In this document: positions 1-55,316 of the stretch, piece by piece
How positions within the stretch are numbered: the first letter of the stretch is position 1
Layout: each line of letters opens with the position of its first letter
Source of the DNA: an uncultured Lachnospiraceae bacterium
GTDB lineage: Bacteria > Bacillota > Clostridia > Lachnospirales > Lachnospiraceae
DNA length: 55,316 nucleotides
Reading direction: 5' to 3'
Assembly (NCBI GenBank): GCA_902760755.1
Contig: CACWHK010000028.1
Location: 1 to 55,316 of the forward strand
The notes under the pieces: model-generated
What the model saw: only the letters and a program-made list of their open reading frames with translations
Databases searched by the model: none
What the model was told of the DNA's origin: nothing
Program-made: the position numbers and the translations under genes

Positions 1-116
1 GTAGAACGGCGAGACCATGTACGAATGACCTCATGAGCGTCCTTCTTGTTCAGCTCATCAACCTTCTTTAATAAGCTTGCATCTGCAAACGGTCCTTTTT
101 TTAATGAACGAGCCAT
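1..116 (-). CDS. rpsS: 30S ribosomal protein S19, partial (N-terminal 38 residues)
   Basis: Small-subunit protein S19, which binds the head of 16S rRNA. Reading the minus strand from the ATG at 116-114 gives the typical S19 opening [12 protein letters not shown] followed by a basic helix and the VIRTWSRRS motif. The gene runs off the left edge of the window, so only the first 38 or so codons are seen. It starts 11 bp after the rplB stop, with a GGAGGAAGAAC-type Shine-Dalgarno, and is the sixth gene of the S10 operon seen here. Nothing in the visible part is unusual. Confidence 0.95.
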
Positions 117-127
117 GTTCTTCCTCC

Positions 128-970
128 TTACTTAACGTTCTTGCCTGATCTGTTTCTGATGATCAGCTTGTTGGACTTGTTGTTCTTCTTGCGGGTCTTA
201 AGACCGAGTGCCGGCTTACCCCAAGGAGTGGACGGGCCACTGCGACCGATCGGTGCACGACCCTCACCACCACCGTGCGGGTGGTCATTCGGGTTCATAA
301 CAGAACCGCGGACTGTCGGGCGGATGCCCATGTGACGCTTACGTCCTGCCTTACCGATGTTTACAAGTCCATGCTCGATATTGCCTACCGTACCGATGGT
401 TGCGCGGCAAATGATCGGTACCATACGCATCTCGCCGGAAGGAAGTCGGAGGATCGCATACTTGCCTTCCTTAGCCATCAGCTGTGCAGCATTTCCTGCG
501 GAACGAACCAGCTGACCGCCTCTGCCCGGAACAAGCTCGATGTTGTGGATCTCTGTACCAACGGGGATTGCTGTCAGCGGCAGGCAGTTACCTACACGTA
601 CGTCAGCGTTCTCGCCGTTCATCAGGGAATCCCCAACCTTCAGTCCTGCCGGAGCAAGGATGTAGGTCTTCTCACCGTCTGCATAGCAGATCAGTGCGAT
701 ATTTGCTGTCCGGTTCGGATCATACTCGATGGTAAGAACCTTTGCCGGGATATCATCTTTACGTCTCTTGAAGTCGATGATTCTGTACTTCTGACGGTTT
801 CCGCCACCGTGATGACGAACCGTGATCTTACCCTGGTTGTTACGACCAGCGGTCTTCTTCTTGGAAACCAGCAGGGACTTCTCCGGCTGATCCGTTGTGA
901 TCACGTCAAAGTCCAGACCGGTCATATTTCTTCTTGAAGGTGTATATGGGGTGTATGTTTTGATACCCAT
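128..970 (-). CDS. rplB: 50S ribosomal protein L2
   Basis: L2 sits near the peptidyl-transferase centre and helps subunit association. The 280-residue length is normal for bacteria. The opening ([14 protein letters not shown]), the [11 protein letters not shown] motif and the C-terminal [13 protein letters not shown] loop containing the conserved histidine are all present. It lies between rplW and rpsS on the minus strand, with 31 bp after the rplW stop, as part of the S10 operon. A purine-rich ribosome-binding site (GAAAGGAGAATT) precedes the ATG. No oddities were seen. Confidence 0.98.
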
Positions 971-1001
971 TTTAATTCTCCTTTCAACTCAACTCTTGAT
1001 C

Positions 1002-1301
1002 TTACAGTCCCTCGAAGAGCTCGATATCAGCACTCTCAGCGGTCAGCTGAACGTATGCCTTCTTGGTCTTCGCGGTCTTGCCGTAGGTGTTGCCGCGGCG
1101 CTTTGTCTTGCCGTCTACATTTACGGTGTTGACCTTTGCAACCTTGGTACCTTCGAACATCTTCTCTACTGCGTCAGCGATCTGATTCTTTGTCGCATCC
1201 GGATGAACAAGAAATGTATACTTCTTCTCGCTCATTGCGTTCATACTCTTCTCAGTAAGAACCGGTCTCTTGATTACATCATAGTACTTTAAATCTGCCA
1301 T
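1002..1301 (-). CDS. rplW: 50S ribosomal protein L23
   Basis: L23 binds 23S rRNA domain III at the exit tunnel and is the docking site for trigger factor and SRP. The 99-residue protein opens with a YYDVIKRPVLTEKS-type segment, has the central VEKMFEG and VNTVNVDGK stretches, and a lysine/arginine-rich loop (KTKRRGNTYGKTAKTKK). Its ATG shares one base with the rplD stop (TAATG), so the two are translationally coupled. Length and sequence are normal for the family. Confidence 0.97.
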   Translation of the reverse strand: MADLKYYDVIKRPVLTEKSMNAMSEKKYTFLVHPDATKNQIADAVEKMFEGTKVAKVNTVNVDGKTKRRGNTYGKTAKTKKAYVQLTAESADIELFEGL

Positions 1302-1921
1302 TATGCGTACACCTCCTCGATCGCCTGTGCAGCATCCTTGGTGATGATCAGAGAATCATACTTCAGGATATCATACACATTGATGGATGTGCTGATGGTT
1401 GTTGCAACATCCGGGATGTTCCGTGCGGACAGAACCACGTTGTCGTTCTTATCCTTTGTTACTACCAGAGCACTCTCTGCCTTCAGGTTCTTCAAAATCT
1501 CTGCAAATGCAGCCGTCTTCGGTGCATCCATGGTAAGCTCGTCAACCACGATCATCTTCTCGTCCTGAACCTTGGAGGTTAAAGCGGAGAAGAGTGCAAT
1601 CTGACGCTCACGCTTGTTCATCTTCTTGGAATAATCTCTCGGCTTCGGTGCGAATACCACGCCACCGCCTGTCCACTGCGGAGATCTGGTGGAACCCTGA
1701 CGTGCATGTCCTGTTCCCTTCTGTCTCCACGGCTTCTTTCCGCCACCGGAAACCTCAGCGCGTGTCAGTGCGTTCTGTGTTCCCTGACGATTGTTTGCAA
1801 GATAGGTAACAACTGCCTTATGAACCAGTGTTTCATTTATCTCTACACCGAAAATGTTGTCGGAAAGGTCGATCTTGTCAACCTCTTTTCCGTCGGTGTT
1901 GTATACTGCTAAAGTTGCCAT
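1301..1921 (-). CDS. rplD: 50S ribosomal protein L4
   Basis: L4 lines the exit tunnel of the large subunit. In gammaproteobacteria it also represses its own operon through the S10 leader, which matters here because this operon has a long structured leader. The 206 residues include the tunnel loop (KPWRQKGTGHARQGSTRSPQ) and the conserved KMNKRERQIALFSAL helix. It overlaps rplW by one base and follows rplC by 23 bp. An AGGAGGATTAGAA ribosome-binding site precedes the ATG at 1921. Confidence 0.97.
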   Translation of the reverse strand: MATLAVYNTDGKEVDKIDLSDNIFGVEINETLVHKAVVTYLANNRQGTQNALTRAEVSGGGKKPWRQKGTGHARQGSTRSPQWTGGGVVFAPKPRDYSKKMNKRERQIALFSALTSKVQDEKMIVVDELTMDAPKTAAFAEILKNLKAESALVVTKDKNDNVVLSARNIPDVATTISTSINVYDILKYDSLIITKDAAQAIEEVYA

Positions 1922-1944
1922 TCTTCTAATCCTCCTTATCGTGA

Positions 1945-2628
1945 TTATCTAGCCTTTACAGACTCTGCAACGATCACGAGTGACTTCTTCGGGCCCGGAA
2001 CTGCACCCTTCACCAGGATCACATCATTCTCTGCATCTATCTTAACGATCTCCAGGTTCTGTACGGTTACCTGCTCGCATCCTGCGTGTCCGGCCATCTT
2101 CTTGCCCTTCATAACACGACCCGGTGTGGTTGCGGAACCATTGGAACCTGCATGGCGGTGATACTTGGAACCGTGTCCGGAAGGACCGGACTTCAGGCCG
2201 TGGCGCTTGATACCACCAGCGTATCCCTTACCTTTGGAACGAGCGGTTACATCGATCTTGTCGCCCTCAGCGAAGATGTCAGCCTTGATCACGCTCTCTC
2301 CTGCAACATACTCAGCAGCGTTCTCAAACTTGAACTCCTTAACGAACTGCTTCGGAGCTTCACCGGCCTTCTTTGCGTGGCCGACTTCTGCCTTCGTTGC
2401 ACCATGCGGATTTCTGATCACTTTCTTTCCTGATCCGTCCTTGCTGGTTACCTTTTCCTTCACGTCCTTGAATCCGACCTGAACTGCTTCGTAACCATCG
2501 TTCTCTACGGTCTTAACCTGTAATACTGCACACGGTCCTGCCTTCAGAACCGTAACCGGTGTCAGAACACCGTCTTCGTTGAAGATCTGGGTCATGCCGA
2601 TCTTCTCAGCGAGAATCGCCTTTTTCAT
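1945..2628 (-). CDS. rplC: 50S ribosomal protein L3
   Basis: L3 is an early assembly protein whose long loop reaches the peptidyl-transferase centre. The 227-residue protein has the family opening ([13 protein letters not shown]), the central [14 protein letters not shown] loop and the [15 protein letters not shown] and [14 protein letters not shown] segments. It is slightly longer than the roughly 210 residues of many homologues because of an insert near residues 60-100. AGGAGG lies 8 bp before the ATG. It is separated from rpsJ by an unusually long 272-bp spacer. Confidence 0.97.
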
Positions 2629-2900
2629 TTCTTTTTCCTCCTAAATGAATTTACAGCGGATTGGACTTGCCAATCATACTAAATCGCATCATTCAGCGCT
2701 GGGTTTCCTGAATCCTCTTTATATAAGGAAATGCTCCGTTGCTGAACTGCATGTTCTGCGCTGCCTCATTCGCATCCGCTTCGCGTATGCTCATGATCGC
2801 GCTGTCGCGCTATCGTCCGCCTTCGTCATTCTCCTGACTGTGAACTTCGTTCCCGTCAGTCGTCTGCCGAATCCGTCCGGCACCGCTCGTAGAAACGCGT
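2629..2900 (-). promoter_or_regulatory. Structured 272-nt intercistronic spacer between rpsJ and rplC
   Basis: No gene is seen here, although adjacent ribosomal genes are normally almost touching. On the minus strand it holds several short hairpins: GTAGA/TCTAC around 2890, CTGAC/GTCAG near 2832-2857, and GCATACGC-GAA-GCGGATGC near 2770-2790. It also carries a 23-nt box at 2715-2737 that matches, with a few changes and one indel, a box at 3323-3346 in the leader upstream of rpsJ. The rplC ribosome-binding site is at its downstream end. A regulatory or RNA-processing role is inferred, not shown. Confidence 0.5.
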
Positions 2901-3212
2901 CTACTTCATTTTCATATCAATGTACACACCAGCGGATACGTCCATCTTACGAAGTGCATCGATGGTCTTCTGATTCGGTGCAATGATATCGATCAGTCTC
3001 TTGTGTGTTCTCTGCTCGAACTGCTCTCTGGAGTCCTTATACTTGTGAACAGCTCGAAGGATGGTCACCTTCTCAATCTTGGTCGGCATCGGAACCGGTC
3101 CGCTTACCTTAACACCTGTGTTCTTAACTGCATCGATGATGGACTTTGCAGCCTGGTCGATGAGCTTGTGATCATACGCCTTGAGTGTGATTCTCATTAC
3201 TTGACTTGCCAT
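2901..3212 (-). CDS. rpsJ: 30S ribosomal protein S10
   Basis: S10 is part of the 30S head and also acts as NusE in transcription antitermination. The ATG at 3212 gives a 103-residue protein, the normal S10 length, with the family motifs [22 protein letters not shown] and [15 protein letters not shown]. An AAAAGGAGGCGG ribosome-binding site precedes it. The open frame continues upstream but that stretch is non-coding leader. It is the first gene of the operon, followed by a long spacer before rplC. Confidence 0.97.
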
Positions 3213-3778
3213 AAAAAAAGCCGCCTCCTTTTCGCACTTTTGTAAGTAGTACGACAAGCGGTGACTGTACAACGTTCCCGTGTGTGTCGTGCCTGGACCC
3301 ATCAGATCGAAGGCTCTGGCCTCTCCTTTTATTAAGGAAATGATCCTGCCTTCGTACCCTTTCCGGTCTTGCAGTCTACCAGGAGGATTCAGCCTGGTTT
3401 TCCACGGTGCCGGGTGTGTCCTGAACTTGAGCCTACAATACAACTATTCGCTATCCCTTTCAGCAGCCATTCACCCGCGCTTTCAGCGCGTCTGTCGCTG
3501 CTTCGCAACTTCTTATGGCTGCGAAAAGGGATGTTCCTGCTTTGCAGGACACATGAGAACGACTGAGCCCCCATGTGCAAGCACGGGGACTCACTCGTTC
3601 CCATGCGTTTGCGAATAGTTAACTGTCCACACGTCATTTCCGGATTCCTCCGGATGATTATTGGTACAGTGACTTGTCGTCAGTTTCTCTGAACTTGACA
3701 TTCGCTCCACGAAATAACCCATAGACTGTCGAACGCGTCTATGGCAACCTCCGCTTCCACGCTATCAACGTCACAGCA
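3213..3778 (-). promoter_or_regulatory. Long structured 5' leader of the S10 operon
   Basis: If transcription starts about 7 nt after the -10 box, the leader is roughly 565 nt long. It contains strong inverted repeats. One is at 3565-3592 (GAGTCCCC..GGGGGCTC, about 11 pairs including wobble), one is CGCGC/GCGCG near 3477-3490 nested in a longer CAGCCAT/ATGGCTG pairing, and one is CCATAGAC/GTCTATGG near 3719-3745. No convincing protein-coding frame is present. In E. coli a shorter S10 leader is bound by L4; whether this one is analogous is inference. Confidence 0.55.
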
Positions 3779-3784
3779 AACGCT

Positions 3785-3813
3785 ATTATAGCAAAGCAGT
3801 TTCCGGAATGCAA
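3785..3813 (-). promoter_or_regulatory. Promoter of the S10 operon
   Basis: On the minus strand TTGCAT (3813-3808), a 17-bp spacer and a perfect TATAAT (3790-3785) form a strong housekeeping-type promoter. It is the only good match upstream of rpsJ and is oriented towards it. Confidence 0.75.
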
Positions 3814-3984
3814 GTACTTTTTTTACGAGTTTTCGTACTATTTTCGGTTCCGCTTTTAAGGTTCATTTAAGGTTCCTCCCGTATTCTACCTATAAGAAGA
3901 GTGGAAAACTATGCACAGAGGTCGTTTTTGTGCACTTTGTTCACAGAATTTTTACATTTGTTTACAATTTCTTCATAAGTTATA

Positions 3985-4013
3985 TTGAACTTGAATTCTA
4001 AACATGATAAAAT
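3985..4013 (+). promoter_or_regulatory. Promoter of the prepilin-like gene
   Basis: TTGAAC (3985-3990), 17 bp and TAAAAT (4008-4013) face the gene at 4114 and leave a leader of about 95 nt. The leader has a small hairpin (CGAATC/GATTCG, 4084-4100) directly before the ribosome-binding site. Confidence 0.55.
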
Positions 4014-4113
4014 AATTGATACAATACATTACAAGGAGTAGTGTCGGCACGCATTTACTTTGTCTGACGAGCTGCCCTTTCATCGAATCATTTAGATTCG
4101 CGAGGTGGCCAAA

Positions 4114-4932
4114 ATGGAAAGAAAGAAAAAGAAAGTGAATCAGGGGATCAATATGATGGACTTCTGGTCCGCTGTCATTGAAAAAGAAAAAAAGAATCAT
4201 AAAAATGGGAACAATGGATTCACACTCGCTGAGTTAGTCATCGTAATGGCTATCATTGCCATTCTGGCAGCTGCCATAGCGCCAGCCATCATTCGCTATA
4301 TTGATAAATCCAGAAAAGCGATTGATATCGAAACAGCTCAAGCCATCTTTGAAGCCGCCAATCTCGCTTCTGCTTCTTACGATGACGACATAGCTGAAGG
4401 TTGGACCATGACCGCAAAAGCGAGTAATGTTGGTAGAACAGAGGTAACTAAAGCCGGTCATAACAAGAGCCTGGAGAAAGATTACAAAGCAAAAAAAGAT
4501 ACATACTCCATATCAGTTGTTGCATGGGGAAGAGGGTTAAACTATAATGGTCCCCCACGTACTGGTGTCGAATGGCAAAACGCAAAATTCAAAAGTACAT
4601 TAGATGACCAACCAGGCGGAGCAAAACAAAGAGCCTATACAAATGAATTTCTTAAGAACTTACTGCATGGAAGCGCAGTTGACGCTGTTTACTATCCAAA
4701 GGAAGGCCGATCGTCACAAGGTTTTGACGGTTACTCTGATGAAACCATGCTTTTTAGATTCCTTAAGGATGCAGGGTACGGCTATGCTGAAGTTTGGCTT
4801 CTTTGTATCAATGACAAATCACTAACCCCTGAGGTTTGGATTGGCGATAAAAACATGAACGGAAAAGGCGGTGGATCTGTCCGACCCCTATATCGTTTAT
4901 ATCCAGATCCCTGTGATGAATATAGAAATTAA
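4114..4932 (+). CDS. Type IV prepilin-like protein (orphan pseudopilin)
   Basis: The protein carries a class III signal: a basic leader of about 35 residues ending in glycine, followed by FTLAELVIVMAIIAILAAAI, with the conserved Glu at position 5 and a hydrophobic helix. Prepilin peptidase would cut before the Phe. The rest of the 272 residues is a soluble domain with no family recognised. GAGG at 4102-4105 is 8 nt from the ATG at 4114; a GTG at 4105 is the alternative start. The gene is alone on the plus strand, the region is more AT-rich than its neighbours, and no other pilus assembly genes lie in the window. It may be acquired, or assembled by machinery encoded elsewhere. Confidence 0.8.
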   Translation: MERKKKKVNQGINMMDFWSAVIEKEKKNHKNGNNGFTLAELVIVMAIIAILAAAIAPAIIRYIDKSRKAIDIETAQAIFEAANLASASYDDDIAEGWTMTAKASNVGRTEVTKAGHNKSLEKDYKAKKDTYSISVVAWGRGLNYNGPPRTGVEWQNAKFKSTLDDQPGGAKQRAYTNEFLKNLLHGSAVDAVYYPKEGRSSQGFDGYSDETMLFRFLKDAGYGYAEVWLLCINDKSLTPEVWIGDKNMNGKGGGSVRPLYRLYPDPCDEYRN

Positions 4933-4963
4933 TCATCAACGAAGTGATTTAATAGTATTAGTA

Positions 4964-5000
4964 AAGAGGAACAGTTACTGAAGTTGTAACCGTTCCTCTT
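4964..5000. terminator. Bidirectional stem-loop terminator
   Basis: AAGAGGAAC pairs with GTTCCTCTT, followed inward by GTTAC/GTAAC after one mismatch, with a 7-nt loop. It lies between the convergent prepilin-like and methyltransferase genes. The T-tracts are weak on both strands. Confidence 0.55.
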
Positions 5001-5031
5001 CATTATGCTATTCATTGTCAAATCTATCGTT

Positions 5032-6054
5032 TCAGAACTCAATCCTCCCGCTCGCGCCGCAGGGCAGCACCAGTCCGGTGGCTGTGACGGGAAGGCCGAT
5101 CTCTTCCGCCGTGACAGTTGCCACATCAGATTTCTTATCCTCCGTCTGACGATCTGCTTCCTTCATCTCTTTCGAGCCAGCCCCCACTCTCTCCCTCCAG
5201 GGCTGCAGCACGGCTGTGTGCAGCATGTAGGAAAGTACTGCCGGCTGTAAGCCGGTGGTATAGGAATTGATCAGGAAGAACAGGGGACGGTCGGAAAGCA
5301 GCTCGCTGCAGCGCTGCAGCAGCTGGAATACCAGATCCTCCAGCTTCCAGAGTTCCCCCTTCGGACCGCGTCCGTAGGACGGCGGATCCATGATGATGGC
5401 ATCATAGGTCTTTCCCCGGCGGATCTCCCGCTCCACAAACTTCATGCAGTCATCCACCAGCCAGCGGATGGGAGCCTCGGCAAGGCCACTGGAAACCGCA
5501 TTTTCCTTGGCCCAGGTAACCATGCCCTTGGAAGCATCCACATGCGTTACATTTGCACCGGCAGCAGCCGCTGCGATGGTGGCTCCTCCGGTGTAGGCAA
5601 AGAGGTTCAAAACCCGGACCTCGCGGCCGGCATCCTTCGCCTTCCGGATTAGGGGATAGAACCAGCTCCAGTTTACAGCCTGCTCCGGAAAGAGTCCGGT
5701 ATGCTTGAATGCAAAGGGCTTCAGATGGAATACCAACGTCGATGATTTGAGATCCTTCGCTTCGCTCAGGATGACAGACTCACGTTCCTTTTGCAGTTGG
5801 GAAACCAAAGAATCCCCCAGCTTGTACTCGATCGTCCACTCCTTCGGAAGGTCATGGAACTCCCACTCTCCTCCCCCGGATTTGCTCCGGTGATAGTGTC
5901 CGTTCAGCCGTTTCCACTGCGAAAGCTTCTTCTCCGTAGACCAGATCACCTGCGGATCCGGCCGGAGCAGGGTATACTCTCCCCACCGCTCCAGCTTTTC
6001 GCCGGACGAGCAGTCCAGCACCTCATAATCCTTCCATTGATCCGCAATCCACAT
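5032..6054 (-). CDS. Class I SAM-dependent methyltransferase (RlmI-like, COG1092)
   Basis: Probable RNA methyltransferase of the RlmI/RlmK type. SAM-binding motif I is NLFAYTGG near residues 150-157, followed by HVDASKGMVTWAKEN and the catalytic-type DPPSYGRGPKGE motif. The GFKHTGLFPEQ-like segment (residues 117-125) is typical of the family. Residues 94-102 (VILSEAKDL) are encoded by a REP-like intergenic repeat that has been inserted in frame in what is usually a short loop. A second insert, rich in Lys, Glu and Asp, lies near residues 290-310. It sits 32 bp after the ABC permease gene and probably ends that operon. The exact substrate is not known. Confidence 0.85.
   Translation of the reverse strand: MWIADQWKDYEVLDCSSGEKLERWGEYTLLRPDPQVIWSTEKKLSQWKRLNGHYHRSKSGGGEWEFHDLPKEWTIEYKLGDSLVSQLQKERESVILSEAKDLKSSTLVFHLKPFAFKHTGLFPEQAVNWSWFYPLIRKAKDAGREVRVLNLFAYTGGATIAAAAAGANVTHVDASKGMVTWAKENAVSSGLAEAPIRWLVDDCMKFVEREIRRGKTYDAIIMDPPSYGRGPKGELWKLEDLVFQLLQRCSELLSDRPLFFLINSYTTGLQPAVLSYMLHTAVLQPWRERVGAGSKEMKEADRQTEDKKSDVATVTAEEIGLPVTATGLVLPCGASGRIEF
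5749..5775 (-). repeat. REP-like element inserted in frame in a coding sequence
   Basis: On the minus strand this reads GTCATCCTGAGCGAAGCGAAGGATCTC, the same core (GTCATYCTGAG..CGAAGRATC) seen at 13911-13990 and 41955-41988. Its 27 bases encode exactly nine residues of the methyltransferase. Confidence 0.75.
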
Positions 6055-6086
6055 AGTATTATCCTCCGGCCATCACCGTCTGTCCG

Positions 6087-7466
6087 TTATTTCAGTGACA
6101 GGACCTTGAAGGCCTTTCTCATTCCTCCGTCTCCCTTGTACAGTGCCATCGCCTTATATACACGGCCGGCAAAAACAACTAGGATCAGGGTAAGCACGAC
6201 CAGGATCAGAATGCCTGACAGTGCCACCGTTGTACTGATGCTGTTCAGCAGAAGCCCGGTGGGCAGGATCATCGCTGCCGTGAACGGGATCAGGAACAGC
6301 CAGACCGGAGCCGCATTGATATCGATTCCCTTGATCATAACAAGGAAGTAGGATGCAACCAGGAACATGGAAATGATTCCGTTATTGTTCGTTGCCTGCT
6401 CCAGTGTATTCGCAACCGAACCTGCAAATGCTGCCATTGAAGAATACATCAGGATTCCGAAGATCAGAACCACGAAGGCCAGGATTACCTGCAAAGGCTG
6501 GAAGAGATTCATGGAGCTAAGACTCTTCAGGAAGATGATCACAGGTGCACTTACACCCGGCATCAGCTGTCCGCAAAGGACGACTCCCACGATCACACCG
6601 ATCACAAGCATGGCGATCCAGAAGAAGAACTGGATCAGTCCCGCTGCAAGAACACCTGTCAGCTTTCCGAAGATCAGTGACTCCGGCTTCACGGAGATCA
6701 GCAGCGTATCCATCAGCTTGGACGTCTTCTCCATGGCAATATTCTTGGAAATGCTGCTACCATAGGCCAATACTACGAAATACATGATCATGCAGACAAG
6801 CATGGTGATGATCACACTGAAAATATCCTGGATCCTCTCATTATTCTGTTCATCCGCTTTTTTCTTATCCGCAAAAAGACTGGTTCCGCTCTTCCATCCG
6901 GTCACGTCATAGCCGTCTGTGGAAATCGTCTTTTTTACCTCTGTCATATCCTGCATGCTGAGGCCGCGGAAGAGAATGACAAACATCATTTCCTCCTCAT
7001 TCTTACCGATGGCATCATAGAAATTCTTTGCTTTTTTCGATTCGATGGATGAATCGTCCGGAAGGATGATCCCGGCGGACATTTCTTCATTTTCATCCTT
7101 GGTCACATGCAATACAAAGGATTTTTTCTCACCTGCGCTCTTGATGGTATCCAGCGCCTCGTCCACGGTTGCCGCTTTCACATAGGTGATATCCGCATAG
7201 CCTTCGCCATCGATCATTTTCAGGAGGCTGTAATCCTGCACATCTCCGGCTTCATTAACGATGTAGATCTTATCCGCGCCGCAGGATTCCAGCTTCTTCT
7301 CGGAATCCTTCTTTGCACTGGCCGTAAGCAGCAGAAGGATCACAATCGGGATCACGAAGAGGGCGATCCCCATACCGAAGGTCAGCGCCTTGTAGCCCTT
7401 CTGAGATGTCTGGTTATGGAAGGTGAACTTGAATACTTTTCCGAAATTCTTAAACATTTCCGTCAC
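6087..7466 (-). CDS. ABC-2 type transporter permease (NatB-like)
   Basis: 459-residue membrane subunit of an exporter. It has one N-terminal membrane segment (about residues 28-50) after a soluble start, a large extracytoplasmic domain of about 170 residues, then five or six C-terminal membrane helices typical of ABC2_membrane_3 proteins. It has the same length and layout as the next gene upstream, so the two probably form a heterodimer. It follows that gene by 3 bp and is co-transcribed with the ATPase at 8821-9819. The NatAB family exports sodium or antimicrobial compounds, but the substrate here cannot be told from sequence. Confidence 0.85.
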   Translation of the reverse strand: MTEMFKNFGKVFKFTFHNQTSQKGYKALTFGMGIALFVIPIVILLLLTASAKKDSEKKLESCGADKIYIVNEAGDVQDYSLLKMIDGEGYADITYVKAATVDEALDTIKSAGEKKSFVLHVTKDENEEMSAGIILPDDSSIESKKAKNFYDAIGKNEEEMMFVILFRGLSMQDMTEVKKTISTDGYDVTGWKSGTSLFADKKKADEQNNERIQDIFSVIITMLVCMIMYFVVLAYGSSISKNIAMEKTSKLMDTLLISVKPESLIFGKLTGVLAAGLIQFFFWIAMLVIGVIVGVVLCGQLMPGVSAPVIIFLKSLSSMNLFQPLQVILAFVVLIFGILMYSSMAAFAGSVANTLEQATNNNGIISMFLVASYFLVMIKGIDINAAPVWLFLIPFTAAMILPTGLLLNSISTTVALSGILILVVLTLILVVFAGRVYKAMALYKGDGGMRKAFKVLSLK

Positions 7467-7469
7467 CTC

Positions 7470-8849
7470 CTAATTCTTTGCCGCTGCGAAGATGGATGCC
7501 AGCTTCGGTTTGCTGGAATCACTGAGCAGCAGATTCCGATAAGTCTTTGCCCCAATGATCAGAAGTCCGATCAGGATTGCGATCTGGATCGCAAAGGACA
7601 GAAGCAGGACACCGATACCGATACGTCCGGCCACATATGCCTCGGGCGCCATGAAATAGGAGAACGGCGGAACCAGGGCGCCGATCGCAGACAGGTCGCC
7701 CTTCATTCCCACGTACGTACATCCCATCCATCCGATCAGGGTGATCACGGTTACCAACGTAGTTGCATTCTGCTGATCCTCTGTTTTACTGCAGGCGGAA
7801 CCCATGATCCCGCTGAGGATACCGAAGGAACAGAGTGCAAGAAGGATTTCCGCAAGGAAGACCACCAGACCCTTTACACCGTAGCCGGTGAAGATTGCCA
7901 GATTCAGGCCTCCCTGCTGTGTAATTCCGGACATATCAAGCTTCAGAACATTCTCCATTAGGACATCCGATACCAGGAAGGACAGGAGGATTCCGCATAC
8001 GATAGTTCCAGCAACGAAAAGCAGCATACCCAGAACCTTTCCGAGGAGCAGCGCCATGGGGCGCACGCTGACCAGAAGAGTTTCCGCAAGCTTCGAAGTC
8101 TTCTCCTCATTTACGGAGGAGATAATATAGGAGGATGAAAGGGATGCCACGACCATGATGATCAGGGCAAATCCCATAAGAAGACCGCTGTATTCCGTCT
8201 TGGATATGGTATGATCCTTTTCCTCCACGTACTCTTTTGCAGTCATAACCTCGTCTCTGGTGACACCTGCGCTGATGGATTTCAGGGATCGATCATCCAG
8301 TGACATCTGGCTTTTTCTGGTTTCACCGAAGATTTTCTCAACATACTCCGTGGCACGGTCCAGACTTCGCACCGAAACCTCAGAGTTGTCGGTTATGATC
8401 CCGTCAACATGATAGGTCATAGCATCCAGTCGGATGACCACCAGAATATCCTTCCCGGTGAGACCCGTGATCAGATCATCCTCTTTTACCTCATCCTTGT
8501 TGTAGATACTGATATTCTTCGGATCCAGATGGCCCTCCTTCACCTTTCCGATCGAAGGGATATTCTCTGCTTCTTTATCGAATGCAAATGTGGTCTCATT
8601 TAAAATGTACAGCTTGTCAGCCTCCACATTCTCGATGGAAGCCTCGTTCCGCTTCCGGGTGGACTCACTGGAGTTGCTCATCAGATACATCAGCGGCTTC
8701 ATCATGGCCATCATCAGGATCATGACGATTGCCGTAATAAGAAATGCTTTATTCTTGATGGTCTGCCTGAAGGTGAAACGGAAGACCTTGCCGAAGCCCT
8801 GAAGACTGTAGATATTTTCCTTACTGGTTTGATTCACTGACTTCGTCAC
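7470..8849 (-). CDS. ABC-2 type transporter permease (NatB-like)
   Basis: Second 459-residue permease of the same exporter. A charged N-terminus is followed by FRFTFRQTIKNKAFLITAIV, the first membrane segment, then a large outer loop (about residues 65-215), then the segment with the conserved NEEKTSKLAETLLVSVRP cytoplasmic motif and the remaining helices. The same motif (MEKTSKLMDTLLISVKPE) appears in the downstream permease, showing paralogy. Its start overlaps the 3' end of the ATPase gene by 29 bp, which supports coupled translation. Confidence 0.87.
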   Translation of the reverse strand: MTKSVNQTSKENIYSLQGFGKVFRFTFRQTIKNKAFLITAIVMILMMAMMKPLMYLMSNSSESTRKRNEASIENVEADKLYILNETTFAFDKEAENIPSIGKVKEGHLDPKNISIYNKDEVKEDDLITGLTGKDILVVIRLDAMTYHVDGIITDNSEVSVRSLDRATEYVEKIFGETRKSQMSLDDRSLKSISAGVTRDEVMTAKEYVEEKDHTISKTEYSGLLMGFALIIMVVASLSSSYIISSVNEEKTSKLAETLLVSVRPMALLLGKVLGMLLFVAGTIVCGILLSFLVSDVLMENVLKLDMSGITQQGGLNLAIFTGYGVKGLVVFLAEILLALCSFGILSGIMGSACSKTEDQQNATTLVTVITLIGWMGCTYVGMKGDLSAIGALVPPFSYFMAPEAYVAGRIGIGVLLLSFAIQIAILIGLLIIGAKTYRNLLLSDSSKPKLASIFAAAKN

Positions 8850-9819
8850 CTACCTCTCTTACAAAGATCTCATGAAGGGAAAGCTCGGAGAGATCGTACT
8901 TTACAACCGGGATATTCTTCTCGATCAGACGCTTCAGCAGCTGCTGTGCCTGATCGTCGCCGGTCACACGGATCCGGTACTCATTTTCCTTCTCGGTAAG
9001 GATTTCTGCGCCCACGGCCTTGATCTCTGCGGAAGCATCCTGCTCCGTCTTGAGGATCAGGTTCACACGACCGTAAGACTTCTTGATATCATTCAGATTG
9101 CCCTGTACCACTACCTTGGAACGGTGCAGGATGGTGATGTCCGTACAGAACTCCTCCACGACCTCCATCTGATGACTGGACATGATGATGTACTTGCCCG
9201 CTGCGATCTGCTCCCGGACAACATCCTTCAGGATATCGGCATTCACCGGATCCAGACCGGAGAAGGGCTCATCCAGTACCAGAAGCTCCGGATCGGAAAG
9301 CAGGGCGATCAGGAACTGGATCTTCTGCTGATTACCCTTGGACAGCATATCCGCGGTTCTTGCCTTCGGCTTCTTCAGCTTCTTCCCGCCGGCCGCCGAA
9401 TCTACCCGCACACCGGCAGCCGTCTCGATCTGAGCCGCCTTCTCGGGATATAGATACTCCTCAACCTTAAGTCGCTCAGCCAGTCTGGCGATCCGGTCGG
9501 TCAGTGTCTTTCCGGTCACGCCTCGAAGCTCGCCGAAATACCGGATCTGATCCATCAGCATATACTTGGGATAGAGGCCACGCTCCTCAGCCAGATATCC
9601 GATATTGCAGGTATCAAAGTTCAGAGGTCCTCCATTCCAGCTCACCTCGCCTCCGTTACGCTCCAGCATGCCGAGGGTCATACGGATCGTGGTACTCTTT
9701 CCTGCACCGTTGCTCCCCAGAAGCGCATATACGCCCGGCTTCGGCAACTCAAAGGAAATGTGGTCCACAACCACTTTGTTTCCATACTGCTTGAATAAAT
9801 CCTTAACTACCAGTCCCAT
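8821..9819 (-). CDS. ABC transporter ATP-binding protein (NatA-like)
   Basis: Nucleotide-binding subunit (332 residues) driving the two downstream permeases. Walker A is LLGSNGAGKSTT (about residues 33-44), the signature is LSKGNQQKIQ, and Walker B is LLVLDEPFSGLDP, followed by the switch region SSHQMEVVEE. An insert rich in Lys and Ala (near residues 133-152) precedes the signature motif. The C-terminal 90 residues form the usual accessory domain of NatA/CcmA-type proteins. The gene begins 26 bp after the citrate synthase remnant, so it may be co-transcribed with it. Confidence 0.92.
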   Translation of the reverse strand: MGLVVKDLFKQYGNKVVVDHISFELPKPGVYALLGSNGAGKSTTIRMTLGMLERNGGEVSWNGGPLNFDTCNIGYLAEERGLYPKYMLMDQIRYFGELRGVTGKTLTDRIARLAERLKVEEYLYPEKAAQIETAAGVRVDSAAGGKKLKKPKARTADMLSKGNQQKIQFLIALLSDPELLVLDEPFSGLDPVNADILKDVVREQIAAGKYIIMSSHQMEVVEEFCTDITILHRSKVVVQGNLNDIKKSYGRVNLILKTEQDASAEIKAVGAEILTEKENEYRIRVTGDDQAQQLLKRLIEKNIPVVKYDLSELSLHEIFVREVGDEVSESNQ

Positions 9820-9845
9820 CCTTTAACCTTTCCCTTTCTTTTCCC

Positions 9846-11110
9846 TTACTCAGTTTCGTCCCACAGTCTTTCTTCCATGGGAACATACTCTTTATGCATA
9901 CCCACGTATTTGTACGCCGGACGCACGATCTTTCCGTTGTTGACAATCTCCTCGATCCGGTGCGCGCACCAGCCGGAGATCCGGGCGATCGCAAAAAGCG
10001 GCGTAAAGAATTCCATGGGAATACGCAACATAGTATACACAAGACCGCTGTAAAAATCAACATTCGCGCAGACAGGCTTCTTCATGTCGCGGTTCCGCAT
10101 GATCAGCTCCTTCGCGATCCTTTCTACACGGTCATAGAGGGCAAACTCCTTCTCGAAGCCCTCCTCCTCGGACAGCCTCCGGGCATATTCCTTCAGGATC
10201 ACGGCTCTCGGATCGGACAGCGTATAAACCGCATGCCCCATACCGTAGATCAGACCGGAATGATCAAAGCCCTCCTTATTCAGAAGCCCCTGAAGATAGG
10301 TCCGAAGCTCCTTCTCATTCTCCCAGTCGGAGATATTTGCCTTCAGATCCGCGAACATCTGCTGTACCTTCAGGTTCGCACCACCATGCCGCGGTCCCTT
10401 CAGGGAGCCGAGAGATGCAGCCACCGTGGAGTAGGTGTCCGTTCCCGTGGAGGTAATAACATGGGTGGTAAATGTAGAGTTGTTACCACCACCATGCTCC
10501 GCATGCAGCACCAGACAAATGTCCAGAACCTTGGCCTCCAGCTCGGTATACTTCGGATCCGCGCGATCACCGGGAAACGGGCGATCAGGCTGAGGGACTG
10601 CTCCAGGATATGCCGGACCTCGATGGAATCCGGATTCTCATCATAGGAGTAAAGTGTCAGCACGCAGCGCTGCAGCACATTCATGATGTTCCGGCTGGGT
10701 GCCTTCATGATCACGTCCCGGTTGAAGTTCTCCGGTAACGGACGCAGCTGCCCGATCACATGCATGAACTCCTGTAACTGCTCCTCCGTCGGAAGCTCTC
10801 CGAACAGCAGTAGAAATGTAGTTTCCTCGAATCCATGCTTCGTATCATGGAAGCCCCGTACCAGGTCTCTTACACTGTAGCCCTGATAGTAGAGCTCGCC
10901 GTCGATGGGGATCCGCTCCCCGTTCTCGATCCGGAAACCATTTACATCCGAGATCTCGGTAAGGCCCGTAAGTACGCCCTTTCCGTTGGAATCACGGAGG
11001 CCTCTCTTTACATCATACTGGGAATACAGGCGCTGATCGATCTGTCCCGCATCCGCACAAAAGTCCACATATTTATTGACCAGATCATTCATCTCGTCGC
11101 TGTTGATCAT
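9846..11110 (-). pseudogene. Citrate synthase, disrupted by an internal deletion and frameshift
   Basis: Citrate synthase joins acetyl-CoA and oxaloacetate. The N-terminal part reads well from the ATG at 11110 (GGAGGGATAATC ribosome-binding site) for 183 codons to about 10562 (ILEQSLSLIARFPVIA). The continuation is in another frame (ADPKYTELEAKVLDICLVLH) and runs to the stop at 9846. It has the catalytic-type AEHGGGNNST and GMGHAVYTLSDPRA histidine motifs. Together the parts give about 421 residues against roughly 450-460 expected for this family, so about 35-40 residues appear missing at the junction. A TGATCGC direct repeat lies next to the break. Either a real null allele or an assembly error is possible. 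Its start overlaps the phosphoesterase stop (ATGA). Confidence 0.85.
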
Positions 11111-11892
11111 TGATTATCCCTCCTTTGCCGCGCGGCGGCCTTCTCAAACTCCTCCCGCTCCGCGGCATCCTTCGCCGCTCTACGCTCCAGCACCTTCGTG
11201 GTGATCTTATGCTTCTCCTGCTTCCGGTCCTTCCGGTTCGGCTGACCCTCCTGATTCTTAAAGAACAGCCCCCGCTTCGGCGGGTCATCCGGGATCTCCA
11301 CATCAAAGACATACCGTTCATAGGCGTTGATCACCCGGGTATCCATATAGGTCTCCTCCCGCTTCACACCCCGTCCGTAATTAAGGTGCACATGGCCATG
11401 CAAAAAGAGCGTCGGACTGTAATCGATCAGAAGCTCGGTCAGCCCGATAAAGCCACGGTGCGGGATATCATCTCCGTCATTGATTCCGAGAGCCGGCGAG
11501 TGCGACACCAGAATATCGAAGCCCTTCTTTCGCTGGAGCTTCAGCTTCAGCTTCAGGATCCGGCGCTTCATTTCCGCATCCGAGTACTGGTACGGGCCGT
11601 AATTATACTTCATACTGCCCCCGAGTCCCAGGATACGGACCCCACGATAGACGTAGATCTGATCATCAATACATTCACACCCCTCCGGCGGCGTGTCATC
11701 ATAACAGCCGTCATGATTCCCGTGCACATAAAGTACCGGAACCTTGGCGTAGGTTGCCAGGAAGGACAGATACTGCGGTGCCAGATCTCCGCAGGAAATG
11801 ATGAGATCGATCCCCTCTAATTTAGTTTTCTCGAAGTAGTCCCAGTAGTACTTGGATTCTACATCAGCGATCGCCAGGATCCTCATCTTCAT
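11107..11892 (-). CDS. Calcineurin-like metallophosphoesterase
   Basis: The 261-residue protein has the metallophosphoesterase motifs in order: an N-terminal D at ADVE (usually DxH, so the first histidine position is altered), GDLAPQY, GNHDGCYDD, SHSP and GHVHLNYG. It is a cytoplasmic two-metal hydrolase. The substrate is unknown. The last 50 residues are a charged tail rich in Lys, Arg and Glu (RKQEKHKITTKVLERRAAKD) that may bind nucleic acid or a partner. It overlaps the ParB/BMP gene by 29 bp and the citrate synthase start by 4 bp, so all three are one transcript. Confidence 0.88.
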   Translation of the reverse strand: MKMRILAIADVESKYYWDYFEKTKLEGIDLIISCGDLAPQYLSFLATYAKVPVLYVHGNHDGCYDDTPPEGCECIDDQIYVYRGVRILGLGGSMKYNYGPYQYSDAEMKRRILKLKLKLQRKKGFDILVSHSPALGINDGDDIPHRGFIGLTELLIDYSPTLFLHGHVHLNYGRGVKREETYMDTRVINAYERYVFDVEIPDDPPKRGLFFKNQEGQPNRKDRKQEKHKITTKVLERRAAKDAAEREEFEKAAARQRRDNQ

Positions 11893-13855
11893 CTTTACGT
11901 ACGCCCTTTAACTCTACGATGTTTCTTGCTTTCTCCTTCAGGGACTCCACGACAGGGATCTCCCCCACCACGCAGTCCACAAGCCAGTCCATCTTCATGA
12001 TCTCCTCCGCCGTAAGTGCTTCCCCCTCCTTGCAGCGGACTTCACCCTCCTGATCCCGGATCTCTCCGGTGAAGGGCGCAAACCGCTCATCGATGATGGA
12101 CTTCTTCATAAGCTCGATCAGTTTTACAGTCGGATCCGGTGTCTTCTCGGACAGGATCACATCGATCACGCCGGAGGAAAGACCCCACCAGTAGTTGATG
12201 GCCTTGTCATCCGACGGCGTGTCGGTCTTCTCCCATGCCCCGTCTATGATGAGGCGGATGATCCTCTCGTATAGAACGCCCCAGTTGACCACGGGCATGG
12301 CCACATTTACGGGCTGGCCCTCGGTCAGCCGGTACATACCGAACTTCCGGGAGGCATGCCGCGGCGTGATCATATCCTGGTCGGACACATAATCCACGCC
12401 ATTGTTATAGAAGCTTTGATACAGCGCATCCTTGGAAATGTCGTCCTTCCGTGTGGTCCATTCCAGCAGGACCTGCACCTCCGGATTCACCATCCGTGCG
12501 CCGATGGCAAATGCATTGATATTTGCTGTCACACCGTAGATCGGATAATCTGCCAGATACCCGATTCGGTTGGTCTTCGTCAGGATTCCGGCCAGCATGC
12601 CCGAGAGGAACTTAGCCTCATACAGGCGCGCATAATAGGTCCGAATATACCGGTGACTGGTATTGAGGGAGCAGTTCAGCACCCGCACCTCCGGATGCTC
12701 CACCGCCACCTTCAGGCTGGGCTCGATCATCTGGGAGGTTGTGGTGAAGATTACCTCCGTCCCCTCGTCCCGGATCAGCTCCTCCATGGCCAGAATGGTC
12801 TTCTCCTCGGTATCCGCCGTGGTGATCTTCAGGGTATTCACCTTGTTGCCGAAGACCTCCTTGATATGATTCCGTCCCAGCTCGTGAGAATAGAGCCAGT
12901 CCGAGGTGGAAGGATCCCGGTCATAAATAAATGCAACGTTTAAGGGCTTCTCCTCCGAGGGCTCGGAGTGCAGCACCCTTGAAAGCAGTGTTTTCTTCGT
13001 GGTGGGCGGGTCCAGCGTCACTGTCACCTCCTGCCCCTGATTCATCATCAGGAACTCCTCCCACATTTTCGCAAGCACCGTCTTGATCTCGGCGATGTTC
13101 ATGCCAACCACGGTCTCATAATCATACACCTGGATGGTCCGGAGAAATGCATCCCCGGTGGTGATATTCTCCAGCTTCTTTCCGCCCTTCTCCTCGTAGG
13201 CCTTGGAGAATTTATAGTAGGCAGAGGTCAGGTTCTGCACCTGTTCATCCGTCCAGGTAAGCTCCGGGGCGGACATATCGGTTCCGGTCACCTCCAGCAG
13301 TCGGTGGAAATTCCCCTCCTTGGAGAACCAGATGAAATTCACACCGGTCTTCCGGTTGAAATCCATGAATTCATAGTAGATGCGGATCTCCGGATCATCA
13401 CTCTTCACCGGGATCTTCCGGGTCACAAGGGCCGGGACATTTACCGAATCAAAGTACTTCAGCACGCTGGCCCGCTTGTTCCCCTCCAGCACATAGTAAT
13501 AGTTGAGATACTCATACACCTTGATGGGATCATGAATTCCCTCTTCCATATGGGCATCGCAGAGGGCGGACCATTTCATGGCAAACTCCGTATCCTTTTC
13601 CAGGATCGGCATGAAATTGCACGCAAAGGAATTGGCCCTTCCGGCCGTGGCTGTTCCGACGATCCGGTCCAGGGGGATCGTCACAAGCCCGAGGTTCACC
13701 TCGCCGCGGATCTTAGCGCCCTGAAGCACCTCGTCCAGCACCGCAGGATTCGGAGACTTTCCTTCCTGCTTTGCTTCCTTTGCGGCCTTCTCGCCCAGCT
13801 TCTTCGCTTTTTCATATTCTACGTAAGACAAATGTAGCACCTCCACGTCCGGCAC
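11864..13855 (-). CDS. ParB/Srx-like domain fused to a BMP (PnrA-like) nucleoside-binding domain, cytoplasmic
   Basis: 663 residues with no signal peptide or lipobox. Residues 55-150 resemble a ParB/sulfiredoxin fold (GLVTIPLDRIVG, then YVLEGNKRASVLKYF). A linker helical region follows to about residue 300. Residues 304-570 match the BMP/PnrA family of purine-nucleoside binding lipoproteins (NVAFIYDRDPSTSDW, KFLSGMLAGILTKTNRIGYL). BMP proteins normally sit outside the cell and feed ABC importers; here the domain must be inside, suggesting a ligand sensor. The gene has the first start of the operon running to citrate synthase. Function is inferred only from domains. Confidence 0.75.
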   Translation of the reverse strand: MPDVEVLHLSYVEYEKAKKLGEKAAKEAKQEGKSPNPAVLDEVLQGAKIRGEVNLGLVTIPLDRIVGTATAGRANSFACNFMPILEKDTEFAMKWSALCDAHMEEGIHDPIKVYEYLNYYYVLEGNKRASVLKYFDSVNVPALVTRKIPVKSDDPEIRIYYEFMDFNRKTGVNFIWFSKEGNFHRLLEVTGTDMSAPELTWTDEQVQNLTSAYYKFSKAYEEKGGKKLENITTGDAFLRTIQVYDYETVVGMNIAEIKTVLAKMWEEFLMMNQGQEVTVTLDPPTTKKTLLSRVLHSEPSEEKPLNVAFIYDRDPSTSDWLYSHELGRNHIKEVFGNKVNTLKITTADTEEKTILAMEELIRDEGTEVIFTTTSQMIEPSLKVAVEHPEVRVLNCSLNTSHRYIRTYYARLYEAKFLSGMLAGILTKTNRIGYLADYPIYGVTANINAFAIGARMVNPEVQVLLEWTTRKDDISKDALYQSFYNNGVDYVSDQDMITPRHASRKFGMYRLTEGQPVNVAMPVVNWGVLYERIIRLIIDGAWEKTDTPSDDKAINYWWGLSSGVIDVILSEKTPDPTVKLIELMKKSIIDERFAPFTGEIRDQEGEVRCKEGEALTAEEIMKMDWLVDCVVGEIPVVESLKEKARNIVELKGVRKDEDEDPGDR

Positions 13856-13910
13856 ACATCCCCATCCATGAGTACCGTCTGTTCGCAGTCTTTCGTAACC
13901 CTTATTTTAT

Positions 13911-13990
13911 GTCATTCTGAGTCCCGAAGGGACGAAGAATCCCCTGACTCAGTGACAGGATCCTTCGGTCGCTTGGCTCCCTCAGGATGA
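13911..13990. repeat. Paired REP-like repeats (inverted couple)
   Basis: Unit 1 (13911-13942) begins GTCATTCTGAGTCCC and ends GACGAAGAATCCC. Unit 2 (13958-13990) is the reverse orientation of the same core (its complement begins TCATCCTGAG and ends CGAAGGATCC). Each unit is a small palindrome and the pair can form a larger stem. It fills the gap between the malic enzyme stop and the ParB/BMP start. Confidence 0.75.
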
Positions 13991-13997
13991 AAGATCT

Positions 13998-15167
13998 CTA
14001 TCGTGTGACTCCCGCACGAACGGCTTCATCCGCCACAGCCTTCGCCACAACCTTCGCAACCTCAGCATTGAAGGCATCCGGAATGATGTACTCCGGTGTG
14101 ATCTCCTCCTCCGGGATCACGGCTGCGATGGCACGTGCAGCTGCTTCCTTCATGGACTCGGTGATGGCTGTTGCTCTGGCATCCAGGGCTCCGCGGAAGA
14201 TTCCGGGGAATACCAGCACGTTATTGATCTGGTTCGGGAAGTCAGAACGTCCGGTGGCAATGATATTTGCGCCACCCTTCTTCGCCTCATCCGGCATGAT
14301 CTCCGGAACCGGGTTCGCCATGGCGAATACCAGCGGATTCTCGGCCATGGTGCTGATCATTTCCGCAGTTACAATATTCGGAGCGGAAACGCCGATAAAG
14401 ATATCCTTGCCCTTCATCACGTCTGCCAGACTTCCGCGCTCTTTATTCTTATTGGTCACCTCAGCCATGGCTGCCTGTGCCGGGTTCATGAACGGCTCAC
14501 CCGGGCAGAGCGCACCCTTCGAGGATACCAGCACTACATTTCCGATGCCGAAGCGCTGCATCAGCTTGCAGATGGAGATACCGGCTGCACCGGCACCACT
14601 GATCACGGCGGAGCAGTCCTCCCACTTCCGTCCGGTCAGCTTAAATGCATTGATAAGGCCTGCGCAGACAACCACAGCGGTTCCGTGCTGATCATCATGG
14701 AATACCGGGATATCCAGCTCTTCCTTCAGACGACGCTCGATCTCGAAGCACCGCGGTGCGGAAATGTCCTCCAGATTGATACCGCCAAAGGACGGTGCGA
14801 TCCGCTTTACGGTCTCGATGATCTCCTCCGGATCCTTGGTGTCCAGGCAGATCGGGAAGGCATCCACATTTCCGAAGCGCTTGAAGAGGATGGACTTTCC
14901 TTCCATAACGGGGATGGCTGCCAGGGGTCCGATATCGCCGAGGCCCAGAACTGCGGTACCGTCGGATACGACAGCCACCGTGTTGGCCTTACATGTATAC
15001 TTATATGCATCCTCCGGATTCTCGTGGATCTTCCGGCAGGGCTCTGCAACGCCCGGTGTATAGGCGGTGGAGAGGTCGTCGCGGGTTTCCACCCGGACCT
15101 TGGAAACTACCTCCAGCTTGCCCTGGTTCTGTTCATGCATCTCGAGACTTAACTTGTTGTAATCCAT
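13998..15167 (-). CDS. NAD(P)-dependent malic enzyme
   Basis: Oxidatively decarboxylates malate to pyruvate. The 389 residues are the short bacterial form without the phosphotransacetylase tail. Recognisable segments are STAYTPGVAEPC, SDGTAVLGLGDIGPLA, HDDQHGTAVV, the Rossmann glycines ISGAGAAGISI and VFAMANPVPEI. An AAAGGAAAG ribosome-binding site lies before the ATG at 15167. It is followed downstream by a REP couple and preceded by the radical-SAM-like gene with a 69-bp gap. No paralogue is present in the window. Cofactor preference cannot be assigned. Confidence 0.94.
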   Translation of the reverse strand: MDYNKLSLEMHEQNQGKLEVVSKVRVETRDDLSTAYTPGVAEPCRKIHENPEDAYKYTCKANTVAVVSDGTAVLGLGDIGPLAAIPVMEGKSILFKRFGNVDAFPICLDTKDPEEIIETVKRIAPSFGGINLEDISAPRCFEIERRLKEELDIPVFHDDQHGTAVVVCAGLINAFKLTGRKWEDCSAVISGAGAAGISICKLMQRFGIGNVVLVSSKGALCPGEPFMNPAQAAMAEVTNKNKERGSLADVMKGKDIFIGVSAPNIVTAEMISTMAENPLVFAMANPVPEIMPDEAKKGGANIIATGRSDFPNQINNVLVFPGIFRGALDARATAITESMKEAAARAIAAVIPEEEITPEYIIPDAFNAEVAKVVAKAVADEAVRAGVTR

Positions 15168-15236
15168 TTTTCTTTCCTTTCTCTATATGAGTCTGCTGCT
15201 ATATCTGCCGGTGATCTTAAAATCCATTCTCCCGGT

Positions 15237-16109
15237 TTACAGTAGATCTAACAGGTTCATCTGCGTTCCTTCCGTCCGGTTTTCATACTTCCGGCTGTAG
15301 GTCAGGATTTCTTTCCTGTCGCATATTATATCATTTGACTTGCAACTGTCAAACAGATATGCAAGGAGTTCCTTCTGTTTTTCGGGAATCAGTTCATTTT
15401 CCTCTCCATAGATCGAGAGCAGCTCCTTCGCCAGCTCCCGGTCCCGGCGGGAAAGTTCCTTATAAAAGTACTCCCGGCTGCCGTTCTGCAGCTGGCACTT
15501 CAGATCCCGGTGATCCACCATGCGGATGCCGTAATCCTTCGCCATCTGGAGCAGCATGCCCAGTGTGGTTGTTGTATCGTTGATCTTCGGGATGATGGGA
15601 TCCAGCAGGAGGATGGTCTCGATCTTCGCCTTGGCCAGCTCCTCGATCAGCTTGATCCGCTCCGACACGCCCAGCTCTCCCTCGATCAGACGGAACTGCT
15701 CGGTCTGCAGTGTCGGAAGGGGGATACAGATCACCACCTTGGTCTTCCTTGCCAGCTCCTTCAGGATATCCAGATCCCGGAGCAGCAGGCTGTACCGCGT
15801 GGTGATGCACACGCCGAAATCACAGCGGTCCAGTACCCGGAGGCACTCCCGCATGATCCCGAACTTTTCTTCCAGCGGATTGTAGGGATCGGAAAGTCCG
15901 CCCACGGAGATCATTCCCCGGGTCCGCTTCCGGCGGAGCGAGTGCTCCAGCACCGCAGCCGCATCCTTCTTTACCTCCACGTCCTCCGGCTTCTCCACGC
16001 GGGCCGTCTTGGCCCGCACCGGTGACACGATACAGTGATCCGTAACCCCGCGGTAGATGTTCATCCCATTCTGGGGTGTCAGTATGGTTTTCACCTCTAC
16101 GATATGCAT
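15237..16109 (-). CDS. SPL-family radical-SAM-like protein with degenerate cluster motif
   Basis: The 290-residue protein matches the SplB-like radical SAM proteins found in Clostridia (ILTPQNGMNIYRG opening, GLSDPYNPLEEK, CITTRYSLLLRDLDIL, ILLLDPIIPKIND). In that family the RGCTHGCIYC segment carries the CxxxCxxC ligands of the 4Fe-4S cluster. Here the matching residues are Val22, Cys26 and Ser29, so two of the three are gone, and the nucleotide sequence is unambiguous. Normal radical chemistry is therefore unlikely. It lies 95 bp after the JetC-like gene on the same strand and might be co-transcribed with it. No frameshift or stop is present. Confidence 0.75.
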   Translation of the reverse strand: MHIVEVKTILTPQNGMNIYRGVTDHCIVSPVRAKTARVEKPEDVEVKKDAAAVLEHSLRRKRTRGMISVGGLSDPYNPLEEKFGIMRECLRVLDRCDFGVCITTRYSLLLRDLDILKELARKTKVVICIPLPTLQTEQFRLIEGELGVSERIKLIEELAKAKIETILLLDPIIPKINDTTTTLGMLLQMAKDYGIRMVDHRDLKCQLQNGSREYFYKELSRRDRELAKELLSIYGEENELIPEKQKELLAYLFDSCKSNDIICDRKEILTYSRKYENRTEGTQMNLLDLL

Positions 16110-16204
16110 GCCTTCTCCTTCCCCATCCTCATAAATCCTTCCTTTTCATACCCAAACGTCCGGACGCCCTTCCCGGAGGCTGTCCTTTGGGTAATCAGAA
16201 GGCT

Positions 16205-19200
16205 TTAGATAAAATCAAATGTTGCCTGCTCATACTCCAGTGCGTGATACTCCACGGCCTCCTCGGAGGTCCGGCTGCTGTACTGGGTAACCACCGTCAG
16301 GGCCTTGCCTCCGGCCATCTGCTGGCCCAGGACATAGTTCACATCGAACCGGCCCGTGATCTCCGGCGTCGCCCCGCGGGACGGCACGATCAGCTGCACA
16401 TGATTGGTCCGAAGCAGCTCGAAGATCGGTTCCCAGATATAGATATCCTTTGCGGCACCGAAGGGATTATCAATAAAAATGGTCTTCGTCCGGTTTCCGC
16501 TGTCCTGCATGGAATACATGCCGGAGATATAGTTGATCACCGAGATCAGGAACTGGATGTAGATACCCTGGGACTGTCCCGTACTTCCCACAGCCTCCTC
16601 GTACTTTAAGTACCGGCTCTGCTCCCTGATCCTCTCCCGCTTGTAGAGCTGCAGGCGGATCTTATTCATATCCGTAACGATAACGCCGAAGAGTCGTTTC
16701 AAGGCCAGCTCGGACTGCAGATACCGGTGCTGCTCCGCCTCCGTCTTCTTCGCGTCGGCTTCCGCAACGATCCGGTCAATATGCTCCGACATCCGCTGCC
16801 GCAGGAACTCATCCTTCACATACGGGATGGAAAGCCGGATCATCTGGACCATTTCCTCGGAGCCCTTCTCCTCTGTGCCTCCCAGAGAGGAACGCATCTT
16901 GATCTGGGACAGGCTCTGCAGCTTATCCAGCTCGGTCCGTACATCCAGGCAGCGCTCCACGCACTGCTCCACGAAATTCTCCTTCAGCTTCTCCATATCC
17001 GAGAGGCCCTGCTCCACGCGGGACCGCTCCAGACGGATCAGCTCCTCCATATCCGTAAGGCGCTTTGCCAGAGACTCTGCCGCTGCCTTGGAACCCGGCA
17101 GCTCCGCATCATCCCGGATGGAAACGGACAGGGTAGCTGCCCCAAGATCCATCAGCGTCTGGGTAACCTGCCCCTTGGTCCGAAGCATCTGGCTCTTCGC
17201 CTTCTCCAGACTCTTATCATTCCGGTCAAGCCGTAGCAGCAGCTCCTCGAAATCCCGGTGCAGCTGATTCTCCGGACAGGAGAGAACCTCTGCCCCGGAG
17301 AGGTCGATCCGGTACCGCTCCGTAAGGCGTCCTGCCTCCCGGTACAGTCCTTCGCTCTCCTGGCTCTGCTTCTGGAAGGTTTTCAGCGCTTCCCGCGCCT
17401 CTGCCAGACGCTTGCCGGAGGTCTTCTTCCGCTCCTCTGCCTCGGGGATAGCCCGCTCCAGCTCCTCTGCCGAAAGGGGCTGCGCCGTGTACTCTCCGTA
17501 GGCTGCCTTGATATTCTCGATGGCGTACTCGATGCTTCCCGTCAAATGCTGCACCGCTGCCGTACGCTCTGCCAGTTCATCCTGCTTTACCTTCAGGCGG
17601 TCTCTTACCTCCCGAAGCAGTGTTTCTTCACCTGCAAGTCCTGCCCGTTCTCCCGGAAGGATCTCTCCCTTCTTGTAGGCAGCTTCCAGCTCCTCCAGGG
17701 ACTGTCCCCGCTCCAGGATGGAGGCTTCCAGACGCTTCATGCTCTGGGTCAGGGTATCCTGCAGCATCTGCCGCTTCGCGAGACTCTCCTCCACGCCGGA
17801 CATGGTCTGCTTCCAACGACGGAACTGACCGGTCAGCTCCTCCAGGGTTCCCCGCTTCACGGGGGCAACTCCCGGCTGCTCGTAAGCCTCGTACTGCTCC
17901 TTCCAGGTCATCTCGGTCCGCTCGATCACAACCTCCAGCTGCTGGCGGGATTCCCGGAGTCCGTGCAGTACCCGGTCCTTTTCTTCCTCCTCCACGCTGC
18001 GGGTGGTGATGGCCTTCTGCAGACGCTGCACGGTCTGACTATGCTCCCGGATGGAAGCCTCCAGCCGGTCCAGCTCCTCCTGCAGACCTGCAAGCTCCTT
18101 CAACGCCCCGCATTTTGTTTCCAGAGACTGAAGGCGATCCTCCAGTGCGCCTTCTTCCTCCCTGCCTGCTGCCAGGGTACCTTCCGCACTCTCCAGAGCC
18201 TTCCGAAGCTCCAGGGCTTCCTTCTGACAGATGGAAAGCTCCTCCTCCGGATTCACGCTGTGCAGAGCGCTTTCCTCCCGCATCAGGAATTCCAGATCTC
18301 CCTGCTGGGTACGGACTGCATCCTCCAGAAAGCTTCGCTCGGTCCGCGCATTTTCGGCAGATTCGGAAAGCACTGCCAGAAGCCGCTTCCCGGTCTCCTC
18401 GGAAAGGAAATACTCCCTCCCCGGATGTACGTAGAACCAGTACTCGGAAACCTCCGCTGCTTCCTGCAGCTCCTCCAGATCATAGATCCGGACAGCCGTA
18501 TGCTCCGTCTCCAGGGTGCGTAGGTTTTCATCCGCCGCAAGCTTCTTATAGTCTCTGGTCACGATACCGTAGGGAAGCTCAGGATTTGCGGTAAGCAGCT
18601 CCTGACGCTCCTCCTTCGGAAGCTGTGCCAGATAGTCCGCGCCGAACATGGCACTTACGCCATGGCGGGTGGTGATATAAGAGAGGACCTTTGCCACGTC
18701 CTCGGAATCATCGATCAAATGTCCTTCCCGGACCCGCTTACTCCGCTTCTCGATGGTAAGCAGCTCCCGCTCCAGTTCCGACAGCCGGGCGATATCCCGG
18801 GAGAGCTTCTTTAGGATGGCATCATGGAGATCCTCTTCCTCCGCATGGTAGATCCGTGCCAGCTCGGAGCATCTGGCTGCCCTTGCATTTCGGGCATCCT
18901 CCTCCGCCTTCCAGCGCTCTGCCTGCCTGGTAAGCTCTGCGGCTTCGGATTCCTTCTCCAGCAGCTGCTGCCGGAGGTTTGCCACCTCCATCTCCATCTT
19001 CTCTCTGCCACGACCCAGCTCTGCAACTCTCTGCAGGATCTCCCGTCGCTCCTTCTCTGCTTCCGTAAGCAGCAGGGACGGAGGTGTGAGGGAGGGGGCT
19101 TCCAGCGTGGCATTTACGGCGCTGACCCGGTCACGGACTGCGCTTCGCTCCGTCTCTGCCAGAGCCAGCTCCCGCTCGGTCACCGCCAGCTCGATCCTGG

Positions 19201-20590
19201 CATCCTGTGTCAGCTTCCTTGCCTCGGCCAGCTCCTTCTCCAGCTGGACCTGTTCCTTTTCCACGGACTCTTCCTGCCGTCTGGTCCGCATCACCTCTTC
19301 TGTCAGAAGCTTCCGGATGGCTGCCACCACCGGTGCGATATCCGTCACCTCTTCTCCCTGGCTCTCTGCCAGAAGGCTCTGCAGCTTCTTATCCTCTTCC
19401 ACCCGGTCCAGATAGTCCAGCTCCGCGCGTCTACGGTTCAGCTTCTCCTGCCGTACGGATGCCTCCTGCTCCGCTGCACGTACCTCTTCCCTGAGGGCAT
19501 TCTCTTTGTTTCGAAGTCCCTCCAGCTCCCGCTCCAGCTTCGTGGTCTTTAAGATCTCCACGGCTGCCCGGGCGGTGTCGGACTCTGCCTCAGCCTGCTC
19601 CACTTCCTTCTGCAGGGTCTCAGCCTGCTCCTCCCTCCTGGCACGGGCTGCATCCAGCGTAAGATACACATCTCCGATGCCCTTCAGGAACTCTGCCCGC
19701 TCCGCGTACAGTCCGGAGAAGGATTCGATCCGGTCCCGAAGCAGTGCGATCAGCTCAGCCTCATGGTCAAAGTTTGCAATATCCCGCTTCTTCTCCGCAA
19801 GCTGCCTCAGCTGCTCCCGGATACTCATAAGAAGGGCCGCAGCCGAGTGCTCCTGACTCTCCTCCTGCTCCGTCTTCACGAGATAGGCCTTCTCGATGAT
19901 CTCTTCGATCAGAAGGTCCTCCACCACCTTCCTGGTGGTGCGGTAGTTTGTCTCAAAGTATGTCCGGACATGTCCCTCGGTCTTATTGATACCCCGGACG
20001 ATCTCCCACTGACTCTCGATGATGCCGTATTTGCTGATGAACCGCTGATACTCTCCCTTCCGGTCGAAGACGAATACCTCGATCCGGTTCTCTCTTCTTG
20101 CCAGATCATGGAGATAGTTCTTCAGTGCCTGATAGGTCATCCGCTCGGATCCTTCCGAAAGGGGAAGGTTCACGATATCATGCTTGTTATATTCCTGATA
20201 GAAGATGCAGTAATTGAAGTACTCCACCGACGCAACTTCGCGGCTTTCATCCTCGCTGCGGTCTCTGGCCTTTCTTGCGCAGAATCCGGTGGTCATATAG
20301 CGCATACCGTCCTTTACGTCCGCCGGGTCCAGCTTCCACTCGATCAGGGAGTGGATGGTGGTATTCCCGCAGTTCTCCCGAAAGAGCTTCTCCAGCGGCT
20401 GCTTATCATCCAGCGTACAGTTGGGGATCATGCACTGCATCAGAAGCAGCATAAGAACACTCTTTCCGCCTCCGTTTGCCAGGTCGTAGAGTGTGTTCTG
20501 CCCGTAGAGACGCATGGTGAAGTCATCATAGGCCTGCGTCCCGAAATTGTATTTTACGTTATTCACCCGAATGCGATTGATGCTGGGCAT
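16205..20590 (-). CDS. SMC/MukB-type ATPase, Wadjet JetC-like (MksB-like)
   Basis: A 1461-residue chromosome-structure-type ATPase. The N-terminal head has LYDLANGGGKSVLMLL (GKS at residues 42-44), a Walker A loop lacking the usual first glycine. Residues about 280-1270 are long coiled coil rich in Glu, Arg, Leu and Ala with a hinge-like globular part near 610-760. The C-terminal head has a signature-like GSTGQSQGIYIQF (about 1335) and Walker B TIFIDNPFGAAKD (Asp at about 1374) with Asn where most SMCs have Glu. An SD (GGAGG) precedes the ATG. It follows the JetB-like gene by 39 bp. In Wadjet, JetABC loads on small circular DNA and JetD cuts it. No JetD lies nearby. Confidence 0.85.
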   Translation of the reverse strand: MPSINRIRVNNVKYNFGTQAYDDFTMRLYGQNTLYDLANGGGKSVLMLLLMQCMIPNCTLDDKQPLEKLFRENCGNTTIHSLIEWKLDPADVKDGMRYMTTGFCARKARDRSEDESREVASVEYFNYCIFYQEYNKHDIVNLPLSEGSERMTYQALKNYLHDLARRENRIEVFVFDRKGEYQRFISKYGIIESQWEIVRGINKTEGHVRTYFETNYRTTRKVVEDLLIEEIIEKAYLVKTEQEESQEHSAAALLMSIREQLRQLAEKKRDIANFDHEAELIALLRDRIESFSGLYAERAEFLKGIGDVYLTLDAARARREEQAETLQKEVEQAEAESDTARAAVEILKTTKLERELEGLRNKENALREEVRAAEQEASVRQEKLNRRRAELDYLDRVEEDKKLQSLLAESQGEEVTDIAPVVAAIRKLLTEEVMRTRRQEESVEKEQVQLEKELAEARKLTQDARIELAVTERELALAETERSAVRDRVSAVNATLEAPSLTPPSLLLTEAEKERREILQRVAELGRGREKMEMEVANLRQQLLEKESEAAELTRQAERWKAEEDARNARAARCSELARIYHAEEEDLHDAILKKLSRDIARLSELERELLTIEKRSKRVREGHLIDDSEDVAKVLSYITTRHGVSAMFGADYLAQLPKEERQELLTANPELPYGIVTRDYKKLAADENLRTLETEHTAVRIYDLEELQEAAEVSEYWFYVHPGREYFLSEETGKRLLAVLSESAENARTERSFLEDAVRTQQGDLEFLMREESALHSVNPEEELSICQKEALELRKALESAEGTLAAGREEEGALEDRLQSLETKCGALKELAGLQEELDRLEASIREHSQTVQRLQKAITTRSVEEEEKDRVLHGLRESRQQLEVVIERTEMTWKEQYEAYEQPGVAPVKRGTLEELTGQFRRWKQTMSGVEESLAKRQMLQDTLTQSMKRLEASILERGQSLEELEAAYKKGEILPGERAGLAGEETLLREVRDRLKVKQDELAERTAAVQHLTGSIEYAIENIKAAYGEYTAQPLSAEELERAIPEAEERKKTSGKRLAEAREALKTFQKQSQESEGLYREAGRLTERYRIDLSGAEVLSCPENQLHRDFEELLLRLDRNDKSLEKAKSQMLRTKGQVTQTLMDLGAATLSVSIRDDAELPGSKAAAESLAKRLTDMEELIRLERSRVEQGLSDMEKLKENFVEQCVERCLDVRTELDKLQSLSQIKMRSSLGGTEEKGSEEMVQMIRLSIPYVKDEFLRQRMSEHIDRIVAEADAKKTEAEQHRYLQSELALKRLFGVIVTDMNKIRLQLYKRERIREQSRYLKYEEAVGSTGQSQGIYIQFLISVINYISGMYSMQDSGNRTKTIFIDNPFGAAKDIYIWEPIFELLRTNHVQLIVPSRGATPEITGRFDVNYVLGQQMAGGKALTVVTQYSSRTSEEAVEYHALEYEQATFDFI

Positions 20591-20629
20591 GTTCCAAACC
20601 TCCGGTATCTATGTCAAATGTATCGCCGT

Positions 20630-21367
20630 TCACTCTTCTGCTGTTTCCGCTGCTCCCGTCTCCTCGGACGCTCCCAGCAGCTGGTAGATCCGGCCCTTAC
20701 CGTCTTCGAAGTAGCCTTCCACGATGGCACGGAAGCGGTCCGTGGGATAGAACCGGTCTTCCACTGCCAGGAAGAGCTTCTCTCCCTGCAGGAAGTTCAT
20801 GGTCAGCTTTACAAAGCCCATGCGGGATCCTCGGCTGGCCTTATTCCGGTCCTTATCTTCGTTGGTCATCAGAGGGAGCTCATGCCAGAGCAGCGCCACG
20901 GAGCGGAAGCCTTCCTGCTCTGCGGAGGTCTGGTTGAAGACTTCGTTCTCTTTCACGATCTGCTCCGCTGCCTGACTTACCAGCTGCATCAATTCTTCGA
21001 GGCGGACGTATTCCTTCACCTGGTAGGTGGCGGAGTCCGTGTAGAAGAAGAGCAGGGCCTGGTACATGATAAAGTAGACCAGGTAGAGCTCGCGGTTTCT
21101 GCGAAGGCCGAGGATCCGCTTCAGGTCGTCGTTGGTGTAGCCGAAGACTTTGTTGCCTTCGCCGGCGGTGACGAAGAGGGTTTCGTTGTATTCGTAGACG
21201 GAAATGTTCAGACGGGCGAGGAGCTTCGTAACCAGCTCATAGACTTCCGCGTTCGCGTAGTACGACTGGTAGAGCTCCGAAGTGCCGGGACGGTTTTTAG
21301 AGATTTCGTCGCCGGACATCAGGATGCTGAATATTTCCATCGCTTTTGAGAGTATTTTTTCTTCCAT
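20630..21367 (-). CDS. Wadjet JetB-like / MksE-like condensin subunit
   Basis: The 245-residue protein lies between the kleisin-like and SMC-like genes, the place of JetB/MksE in Wadjet and MksBEF operons. It is predicted all-helical and winged-helix rich (YELVTKLLARLNISVYEYNETLFV, then YTNDDLKRILGLRRNRELYLVYF). The C-terminus is acidic. No catalytic motif is seen, as expected for a kleisin-binding KITE protein. Its weak ribosome-binding site (AAAAGGACT, about 14 nt from the ATG) lies 19 nt after the end of the 171-bp structured element, which may control its translation. Assignment rests mainly on context and size. Confidence 0.72.
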   Translation of the reverse strand: MEEKILSKAMEIFSILMSGDEISKNRPGTSELYQSYYANAEVYELVTKLLARLNISVYEYNETLFVTAGEGNKVFGYTNDDLKRILGLRRNRELYLVYFIMYQALLFFYTDSATYQVKEYVRLEELMQLVSQAAEQIVKENEVFNQTSAEQEGFRSVALLWHELPLMTNEDKDRNKASRGSRMGFVKLTMNFLQGEKLFLAVEDRFYPTDRFRAIVEGYFEDGKGRIYQLLGASEETGAAETAEE

Positions 21368-21386
21368 GGATTTTGTTAGTCCTTTT

Positions 21387-21557
21387 TTGAGACGGCGCTT
21401 GGTCCTTCGCCACGGCTGCTATTTTCGGGGCCCGGCTCGCGCCTTAGTCATGGGTGCCCCTTGCGGTTCTAAGCTTCCCACTTCGTGCTTCGCACTCGTG
21501 GATTGCTAAGAACCGAGACCCATGATGACCCCGAAAACAGCACCGTGTCCGGACTGG
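21387..21557 (-). repeat. 171-bp structured hairpin repeat, copy 1
   Basis: Near-identical to 40275-40445: the same 171-bp length, no gaps and 7 differences. It folds as one long hairpin. Helix 1 is 21411-21430 with 21529-21547, with one bulged base at 21416. Helix 2 is 21448-21455 with 21518-21525. Helix 3 is 21465-21481 with 21498-21514. The apical GTGC/GCAC stem closes a 3-nt loop. The second copy changes CAT to TTC at 21449-21451 and ATG to GAA at 21522-21524, keeping all three pairs. An A-C mismatch on the plus strand (21421/21538) is a G-U pair on the minus strand, so a minus-strand RNA is favoured. It lies in the jetA-jetB gap. Confidence 0.9.
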
Positions 21558-21668
21558 GCGCGCCTGTAAACAACACGCCTAAATCAAACTTAACCTAAGC
21601 AGCTAGCGCCTCTAATGGTAAAGCGTTAATAATTTACTAGTTATCGTTTAAACTACAAAGAGGGATTA
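21558..21668. other. Remaining jetA-jetB intergenic spacer
   Basis: AT-rich 111 bp between the hairpin element and the JetA-like stop. It has an imperfect inverted repeat around 21622-21654 but no coding frame, promoter or clear terminator that I can support. Confidence 0.4.
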
Positions 21669-23222
21669 TTACTTATTTGATTCTCCACAGGAGAAGGTCA
21701 TGGTACGAACCGTGCCCAAGGGAGTGTCTGTCTCGTCAAACAACTCAACCTCGTCGGAACCATAAGTAATCGTCAGCGTCATGCGCTCGAAGCGGTGTTT
21801 TTCTTCGTCGGTGAAGTGCTTGCCGGCGTAGGCTTCGAGGAAGGTTTCGGGTTCTTCGAAGCTTTCCTTCCAGACGTAGCGGTCTTTCTTCGCCAGGTGG
21901 ACGAGGAAGGCGTAGTAGTCGCGGTTCCGGTAGATCTCTTTGCCGAACTTGATCTCCAGGATGGCGTTGAATTCGGGGAGGGTAACGGTGTCCCAGCGTT
22001 CCAGGCGGCTGAGGAGCTCGCGCAGCAGTCGGACGAAGTTTTCTCCGATCATGCGGCTCAGGCGTTCGTCTTCGTATTCGAAACCGAGGTCCGGGGCTTC
22101 GTGTTCGCGGCGCTCGGTCAGGTCTTCTTCCTCCCGGGCTTCGCTGACCAGCTTATCGATGCTGAAGACGGACAGGGTTTTCCTGCGCCGTGGAAGGAGA
22201 AGCGGGGACAGGATGAGTTCCATCTTCGCGGGATCATCCCGTTCCTGCATGGTCCGAAGGGCGGTAAGGAAGTCAAATGCAGGTCTAAGCTGCCGTACCT
22301 TGGAGCGTTCCACCATTTCATCGGCCATACGAGAGAGGCTTGCGGCTTCTTCCATCAGCAGCCGGTGGCTCTCGATGGTCTTCTTCAGCTCGGTCTCCAG
22401 GTTTGCGATATCCTTTCCGACGCCGGGTGCGCTTTCTCCCGCGGCGGACATTTCCGCGAGCCGGGCAACGGCCTTATCCACCAACGCCTTGTTTTTCCGG
22501 AAGGACTCTCGTTCCTGATCAAACCACTTGGAGATTTCCGCCATGTAGTCCTCGCAGGCGCGGACACCGGCGCGGATATCGGTCCGAAGCAGGGAAACGG
22601 CGGCTTCCCGTTCTTTCCGGAGGCGAAGGACCTCCAGGTTGATCCGGCGTACCACGTCGATTCCACCCCGGAAGTTCTCGGTGCGGATCATCTTTTCCAG
22701 CAGAAGCTGTTCCGTGGTGATCTTGCTTTCGTCTCTTACTTCCTTGGTGGAAAGGTAGAACTCGATCCCGTCCGCGGTGATGCTGTAGGTCACTTCTCCG
22801 TCCCGCACCACGCTTTCCACCAGCCGGACATAGCCCTGACAGCGGGCGTGCTTTTCCGGATCGTAGAAGGGAAAGATAAAGGGTCTTCCGTCATTCCGGA
22901 TCTTATCAAAGAGAAAACGGACCAGCTCTGCTTCCTCCTCCCGGGGAATGGTCAGTTCAAAGTCCCGCCGCAGCACGGCGGTAAGGAACTTCTCCACCTC
23001 CGGATAGGAAACTGTCCGTCCGTTCATCTGGTTTTCCTGGATCAGATACCGAAGCAGGGCCATGGTGATATAGCCCATGTCCAGCTCCTGGAATCTTCCC
23101 TCTTTATACTGGCTGAGTGTGGTTTCCTGTAGCACAAAAAACGGATAGTACTTCTTCAGGTACAGCATCCGCTCCGTCTGATTCTTCAGAATATCGTCGA
23201 TCAGGATATGCTCTTCTGCCAT
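21669..23222 (-). CDS. Wadjet JetA-like / MksF-like kleisin
   Basis: The ATG at 23222 (GGGAGATC ribosome-binding site) gives 517 residues; the frame is open further upstream, but that part overlaps a promoter and a terminator. The N-terminal third looks like tandem winged helices (YITMALLRYLIQENQ, then ITADGIEFYLSTKEV, a MukF/MksF-like segment). The middle is coiled coil (about 190-330), and the C-terminal part is another winged-helix region, as in bacterial kleisins that bridge SMC heads. It resembles the JetA subunit of Wadjet-type operons. It is the first gene of the operon, with its own promoter. Confidence 0.75.
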   Translation of the reverse strand: MAEEHILIDDILKNQTERMLYLKKYYPFFVLQETTLSQYKEGRFQELDMGYITMALLRYLIQENQMNGRTVSYPEVEKFLTAVLRRDFELTIPREEEAELVRFLFDKIRNDGRPFIFPFYDPEKHARCQGYVRLVESVVRDGEVTYSITADGIEFYLSTKEVRDESKITTEQLLLEKMIRTENFRGGIDVVRRINLEVLRLRKEREAAVSLLRTDIRAGVRACEDYMAEISKWFDQERESFRKNKALVDKAVARLAEMSAAGESAPGVGKDIANLETELKKTIESHRLLMEEAASLSRMADEMVERSKVRQLRPAFDFLTALRTMQERDDPAKMELILSPLLLPRRRKTLSVFSIDKLVSEAREEEDLTERREHEAPDLGFEYEDERLSRMIGENFVRLLRELLSRLERWDTVTLPEFNAILEIKFGKEIYRNRDYYAFLVHLAKKDRYVWKESFEEPETFLEAYAGKHFTDEEKHRFERMTLTITYGSDEVELFDETDTPLGTVRTMTFSCGESNK

Positions 23223-23248
23223 GATCTCCCACACACATTCACAAAAAA

Positions 23249-23282
23249 ATATCGTGGACCACCGTAAAGCAGTCCACGATAT
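23249..23282 (-). terminator. Intrinsic terminator of the cell-wall repeat protein gene
   Basis: A perfect 11-bp stem (ATATCGTGGAC/GTCCACGATAT) with a 12-nt loop is followed on the minus strand by seven T residues. It lies between the 1084-aa protein gene and the JetA-like gene. Confidence 0.8.
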
Positions 23283-23311
23283 ATTGTAGCATTTTTCACC
23301 TGCAATCACAA
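23283..23311 (-). promoter_or_regulatory. Promoter of the JetABC-like operon
   Basis: TTGTGA (23311-23306), 17 bp and TACAAT (23288-23283) on the minus strand. Predicted initiation near 23276 falls inside the left arm of the upstream gene's terminator, so transcripts from this promoter would escape that terminator while read-through transcripts would not. Confidence 0.6.
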
Positions 23312-23345
23312 GGATTTGCGGGCAAATTATTAAGCATTTTCAGGA

Positions 23346-26300
23346 TCAGTCGAAGAAGTATACCTTTCCGCCGATCTTCCAGATGCCGGTCAGCATGCGG
23401 CCATCCTCGCCAAAGTAACGATCCTCGTCATCTACCTTCTTCCAGGTATTTGTAACGATCTCACCGTTTGCATTTGCGTAATAGATTCCGCCACTGTAGT
23501 TCATATCCGTCGCATAGGAACTGTTATTGGTTACCAGTGCTCCGTCACTGCCGATCAGATAGGTCTTACCCTTTTCTGTAACCAGAGTTGATCTTTCTGC
23601 TTCGCCATCCTTGAAATAGTAATACTTTCCACCGGTCTTATACCAGCCGTTCTGAACCGCATGCTCCTTTACAAGAACGCCGTCAGAATTAAAGGTATAA
23701 AGCTTTCCGCTGATCACCCTGTCACCGGTCACTGCCCCGTAGGAGATATAGCACTGGGATGTACCGCGAACAGTCCAGCCATAGCTGTCCGCCTTGTTGT
23801 TGTCCATAAAGTAGAACCAGTTTCCGTTTACTCTCATCCAGCCCTTATAGCTTGTCTGGTCTACGCCATTGGAATCCGAATAATAAGCACCTACGTTTGA
23901 GTTGGTATGGAGATCGTTCTTTACCATGAAACTATCCCTAAAGGTATAGGTCTTTCCGCCGATCTTCTTCTCTCCGTCGACGAAATCGCCGGACTCGAAG
24001 TAATAGTAGTTAGACCCTGCCTCTACCCAGCCGTTCGGAAGTGTCTTTCCGATCTCCTTCAGGTATACACCTTCATAATCAAAGACGTACCATACGCCAT
24101 CGATCTGGCAAACGCCGGTGTAACGGCTGTAATAATCACCGAAGTAATACCACTTTCCGCTGATCTCCAGCCACTCATTCTTAGCAAGCTTGCCATTCTT
24201 CTTTACATAGTAGCCATTCTCATACTTATTCTTTCCGGTACCGGCAACCGCCCATCCCTGGGTCTTCTGATACTGTCCGTCATAGCGCAGCCAGTAACCG
24301 TCAGGCGAGGTGGTGTTCCGTCTCATGACACCGCCGGAGATATAGTAGTTTCCTACCCATCCGGTGTAAGGACTTCCGTCCTTGAAATAGTAATAGTTTC
24401 CGTCTGCCAGTGTCCAGCCGTCAGCCATCTTCTTTTGTGATGTGATCGCACCTGCCGTATTGATCGAAACCAGCTTATCACTTCTTACATTCGTTCTTGT
24501 AACCAGACGGTAGCTGTAATCAAACATATAATCCTTACCGTCAATGGTAACGATTCCGCCGTTTACCAGGAATCCGTCCTTCGCATAGTACCATTTTCCA
24601 TCTATCTGGTACCAGCCATTCTGCAGTCGTTTTCCGTCTGCCTTGAAAAGGGCTGTTCCCTGATAATCGATATACTGGATCGTATCAGTAAGCATCCTTC
24701 CGTCATAGCCAAAGTAATACTCCTGCTTTCCGATCTTCAGAAGACCTTCTGCAACGCTTCCGTCCTTCTTTACATAGTAGTAGGTTCCCTTGATCTCATT
24801 CCAACCGGAACCGGATGCCTTGCCGATATACTTGCCATCCGGACCATAGAGATACTTCTCGCCGTCGATCACGATAAGACCGCTCAGACGGTAACCCATT
24901 TCATTAAAGTAGTAGTAGTCATTACCGATCTTCTTTTCTCCGACTGCCAGCGCACCGGAACCGGTCACATAAAACTCATTTCCGCGCTTCCAGCCCTTGG
25001 TTCCTGCCAGGGTTCCGTCAAGATCAAAGAGATACATCTTTCCGTCAATTTCGTAGATATCGTTGACCACAGCATATCCATCTGCATCAAAGTAGTAATA
25101 CTGTCCGCCAACCTTCTTCCATGCAGACTTCAGGACCTTTCCTCCGGATACATAGGAGATCTTGTCTCTTACCGCATTGTGATAGTAGAAGCCGTCCTTT
25201 GTCACCTTGGAAACGATGCAGCTTGCATTTGCAAAGTACAGCTCTCCGTTAAGGGTAAAATACTCACCCTGCAGAGCCTTACCCTGTACGAAATAATACT
25301 GCTTCTTGGCAACCGTTCTCAGCCCTTCCAGTGCAGAGCCGTCCTTGCTGTAGTAATAATTATAGTACCAGGTACTCTTGTAGAGCTTTCCACCGGGCTT
25401 TGCACGGTAATACTTCGGATACTTCGTCTCGTAGTTCTCATCCCACATGGAAAACGTCTCATTATCATACATGACGCCGGCATCATTAAAGCCGTAGTAA
25501 TCCGAGCCGATCTGCATCACGGTTCCTCTGAAGAACTCTTCACCCGTGAAATAATAATACTTCTTCCCTGCCTGATTCCAGCCGGTCTTTGCTTCCTTCG
25601 CAACACCGTTCTCCCCGACCACATAAGCGATTCCCTCGGAGAACAGAGCCTGATCGGTATACATACCGTTATCGTACGTCTGGAAGATATACTTCTTTCC
25701 GCCGATGGTGGTCAAACCCTCTGCTGCCTTTCCGTCCGCGCCGTAGTAGTGCCATGTACTGCTCCAGCCATTATTATTCTCGTACCAGGCATTCACATAG
25801 AGAGGGCCATCATCCGTTGCGCGATAGGAGAAGGACTTGTCAAGATCATAATCGTAGCGGCTGAAGCCATAGCCCTTTGCCATAACACCGACATGGTTGA
25901 AATAATAGTAATTCTTTCCGATCTTAAGGACTTTATCTGTGGCTAATTCTCCGTCCTTCACATAATAGTAGTTACCGTTGGCCTGCTTCCAGCCATCACC
26001 TTCGCTGAGCACCGTCGCAACACCGTCAGCATCGGAAACAACCCACTTTCCGTCAATTTGTCCATAATAGCTCATCTGAAGTCTTCCGGCATAACCGAAG
26101 AGGTAGCTCTTGGTTCCGACCTTAACTACACCATCCGCAGCTTTCGCAGTCTTGGTATAATAATACCAGTTATAATCGTCCTGCTTATACCACTCTCCGG
26201 CGTACAGCTTTCCTCCTGCCTTTGCACGGTAGTTGGTGGATGTACCTGTCTCGTAATCATAGAAGCTGAAGGTCGCATCGTCATACATATAGCCATTCCA

Positions 26301-26600
26301 GTCAAAGCCATAGTATGCTCCATCGATCTTCATCACCTGATTCGTGACCTTAATGTCCTCCACATAGTACATGTAGCGACCGTCCTCGGTCTTCTGCCAT
26401 CCGTTTGCAGGAGCTGTAACCTCCTGAACAACGTCTGTTTCCTGAACCTCCTCTGCCTCGGCAGCCTCCGCTACCTCAGCCACGGCATCCACTTCTGCCA
26501 CATCCGTCTCTGCCGCATTTGCGTCCAGTTTGGCAGCAGGGATGATGGCTGCAAAGGACGCAACCAGAAGGCCCGTTTTCAGTAACCCTCGTTTCCTCAT
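23346..26600 (-). CDS. Large secreted cell-wall-binding repeat protein
   Basis: 1084 residues. A signal peptide (basic MRKRG, hydrophobic GLLVASFAAIIPA, cut after ANA near residue 30) is followed by an acidic Ala/Glu/Val linker. From about residue 66 to the end there are tandem repeats of roughly 20 residues of the choline-binding/glucan-binding type (GW....G.YYY..DG, then KIG...Y.F...G). No catalytic domain is visible, so the protein probably coats or bridges the wall or binds glycans outside the cell. It has its own promoter and terminator. Similar repeats occur in clostridial toxins, but no toxin domain is present here. Confidence 0.85.
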   Translation of the reverse strand: MRKRGLLKTGLLVASFAAIIPAAKLDANAAETDVAEVDAVAEVAEAAEAEEVQETDVVQEVTAPANGWQKTEDGRYMYYVEDIKVTNQVMKIDGAYYGFDWNGYMYDDATFSFYDYETGTSTNYRAKAGGKLYAGEWYKQDDYNWYYYTKTAKAADGVVKVGTKSYLFGYAGRLQMSYYGQIDGKWVVSDADGVATVLSEGDGWKQANGNYYYVKDGELATDKVLKIGKNYYYFNHVGVMAKGYGFSRYDYDLDKSFSYRATDDGPLYVNAWYENNNGWSSTWHYYGADGKAAEGLTTIGGKKYIFQTYDNGMYTDQALFSEGIAYVVGENGVAKEAKTGWNQAGKKYYYFTGEEFFRGTVMQIGSDYYGFNDAGVMYDNETFSMWDENYETKYPKYYRAKPGGKLYKSTWYYNYYYSKDGSALEGLRTVAKKQYYFVQGKALQGEYFTLNGELYFANASCIVSKVTKDGFYYHNAVRDKISYVSGGKVLKSAWKKVGGQYYYFDADGYAVVNDIYEIDGKMYLFDLDGTLAGTKGWKRGNEFYVTGSGALAVGEKKIGNDYYYFNEMGYRLSGLIVIDGEKYLYGPDGKYIGKASGSGWNEIKGTYYYVKKDGSVAEGLLKIGKQEYYFGYDGRMLTDTIQYIDYQGTALFKADGKRLQNGWYQIDGKWYYAKDGFLVNGGIVTIDGKDYMFDYSYRLVTRTNVRSDKLVSINTAGAITSQKKMADGWTLADGNYYYFKDGSPYTGWVGNYYISGGVMRRNTTSPDGYWLRYDGQYQKTQGWAVAGTGKNKYENGYYVKKNGKLAKNEWLEISGKWYYFGDYYSRYTGVCQIDGVWYVFDYEGVYLKEIGKTLPNGWVEAGSNYYYFESGDFVDGEKKIGGKTYTFRDSFMVKNDLHTNSNVGAYYSDSNGVDQTSYKGWMRVNGNWFYFMDNNKADSYGWTVRGTSQCYISYGAVTGDRVISGKLYTFNSDGVLVKEHAVQNGWYKTGGKYYYFKDGEAERSTLVTEKGKTYLIGSDGALVTNNSSYATDMNYSGGIYYANANGEIVTNTWKKVDDEDRYFGEDGRMLTGIWKIGGKVYFFD

Positions 26601-26705
26601 ATAGTTCCTCCTTTTTCCTTTTTCGGAGTCGCCTCCGTTCTCCGGAAATCAGGTTCCTCATTCGACGCCAAAACCATCCTTCCGATCAAAATACCCGATG
26701 AGAAC

Positions 26706-26714
26706 AGTATAGCA
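26706..26714 (-). promoter_or_regulatory. Extended -10 promoter of the cell-wall repeat protein gene
   Basis: Minus-strand TGCTATACT is an extended -10 box (TG, one base, TATACT) about 105 bp upstream of the ATG. The -35 region is weak (ATGCAT at 17 bp). Confidence 0.45.
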
Positions 26715-26780
26715 CAAATGCCGCTCCGATGCATCAGCGTTTTCCATGAAATTCTTACGTAAATGTAACGAAAACCAAAA

Positions 26781-26808
26781 ACGGCAGCTCCGTTTCCGAA
26801 GCTGCCGT
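26781..26808 (-). terminator. Intrinsic terminator after fba
   Basis: ACGGCAGCT/AGCTGCCGT 9-bp stem with a 10-nt loop, followed on the minus strand by TTTTTGGTTTT. It lies 87 bp after the fba stop. Confidence 0.85.
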
Positions 26809-26894
26809 AAATGTACATTTATTCGATTGGTGCCTCTTCCTGCCCCGAGATCTGACTGAAATCAATCGCTAAAAGCATGTTACTCCTGCGTTAC

Positions 26895-27758
26895 TCAAGC
26901 CTTGTTTGCGGAACCGAAGACAGCTACGCGATCCTTAACCTCATCGCGGATAGCCTGTGCGCCGGGAGCCAGGAGCTTACGCGGGTCATAACCCTTGCCC
27001 TGCTGATCCTTGCCTTCCTCGATATACTTACGGGTTGCTGCTGCGAATACCAGCTGGCACTCGGTATTTACATTTACCTTAGCAACGCCCATGGAGATGG
27101 CCTTCTTGATCTGCTCATCCGGGATACCGGAACCACCGTGGAGAACCAGCGGAGTGTTGCCAACCTTCTCCTTCACTGCTGCCAGTGTATCGAAGGAAAG
27201 ACCTGCCCAGTTGTCCGGATACTTGCCGTGGATGTTACCGATACCGCAAGCCAGCATGGTTACGCCCAGTGCGTTCACTGCTGCACACTCTTCCGGATCA
27301 GCGCACTCACCTGCAGAGGTAACACCGTCTTCCTCACCGCCGATACCGCCAACCTCTGCCTCCAGGGAGATACCCTTCTCGTTGCAGATTGCTACCAGTT
27401 CCTTGGTCTTCTCGATATTCTCCTCCAGCGGAAGAGAGGAACCATCGAACATGATGGATGTGAAGCCTGCCTCGATACAAGCCTTAGCGCCTTCATAGGA
27501 GCCGTGATCCAGGTGCAGAGCAACCGGAACGGTGATGCCCAGAGACTCATCCATAGCCTTAACCATAGCAGATACGGTCTTGAAACCTGTCATGTACTTA
27601 CCTGCACCCTCGGATACACCAAGGATTACCGGTGTCTTCAGCTCTTCGCACTCAAGCAGGATGGACTTGGTCCACTCCAGGTTGTTGATGTTGAACTGAG
27701 CTACTGCGTAGCCACCCTCAACTGCCTTCTTCAGCATATCTGTAGCTGATACTAACAT
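26895..27758 (-). CDS. fba: Class II fructose-1,6-bisphosphate aldolase
   Basis: Glycolytic zinc aldolase splitting fructose-1,6-bisphosphate. The ATG at 27758 has GGAGG 7 nt before it and gives a 287-residue protein, a normal length. Family motifs include QFNINNLEWTK, the zinc/substrate segment HLDHGSYEGAKACIEAGFTS, MFDGSSLPLEEN, EAEVGGIGGEEDG, GNIHGKYP and LHGGSGIPD. It is monocistronic by layout: a promoter overlaps the end of the AAA+ gene and a terminator follows. Base composition looks like a highly expressed gene. The frame is open for 24 codons upstream but without a start signal. Confidence 0.97.
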   Translation of the reverse strand: MLVSATDMLKKAVEGGYAVAQFNINNLEWTKSILLECEELKTPVILGVSEGAGKYMTGFKTVSAMVKAMDESLGITVPVALHLDHGSYEGAKACIEAGFTSIMFDGSSLPLEENIEKTKELVAICNEKGISLEAEVGGIGGEEDGVTSAGECADPEECAAVNALGVTMLACGIGNIHGKYPDNWAGLSFDTLAAVKEKVGNTPLVLHGGSGIPDEQIKKAISMGVAKVNVNTECQLVFAAATRKYIEEGKDQQGKGYDPRKLLAPGAQAIRDEVKDRVAVFGSANKA

Positions 27759-27818
27759 ATGTCTACCTCCATTTGTAAAATATACATACGGCCCGTGGGC
27801 CATTACTAACCGTTTCCC

Positions 27819-27847
27819 ATTATAGTACACTTTCCGGCTTTACACAA
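27819..27847 (-). promoter_or_regulatory. Promoter of fba
   Basis: TTGTGT (27847-27842), 17 bp and TATAAT (27824-27819) on the minus strand, abutting the stop codon of the AAA+ gene. The leader carries a short GGCCC/GGGCC palindrome at 27790-27801. Confidence 0.65.
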
Positions 27848-29809
27848 TCAGTTTTTCGAGCGGACCCAGGACTCCGTAACGTCGTCCATGGTAAATGTCA
27901 TGATCTCCGCGCGGTCGATCTTCTCCTCCTTCGCCAGCCGGTTGGCCTGCCGCTCGATACAGCGCTCGAAGAAGTTCCGGACCTCACGTCCGTTTGCGAA
28001 GTGCTCCGCCTTCTGTTTCACCATGTTATGAAAATGTTCCTTCAGGTACGTCTTTGCCTGATCCGTCAGGTGATAATCCTGATCGGTGCACATGGTGGTG
28101 AAGATCTCATTTAACTCCTCATCCGAGTAATCCTCGAACTCGATAAACTTGCTGAACCGTGACCGAAGTCCCGGGTTGGACTCCAGGAACTCCTCCATGG
28201 GCTCCGAATATCCGGCAACGATCACCACGAAGCTGTCGCGGTCATCCTCCATCCGCTTCAGCAGGGTATCCACTGCCTCCTGACCGTAGTCCCCGTTCTC
28301 CTTCTGATTCGTCAGGGTGTAGGCCTCGTCGATAAAGAGCACACCACCCATGGCGCTGTCGATCACCTCGTTGGTCTTCTGTGCCGTCTGACCCACATAT
28401 CCTTCCACCAGACCTGCCCGGTCAACCTCCACCAGCTGTCCCTGGCTCACAACTCCAAGGGCCTTGTAGATCCTCGCCAGAAGACGGGCCACAGTGGTCT
28501 TGCCGGTTCCCGGATTCCCGGAGAATACCAGATGCATGGACATGGCGGGCTGCGCCAGTCCCATATCCTCCCGGATCTTCCGGATCCGGATCACATTGAT
28601 CAGATTGTTCAGATTCTTCTTCACGCCGGAGAGACCGATCAGATGATCCAGCTGATCCATCAGACCATCCAGCTCCCGGTCTGCCTCATACTCCTCCGGC
28701 TGCGGGTACGCCTCTGCAGCGCCTCTGCCCCGGACTCCCAGCTCTCCCCGGAAGCTGTCCCGCTCCGCTGCCGGATTCTTCGCATTCCTTGCGGCGGTAT
28801 TCCGGACGCCGGAGCCTCCGGAGCTGCAGACACTGCCCGCTGCACTGCCCTTCCCCTCCGGGAAGTCGATTCCTCCGGGACGCACATCCTCTGCGTCGGG
28901 ATAAGGACTTGCATCGATACACCAGGGTGCCTCGGGCCTTGGCGGATCATCCTCGAAATAGGAAGCCGCATGGGTAAGATCCACGGAGGTATCCGGCATC
29001 TCACTCTTCATCCCCGGGATTCCGAAGGTGGGATCACCCTTCCCCCCTCTCCGGTAGGGATCCTGGGTATAGTAAAGCCCGTGCTTCTTCAGGTAATCAT
29101 TCATCATGGTGATATAGTCCGTCAGCCGCTGGATCTCCACGTCACTGACACCACCGAAGGCGATATACTCCAGCCCCAGATCCCGGAAGGTATTCACCAG
29201 AAACCGGGACATGGACATGGAAGAATCCTTGGGCCGGACCCGTCCGGACAGATCATCCCGCACAAAGTAGATGAGGGATGTGGGTATTTTCCGTAAAATG
29301 TCGGGACCGAGGCTGTTCTCATTCCGAAGCTGGAAGAACCGCTTCGGGGTAATGTTGATGCCCAGCAGTTCATTTACCATGGCAACCTGACGGATGGGAT
29401 CCGCACTGTCCGGGTCATGCAGGTAACCGAGGAAGGTAAGATAATCTCCCTGCAGACGCTCCGAAAGCCGCACCATGGCCTCCTTCGGGTAGACACTGCC
29501 CCGCCGGTCGTTGATCTCATTCGCGTAGGCAAGAGAGCTGCTGATGGCGTAAGCCGTATTGATATCCGGAGGTGCATCCTGGGGATACGGACCGCCCTGA
29601 TTGGGATACCCCTGATTCGGGTAGCCCTGGTTGGGATAACCCATCCCCTGACCCGGATACCCCTGGTTGGGATACCCCTGATTCGAATACTGACGGTACA
29701 TGGAGTCAGCAAAATAATCCTCTCTGGCTCGGGCACCGGATGCAAACTGATCCGACGCCATGAGAGAATCCGCAAGATATCCGAATAAACTTCTTCTCCA
29801 ATATGTCAT
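27848..29809 (-). CDS. AAA+ ATPase, CbxX/SpoVK-like, with repeat-rich N-terminus
   Basis: 653 residues. The C-terminal 250 residues are a CbxX/CfqX-type AAA+ module: VFSGNPGTGKTTVARLLAR (Walker A near residue 430), VEGYVGQTAQKTNEV, GVLFIDEAYTL (Walker B) and SRFSKFIEFEDYS with the arginine finger region. Residues 41-73 are YPNQG tandem repeats. Residues 80-265 form an uncharacterised helical domain, and 270-400 is a low-complexity linker rich in Gly, Pro, Ala and Ser. Relatives act as unfoldase-type chaperones in rubisco activation, spore formation or type VII secretion. None of those partners is in the window. It follows the HAD gene by 46 bp. Confidence 0.82.
   Translation of the reverse strand: MTYWRRSLFGYLADSLMASDQFASGARAREDYFADSMYRQYSNQGYPNQGYPGQGMGYPNQGYPNQGYPNQGGPYPQDAPPDINTAYAISSSLAYANEINDRRGSVYPKEAMVRLSERLQGDYLTFLGYLHDPDSADPIRQVAMVNELLGINITPKRFFQLRNENSLGPDILRKIPTSLIYFVRDDLSGRVRPKDSSMSMSRFLVNTFRDLGLEYIAFGGVSDVEIQRLTDYITMMNDYLKKHGLYYTQDPYRRGGKGDPTFGIPGMKSEMPDTSVDLTHAASYFEDDPPRPEAPWCIDASPYPDAEDVRPGGIDFPEGKGSAAGSVCSSGGSGVRNTAARNAKNPAAERDSFRGELGVRGRGAAEAYPQPEEYEADRELDGLMDQLDHLIGLSGVKKNLNNLINVIRIRKIREDMGLAQPAMSMHLVFSGNPGTGKTTVARLLARIYKALGVVSQGQLVEVDRAGLVEGYVGQTAQKTNEVIDSAMGGVLFIDEAYTLTNQKENGDYGQEAVDTLLKRMEDDRDSFVVIVAGYSEPMEEFLESNPGLRSRFSKFIEFEDYSDEELNEIFTTMCTDQDYHLTDQAKTYLKEHFHNMVKQKAEHFANGREVRNFFERCIERQANRLAKEEKIDRAEIMTFTMDDVTESWVRSKN
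29591..29689 (-). repeat. Coding tandem repeat (YPNQG units)
   Basis: Degenerate 15-bp units encode about six copies of YPNQG in the N-terminus of the AAA+ protein. Low-complexity tracts of this kind change copy number easily. Confidence 0.75.
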
Positions 29810-29826
29810 AGTGTAAACCCCACAGA

Positions 29827-29853
29827 GAGATTCTTCGCTCTGCCCGAAGGATC
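29827..29853. repeat. REP-like palindrome
   Basis: GAGATTCTTCG and CGAAGGATC arms around a 7-nt centre, matching the end of the REP core seen elsewhere in the window. It fills the gap between the AAA+ and HAD genes. Confidence 0.5.
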
Positions 29854-29855
29854 CC

Positions 29856-30539
29856 TTACGCTTTTTGTTCTAAATACTCTATCACATCATTCAGCGATCC
29901 GAGGATCACCTCCGCCTTCTCCTGCATCTCCTCGTTGGCAGGCAGAAGGTCCGGTACCATGATCGGATGCATCCCTGCAGCCCCGGCCGCATTGATTCCG
30001 TTGTAGGAATCCTCGATCACATAACAGGTTGCAGGCTCTGCTCCGAGCAGCTCCGCTGCCCGAAGGAAGATGTCCGGTGCCGGCTTGCTCCGGGTCACCT
30101 GGTCTCCTCCCACGACCACATCAAAGTTCTGCAGCAGTCCCGCGTCATCCAGCTCTCCGGTCAGAACCGCGGTTTTGGTGGAGGACGCAAGTGCGATCCG
30201 GTAGCCCTTTTCCTTAAGATAAGCAAAGAGCTCATGCACTCCCGGCTTGATCATATGCTTTCCGTCACCGAACCGCTCCATGAAGACCTTCATGGAATCC
30301 TTGAAATAGTCCTCAATGGGGAAATCCTCCCCGTAGGTATCCAGGATGGTCCGCCGTGTGATGGCGCTGGTCACCCCGATACACCGGTGACAGAGGGCTT
30401 CCACCTCCTCATCGGTTCCCATATGGTACTTCTCCGAAACCGCCTTGCAGCAGTCGATATACAGCTGCTCCGTATCAAAGATCACACCGTCCATATCGAA
30501 GATCACGGACGGCAGTGCATTTATTTCCGAAGTTGACAC
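29856..30539 (-). CDS. HAD hydrolase, beta-phosphoglucomutase/PGP-like
   Basis: 227-residue haloacid dehalogenase family phosphatase or phosphomutase. Motif I is VIFDMDGVIFDTE (nucleophile and acid Asp), motif II is ALASSTK, and motifs III/IV are KPAPDIFLRAAELLG and VIEDSYNGINAAGAAGM. The cap region is the helical type 1 cap. The start is a GTG at 30539 with a poorly spaced GAAGAAGAG; no better in-frame start is seen. It lies between the nucleosidase-like and AAA+ genes on the same strand. Substrate unknown; sugar phosphates are typical. Confidence 0.88.
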   Translation of the reverse strand: MSTSEINALPSVIFDMDGVIFDTEQLYIDCCKAVSEKYHMGTDEEVEALCHRCIGVTSAITRRTILDTYGEDFPIEDYFKDSMKVFMERFGDGKHMIKPGVHELFAYLKEKGYRIALASSTKTAVLTGELDDAGLLQNFDVVVGGDQVTRSKPAPDIFLRAAELLGAEPATCYVIEDSYNGINAAGAAGMHPIMVPDLLPANEEMQEKAEVILGSLNDVIEYLEQKA

Positions 30540-30627
30540 CTCTTCTTCTCCCTTCTGTCAAAGGATTCACGGATTTCACCAGGTTGATCGGAATTCCGCT
30601 GAATCCGGAACAGGCTCCGCACACCTC

Positions 30628-31302
30628 CTACAGCACCTGCAGAACCTCCCGCAGCATACCGAAGGCCAGATTGGCACTGCGGACTACATTTGTATTGAAA
30701 TCACCGCCATCCCCCTCGAAGGTATCACTGATGCACTTGATGGAAAGGCAGCGAACCCCGTTGGTAAGGCAGATCCGCGCGATGGCTGCGATCTCCATGT
30801 CACAGATCTGACAGCCGAGCGACGCCAGCGCCTGCTTATCCTCCGTCTCTTCCACAAACCGGTCCCCGCTGGCAACCGCCACGGTCCGGACCGAGGGAAG
30901 CTTCTCCAGCACCAGCTCCCGAAGCCCGGCATCCGTCGGGATGAACTCGTCCTCGTACTCCTCATACTGATGCTTCTTCACCGGATCGATGGGAGATACA
31001 TCATAATCATAATTGCAGACCTTCTCCACCAGGAAGAGGTCCTCCACCCGAAGGCCCGGAACGATGGCTCCGGCCACGCCGAAGTTGATCACAACCTCAC
31101 AACCGGTATGGGTGATCAGCAGCTGGGTTGCCGCTGCCGCGTCGATCTTTCCGTAACCGGACAGCACCGCGGATATCTCGTGGCCGTACATTTCCGTGCG
31201 GTAGATCACTCTTCCGCCGATCTTTTCCTCCGTGATCTTGGAACCGCTTTCCAAAAAGGACTTCAGTTCTCTCTGAATCGCAATAATGATACCGATCTTC
31301 AT
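30628..31302 (-). CDS. 5'-methylthioadenosine/S-adenosylhomocysteine nucleosidase-like protein
   Basis: 224 residues with the phosphorylase/nucleosidase fold: the IGIIIAIQREL opening, VINFGVAGAI, the SGDRF and DMEIAAIARICLTNGV catalytic segments, and KCISDTF. In MTAN the active-site Glu and Asp lie in such MEAAA and SD motifs; here they read DMEIAA and ISDTF, so catalysis is plausible. The enzyme would recycle methylthioadenosine and S-adenosylhomocysteine. The gene is divergent from vanZ-like at 31434, with about 130 bp between them. Confidence 0.85.
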   Translation of the reverse strand: MKIGIIIAIQRELKSFLESGSKITEEKIGGRVIYRTEMYGHEISAVLSGYGKIDAAAATQLLITHTGCEVVINFGVAGAIVPGLRVEDLFLVEKVCNYDYDVSPIDPVKKHQYEEYEDEFIPTDAGLRELVLEKLPSVRTVAVASGDRFVEETEDKQALASLGCQICDMEIAAIARICLTNGVRCLSIKCISDTFEGDGGDFNTNVVRSANLAFGMLREVLQVL

Positions 31303-31350
31303 AATGTATATCCTTCCTTCATTCGTTTCGTATTCTTTTTCATCTCCGGA

Positions 31351-31379
31351 TTGTATTTTTCCGTCCGGTATGGTACATT
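31351..31379 (+). promoter_or_regulatory. Promoter of the VanZ-like gene
   Basis: TTGTAT, 17 bp and TACATT face the plus-strand gene. A 7-bp hairpin (TCAGGCC/GGCCTGA, 31387-31409) lies in the short leader. Confidence 0.5.
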
Positions 31380-31433
31380 CTATATCTCAGGCCGAATTGT
31401 GGGGCCTGATAAGAATCGCGGAAAGGAAGCGCC

Positions 31434-31988
31434 ATGTGGACATTTTTACACAATCCCATAGTTCCCATCGCAAATGATCAGGTCTGGACTCTCTTCCCCG
31501 GCTCCGACGGAGGCGTGGAGGTTCTGATGTCCCTTGGCTTTATCGTACTATCCATCATCCTGCTGAAGCTTACGAAGAAGCGTTCCGTCCTGTGGCTGAT
31601 CACAGGCATCTACCTCTTCGCGGTAATCTTCTTTACCATGCTGGTGCGTACCCGCAGCCAGGAGGCCGTCACCTTCCTTACACCCTTCCAGACCATTCGG
31701 AACGCCATCGGCTGGAACGACGGCTTCACGATACTCAGCCGTACCAATCTCTATCAGGTGATTGCAAATGTACTGCTCTTCCTTCCCCTTGGCTACCTGC
31801 TTCCGCGGCTGTTCCGGCCCATGCGGCACTGGTATTCCACCATCCCCGTGGGGCTTCTCGGGTCTCTTGCCATCGAGACGACACAGCTGATCACCCATCT
31901 CGGATGCTTCGATGTAGATGACCTCATAACCAACACCATAGGTGCTGCCATCGGGTTCCTCATCTACCGTTTAATCCTCAGAAAATAG
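31434..31988 (+). CDS. VanZ-like family membrane protein
   Basis: 184 residues with four membrane segments (about residues 30-45, 53-72, 103-123 and 132-180 region) and the VanZ family features NVLLFLPLGYLLP and SLAIETTQLITHLGCFDVDDLITNTIGA, where the acidic residues are conserved. VanZ proteins reduce sensitivity to teicoplanin or other lipoglycopeptides, but most family members have no proven role. AAAGGAAG precedes the ATG. The gene is alone on the plus strand with a strong palindromic terminator. Confidence 0.9.
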   Translation: MWTFLHNPIVPIANDQVWTLFPGSDGGVEVLMSLGFIVLSIILLKLTKKRSVLWLITGIYLFAVIFFTMLVRTRSQEAVTFLTPFQTIRNAIGWNDGFTILSRTNLYQVIANVLLFLPLGYLLPRLFRPMRHWYSTIPVGLLGSLAIETTQLITHLGCFDVDDLITNTIGAAIGFLIYRLILRK

Positions 31989-32010
31989 TATCATAAATAG
32001 AGGAAACTAG

Positions 32011-32048
32011 CAAGACGCGCCGCCCCGAATTCGGGACGGCGCGTCTTG
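32011..32048. terminator. Long palindromic terminator between vanZ-like and glnN
   Basis: A 38-bp near-perfect palindrome (CAAGACGCGCCG and CGGCGCGTCTTG arms with CCCGAATTCGGG in the middle) followed on the plus strand by ATTTTA. It serves the VanZ-like gene and possibly the convergent glutamine synthetase gene. A second small hairpin (GTGCG/CGCAC) lies near 32082-32096. Confidence 0.75.
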
Positions 32049-32131
32049 ATTTTACGTCGTTGGCTCTGCGCCGGTGCCGTGCGCTTCGCGCACGCGGTCC
32101 GTTCGTCGCCGGGCTGGCTCGTCACTCGCTC

Positions 32132-34234
32132 TCACTGTACAGAGAATAATAGTTTTCCGTAGCTCGGGTAGGGCCAGTACTTTGCGGAGGTGAGCATTTC
32201 CGCTGCATCCACATAGCCACGCAGGGTGGACATGCAGGGAAGCAGCTCATCCCGTACGGTATTGGCACTGTCGAAGATATCCTTGCAGCTCTTCAGATTC
32301 TCAAGGGCCTGCTCCAGAGCCTCCACGGAGGTGAGGATGTTATCCGTCAGATCCGTCAGCTTCTCGATGGTGGAGATCTCATACCGGCACTTCAGCGTAG
32401 CGCTGACGGACTTCATGGAGTCCACGGCACGGGACAGGGTGTAGAGGTACTCCTCGATAGCCGGCAGGTAATCCTTCCGGACCATATCCACCATGGTAAG
32501 TCCCTCGATGTTCACGGTCTTTACGTAGTTCTCCAGCATGATCTCGCAGCGGGAATGGATCTCCGCCTCGTTGAACACCTTATGCCGGATCAGCATCTCC
32601 ATATTCTTCTTATCCAGAAGCTTCGGCATGGCGTCCGCGGTGGTCTTCAGGTTGGACAGGCCGCGCACCTCTGTGGCTTCCTTCACCCACTCCTCACCGT
32701 AGCCGTTGCCGTCGAAGAGGATCCGCTCATGCTCCAGGATCACACGCTTGATCAGATCATGCAGTGCCACCTGGAAGTCCTCCGCCTTCTCCAGCTCATC
32801 CGCATACTGCCGGAGGCTCTCGGCCACGGCTGCATTCAGCATGATGTTGGCGCAGGCGATGCTGTTGGAGGAACCGAGGGAACGGAACTCAAACTTATTT
32901 CCCGTAAATGCAAAGGGTGACGTACGGTTCCGGTCCGTGGTATCACGGGAGAACCTGGGCAGGGCATGCACGCCCAGCTTCATCTGTACCTTTTCGATGC
33001 CCGCGTAGGGAGTATCGTTCTTGATGGCATTCAGGATTCCGGTCAGCTCTTCGCCAAGGAAGACGGAAATGATGGCCGGAGGTGCTTCATTTGCGCCAAG
33101 ACGGTGATCATTGCCTGCCGTCGCAACGGAAAGACGGAGCAGATCCTGATAATCATCCACGGCCTGGATCACGGCGCAGAGGAACAAGAGGAACTGTGCA
33201 TTCTCATAGGGCGTCTCCCCCGGAGAAAGCAGGTTCACACCGGTATCCGTGGAAACCGACCAGTTGTTATGCTTGCCGGAGCCATTCACCCCTGCGAAGG
33301 GCTTCTCGTGCAGCAGGCAGACCATGCCATGGCGCTTAGCCACCTTCTGCATGATCTCCATGGTCAGCTGGTTATGATCCGCAGCCACATTTGTTGTGGT
33401 ATAAATGGGGGCCAGCTCGTGCTGAGCCGGAGCCACCTCGTTATGCTCGGTCTTCGCCAGGATACCCAGCTTCCAGAGCTCGAGGTCCAGCTCCTCCATG
33501 AACCGGGTTACACGGGGCTTGATCACACCGAAGTAGTGATCATCCATCTCCTGTCCCTTGGGAGGACGGCAGCCGAACAGGGTCCGTCCGGTATATACCA
33601 GGTCCGTCCGCTTCTCGAACATCTTCTGATCGATCAGGAAGTATTCCTGCTCCGGACCCACGCTGGTCTTTACATAGTGTACATCATCATTGCCGAAGAG
33701 CCGGAGCACCCGGAGTGCCTGACGGTTCACGGCCTGCATGGAACGAAGCAGCGGTGTCTTCTTATCCAGTGCCTCTCCGGAATAAGAGCAGAACGCCGTG
33801 GGGATGCAGAGGGTATGATCCTTGATGAAGGCATAGGAGGTAGGGTCCCACGCGGTGTAGCCTCTTGCCTCGAAGGTAGCCCGAAGACCGCCTGAGGGGA
33901 AGGAGGATGCATCCGGCTCGCCCTTGATCAGCTCCTTGCCGGAGAACTCCATGATCACGCTGCCATCCTTGGACGGGGTGATAAAGCTGTCATGCTTCTC
34001 CGCGGTCATACCGGTCAGCGGCTGGAACCAGTGGGTATAATGGGTTGCCCCATGCTCCATGGCCCATTCCTTCATCTCATCTGCCACTGCCTCAGCCACC
34101 TTCTCGTCCAGACGCACATTTTCGTCGATGGTCTTCCGAAGGGATGTATAAACCTCCGCTGACAGTCTGGCTCTCATCTCCCGGTCATCAAACACCAGAG
34201 AACCGAAGAGCTCGGGTACATTTGTCTTCTCCAT
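32132..34234 (-). CDS. glnN: Type III glutamine synthetase
   Basis: ATP-dependent glutamine formation from glutamate and ammonia, the main assimilation route. The ATG at 34234 (AGGAGG 6 nt upstream) gives 700 residues, the usual GSIII size and much longer than GSI. Motifs include [32 protein letters not shown]-type text (here [17 protein letters not shown]), [29 protein letters not shown] and [10 protein letters not shown]. It is monocistronic. GSIII is common in Bacteroidetes and Clostridia, which fits the rest of the window. Confidence 0.97.
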
Positions 34235-34318
34235 AGTATGCCTCCTGTTGCATGTGCAAAGCCCGGGGGCTTGCACTTAACTTTCTTAATTTCATGCATG
34301 GTCAAATAACTGTTCACC

Positions 34319-34347
34319 ATGATACAACAATTAATTTTGTTTTGCAA
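34319..34347 (-). promoter_or_regulatory. Promoter of glnN
   Basis: TTGCAA (34347-34342), 17 bp and TATCAT (34324-34319) on the minus strand give a leader of about 80 nt. Confidence 0.6.
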
Positions 34348-34412
34348 TTGTGACATTTCACACTTATGCGCGGGAATTTCATACATTGATGGGCAAAGTG
34401 TATGATTTCGTT

Positions 34413-34440
34413 TTGAAAATGTACCGTTTTATGATATAGT
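34413..34440 (+). promoter_or_regulatory. Promoter of the two small membrane protein genes
   Basis: TTGAAA (34413-34418), 16 bp and TATAGT (34435-34440) with an upstream TG, forming an extended -10 box. Confidence 0.6.
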
Positions 34441-34485
34441 TGAGATAGATTCTTTATGGGAACCACAGAAAAGGGGGGTTTTACT

Positions 34486-34914
34486 ATGGCATGTTTTCTG
34501 GTTCCGGCAGCGGAAGCTGTTGTAACAACCATTGTAACTAAGGTAATGCAGAAGAAGGAGAAATCCTCGGCGAAGCAGGCTGAGCAGGTATCTGTTCAGG
34601 TGGACGAGGCAACCGTGGAGACCGCTGAGCGTCTTCCCTTCTCCTCCAAGATGAAATGGCTGAACCGTCTCCTCTGGGGAGGCTCCGGGCTGCTGGCCTT
34701 CGAGCATCTCTGGCACGGAGAGATCACGCCCTGGTTCCCGTTCCTTACGGCAGCGGAAAACCCGGAGGATCTTTCGGAAATGTTCAACGAAATGTCCACC
34801 GTGGGTGTCACCATGGCCATCCTTGTCACCGCAGTCTGGGGCTGCATGGTAGCCGTCTCCTCCGTGATGGAGAAGCGCGCCATCGTAAGCGAACCCGAAA
34901 CGGAAAAGAATTAG
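34486..34914 (+). CDS. Small conserved-type membrane protein of unknown function
   Basis: 142 residues starting MACFLVPAAEAVV; the ATG at 34486 has an AGGGGGG ribosome-binding site, while the open frame upstream lacks one. It has a first hydrophobic stretch (residues 4-18), a Lys/Glu/Ala-rich region, a membrane segment near residues 58-75 (LLWGGSGLLAFEHLW) and another near 102-122 (VGVTMAILVTAVWGCMVAV). No family recognised. It is followed 10 bp later by another small membrane protein, and the pair shares one promoter and terminator, suggesting a two-component membrane complex. Confidence 0.72.
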   Translation: MACFLVPAAEAVVTTIVTKVMQKKEKSSAKQAEQVSVQVDEATVETAERLPFSSKMKWLNRLLWGGSGLLAFEHLWHGEITPWFPFLTAAENPEDLSEMFNEMSTVGVTMAILVTAVWGCMVAVSSVMEKRAIVSEPETEKN

Positions 34915-34924
34915 GAGGCCTGCC

Positions 34925-35242
34925 ATGACATTGCTTATTACCGTATTTGCTGCTGTGATCAGTACCGTGATCTGGTACCGCAGAAACCCGGAGGATGACA
35001 TGAAGGTCGGCGTACTCTGCTGGCTCTTCTGGGGCGCATCCCTCATGTGGCTGGTGGATGCGATCTTCGAATATAAGGAGCTGGGAGCTGAGTACTTCTC
35101 TCCCTCCCTGAAGGATATGCTGAATGACAGCTTCCTCGGACTTTCCGTCGTGGCCCTGGCCCTGATCATCTGGCTGATCGTCCTTCTGATCAAGGATCCG
35201 AGAGGCAGAGTTCGCCGGGCACTGTTCAAGAAGACCAACTAA
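34925..35242 (+). CDS. Small membrane protein of unknown function, partner of the preceding gene
   Basis: 105 residues with three predicted membrane helices (about 2-17, 28-46 and 70-90) separated by short charged loops, and a basic C-terminus (PRGRVRRALFKK). TAGGAGG precedes the ATG at 34925. No family recognised. It is co-transcribed with the previous gene; a strong terminator follows. Confidence 0.72.
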   Translation: MTLLITVFAAVISTVIWYRRNPEDDMKVGVLCWLFWGASLMWLVDAIFEYKELGAEYFSPSLKDMLNDSFLGLSVVALALIIWLIVLLIKDPRGRVRRALFKKTN

Positions 35243-35249
35243 GATGGTG

Positions 35250-35281
35250 GCGGTCCTCAGGCTCTGAGGGCCGCTCTTTTT
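35250..35281 (+). terminator. Intrinsic terminator
   Basis: GCGG-T-CCTCAG and CTGAGG-G-CCGC arms (a single T-G step in the stem) with a 3-nt loop, followed by TCTTTTT. Confidence 0.9.
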
Positions 35282-35290
35282 ACATGTATC

Positions 35291-35333
35291 ACCGGAGACA
35301 TGCCACAGTTTATGGATCCATGTAAGCTCCGGT
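35291..35333 (+). promoter_or_regulatory. Hairpin in the larB leader
   Basis: ACCGGAG/CTCCGGT and ACATG/CATGT form a 12-bp stem with a 3-nt bulge and a 16-nt loop, ending about 16 nt before the larB start. It has no T-tract. Possible roles are translational control or RNA stability. No -35/-10 pair could be assigned for larB between this hairpin and the terminator before it. Confidence 0.4.
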
Positions 35334-35349
35334 CGGGAAAGGAAGTTCC

Positions 35350-36090
35350 ATGAGCCTTGATACAAGAACACTGCTGGAGGAGGTAAGCTCCGGAAAGCTT
35401 TCCGTGGAGGATGCCCTCCTCCTCTTAAAACAAAAGCCCTTTACGGACCTGGGCTTTGCGAAGGTAGACCTGCACCGGAGGGTCCGTCAGGGAGTGCCCG
35501 AGGTGATCTACGGTGCCGGAAAGACACCGGAGCAGATCACAGGGATCCTGCAGGCCCTTACCGAAGGAGGAGAGGAACGGATCCTCATCACCCGCCTTTC
35601 GGAGGAGGGAGCTGCAGCGGTGGCGGTGCATTTTCCCATCACCTATCATAAGGAGGCGCGGATTGCGATCCTGGGAGAGCTGCCGGAGCCTGCTGCGGAT
35701 AAAACCATCCTCATCGCCACCGGCGGAACCAGTGACATCCCCGTGGCCGAGGAAGCTGCCCTTACGGCACAGTATCTGGGACACCGGGTGAACCGGCTTT
35801 ATGATGTGGGTGTGGCGGGCCTTCACCGGCTGCTCAGCCACACCGAGGAGATCATGCAGGCCTCCGTCATCATCGCCATTGCAGGCATGGAGGGTGCGCT
35901 GGCCAGCGTCATCGGCGGTCTCGCGGACTGCCCTGTCATCGCGGTGCCCACCAGCGTGGGGTACGGAGCCTCCTTCGAGGGACTCTCCGCCCTGCTTTCC
36001 ATGATGAACTCCTGCGCCGGTGGCGTCAGCGTGGTAAACATCGACAACGGATTCGGAGCGGCGTATTGTGCGCACCGTTGCCTGCAGTAG
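35350..36090 (+). CDS. larB: Nickel-pincer cofactor biosynthesis protein LarB
   Basis: LarB carboxylates and hydrolyses nicotinic acid adenine dinucleotide in the first step of the nickel-pincer nucleotide of lactate racemase. The 246 residues show the AIR-carboxylase-like core: LIATGGTSDIPVAEEAALTA, RLYDVGVAGLHRLL, IAIAGMEGALASVIGGL and PTSVGYGA. The N-terminal section (VEDALLLLKQKPFTDLGFAKVD) is typical of LarB. AAAGGAAG lies before the ATG. It is the first of a larB-larC-larE operon with gaps of 16 and 44 bp. Confidence 0.95.
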   Translation: MSLDTRTLLEEVSSGKLSVEDALLLLKQKPFTDLGFAKVDLHRRVRQGVPEVIYGAGKTPEQITGILQALTEGGEERILITRLSEEGAAAVAVHFPITYHKEARIAILGELPEPAADKTILIATGGTSDIPVAEEAALTAQYLGHRVNRLYDVGVAGLHRLLSHTEEIMQASVIIAIAGMEGALASVIGGLADCPVIAVPTSVGYGASFEGLSALLSMMNSCAGGVSVVNIDNGFGAAYCAHRCLQ

Positions 36091-36106
36091 CCATAGGAGG
36101 AAGGAT

Positions 36107-37570
36107 ATGAAAACACTATACCTGGACTGCGGCATGGGGGCCGCAGGGGATATGCTCACGGCCGCGCTGCTCTCGCTGCTGCCGGAGCCCGAGAAAATGA
36201 TCGAGCGACTCAATGCACTGGGGATTCCCGATGTGGAATACCGGATGGAGCCAGCCGTAAAATGCGGCATCACCGGGGTTCATGTGCGGGTGCTGATCAA
36301 CGGCAAGGAAGAGGGATGCGGTGAACACTACCATCATGATGAGGAGCATGAGCATCACCACCATGATCATCATCACGATGACGAGCACGAACATCACCAT
36401 CATGAGCACTGCCATGAGGACGCTGAACAGCATGAACATGATCATCCCCATCATCACGACGAAGAACACGGACACCATCACCACCATCATGATGATGAAC
36501 ATGAGCACCACCACGAGCATGGGCATCATCACTCCCACCGCACGCTTGCAGAGATCCGGGCGGTGGTTGAAAAGCTGCCCATCGAGGCATCCGTCCGCGC
36601 GGACATCCTGGCGGTCTACACCTCCATCGCAGAGGCAGAGGGACATGTGCACGGGAAGCCCGTGGAGGAGATACATTTCCATGAGGTGGGAACCTGGGAC
36701 GCGGTAGCGGATGTAACCGCGGTGGCCCTGCTCCTGCACGAGCTGGCTCCGGAGGAGATCATCGCCTCTCCGATCCACGTGGGAAGCGGGCATGTACACT
36801 GTGCCCACGGAATCCTTCCGGTTCCCGCACCGGCCACGGCCTACATCCTGCGGGACATCCCCATCTACGGCGGGAAGCTTCACGGAGAGCTCTGCACCCC
36901 CACCGGTGCAGCCCTGCTGAAGCATTTTGTCACCCGCTTCGGAGAAATGCCGGTGCTTCGCACTACAGCCATCGGCTACGGCATGGGGAAGAAGGATTTC
37001 CCCGTGGCAAACTGCGTGCGTGCACTATTCGGAGATACCGAGGATACTGCGAAACAGGTCTCCCTCGGGAACCAATCTACGGATAAGGATACCGCAAATG
37101 AGACAACGCAACCGGGAATCCTTCCCGGAACGTTCACTCCGGACGGCACCGTCCTCGAGCTCTCCTGCAATGTGGATGATATGACTGCGGAAGAGATCAG
37201 CTTCGCCATGGAGCAGCTCTTTGCCGGCGGAGCCAGAGAGGTCTTCACGATCCCCGTGGGCATGAAGAAGTCACGCCCCGGCACCCTGCTCCGGGTGATC
37301 TGCGACGCAAAGGACCGGGAGCATATGGTCCGGCTTCTCTTCCTTCACACCACCACCCTGGGCATCCGGGAACAGGAGCTAAGCCGCTACACCCTACAGC
37401 GTAAGATTGAAACCGTGGAAACCCCCTATGGCCCGATCCGCCGGAAGCTTTCCGAGGGGTACGGTGTCACAAGAAGCAAATGGGAGTATGACGATCTGGC
37501 TAAGGTCGCAGCGAAGGAAGGCATCAGCCTGGACGAGCTTCGGACGATCCTGGATCAGCCGGAGGACTAA
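36107..37570 (+). CDS. larC: Nickel insertion protein LarC, single frame, with extreme histidine-rich loop
   Basis: LarC inserts nickel into the sulfurised cofactor using CTP. The ATG at 36107 has AGGAGGAAGGAT upstream and gives 487 residues (TLYLDCGMGAAGDMLTAAL opening; EEIHFHEVGTWDAVAD; PTGAALLKHF). Residues 73-146 hold about 40 histidines with Asp and Glu, a likely nickel store. In Lactobacillus plantarum larC is read through a programmed frameshift joining larC1 and larC2; here the whole gene is one open frame. The histidine tract is repetitive DNA (CAT/CAC codons). Confidence 0.95.
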   Translation: MKTLYLDCGMGAAGDMLTAALLSLLPEPEKMIERLNALGIPDVEYRMEPAVKCGITGVHVRVLINGKEEGCGEHYHHDEEHEHHHHDHHHDDEHEHHHHEHCHEDAEQHEHDHPHHHDEEHGHHHHHHDDEHEHHHEHGHHHSHRTLAEIRAVVEKLPIEASVRADILAVYTSIAEAEGHVHGKPVEEIHFHEVGTWDAVADVTAVALLLHELAPEEIIASPIHVGSGHVHCAHGILPVPAPATAYILRDIPIYGGKLHGELCTPTGAALLKHFVTRFGEMPVLRTTAIGYGMGKKDFPVANCVRALFGDTEDTAKQVSLGNQSTDKDTANETTQPGILPGTFTPDGTVLELSCNVDDMTAEEISFAMEQLFAGGAREVFTIPVGMKKSRPGTLLRVICDAKDREHMVRLLFLHTTTLGIREQELSRYTLQRKIETVETPYGPIRRKLSEGYGVTRSKWEYDDLAKVAAKEGISLDELRTILDQPED

Positions 37571-37614
37571 GCCTGCCGGCGAAACAAAGCACGCATTTCG
37601 TGAAAGGAACAATT

Positions 37615-38493
37615 ATGGATACAGCACTTGAAGAACGGGAGCTTTCCCCGGAACTGACCGAAAAACTCCACCTGCTGGAGGATATCCTCCGGAAGATGGA
37701 GTCCGTTGCCGTGGCGTTCTCCGCCGGCGTTGATTCTACATTTCTTCTCTACATGGCACACCGCGTGCTGGGCGGGCAGGCCGCTGCCATCACGGCCACC
37801 TCTCCCCTCTTCCCCGAGGACGAGGGTGTCGAAGCGGAAGCCTTTACCGCGGAACATGGTATCATACACCATGTCTTCTCGTTCCAGCCTCTGGGTCTTC
37901 CCTGCTTTGAGGAGAACCCGCAGGACCGCTGCTACTACTGCAAAACCGCGCTCTTCCGCGAGATCCGCTGGTACGCGGAGGAATCCTGCTATGCCTACGT
38001 GGCAGAGGGTACAAATGTAGATGACCTGGGCGACTATCGTCCCGGCCTTCGCGCCCTGGAGGAGCAAAAGATCCGCAGCCCGCTTCGGGAAGCAGGCCTG
38101 ACGAAGGCGGATGTACGTGCACTCTCCAGACATTTCGGCCTGTCCACCTGGGACAAACCCTCCTTTGCATGTCTGGCTACCCGCTTCCCCTTCGGAGACG
38201 AGATCACGGAGGAACGTCTCTCCATGGTGGGACAGGCGGAAGCGTATCTGAAATCCCTGGGGCTTCGGCAGTACCGGGTGCGGATCCACGACCTGATCGC
38301 CCGCATCGAGGTGGAGCCGCAGGACCTGGAACGCCTCGCAGCCCCGGGTGTCCGCGAACCTCTGGTGGAGCATTTCCAAAGCCTCGGCTTCCGATATGTC
38401 ACTCTGGACCTGGCAGGCTACCGAAGCGGGAGCATGAATCCCGTGTCAAATGAAGCTCCTGAGACGGAAGCTCCTGAGACGGAAGCTCAATAA
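37615..38493 (+). CDS. larE: ATP-dependent sacrificial sulfur transferase LarE
   Basis: LarE adds two sulfurs to the pincer nucleotide, in some homologues by giving up its own cysteine sulfur and in others through an iron-sulfur cluster. Signature elements are the P-loop VAFSAGVDSTFLLYMA, DRCYYCKTALF and KPSFACLATRFPFG; the Cys in that last motif matches the sulfur-donor position in the Lactobacillus enzyme. The ATG at 37615 follows GAAAGGAAC. 292 residues. The C-terminus ends in a TEAPETEA repeat. LarA, the enzyme that uses the cofactor, is not in the window. Confidence 0.93.
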   Translation: MDTALEERELSPELTEKLHLLEDILRKMESVAVAFSAGVDSTFLLYMAHRVLGGQAAAITATSPLFPEDEGVEAEAFTAEHGIIHHVFSFQPLGLPCFEENPQDRCYYCKTALFREIRWYAEESCYAYVAEGTNVDDLGDYRPGLRALEEQKIRSPLREAGLTKADVRALSRHFGLSTWDKPSFACLATRFPFGDEITEERLSMVGQAEAYLKSLGLRQYRVRIHDLIARIEVEPQDLERLAAPGVREPLVEHFQSLGFRYVTLDLAGYRSGSMNPVSNEAPETEAPETEAQ

Positions 38494-38550
38494 TCAAGGG
38501 TCTGTCAAAAATCCCACCGAATTCACATCGAATTTGTCAAAATGGGTAAT

Positions 38551-38611
38551 AAAAACCGTATGGCGCAAAGTACAACATTTCTATGATGTAGCTTTGCGCC
38601 ATACGGTTTTT
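38551..38611. terminator. Long hairpin terminator between larE and the wall hydrolase gene
   Basis: A perfect 20-bp stem (AAAAACCGTATGGCGCAAAG with its complement) encloses a 21-nt loop that can pair further. It has A/T ends suitable for termination in both directions between convergent genes. Confidence 0.85.
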
Positions 38612-38629
38612 CGGTTAATTACCACTCAA

Positions 38630-40144
38630 TTACCACTCAGAGTAGAACACGTGGCTTCCCAGGATGTAATACTCCGACTTCAGCCGGGAGAGGTCGTACC
38701 CCTTATGCATCCGGAAGCTGTCGAAGCCTCCGATCACGTTCTTTCCCTGCATGGCCTCTCTGGCAGCCTGCATGGCCGTGGAGGACCCGCCGTGGATCAG
38801 ACTCCTCTTAAAGCTGCGCGAGCCCGTCACGCTGAACTGATACGGCTGATAGACCACATCCTCCAGCGTCTCTCCGTACTTTCCGGAGCGAAGGCGGTTC
38901 AGCAGTACATTTGCTACGGCGATCTGTCCCTCATACTCCTCACTTCCGGCCTCGGTGTAAACCGTTGCTGCCAGCAGGTAGAAGTCCTGCTCGGAGAGGT
39001 TGATGGACTCATCCCACTGCTTCACGCTCTCGTCCTCCTCGTGAATGTAATAGATCTCATCGGAGGAGTTAAGCTTCATCCCATACTCGCAGTATCCGTC
39101 GCTGTTGAAATGGTACGCCCAGCCATTGATGATCACGGTTTCATCCGCTGCATAGTAGCTGCCGCGGCCGAACCACCAGAGGTCACCGTCCGCATGCCAG
39201 CCATAGCGCTTCGGCGTCGCGGTTCCGTCGGTCCGGATATACCGTCCACCCTGGAACCAGTCCAGTCCCTCTCGGCTCTCTGCCATGATACCGCCCACCG
39301 CGGGCTCGAAGTAGTAGTCCTTTCCGCCGATGGTTGCCCAGCCAAGCACTGCTCTGCCCTCGACATCGGAGCGGAACCAGTCCCCGTTCTCCGCCTGGTA
39401 CCAGCCCTCGAAGGTCCGCATGGCACCGGAGGCGTTGAAGATATAATACTGCTTCTTTGCCGCAAATGGAGCGCTTGTGTCATAGCTTCCGCCCTGTGCC
39501 ATCTGCCCGGTGGTATAGTCGAAGAAGTACCATTTGCCACCGAGCTTCTTCCAGCCCGTAGTGCAGGCCTGGGACGGCAGGATGTAATACCAGCAGTCAT
39601 CCCCCGGCCAATTATACCATCCGACCTTCGGAAGGTATCCGTTCTCATCGAAAATGTACAGCCGCCCGCTGATCCATGCCCGACGGTCCTTTAATGCCGC
39701 GCCGGTGTCAGATGCCACATACATCCAGTGACCGTCGTCGGTTTCCTTCCAGCGGTAGTGCTCCGGATCTTCCTCCGCGTCGCAGACGCCGAGGCCCGGA
39801 TTATCGCCGATCTTGCAGCCGCCGTGGAACTGATCCACAGTGTAGCCTTTGGCCGTGAAGTAGTACCATGCCCCGTCCACGATGTACCAGCCGGATTTCA
39901 GATACTCGCCGGTTTCGCGGTTATATACGCGGCCGTAGGCGCGGGAGCGGCCGGTGTCGCTCTCCTGCCCGGTTCCCCAGAAGGTCCAGTCCCAACCGCC
40001 CTTGCCGGTGGTCACTTCCTCTTCGGCTGCTTCGGAATAGTCGGTGATGAGAAGCACCAGAAGAAGGATGACGGCTACCGTCAGAAGGGCGCCGAGGGGG
40101 CTTCTCAGACCGCGGGGCTGTTTTCCGTATTGATCTTTGTTCAT
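38630..40144 (-). CDS. Cell-wall-binding repeat protein with C-terminal SleB-type hydrolase domain
   Basis: 504 residues. An N-terminal membrane anchor or uncleaved signal (LLTVAVILLLVLLITDY, about residues 20-36) is followed by cell-wall binding repeats of the GW..ADG.WWYF type (about residues 60-350). The C-terminal 135 residues match the cell-wall hydrolase (SleB, PF07486) domain: LLAATVYTEAGSEEYEGQIA, AVANVLLNRLRSGKYGETL and VVYQPYQFSV. The Glu in YTEAGSEE is the likely catalytic acid. It probably cuts peptidoglycan at the cell surface. It is convergent with larE and lies downstream of scrB, separated by the 171-bp repeat. Confidence 0.88.
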   Translation of the reverse strand: MNKDQYGKQPRGLRSPLGALLTVAVILLLVLLITDYSEAAEEEVTTGKGGWDWTFWGTGQESDTGRSRAYGRVYNRETGEYLKSGWYIVDGAWYYFTAKGYTVDQFHGGCKIGDNPGLGVCDAEEDPEHYRWKETDDGHWMYVASDTGAALKDRRAWISGRLYIFDENGYLPKVGWYNWPGDDCWYYILPSQACTTGWKKLGGKWYFFDYTTGQMAQGGSYDTSAPFAAKKQYYIFNASGAMRTFEGWYQAENGDWFRSDVEGRAVLGWATIGGKDYYFEPAVGGIMAESREGLDWFQGGRYIRTDGTATPKRYGWHADGDLWWFGRGSYYAADETVIINGWAYHFNSDGYCEYGMKLNSSDEIYYIHEEDESVKQWDESINLSEQDFYLLAATVYTEAGSEEYEGQIAVANVLLNRLRSGKYGETLEDVVYQPYQFSVTGSRSFKRSLIHGGSSTAMQAAREAMQGKNVIGGFDSFRMHKGYDLSRLKSEYYILGSHVFYSEW

Positions 40145-40225
40145 AGAGTCCTCGATTCCATGTAATCTACAGAATGAAAGCGGCCGGTGCTTTCGCCCCG
40201 ACCGCCATCGTTGCCAAGTGAATCC

Positions 40226-40254
40226 ATTTTCACCTAATGTCTCAAATCTGTCAA
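40226..40254 (-). promoter_or_regulatory. Possible promoter of the wall hydrolase gene
   Basis: Minus-strand TTGACA (40254-40249), 17 bp and GAAAAT (40231-40226). The -35 is perfect and the -10 poor. Confidence 0.35.
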
Positions 40255-40274
40255 GCGTTAGATGATACCAGATA

Positions 40275-40445
40275 TTGAGACGGCGCTTGGTCCTTCGCCA
40301 CGGATGCTATTTTCGGGGCCCGGCTCGCGCCTTAGTTTCGGGTGCCCCTTGCGGTTCTAAGCTTCCCACTTCGTGCTTCGCACTCGTGGATTGCTAAGAA
40401 CCGAGACCCGAAATGACCCCGAAAACAGCACCGTGTCCGGACTGG
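40275..40445 (-). repeat. 171-bp structured hairpin repeat, copy 2
   Basis: Same length as 21387-21557, 164 of 171 positions identical. The changes are C to A at the helix-1 bulge (40304), CAT to TTC (40337-40339) and ATG to GAA (40410-40412); the last two are exactly compensatory. It covers the 3' end of scrB, so the scrB stop codon at 40332-40334 and the last 37 codons come from the element. The orientation relative to transcription is the same as in copy 1. Confidence 0.9.
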
Positions 40446-41924
40446 AATTAGGAACTCTTCCTTCACCGCGGATCGCAGAGTCCAAAGACGCGGGAAGAGG
40501 TCTCCCTCCATACGGAAGTAGTGTTCCGTGTCTTCGGGGAAGACGCGGGTTGTGAAGACGGCATCGCCGTCGTTGACGAAGACTTCCACGGAGCTGCTGT
40601 CGATGAAGATTCGAAGGTGTGAGAGGCCGTGTTCCAGGGGACGGGTCCGATCGGTGCCTTCCTGCACATTGAACTGCTTTCGAAGGCCGCTCCGGTCGAT
40701 GGTGATCTCTTTCTTTACGTCGTTGTAAAGGATGTGCAGTCCGCCTTCGCCTGCTTCGTCGGTAAAGAGGTGTACACGTACATGGCCTGCCCTACAGTCG
40801 AGCTCGAGCTCTGCTGCCTTCGGAAGGTCGCAGCAGCCGTTTACGTTCGGTGCGAGGACGATCTTCTCCTCGCGGAGCTTCTTCAGTTCCGGCAGGGGTT
40901 GCTGGATGAGGCGTCTGCCGCGGACGGTGAGTTCTCTCGGCAGGGTGAGGCACCCGGCCCAGTCTTCCTCGTCCGTGGGATAGCTTACATCCGGCACGCC
41001 CATCCACGCGATGAGCACGGCCTTATCTGCATCCTCGATGTTGTTGGCGCAGGCCGCAGCATAGGAGTCAAAGCCGAAGTCCAGCACATGGAACTGCCCG
41101 TCCGGCGTAAATGTCAGTGTCTCCCAGTCCATGCTTCCCATGATATATCCGTTGTGGTTCTGACTCTCGCCTCGTCCCGGCAGGGTCAGATGCTGCGGGC
41201 AGAGCAGCAGTACATCTCTGCCTCCGATATGCTCGATGGAGGGGCATTCCCACATGTCCCCGAAGGCCTCAAAGCCCGGAACCTTCAGTTCTCCTTCGAA
41301 ATGCCATCCGTGCTGCAGGTCTTCCGACTTATAGATCAGGGCACAGCCGTGTTTCTCTTTGGTCTGGGCCCCGATGATCATGTAATACGTTCCTTCTTCC
41401 ACACCGCAGATGATCTTCGGATCTCTCTGATGCTCGGTGTAGTCCGGGTGGGACCCGAACAAGGGAAGGGGATACTTCTCGGGCCAGCCATCATTTCCGA
41501 GACGGGCCAGGCAGGTATACGCATGGCGGGTCCAGTCGGCATCCCGGTGGTTTCCGGTGTAGTAAAGATAGATCTTGTCTCCGATGGGCATGGCAGAACC
41601 GGAATAGACACCTTTGTTGTCGTAGCCGTCCTCCTGATCCGGGAGAAGGCAGACGCCCAGGTTCTTCCAGGTTACCAGGTCCTTGGAGACGATATGGTAC
41701 CAGTGCTTCAGACCGTGGACAGCGCCCCAGGGGCACCACTGATAGAAGAGGTGCCAGCGGTTATCGAACCACACGAAGCCATTGGGATCGTTCATGAGCC
41801 CCGTGACGGCCTGATTGTGAAATGTCTGGCGATACGTGGACTCCCTGATACGACCATACAGCTCCGTTAATTCCTGCGGATCCCTGAGATACCTATACTT
41901 CTCTTCTCTCGTCCATTCCTTCAT
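40332..41924 (-). CDS. scrB: Sucrose-6-phosphate hydrolase (GH32), C-terminus derived from a repeat
   Basis: Hydrolyses sucrose-6-phosphate made by ScrA into glucose-6-phosphate and fructose. The ATG at 41924 follows AGGAGGGGGG. GH32 motifs: TGLMNDPNGF (nucleophile Asp), RDPKI (transition-state Asp) and WECPS (acid Glu). The C-terminal beta-sandwich ends near residue 490. The last 37 residues (from about the LWTLRSAVKEEF segment onward) are translated from the 171-bp repeat, have an odd composition rich in Arg, Cys and Gly, and end at a stop in the repeat. Activity should be kept because the catalytic domain is complete. It is the last gene of scrA-ptsH-scrK-scrB. Confidence 0.92.
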   Translation of the reverse strand: MKEWTREEKYRYLRDPQELTELYGRIRESTYRQTFHNQAVTGLMNDPNGFVWFDNRWHLFYQWCPWGAVHGLKHWYHIVSKDLVTWKNLGVCLLPDQEDGYDNKGVYSGSAMPIGDKIYLYYTGNHRDADWTRHAYTCLARLGNDGWPEKYPLPLFGSHPDYTEHQRDPKIICGVEEGTYYMIIGAQTKEKHGCALIYKSEDLQHGWHFEGELKVPGFEAFGDMWECPSIEHIGGRDVLLLCPQHLTLPGRGESQNHNGYIMGSMDWETLTFTPDGQFHVLDFGFDSYAAACANNIEDADKAVLIAWMGVPDVSYPTDEEDWAGCLTLPRELTVRGRRLIQQPLPELKKLREEKIVLAPNVNGCCDLPKAAELELDCRAGHVRVHLFTDEAGEGGLHILYNDVKKEITIDRSGLRKQFNVQEGTDRTRPLEHGLSHLRIFIDSSSVEVFVNDGDAVFTTRVFPEDTEHYFRMEGDLFPRLWTLRSAVKEEFLIPVRTRCCFRGHFGSRFLAIHECEARSGKLRTARGTRN

Positions 41925-41954
41925 GCTACTCCCCCCTCCTGTATGAGACGGCAT

Positions 41955-41988
41955 GTCATTCTGAAGCCCATCAGGGCTGAAGAATCTC
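41955..41988. repeat. REP-like element between scrK and scrB
   Basis: GTCATTCTGAAGCCC..GGGCTGAAGAATCTC, a palindromic unit of the family at 13911-13990. It ends within the scrK stop codon. Confidence 0.7.
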
Positions 41989-42863
41989 TATCCCTCTGCC
42001 AGTGCGTCCAGTCCCAGCTTCACGGCACCCATGATTCCCTGGTCATCATTGCAGCCCGCGGGGACGATATAGCTGTCCAGATCCGCCAGCTCCCTGGTCT
42101 CCAGATATCCGTTCAGTTTCTCTGCTACCTTCCTGCGGATCAGCGGGAAGAGATGCAGCTGATGCATCACGCCGCCACCCAGGATTACTCTCTGGGGACT
42201 AACGGTCAGGATCAGCATGACCACTGCCTGTGCGATATAATCACTTTCATAATACCAGACCTCCGGCTTATCCACCAGTTCATGGCCGGGCGCACCCCAG
42301 CGGTCGCGGATGGCCGGACCTGCTGCCATGCCTTCCAGACAGTTGCCGTGGAAGGGGCATTTCCCTGCGTAGGTATCCCCCGGAACGGGGATCACCTTCA
42401 CGTGTCCCATCTCGGGATGCAGCATGCCGTGCACCACCTTACCACCGGAGAGGATGCCTCCGCCCACGCCGGTTCCGATGGTGATATATGCCACGTCAGT
42501 CAGACCCTGCGCAGCGCCCCAGGTAACCTCGCCGAGCAGCGATCCATTTACGTCCGTATCAAAGCCGATGGGCACATTCATTGCCTGCCGCATCACGCCT
42601 ACAATGTTGTAATTGGCCCACGCAAGCTTCGGTGTCTTTACGATAAAGCCATAGGTAGGCGAATTCTTATTCACGTCCACCGGTCCGAAGCTGGCGATTC
42701 CCAGAGCTTCGATGTTCTTATCCTTGAAATACTCTATGATCTTCGGCATGGTTTCATCCGGTGTCGTTGTCGGAACGGAGATCTGATCCAGGATCTGCCC
42801 GTTCTCGTCGCCGATGGCGCAAACCATCTTGGTTCCGCCCGCTTCCAATGCTCCTATCTTCAT
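41988..42863 (-). CDS. scrK: ROK-family fructokinase
   Basis: Phosphorylates fructose freed by ScrB. The ATG at 42863 has AGGAGG about 6 nt upstream and gives 291 residues. ROK features: IGALEAGGTKMVCAIG (ATP/sugar site), DTDVNGSLLGE, TIGTGVGGGI, the ROK zinc motif MGHVKVIPVPGDTYAGKCPFHGNCLEG and VILGGGVMHQ. The operon position next to scrB, and ROK fructokinases in many sucrose operons, support the assignment over glucokinase. The REP unit at 41955 overlaps its last base. Confidence 0.9.
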   Translation of the reverse strand: MKIGALEAGGTKMVCAIGDENGQILDQISVPTTTPDETMPKIIEYFKDKNIEALGIASFGPVDVNKNSPTYGFIVKTPKLAWANYNIVGVMRQAMNVPIGFDTDVNGSLLGEVTWGAAQGLTDVAYITIGTGVGGGILSGGKVVHGMLHPEMGHVKVIPVPGDTYAGKCPFHGNCLEGMAAGPAIRDRWGAPGHELVDKPEVWYYESDYIAQAVVMLILTVSPQRVILGGGVMHQLHLFPLIRRKVAEKLNGYLETRELADLDSYIVPAGCNDDQGIMGAVKLGLDALAEG

Positions 42864-42920
42864 TCGCATCCTCCTCATATATGTATTGCCCCCTCGCATC
42901 CGCTCGGCGGCGCGTCGGTC

Positions 42921-42959
42921 GGTGCGATCCCTATGTCATGACTCCGTCATGACCGCACC
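42921..42959. other. Inverted repeat between ptsH and scrK
   Basis: GGTGCG/CGCACC arms around a palindromic GTCATGAC pair, forming a long stem. It may add to the terminator beside it or protect mRNA ends. Confidence 0.45.
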
Positions 42960-42961
42960 TC

Positions 42962-43012
42962 TAAAAAGAGGGCGGCCCCGGGTGTTCAAAACGAACGCTC
43001 CCTGAACCGCCC
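42962..43012 (-). terminator. Terminator-like hairpin after ptsH
   Basis: GGGCGG..CCGCCC arms with an inner GTTC/GAAC pairing, followed on the minus strand by CTCTTTTT. It lies inside the operon and may reduce transcription of scrK-scrB relative to scrA-ptsH. Confidence 0.6.
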
Positions 43013-43096
43013 ATCCTGTCCTATGATCCGCTCAGGCCGTCTCTTTCACGCGCATCCGACCGTCAGCTACAGCCACTCATTTCACGGATCCCCGAC

Positions 43097-43354
43097 CTAC
43101 AGATTCTCTTTCAGGAAGGCCTCGATTGCAGCTGCAGCTGCTTCTTCATCATCGCCCTCAACCTGAACGGTAACCTCATCGCCCTTCTTGATGCCCATGC
43201 CCATCAGCTTCATCAGCGCAGTTGCCTTTGCGCTCTTATCATCCTTGGAAATGGTGATGGTGCTGGTGAATTCCTTCGCCTTCTTAACCAGAAGACCTGC
43301 GGGACGTGCGTGGATACCTACTTCATCTGTGATCACATACTTGAATTCTTTCAT
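43097..43354 (-). CDS. ptsH: Phosphocarrier protein HPr lacking Ser46
   Basis: 85-residue phosphocarrier that passes phosphate from EI to EIIA domains. The active site is VGIHARPAGLLV with His15. Aligned to Bacillus HPr, positions 40-52 read KSAKATALMKLMG; the regulatory Ser46 is replaced by Ala, with Thr at 45. HPr kinase phosphorylation at Ser46, which drives CcpA-dependent repression, should not occur in the usual way. It lies between scrA and scrK, with a 63-bp gap after scrA that holds a REP fragment. GGAGATAAACT precedes the ATG. Confidence 0.95.
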   Translation of the reverse strand: MKEFKYVITDEVGIHARPAGLLVKKAKEFTSTITISKDDKSAKATALMKLMGMGIKKGDEVTVQVEGDDEEAAAAAIEAFLKENL

Positions 43355-43390
43355 AGTTTATCTCCTTTTTTTGATTTACCAAAGTGACGG

Positions 43391-43413
43391 GATTCTTCGG
43401 CCTTCGGCCTCAG
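43391..43413. repeat. REP-like fragment
   Basis: GATTCTTCGG-CCTTCGGCCTCAG, a partial unit of the same repeat family, between scrA and ptsH. Confidence 0.45.
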
Positions 43414-43417
43414 ACAC

Positions 43418-45370
43418 TCACCCAATCGTTACATTTTCATAATCATCGCTGTTGGTCAGGAGCACGACTACCGTATCCGGATGGCCCGCTGCCTTGATCT
43501 TCTCGATATCGAATTCCATCAGCTTCTGGCCCTTCTTCACCTGGTCACCTTCCGCAACCAGCGTATTGAAGCCGTCGCCGTTCATTTCCACGGTATCCAC
43601 GCCCACATGGATCAGAAGCTCCTGATCGTTGGCGCCGGTGATACCGATCGCATGCTTACTGTCAGCCACGGAGGAAATCTCTCCGTCATACGGAGCGTAA
43701 ACCACGCCCACCGTAGGCTGCACGCCGATTCCTTCTCCAAGGGTTCCTGCCGCAAATGTGGGATCCGGGATCTCAGTATACGGGATCACGGTACCCGGTG
43801 TGGGCTGGAAGATCTCTCCTGCCGAGCTCTTAATCACAACCTTCTGATCGAAGTCTGCCGTATCCGGAAGACCTGCAGCAACTTTCTTCGCAGCATCCGC
43901 GGCGATCTTCTCGCCGGCTGCCGCACCCTTTGCCACGGCTCCGGTTGCCTCAGGCGTTTCTTCCTTCCAGACAAACATGGTAAGTCCGAAGGCAATACCG
44001 CCGGAGATCAGAAGCAGAACCGTGTAGAGCCCTGCATTGTCTATGGTCAGATACCCCGGTATACCCGTTACACCGTAGGCTGTCGCGCCTATGCCCGTCA
44101 GGGCTCCGAACAGTGATCCGGCAGCACCTCCCACCATACCGCATACAAACGGCTTCATGAAACGGAAGTTGACACCGAAGATCGCAGGCTCGGTGATACC
44201 GAGAGCTGCAGACATGGAGGACGGGATCGCAACTGTCTTCAACTTCGCCTGACGGCACTTAATACCTACTGCAAGGCAGGCACCAAACTGTGCGAAGTTG
44301 GCCGCGGACGCAATGGGCATCCACGTATTTAATCCAACCGAGGATAGCATACCAGCCTCGATCACGTTGTACATATGGTGCAGACCCATGACAACCGTCA
44401 GTGGGTATAGGGCACCCATGATCATAGCACCCGGGCCGAACTGTACCAGCCACTTTGCTCCCTTCAGCACGTAGTTCTCCATAAGGGAGAAGACCGGGCC
44501 GATGGCTACAAATGTAATGAGGGCCGTCAGGAATACGGTGGTGATCGGAACCACGAAGAGATCGATCATTTCCGGCACATGCTTGTGCAGCCATTTCTCG
44601 ATCTTACTCATGAGCCAGACGGCTATCATGACCGGTATGACGTGGCCCTGATAGCCTTGCCTTGATACCGATCCCACCACATAATCTCCGATCTGCAGAT
44701 TACCGAACAGATTCCAGGTCGGGATCTTGCCTGTGGTGATGCCGAAGAAGCTGTTGATTGCCTCCTCACTACCTACATTCCAGCCGTTCAGCAGGCTCGT
44801 ATGAACCATCATAAGGCCGATCACGGCTGCCAGGAATACATTTCCGCCGAAAACGCGAGCCGCACTGACTGCCACGATAACGGGCAGGAATGCAAATGCG
44901 GTATTCGCCACCATATCCAGGAATGCGTACCAGTCCGTGCTGGCGAAGTCGTCGGATACTTTACCGAGGGCCTCAACCACACCCATCAGAAGACCGGATG
45001 CAACGATGGCCGGAAGGATCGGGACGAATACATCACCCACGGACTTCAGAGCCCTCTTCCATGCCGGCTGCTTTGCCGCAGCGGCTGCCTTGACGTCATC
45101 CTTTGTTGCTGCGGACATTCCCGTAACTGCAAGGAACTCATCGTATACCTTGTTGACGGTTCCGGTTCCGATGATGAGCTGGAGCTGTCCGTTATTCTCG
45201 AACATACCCTTAACACCATCTACATTTTCAAGTACCGACTTGTTGATCTTGTCATTGTCCTTGATCACAAGACGGAGTCTGGTTGCACAGTGCGCAGCCT
45301 GAGCTACGTTTTCACGACCGCCGATATTGGCAACGATCTCTTCCGCGCACTTCCTGTAATCCAGTGCCAT
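43418..45370 (-). CDS. scrA: Sucrose-specific PTS enzyme IIBCA
   Basis: Takes up sucrose and phosphorylates it on entry. The 650 residues hold the EIIB domain (AHCATRLRLV, Cys28 phosphosite), ten membrane segments of the EIIC domain (about 105-460) with GITEPAIFGVN, a linker rich in Ala and Lys, and an EIIA domain of the glucose type (LLIHVGVDTVEMNGDGF with the phospho-His). Having EIIA fused makes it independent of a separate EIIA. AAAGGAGG precedes the ATG. It opens the operon with scrK and scrB and has a strong promoter with an operator. Sucrose specificity is inferred from context and from similarity to ScrA. Confidence 0.93.
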   Translation of the reverse strand: MALDYRKCAEEIVANIGGRENVAQAAHCATRLRLVIKDNDKINKSVLENVDGVKGMFENNGQLQLIIGTGTVNKVYDEFLAVTGMSAATKDDVKAAAAAKQPAWKRALKSVGDVFVPILPAIVASGLLMGVVEALGKVSDDFASTDWYAFLDMVANTAFAFLPVIVAVSAARVFGGNVFLAAVIGLMMVHTSLLNGWNVGSEEAINSFFGITTGKIPTWNLFGNLQIGDYVVGSVSRQGYQGHVIPVMIAVWLMSKIEKWLHKHVPEMIDLFVVPITTVFLTALITFVAIGPVFSLMENYVLKGAKWLVQFGPGAMIMGALYPLTVVMGLHHMYNVIEAGMLSSVGLNTWMPIASAANFAQFGACLAVGIKCRQAKLKTVAIPSSMSAALGITEPAIFGVNFRFMKPFVCGMVGGAAGSLFGALTGIGATAYGVTGIPGYLTIDNAGLYTVLLLISGGIAFGLTMFVWKEETPEATGAVAKGAAAGEKIAADAAKKVAAGLPDTADFDQKVVIKSSAGEIFQPTPGTVIPYTEIPDPTFAAGTLGEGIGVQPTVGVVYAPYDGEISSVADSKHAIGITGANDQELLIHVGVDTVEMNGDGFNTLVAEGDQVKKGQKLMEFDIEKIKAAGHPDTVVVLLTNSDDYENVTIG

Positions 45371-45408
45371 CCCTTGTCCTCCTTTACTCCTTTGAAATGA
45401 AATTGCTT

Positions 45409-45422
45409 TGTAATCGTTTTCA
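45409..45422. promoter_or_regulatory. ScrR/CcpA-type operator at the scrA promoter
   Basis: TGTAATCGTTTTCA matches the cre pattern TGWAANCGNTNWCA perfectly and nearly equals the operator at 49250-49263. Placed about +4 to +17 from the predicted start, it is a typical repressor roadblock. Which LacI-family protein binds is not known; ScrR is the nearest candidate. Confidence 0.75.
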
Positions 45423-45432
45423 CTTATGTTTC

Positions 45433-45461
45433 ATTATAATGCCTGCGTAACATTTCCGCAA
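45433..45461 (-). promoter_or_regulatory. Promoter of scrA-ptsH-scrK-scrB
   Basis: TTGCGG (45461-45456), 17 bp and TATAAT (45438-45433) on the minus strand. TGCCTGC and GCAAGCA half-sites (45440-45446 and 45458-45464) flank the spacer and recur at the other sucrose promoter. Confidence 0.75.
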
Positions 45462-45502
45462 GCATTATTTTGCTATGATCCTAAGATTTTTACATTTTTT
45501 CC

Positions 45503-46324
45503 TTAATCCAGCCCCAGGTCCGAAAATGCTTTCGCAAGTCCGTCCTCCTGTACGGAAGGACAGATGATATCGGAGACAGCCTTCAGGGCATCCGCACCGT
45601 TCTCCATGCAGACACTGGTTCCCACGGTCTCGATCATCTCCAGATCGTTCATGCTGTCACCGAAGCCGTAGGTATCCGAGATGGGAACCCCGTAGTGCTC
45701 TGCGATCAGCCGGACTCCCAGGCCCTTATCAAACTTCCGGTTCACCAGCTCACCGTTCATGCAGCTGTAGGCCTTTACCTCCTGGAACACGAACCGGAAA
45801 TCCTTCTCCAGCTCTGCCTTGCAGGCATCCAGCTGGTCCAGGGAGGTACACATCATAACCACCTTGTAGATGGGGCGATTGTCATACTCCTGCATGGGAC
45901 GGATGCCCAGATTCTCGGACAGGGCCTTCCGCCAGCGCTCGATCTCGCTGTTGCCCTCGCCCTGCTGCCCCGAAAGGAAGTCTCCCAGATTCTCGTCCCC
46001 CCAGGAGCCGTCCTTTGCCTCCACGGTGCAGAAAACTCCGCTGTCATGCAGGGTCCGGAGAGCGATCTCCCGCTGCTCATCCGTCATGGGGCAGTCAAAC
46101 AGCACCTCGTCCTCCGCCACCACATAGCCTCCGCCGCAGCCCACATACCCGTCGAAGTTGTAAGCCAGAAGTGGCTTTAACATGTCCGGATTCCGGCCGG
46201 TGCAGAGGAACACCTTGTTTCCTTTGGCCTGGGATGCGCGGATAGCTGCAAGGGCGCTGTCCGGCGGAGCATTTTCACCGGGAATGGTGAGGGTTCCGTC
46301 GATGTCAATAAAGATCAGCTTCAT
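45503..46324 (-). CDS. HAD-IIB (Cof-type) hydrolase
   Basis: 273-residue haloacid dehalogenase phosphatase. Motif I is FIDIDGTLTIPG, motif II is FLCTGRNP, and the C-terminal motif is YGFGDSMNDLEMI. The large cap domain fits subclass IIB, which acts on small phosphosugars and flavin phosphates. Its start is 3 bp from the scrR stop, so it belongs to the GH13-scrR-HAD operon. A sugar-phosphate clean-up role is a reasonable inference. Confidence 0.88.
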   Translation of the reverse strand: MKLIFIDIDGTLTIPGENAPPDSALAAIRASQAKGNKVFLCTGRNPDMLKPLLAYNFDGYVGCGGGYVVAEDEVLFDCPMTDEQREIALRTLHDSGVFCTVEAKDGSWGDENLGDFLSGQQGEGNSEIERWRKALSENLGIRPMQEYDNRPIYKVVMMCTSLDQLDACKAELEKDFRFVFQEVKAYSCMNGELVNRKFDKGLGVRLIAEHYGVPISDTYGFGDSMNDLEMIETVGTSVCMENGADALKAVSDIICPSVQEDGLAKAFSDLGLD

Positions 46325-46327
46325 CTG

Positions 46328-47311
46328 TCAGATCGACCCCCTTTCTACAATTTCATACGCCAGCTTGATCCGATCCACCGCGTGGGTGGTCTCGGGTTCA
46401 TCGATCAGATCCAGCAGGTGCCTGCCTGCAACCCGCCCGCACTCCTCATAATAGAGGGATACGGTGGTGAGAGTCGGGTCCGTAATCAGGTCCGCCCAGC
46501 TGTCACCCACCCCGGTGACGCTCACGTCCCTCGGAACCTTCTTCCCCGCATCCTTCAGGGCCCGCATCACCCCGTGGGCGATATGGTCGGAGGCGCAGAT
46601 TACGCCGTCCGCCTTCGGATACTTCTTCAGAAGCTCCTGTCCTGCGATATAACCGCCCTCCACATCGAAGTCCGATAAAATGTAGGGCATGGCATTCGGG
46701 TCCAGTCCGGCCTCCCGGAAGGCCTTCTGTACTCCTTTCTTTCTCGCCTTGCCGGTGGCGGTATCATTTTCGTCCACACCCACATATACAACCTGCTTCC
46801 GCTTTGCCAGAACCAGGGAAGCCATGTCATGCATGGCATTTTCATCATCATGGTAGACACAGGGGACTCCCTTGAAGTTCTGTCCCGTCACCACCAGAGG
46901 AATCCGGCAGTCCGAGATGGCGCTCCGCAGCACCGGGGTGAGGGAGGTTCCCATCAGAACGATCCCCTCCATACCGCCTTTCTGCATGGCTTCCACGTAC
47001 TGTGCCTCTGATTCCTTCTTCCCGAAGGTGCAACCCAGGATGATTTGATACCCCCGTCCCTCCAGGCTCTCCATGAGGCCTGTCAGAACCCTGGACATGG
47101 AGTGGGACTGGATCCTGGGAATGATCACGCCGATCTTCCCGCTCTTCCCGGTGCGCATGGTCTGGGCCACCGCATTCGGGGAGTAATCCGTCTTCTCCAC
47201 CACCTTCTTGATCCGCTTTCTCTTGTCTTCGCTCAGGGAACCGCCGTTAAAATACCTGCTCACCGCCGCTGTTGAAACTCCCGCCAGCTCTGCAACTTCT
47301 TTTATCGTCAT
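46328..47311 (-). CDS. scrR: LacI-family regulator, probable sucrose repressor
   Basis: 327 residues. The N-terminal helix-turn-helix (MTIKEVAELAGVSTAAVSRYFN) and hinge (YSPNAVAQTMRTGK) are classic LacI/GalR, followed by the periplasmic-binding-protein-like effector domain. It is encoded between the GH13 enzyme and the HAD gene and is therefore under the operator at 49250-49263, giving autoregulation. The gene starts 18 bp after the GH13 stop. The same operator sequence in front of scrA makes ScrR the best candidate for controlling both. Confidence 0.9.
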   Translation of the reverse strand: MTIKEVAELAGVSTAAVSRYFNGGSLSEDKRKRIKKVVEKTDYSPNAVAQTMRTGKSGKIGVIIPRIQSHSMSRVLTGLMESLEGRGYQIILGCTFGKKESEAQYVEAMQKGGMEGIVLMGTSLTPVLRSAISDCRIPLVVTGQNFKGVPCVYHDDENAMHDMASLVLAKRKQVVYVGVDENDTATGKARKKGVQKAFREAGLDPNAMPYILSDFDVEGGYIAGQELLKKYPKADGVICASDHIAHGVMRALKDAGKKVPRDVSVTGVGDSWADLITDPTLTTVSLYYEECGRVAGRHLLDLIDEPETTHAVDRIKLAYEIVERGSI

Positions 47312-47329
47312 AATTAACCTCCGTCGTTA

Positions 47330-49213
47330 CTAAAGGTTTGTGATCAGCCATACAAAATCCTGTGCCGGAACTCCCACCGCCTTCGCTTCCCGCTTCTTTC
47401 CGGTGAGAAGGTCCTTATACTCCTCTTCCTCATTGATCCAGGCCGTTTCATCCTGATCTCCGAAGTTGAAGAGGGCGATCAGCTTCTCTCCGCGGTAGTA
47501 CCTTCCGATGCCCAGGATATGGTCATTCCAGGTCTCCACGATCCAGGTGTCCGCTTCATTTTCAAAGACCCTGTGCTTCTTCCGAAGGTCCGAAAGCTTC
47601 TTAATGCCGTCAAAGACACGCTCCTCCCGGGTTCCCTTCTTCTTCCTCCGTGCCACGCTGTCCCAGTCCAGATCCCCGCGGTGCAGGTACCGGCTGTCAT
47701 CCGCCCGCTCCGGGTTCTCATGGTAGGTGTAATCATTCCGCTGCCCGATCTCATCCCCGCTGTACAGCACGGGGATCCCGCTCTGGGTGAAAAGAAATGC
47801 ATGCAGCATCACGTCCAGACGGATGGCCCGGTCCAGCTTATCCTCCCGGCCCTCGTACTCTGCAGCCTCGATGCCGGAGAGGGATGCGGTGGTGCCGCAG
47901 AGACGGGCATCCCCGAGGCGAGGGTCATCATTGTAGAGCTCACCCCGGGCATCCGTGCCCGGCCATGCGCCCTTCAGATAGTCATTCAGATACTTCTTAT
48001 GGGCCACCTCTTCCACGCCGAACTGCTTTAAGTAGGCATAGTCCAGGCCCCAGCCGATGTCATCATGACACCGGAGATAGTTGAGGAACACATACTGCTT
48101 CGGAAGGGCAAATACGGTCCCCAGCTGGTGCTTTAAGAGTCGCACGTCCCTCGTAGCCACGGTATGCCAGGTGCTGGCCATGGTGGTCACATTGTAGAGC
48201 ATGTGGCACTCCGGCTTCTCCACGGTTCCGAAGTAGGGAACCACCTTGGAGGGCTCCATCACCACTTCCCCGAGAAGCAGGGTTCCGGGGCATACCACCT
48301 CCGCCGCGATCCGCATGATCCGCACCAGAGAGTGTACCTCCGGAAGGTTCCGGCAGTTGGTGCCCAGGGTCTTCCAGATGTAAGGCACTGCATCCAGACG
48401 GATGATGTCCACGCCCTGGTTGCAAAGGTAAAGCATGTTCTCCGTCATATCGTTGAACACCACCGGATTCCGGTAGTTCAGGTCCCACTGGTAGGGATAG
48501 AAGGAGGTCATGACCACCTTCCCCGCCTCTTCGCACCAGGTGAAGTTCCCCGGTGCCGTGGTGGGAAATACCTGCGGCACGGTCTTCTCAAACTCATTGG
48601 GGATATCCCAGTTGTCATAGAAGAAGTACCGGTCCTGGAACTCCTTCTCTCCTGCCCGCGCCCGCTTCGCCCATGCATGATCCTCACTGGTGTGGTTCAT
48701 GACAAAGTCGAGACAGACGGAGATGCCTCTCGAATGGCAGGCCTCCGCCAGAGACGCCAGATCCTTCATGGTGCCGAGAGCGGGCTCCACCTCGCGGAAG
48801 TCCGACACCGCGTAGCCCCCGTCGGAGCGTCCCTTGGGGCTGGAAAGAAGGGGCATGAGATGCAGGTAGTTCACACCGCACTCCTCGATATAGTCCAGAT
48901 GGGACTGTACCCCCGAGAGGGTTCCCGCAAAGGCATTCGTATACATCAGCATGCCCAGCATCTCATTTCCGGAGAACCACTCCGGCATGGCCTCACGGCC
49001 CAGATCCCACTTCTTCAGCTCCTTGCTGCGCGCCTTGTAGCAGGCGTAGAGCATCTCACAGAAATACTGAAATGCCTGCATATCCCCCTGATACAGCTCC
49101 GAGTACAGCCATTTCAGCTCGTCATACCTGGGCTCCAGCCTCTCACGAAAGGTCTTGTCCCAGCGTTTCTTCTTCATCCAATCCATGGTTGATACGTCCA
49201 TAATCTCATTCAT
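47330..49213 (-). CDS. GH13 amylosucrase / sucrose phosphorylase-like enzyme
   Basis: 627 residues from the ATG at 49213 (GGAAGGGGACG ribosome-binding site); the longer frame starting at 49243 would place the start almost at the predicted transcription start with no ribosome-binding site. GH13 catalytic motifs: VDIIRLDAVPYIW (nucleophile Asp), LLGEVVMEP (acid Glu) and LRCHDDIGW (third Asp pair). The helical N-terminal domain of about 90 residues and the DIGW motif favour subfamily 4 amylosucrases over alpha-amylases. It would act on non-phosphorylated sucrose or malto-oligosaccharide inside the cell. First gene of the operon with scrR. Confidence 0.88.
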   Translation of the reverse strand: MNEIMDVSTMDWMKKKRWDKTFRERLEPRYDELKWLYSELYQGDMQAFQYFCEMLYACYKARSKELKKWDLGREAMPEWFSGNEMLGMLMYTNAFAGTLSGVQSHLDYIEECGVNYLHLMPLLSSPKGRSDGGYAVSDFREVEPALGTMKDLASLAEACHSRGISVCLDFVMNHTSEDHAWAKRARAGEKEFQDRYFFYDNWDIPNEFEKTVPQVFPTTAPGNFTWCEEAGKVVMTSFYPYQWDLNYRNPVVFNDMTENMLYLCNQGVDIIRLDAVPYIWKTLGTNCRNLPEVHSLVRIMRIAAEVVCPGTLLLGEVVMEPSKVVPYFGTVEKPECHMLYNVTTMASTWHTVATRDVRLLKHQLGTVFALPKQYVFLNYLRCHDDIGWGLDYAYLKQFGVEEVAHKKYLNDYLKGAWPGTDARGELYNDDPRLGDARLCGTTASLSGIEAAEYEGREDKLDRAIRLDVMLHAFLFTQSGIPVLYSGDEIGQRNDYTYHENPERADDSRYLHRGDLDWDSVARRKKKGTREERVFDGIKKLSDLRKKHRVFENEADTWIVETWNDHILGIGRYYRGEKLIALFNFGDQDETAWINEEEEYKDLLTGKKREAKAVGVPAQDFVWLITNL

Positions 49214-49249
49214 ATGATCGTCCCCTTCCGGATAGTTTTGCAATATCGT

Positions 49250-49263
49250 TGTAATCGTTTACA
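49250..49263. promoter_or_regulatory. ScrR/CcpA-type operator at the GH13-scrR promoter
   Basis: TGTAATCGTTTACA, matching the cre pattern perfectly and lying in the longer palindrome GTTGTAA/TTTACAAC. It overlaps the predicted start of transcription. Confidence 0.8.
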
Positions 49264-49268
49264 ACGTC

Positions 49269-49297
49269 ATTATAAGAAAAGTGCCTGCCGGATGCAA
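49269..49297 (-). promoter_or_regulatory. Promoter of GH13-scrR-HAD
   Basis: TTGCAT (49297-49292), 17 bp and TATAAT (49274-49269) on the minus strand, the same boxes as the S10 operon promoter. TGCCTGC and GCAAGCA half-sites are at 49282-49288 and 49294-49300. Confidence 0.8.
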
Positions 49298-49305
49298 GCA
49301 CTTTT
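49277..49305 (-). terminator. ptsI terminator hairpin overlapping the next promoter
   Basis: AAAAGTGC/GCACTTTT 8-bp stem ending in a run of T on the minus strand. The -35 box of the GH13 promoter lies in its loop and right arm, so terminator and promoter share sequence. Confidence 0.6.
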
Positions 49306-49323
49306 CTGTTTTCGTACGAAGGT

Positions 49324-50970
49324 TTACTTCTCTGCCTTGTATGCAGCCACATCCGTCTCGCGAACGATCTTCCGGATGGGAAGGATGCGTCCCGGAGATA
49401 CGGACAGCTCGTCGAAGCCCATGGCCAGGAACTCCTTGGTAAGGGAGAGGTCTGCGCCAAGCTCCCCGCAGATGCCGGCCCATTTGCCGTACTTATGCGC
49501 TGCGTCTGCTACGATCTTCAGCATCTTCAGGATGGCCGGATGGTGGGAATCGTAGAACTTGTCCAGGGACTGGTTCTGACGGTCGATGGCCAGGGTGTAC
49601 TGGGTGAGGTCGTTGGTACCCACGCTGAAGAAGTCCACCTCCTTCGCCAGCTCCTCCGCCATCATGACGGATGCCGGTGTCTCGATCATGATACCGGTCT
49701 CGATGTCTTTATCGTAGTGGATGCCCTCTGCATCCAGCTCAGCCTTGATCTTTGCCAGGATCTCCTGGATCTCCTTTACCTCATCCACGGAAATGATCAT
49801 GGGGAACATGATGGAAACCTTACCGTAAGCGGATGCACGGAGGATGGCACGCAGCTGCGCACGGAATACCTCCGGACGGGTGAGGCAGATACGGATGGCA
49901 CGAAGGCCCATGGCCGGATTCTCCTCTGCCGGAAGCTTGAAGTAATCCGCCTGCTTATCCGCGCCGATGTCCAGGGTACGGATGATCACCTTCTTACCCG
50001 CCAGGGTCTCAGCCACCTGCTTGTAAATGGCGAACTGCTCGTCCTCCGTCGGATAGTCGTCGGAGCCAAGGTAGATGAACTCGGAGCGGAAGAGTCCGAT
50101 CCCGCCTGCGTCGTTCTTTAAGACAAGGCCCAGGTCCTTGGTATTTCCGATATTTGCATAGAGGTTGATCTTCTGTCCGTCCAGCGTTACATTTTCCTTG
50201 CCCTTCAGCTCCTCAAGGAGGGCCTTCTTCTCCAGCTCTACAGCCAGGATCTTCTGCTTCTCTGCCAGGATCTCCTCGGTGGGCTCCACGTAAACCTTGC
50301 CCTCGAAGCCGTCCACGATGGCTTCCTTACCGTCCACCTCGTCGGTGAGGGGGATGGGGCAGGTGATGATGGCCGGGATGTTCATGGTCTTCGCCAGGAT
50401 GGAGGTGTGGGAATTGGCCGAGCCGTGAACCGTCACGAAGGACAGGATCTTGTCCTTATCCATCTGCACGGTCTCCGACGGTGCCAGGTCTTCCGCCACC
50501 ACGATCACGGGGTCATCGGACTCGATTCCCGCGCCGGTATCGCCCTGCAGCACGCGGATGATCCGCTCGGAGATATCCTTGATATCCGCCGCTCTTCCGC
50601 GGAAATACTCGTCGTCCATTTCCTCGAACATCTTCTTGAAGTTGTCGCCGGTCTCAGCCACGGCGTACTCTGCATTTACGGACTGGGTGCGGATGATGCT
50701 CTCCACCGACTCCACGAAGTCGTCGTCATCCACCATCATCTGGTGCGCCTCGAAGATCTCAGCGGATGCCTCTCCGACCTCCTTCACAGCCTTCTCGTAG
50801 AGGGCCTGCAGCTGCTCCACCGCACCGACACGTGCCTCAGCGTAGCGGGCAACCTCCGCCTCCGGGTCCTCCACCTTCTCGCGTTTTACCGTCTCTTCAT
50901 TCTTCTTGTAGACCGAAAGCTTTCCGATCGCAATCCCCTCAAAAACCGCTTTCCCCTCATAAATAATCAT
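49324..50970 (-). CDS. ptsI: Phosphoenolpyruvate-protein phosphotransferase (PTS enzyme I)
   Basis: First PTS enzyme, moving phosphate from phosphoenolpyruvate to HPr. 548 residues. The phospho-His lies in VHGSANSHTSILAKTMNIPAI (the usual form is GGRTSHSAI, so the sequence around it is atypical but the His is kept). Also present are GGIGLFRSEFIYL, NPAMGLRAIRICL, GIMIETPASVMMAEELA, GTNDLTQYTLAIDR and the C-terminal GICGELG cysteine motif. Its start overlaps the fruK stop by 4 bp. Only one EI and one HPr are seen in this window, so they probably serve ScrA. Confidence 0.95.
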   Translation of the reverse strand: MIIYEGKAVFEGIAIGKLSVYKKNEETVKREKVEDPEAEVARYAEARVGAVEQLQALYEKAVKEVGEASAEIFEAHQMMVDDDDFVESVESIIRTQSVNAEYAVAETGDNFKKMFEEMDDEYFRGRAADIKDISERIIRVLQGDTGAGIESDDPVIVVAEDLAPSETVQMDKDKILSFVTVHGSANSHTSILAKTMNIPAIITCPIPLTDEVDGKEAIVDGFEGKVYVEPTEEILAEKQKILAVELEKKALLEELKGKENVTLDGQKINLYANIGNTKDLGLVLKNDAGGIGLFRSEFIYLGSDDYPTEDEQFAIYKQVAETLAGKKVIIRTLDIGADKQADYFKLPAEENPAMGLRAIRICLTRPEVFRAQLRAILRASAYGKVSIMFPMIISVDEVKEIQEILAKIKAELDAEGIHYDKDIETGIMIETPASVMMAEELAKEVDFFSVGTNDLTQYTLAIDRQNQSLDKFYDSHHPAILKMLKIVADAAHKYGKWAGICGELGADLSLTKEFLAMGFDELSVSPGRILPIRKIVRETDVAAYKAEK

Positions 50971-51578
50971 GCGCGTCCTCCTTCTTCTTGCATCCTTCGA
51001 TAAACCTCCAGTATCTCTTCCTTCGTTGCCAGGTACTTTGAAAATGCGCTTGCGCTCCCGGCTGCAACTCCCATCTGAAATGCATGAACCGCGGTTACTT
51101 CTCCTTCCGTTCCCGCCGCTTCCTCCCAGCCGGCCAGGAAGCCTGCCACCATGGAGTCTCCCGCACCCACTGCGTTCACCAGGGTTCCCTTCGGTGCTTC
51201 CTGCAGAACCACGGTTCCGTCCTCTGCCACCAGAACTGCCCCCTCGCCTGCCATGGAGACCACCACGTTCCGGGCACCCAGCTCCTGCAGCTTCTTAGCA
51301 AAGGGTACCACGCTCTCCCGGGTATCCAGAGTGACGTGGAACAGCTCTCCCAGCTCGTGATTGTTGGGTTTAATCAGAAAGGGCTTATACTCCAGCACAT
51401 TCAGCAGCAGGTCTCCCGTTGCGTCCACCCCTAGATTCGAGAGCACGATGGAAACATTGATGCCCTTTCCGCCCGGGAGCATCAGCTCCGAGCTGGTCCG
51501 GTTGGTCTTTCCCGTCGCAAAGTCCGGGACTGTCACGATATAATCCAGTGACGGGTTAAAGGTTACTGTAACGATCAA
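50967..51578 (-). CDS. fruK: 1-phosphofructokinase (PfkB family) with a large internal in-frame deletion
   Basis: The 203-residue product matches the ends of 1-phosphofructokinase: the MIVTVTFNPSLDYIV opening, PfkB signature GGKGINVSIVLSNLG, PFLIKPNNHELGELF, and GTLVNAVGAGDSMVAGF with the catalytic Asp at about 141. Full-length homologues have about 305 residues. About 100 residues are missing between NLGVD and ATGDLLLN, near positions 51417-51428. In full-length relatives a VDATGDLL segment occurs later, so recombination at the shared codons would explain the clean join. Substrate contacts would be lost, so activity is doubtful. An assembly collapse is also possible. ptsI follows with a 4-bp overlap. 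Confidence 0.82.
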   Translation of the reverse strand: MIVTVTFNPSLDYIVTVPDFATGKTNRTSSELMLPGGKGINVSIVLSNLGVDATGDLLLNVLEYKPFLIKPNNHELGELFHVTLDTRESVVPFAKKLQELGARNVVVSMAGEGAVLVAEDGTVVLQEAPKGTLVNAVGAGDSMVAGFLAGWEEAAGTEGEVTAVHAFQMGVAAGSASAFSKYLATKEEILEVYRRMQEEGGRA

Positions 51579-51611
51579 GTGTCTTCCTCTTTTCTTTCCC
51601 TTATTTGATTA

Positions 51612-51625
51612 TGTAATCCTTTTCA
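51612..51625. promoter_or_regulatory. Near-cre site upstream of fruK
   Basis: TGTAATCCTTTTCA differs from the cre pattern at one central base (CC for CG) and resembles the two sucrose operators. Confidence 0.4.
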
Positions 51626-51654
51626 TTCAATTTTCAAATTTCCGTACACGTTTC

Positions 51655-51683
51655 ATTGTAACACGTCTCCCTGTATTTGGAAA
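51655..51683 (-). promoter_or_regulatory. Possible fruK-ptsI promoter
   Basis: TTTCCA, 17 bp and TACAAT on the minus strand; the -35 is weak. Confidence 0.35.
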
Positions 51684-51756
51684 CTGTTTTTTCTACGTCT
51701 TTCACGAATGCTTCCCGAAGGTCCGGACGGGGCATGCTCTGTAGCCACAAATAAAA

Positions 51757-51781
51757 ACCCCGGGGAGGATGTCCCCGGGGT
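51757..51781 (-). terminator. Intrinsic terminator of the small basic membrane protein gene
   Basis: ACCCCGGGGA/TCCCCGGGGT 10-bp stem with a 5-nt loop, followed on the minus strand by TTTTTATTTG. Confidence 0.9.
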
Positions 51782-51802
51782 CAGTTTAGCGTTATGCAGT
51801 TC

Positions 51803-52219
51803 TTATGCTTCTGCTGCTTCTTCTACGATCTCGATCACTTCCGGCTCAGCCGCTTTCTTCTTGCAGCCGAAGCAGGTGATCTTCTTCTTGGTTGTCTTTA
51901 CGGCACCGACAGCCTTCTCCTTGATCTTATCCTTGTCGATCTTGCTGGTTACGGTCTTAACCTTCGTTCTTACATTCTCGGAATGTGTGTAAGCGAAGTA
52001 ACCGAAGCCTGCGATCAGGCCTAAGAATACAACGCGGCGGATGAACTTCTTCCGTCTAGCTTTCAGCTTCTGCTTTACTTCTTTCTTGACACGCTTCTTG
52101 ACGATCTTCTCGACTTTGCCTTCAACGAGCTTATCAAGTTCGTCCTTTACGGCTACCTTAGCCGGGTCGTCGAGTTCCTTCAGCAGTGCGTTTACCTTCT
52201 TGTCGAATTTCTTCTCCAT
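51803..52219 (-). CDS. Small, highly basic membrane-anchored protein of unknown function
   Basis: 138 residues. Residues 1-60 are charged and rich in Lys and Glu (VEKIVKKRVKKEVKQKLKAR). A single membrane segment (VVFLGLIAGFGYFAYTH, about 63-80) is followed by a basic stretch with a CFGC pair (residues 115-118) and an acidic tail. No family recognised. It has a perfect consensus promoter and its own terminator, so it is a strongly expressed, single-gene unit. The CxxC might bind metal or form a disulfide. GGAGGGGAACC precedes the ATG. Confidence 0.8.
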   Translation of the reverse strand: MEKKFDKKVNALLKELDDPAKVAVKDELDKLVEGKVEKIVKKRVKKEVKQKLKARRKKFIRRVVFLGLIAGFGYFAYTHSENVRTKVKTVTSKIDKDKIKEKAVGAVKTTKKKITCFGCKKKAAEPEVIEIVEEAAEA

Positions 52220-52287
52220 GGTTCCCCTCCAATTCTAACGTATTTTGTGCACACATAAGTCCCTAACCATTATGCGCTTATGAGACA

Positions 52288-52316
52288 ATTATACTGCCTG
52301 AGGCATGTGATGTCAA
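52288..52316 (-). promoter_or_regulatory. Perfect consensus promoter
   Basis: TTGACA (52316-52311), 17 bp and TATAAT (52293-52288) on the minus strand. It lies immediately after the uvrA stop and drives the small basic membrane protein. Confidence 0.85.
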
Positions 52317-52319
52317 ACC

Positions 52320-55163
52320 CTATAGCATCTTCTTCAGGTATTTACCCGTGTACGAGCCACGGACCTTCGCCACCTGCTCGGGGGTTCCCTTCGCAACGAG
52401 GGTGCCGCCGGCGTCGCCTCCTTCAGGACCCATGTCCAGGATATAGTCGGCTTGTTTGATGACGTCGAGGTTATGCTCGATGACGACCACGGTGTTACCG
52501 CCATCAGCAAGGCGCTGGAGGATGTCCAGCAGTTTCTGGACATCCGCGAAGTGGAGGCCGGTGGTAGGTTCGTCGAGGATGTAAATGGTTCGGCCGGTGC
52601 TCCTTCGGGAGAGCTCGGTGGCCAGCTTGATTCGCTGGGCTTCACCACCGGACAGGGTGGTGGAGGGCTGACCGAGCTTGATGTAGCCGAGGCCCACATC
52701 GCGAAGGGTCTCCATCTTGCGTTTTACGGAGGGCACGGCGTCGAAGAAGTCGCAGGCTTCGTCCACGGTCATGTCCAGTACTTCGTAGATGTTCTTCCCC
52801 TTGTAGTGAACCTCCAGGGTCTCACGGTTGTAGCGCTTACCGCCGCAGACTTCGCAGGGCACGTAAATGTCCGGCAGGAAGTGCATTTCTATCTTCACAA
52901 TTCCGTCGCCCTTGCAGGCTTCGCAGCGTCCTCCCGCCACGTTAAAGGAGAAGCGTCCCTTACTATAGCCGAAGGTCTTGGCATCTCTGGTGCTGGCGAA
53001 GAGGTCGCGGATCTGGTCGAATACACCGGTGTAGGTTGCAGGATTCGAGCGCGGGGTCCGTCCGATGGGCGACTGGTCGATATCGATCACCTTGTCAAGC
53101 TCGTCGTAGCCGGTGATGGCGTCATGCTTGCCGGGCTTTACCCGGGCACGGTTCAGGTCACGGAGCAGCCGCTTCTTCAGAATTTCATTGATGAGGGAGC
53201 TCTTGCCGGAACCGGAGACTCCGGTTACGCAGGTGAAGATCCCGAGGGGAATCTCCACGTCGATGTTCTTCAGGTTGTTCTGACGCGCGCCATGGATGGT
53301 AAGCCAGCCCGTGGGCTCGCGGCGCTGCTTCGGAACGGCGATCTCCAGCTCATGGGAGAGGTATTTGCCCGTAACAGATTCCTTGCAGGCCATGATATCC
53401 GCAGCCGTTCCGGTGGCCACGATCTCTCCGCCGTGCACGCCGGCTCCCGGTCCCACATCCACGATGAAGTCCGCTTCCCGCATGGTTTCTTCGTCATGCT
53501 CCACGACGATCAGGGTATTTCCCAGGTCCCGAAGGTTCTTCAGGGACGCGATCAGCTTGTCGTTATCCCGCTGGTGCAGACCGATACTGGGCTCGTCCAG
53601 GATGTAGGAAACGCCTACCAGTCCCGATCCGATCTGGGTTGCCAGGCGGATCCGCTGTGCCTCACCACCGGACAGAGTTCCTGTGGGACGGCTCAGTGTC
53701 AGGTAATTCAGACCCACATCCGACATGAAGCGGAGTCTGGCTCCGATCTCCCGGAGGATCTGCTCTCCGATCATGGTCTGCCGGTCGGTCAGCTCCGTCT
53801 TCGAGAGGTAGTCCCGCAGCTGATCCACGGAGAATTCCGTCACATCAAAGATATTCTTATCCCCGATGGTCACGGCCAGGGATTCCGGCTTCAGACGCTT
53901 TCCGCCGCAGGACTCGCAGGGGATCAGGGTCATGTACTCTTCATACTCTGCTCGCATGGCCTCGGAGGAGGTCTCCTTGTAGCGCTGCTGGCAGTTTTTG
54001 ATCAGGCCCTCGAAGGAGTAGAAGAAGACACTCCTCCTCGAGCGCTGGCTGTCATAATACACCTTCACTCTCCGTCCGCGGGTACCGTTCAGGATCACAT
54101 CCTTTGCCTCGTCGGAGAGCTCCCGCCACGGGGTATCCAGGGAGAAGCCGTACTCGGTGGAGAGGGCTTCCAGCATGGCATGGCTGTAGCTCTTCTTATC
54201 GCCGCTGGACTGCCATCCCATGACCGCGATGGCTCCTTCATTTAACGAACGGGTCTTGTCCGGGATCATCAGATCCGGGTCGAATTCCTGCTTGAAGCCG
54301 AGACCGGTGCAGACCGGGCAGGCTCCGAAGGGGTTGTTGAAGGAGAAGGACCGGGGCTCGATCTCGTCGATGGAGATCCCGCAGTCCGGGCAGGAGAAGC
54401 TGTCCGAGAAGGAAAGAACCTGGTCCTCTTCTCCGGCATTTCCAACCACGTCGATCTTCACTAAGCCTTCCGACTGCTTCAGGGCAGTCTCCAGGGATCC
54501 GGCCAGACGACTCTCGATCCCTTCCTTGATCACAAGGCGGTCCACGATGATGTCGATGTTATGCTTCTTGTTCTTTTCGAGCTTGATCTCTTCATCCAGA
54601 TCGTACTGGCTTCCGTCCACGATCACGCGGGCGAAGCCGCTCCGCTTGGCCGCTGCCAGAAGCTTCTCATGCTCGCCCTTCCGCCCGCGGACCACCGGGG
54701 ACAGGACCTGGAATTTCGTCCGCTCCGGCAGGGTCATAATCTGATCCACCATCTGATCCACGGTCTGGCGCTCGATCACCTTGCCGCATTTCGGGCAGTG
54801 GGGGACACCGATCCTTGCAAAGAGAAGACGCAGATAGTCGTAGATCTCTGTCACGGTTCCGACGGTGGAACGGGGGTTCCGGTTCGTGGACTTCTGGTCG
54901 ATGGAGATCGCAGGGGAAAGGCCTTCGATCTTATCCACATCCGGCTTATCTGCCTGCCCGAGGAACATGCGGGCATACGAAGAGAGGGACTCCACGTAAC
55001 GACGCTGTCCCTCTGCATAGATCGTATCGAATGCCAGAGAGGATTTTCCCGAGCCGGACAGGCCCGTGAAAACAACGAACTGATTGCGCGGGATCCGAAG
55101 ATCGATATTCTTCAGATTGTGCTCACGCGCTCCCTGGATCGTGATATATTTTATGTCTTTCAT
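52320..55163 (-). CDS. uvrA: Excinuclease ABC subunit A
   Basis: DNA-damage recognition ATPase of nucleotide excision repair. 947 residues, the normal length. It has two ABC modules with Walker [19 protein letters not shown] (near residue 35) and [15 protein letters not shown] (near 645), two signature [16 protein letters not shown] motifs, two DEP-type Walker B segments, and zinc-binding cysteine pairs (CPDCG..CPVC and [17 protein letters not shown]). UvrB and UvrC are not in the window. The gene has its own promoter at 55196-55224. Nothing unusual. Confidence 0.98.
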
Positions 55164-55195
55164 CTTGTTCTTCCTCTGAACGTAGGGATGTACCT

Positions 55196-55224
55196 ATTAT
55201 ATCAAACCGTCAGAGAAACTTCAA
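55196..55224 (-). promoter_or_regulatory. Promoter of uvrA
   Basis: TTGAAG (55224-55219), 17 bp and TATAAT (55201-55196) on the minus strand, 33 bp before the ATG. No LexA-type box could be recognised within it. Confidence 0.65.
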
Positions 55225-55316
55225 CCGTGTTTCGAACATATTTTCGCCTGAAAATTAAAGCTTTGTTCCCCTAACAAAACCATTTTCGAGCAAATAATCC
55301 TTTGCATACGGAAAAT

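Follow-up and report, generated by a model that had tools for sequence, protein, structure and literature searches.

Short bacterial repeats have mostly been described as DNA palindromes. As portrayed in the cited passages of PMC10969869 and PMC3049150, ERIC and Correia (NEMIS) sequences are proteobacterial, MITE-like intergenic palindromes of ∼100 to 200 bp that lie in transcribed regions and affect mRNA through RNase cleavage. The BOX elements of streptococci, in the corresponding passage of PMC3049150, are dispersed, modular, and noncoding, fold strongly if transcribed, and have ends that are likened to an insertion sequence. REPs are given a length of 20 to 40 bp in the part of PMC3733652 that we cite.

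We compared these systems with a repeat found in a stretch of 55,316 nucleotides from an uncultured Lachnospiraceae bacterium (here called the window). Like ERIC and Correia sequences, the repeat is a short, MITE-like intergenic palindrome, but it comes from another phylum, its outer arms differ in sequence from locus to locus, and a GNRA-capped side hairpin branches off at a junction. Like BOX, it is dispersed, noncoding, and strongly folded if transcribed, but BOX follows a boxA-boxB-boxC plan in which the number of boxB units varies, whereas the Lachnospiraceae repeat has a single rod-like core; in both cases, it is the descriptions that set the families apart. With REP, BIME, and REPIN sequences it shares inverted doublets, hairpins, intergenic position, and high copy number, but it is longer than REPs, and several copy-rich genomes are without the Y1 transposase of the REP/RAYT pairing. 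Finally, there is a likeness to UPF0236 sequences, which we take to be of the ISLre2 type, and to their MITEs: in one genome (G002), the element lies inside a UPF0236 insertion sequence of 1,765 bp. However, most element-bearing genomes have no such sequence, and other UPF0236 loci have no element.

We read the repeat as a MITE-like element, dispersed between the genes of Lachnospiraceae, with a predicted transcript that is a defined structured RNA, and we assign this reading a probability of about 0.68. The two repeats in the window apparently belong to a previously undescribed family of short dispersed elements; our literature search found no report of such a repeat in Lachnospiraceae, with many subscription papers lying outside the search. 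With hundreds of copies in one genus and several other Lachnospiraceae genera, the family offers statistical evidence that an RNA fold is kept, and the kept fold carries a named loop motif (GNRA) on one strand. The features of the window that bear on this reading are as follows (by eye where so marked).

21387..21557, minus strand (RNA sense): repeat copy 1, as delimited by the first-pass annotation, blastn, and comparison of copies
21426..21534, minus strand: conserved core of copy 1 (covariance model R1, positions 1 to 105, 110.7 bits)
21558..21567, minus strand: outer 5' arm of copy 1, ACAGGCGCGC in RNA sense (by eye)
21434..21443, minus strand: side hairpin GGC-GCGA-GCC, with its GNRA tetraloop at 21437-21440
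21448..21455, minus strand: compensated-pair helix, 3' strand in RNA sense
21518..21525, minus strand: compensated-pair helix, 5' strand in RNA sense
40275..40445, minus strand: repeat copy 2 (blastn and comparison of copies)
40314..40422, minus strand: conserved core of copy 2 (covariance model R1, 112.1 bits)
40332..41954, minus strand: GH32 gene (Pfam PF00251 and PF08244), with its last 37 codons and stop inside copy 2
20630..21367, minus strand: DUF6063 gene (Pfam), downstream of copy 1 in RNA sense
21669..23309, minus strand: ORF without a Pfam match, upstream of copy 1 in RNA sense

In RNA sense (the minus strand of the window), the modeled anatomy begins with a long outer stem whose letters are locus specific and which leads to a junction with the short GNRA-capped side hairpin. 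Beyond the junction, the model predicts a rod of short helices with conserved internal loops between them (a CU bulge of two bases and G/A-rich loops) and a variable apical loop at its tip. The outer 5' arm lies outside the 171 nt originally annotated but is found in other copies of the same genome too. In copy 1, GCGCC at 21560-21564 stands opposite GGCGC at 21394-21398 in the outer stem, as judged by eye.

The two window copies had been annotated as 171 nt each with 164 identical positions, and a recount gave exactly these numbers; the identity breaks off exactly at both ends of the repeat. The copies differ at 21416 (C/A), 21449-21451 (CAT/TTC), and 21522-21524 (ATG/GAA). As the first-pass annotation had claimed, six of these seven differences make up three compensated pairs in an 8-bp helix: 21448-21455 pairs with 21518-21525, and the changed pairs (C-G to T-A, A-T to T-A, and T-A to C-G) are Watson-Crick in each copy. 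When seven random substitutions, assumed to be independent, were placed on the predicted minus-strand fold, at least three compensated pairs arose in 0 of 200,000 trials. The whole copy is predicted to form one long hairpin on either strand. With a few flanking bases, its folding energy was well under that of dinucleotide shuffles on both strands, with a better z-score for the minus strand (−7.46) than for the plus strand (−5.76).

In the repeat's own 2.58-Mb assembly, blastn gave 23 full or partial matches, and the repeat was found by blastn in 9 of 41 genomes (its own included) and in none of 16 genomes from other families of the order. Covariance model R1, built from 22 copies, matched 45 of the 61 genomes of the genus (E ≤ 0.001), with at most 31 copies in one genome (G003) and 25 in another (G052); copies are about 170 to 200 nt long at many sites. 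Among 299 genomes drawn over Lachnospiraceae, the model matched 12 (E ≤ 1e-5), namely, the window's own genome and one in each of 11 other genera. Six of 392 genomes sampled over the order matched, all of them Lachnospiraceae, although the share of other families in the 392 was not stated. A 22-letter core pattern occurred in 18 stretches of the GTDB genome collection, all from 9 genomes titled Lachnospiraceae, and in no viral contigs. Named isolates that carry the element include AC2029, AC2031, and NE2001. The further copies that the first-pass annotation had proposed to look for thus exist in number, and its remark that it did not recognize a known RNA or mobile family agrees with our Rfam search, which gave no match to the repeat above threshold.

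Several known identities were considered and set aside. Rfam 15 gave two matches in the window, both off the repeat. With E values up to 5 at six loci, the sole match overlapping the element was mir-203, at chance level (20.2 bits against a gathering threshold of 65), and a known RNA family was rejected because nothing in Rfam matched the repeat above the gathering threshold. The repeat adds an RNA family without an Rfam 15 match. An origin from a phage or plasmid was also set aside, a distant blastn search against phage and plasmid records having given no match, and a tRNA was discounted because the window contains none. We also rejected an intrinsic terminator, as no T run follows the hairpin in RNA sense (judged by eye).

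The helices of the fold vary among copies and keep their pairing. Changes on both sides of a pair, in at least one copy, were present at 28 of the 41 predicted pairs when 22 copies were aligned and at 25 of the 33 pairs when 111 distinct copies were. The 111-copy alignment, which was fitted to the model, contained 488 doubly changed cells, against 136 ± 18.5 after shuffling; when the partner column was shifted by 1 to 3 positions, the paired cells fell from 96.4% to 26 to 52%. It is important to note that the core counts of double changes, of G-U and A-C pairs, and of GNRA loops come from model-fitted alignments and that the copies were collected with a covariance model, so that the sample leans toward foldable copies. 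We therefore also used a structure-blind MAFFT alignment of 165 distinct copies, with a FastTree tree and 100 null alignments simulated on it with AliSim. Here, 12 of 5,050 column pairs covaried (E < 0.05); 11 of these coincide exactly with fold pairs, and the last one adjoins such a pair. Individually, 11 of the 33 fold pairs were significant and the remaining 22 were not. The family thus shows more covariation at the predicted pairs than phylogeny explains, in line with a fold conserved as RNA; the first-pass annotation had proposed such a covariation check. No significant pair fell outside the secondary structure in this alignment, and hence no receptor for the GNRA loop can be named.

The strand on which the fold is kept can be read from the loop and from the unequal use of wobble pairs. 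In RNA sense, 155 of 165 copies close the side hairpin with a GNRA tetraloop whose N and R positions vary (GAGA, 62; GCGA, 43; GAAA, 17; GGGA, 13; GGAA, 11; GCAA, 9; others, 10). Core pairs include 365 G-U against 41 A-C; 259 of the G-U cells belong to two nearly fixed U-G pairs, and leaving these out, the counts are 106 and 41. For the stem outside the model, we aligned the arms of 141 copies in a strand-neutral manner. The first 15 nt had 75 G-U and 14 A-C, and the next stretch (15 to 30 nt) had 38 and 32. Farther out, the counts were 51 against 52 at 30 to 50 nt and 68 against 80 at 50 to 100 nt, where isolated mismatches lean the opposite way (12 against 25). These counts point to strand-specific selection in the core and proximal stem but not in the distal arms, where pairing may be a matter of DNA. 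The minus strand had earlier been named as the probable strand of the selected fold; the GNRA loop, the G-U excess in the core and proximal stem, and the sense bias described below bear this out. The DNA hairpin offered as an alternative is disfavored for the core and may hold for the distal arms, where G-U and A-C are equal.

Although the letters of the arms differ from site to site, each copy's arms match each other. Across 162 copies, the median match score was 43 for a copy's own arms and 18 for swapped arms, and 91% of the copies scored above the 95th percentile of their swaps. Copies at the same site in different species also differ in arm letters and keep the pairing. Upstream of purH, for instance, two such copies (L159 and L170) have different letters at four of the arm pairs, of which three are compensated and one has become an A-A mismatch (by eye). 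Sites shared between species are likewise found at tpiA, rmlB, and the V-type ATPase operon.

Both window copies were probably gained recently. Where copy 2 meets the GH32 gene, 11 of 11 relatives have a stop at the junction that ends the gene, and all of them are without the core; the closest of them (G072) has a short core-less derivative beside the gene. In the window, that stop is lost and the frame continues for 37 codons into the repeat; the GH32 product of 40332-41954 (minus strand) would thus carry a protein tail encoded by the repeat. At the site of copy 1, the core is absent in 10 of 10 relatives, and one genome (G020) has a copy on the opposite side of the neighboring gene. At the L009 site, the core is missing from all 10 relatives, but one (G017) retains an apparent remnant arm; a clean empty site with a duplication was not obtained there, and we recognized no target duplication at the two window copies. 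The repeat is short, noncoding, dispersed, and recently gained, in keeping with the term MITE-like. Across species, copies have been both gained and lost.

Cores within a genome can be nearly identical (98% in G255, 96% in G087, 95% in G116, and 99% in G336), and for the first three genomes these sequence identities suggest recent spread elsewhere too. In G336, where one copy gave 12 matches, two of the near-identical copies have long flanks in common, which may reflect segmental duplication rather than transposition; an autonomous partner in this genome was discarded as an explanation, with no transposase seen. The forms of the repeat in the window's own genome include copies with inserts and core-less ones. 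Among the latter, L017, L018, and L022 (at about 1501-1560) are short derivatives that retain the outer stem, and L017 and L018 have an insertion-sequence-like right end, CTTGACAGTGRC (by eye).

To describe placement relative to genes, we used naive gene calls, removed doublets, and merged loci with the same neighbors, which left 87 groups; the count excludes 26 members of doublets, 17 copies that had no flank, and 7 whose flank was distant, and both window copies, each in sense orientation, were added by hand. Between codirectional genes, 43 groups were sense and 15 antisense (P = 0.0003; an earlier unmerged count per locus gave 62 and 31). The other groups lay between convergent genes (11), lay between divergent genes (10), or were mixed (8). 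The model end of sense copies was a median of 61.5 nt from the start of the next gene. A strict role in mRNA would therefore miss some copies, given the 15 antisense groups among 58 one-sided ones, the 8 mixed groups, and the 21 groups between divergent or convergent genes.

We looked for an enzyme that might move the element. In G002, the element occurs in ten insertion sequences of ∼1.77 kb that encode a PF06782 (UPF0236) transposase, and it lies between the stop codon of this gene and the right end. Six of the ten are identical or nearly so, four full ones have 9-bp duplications (by eye), and two more copies of the element in this genome are without a transposase. G002 is also the one genome in which the element and an autonomous element were seen to share terminal inverted repeats. 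PF06782 was found in 11 of the 61 genomes of the genus and in 7 of the 45 that bear the element. It gave no match in the window's own genome, in a search whose control genomes gave none either. Mobilization by RAYT/Y1 is not supported, as the presence of Y1 does not track the element. A shared neighboring mobilizer gene was rejected, since clusters of naive ORFs around copies span at most three loci, and those listed resemble conserved housekeeping neighborhoods.

These observations bear on the alternatives. The element could be the 3' untranslated part of the UPF0236 (ISLre2-type) insertion sequence, with free copies as its deletion derivatives, and the ten carriers in G002 and the insertion-sequence-like right ends of L017 and L018 would suit such an origin. 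We nevertheless consider it very improbable, as PF06782 gave no match in 38 of the 45 element-bearing genomes of the genus (several of them incomplete assemblies) or in the window's own genome, and the element is missing from 11 of 11 UPF0236 loci in other genomes; that one insertion-sequence lineage captured the element in G002 fits better. Another alternative is a DNA-level palindrome of the REP/REPIN kind, in which a transposase recognizes a single-stranded DNA hairpin and template switching or gene conversion maintains the pairing of the arms. Of 14 pairs of copies less than 400 nt apart, 12 are inverted 5' to 5', 2 are tandem, and none are 3' to 3', like REP doublets. G-U equals A-C in the distal arms, and many pairs switch Watson-Crick type without a wobble (e.g., GC 54, AU 49, and UA 8 at one of them). 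Yet PF01797, the Y1 transposase, gave no match in 8 of 24 genomes, including copy-rich ones (G016, G052, G255, and G336), some of which are nearly or fully complete (G052, 25 copies, 99% complete; G255, 13 copies, 100%; G336, 6 copies, 100%), and the GNRA loop, the near-core G-U excess, and the sense bias indicate RNA. We therefore regard this explanation as unlikely.

The sense bias and the location just upstream of start codons, together with the sites common to several species at purH, tpiA, rmlB, and the V-type ATPase operon, could be taken to mean a conserved cis-regulatory RNA (a leader or riboswitch-like element) that controls particular operons. We give this scarcely any credence, because a single genome can have as many as 31 copies, next to genes that are unrelated, one of the three tpiA sites (L169) has the reversed orientation, and relatives are without the element at both window sites. 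A mobile RNA domain is a further, tentative idea. Here, the unit of selection would be an RNA tertiary fold, formed by the GNRA side hairpin and the conserved internal loops and recognized by a protein or RNA of the cell, while the arms drift as long as they pair; dozens of operons would thereby have acquired the same site for processing or binding between their cistrons.

Under the preferred reading of a MITE-like element with a structured transcript, copies would enter new sites as DNA, through the UPF0236/ISLre2-type insertion sequence in one genome and through another enzyme elsewhere, and would be cotranscribed in leaders and between the genes of operons. The self-contained hairpin, predicted to stop a short way upstream of the next gene's ribosome-binding site, may keep the copies harmless or useful. 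By analogy with Correia and ERIC sequences, a double-strand RNase might process the long double-stranded arms and split the mRNA into segments. Transcription, RNase cutting, and relevance to the host are thus suggested by position, by strand, and by the ERIC, Correia, and BOX literature. The repeat is a testable case of selfish repeats turning tolerated or useful in the operons of major gut and rumen bacteria.

Some minor observations concern neighboring sequences. In G115, two copies in the same sense (L104 and L112) lie 201 nt apart, the sole close tandem besides a looser one in L086. The window also contains a match to GA-cis RNA (RF02987) at 42878-42966 on the minus strand (68.5 bits) and one to the S10-Clostridia ribosomal protein leader (RF03136) at 3674-3767 on the minus strand (63.8 bits). 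In G002, two tandem matches to the c-di-GMP-I riboswitch (L032, 1784-1869 and 2096-2186) adjoin a copy of the insertion sequence.
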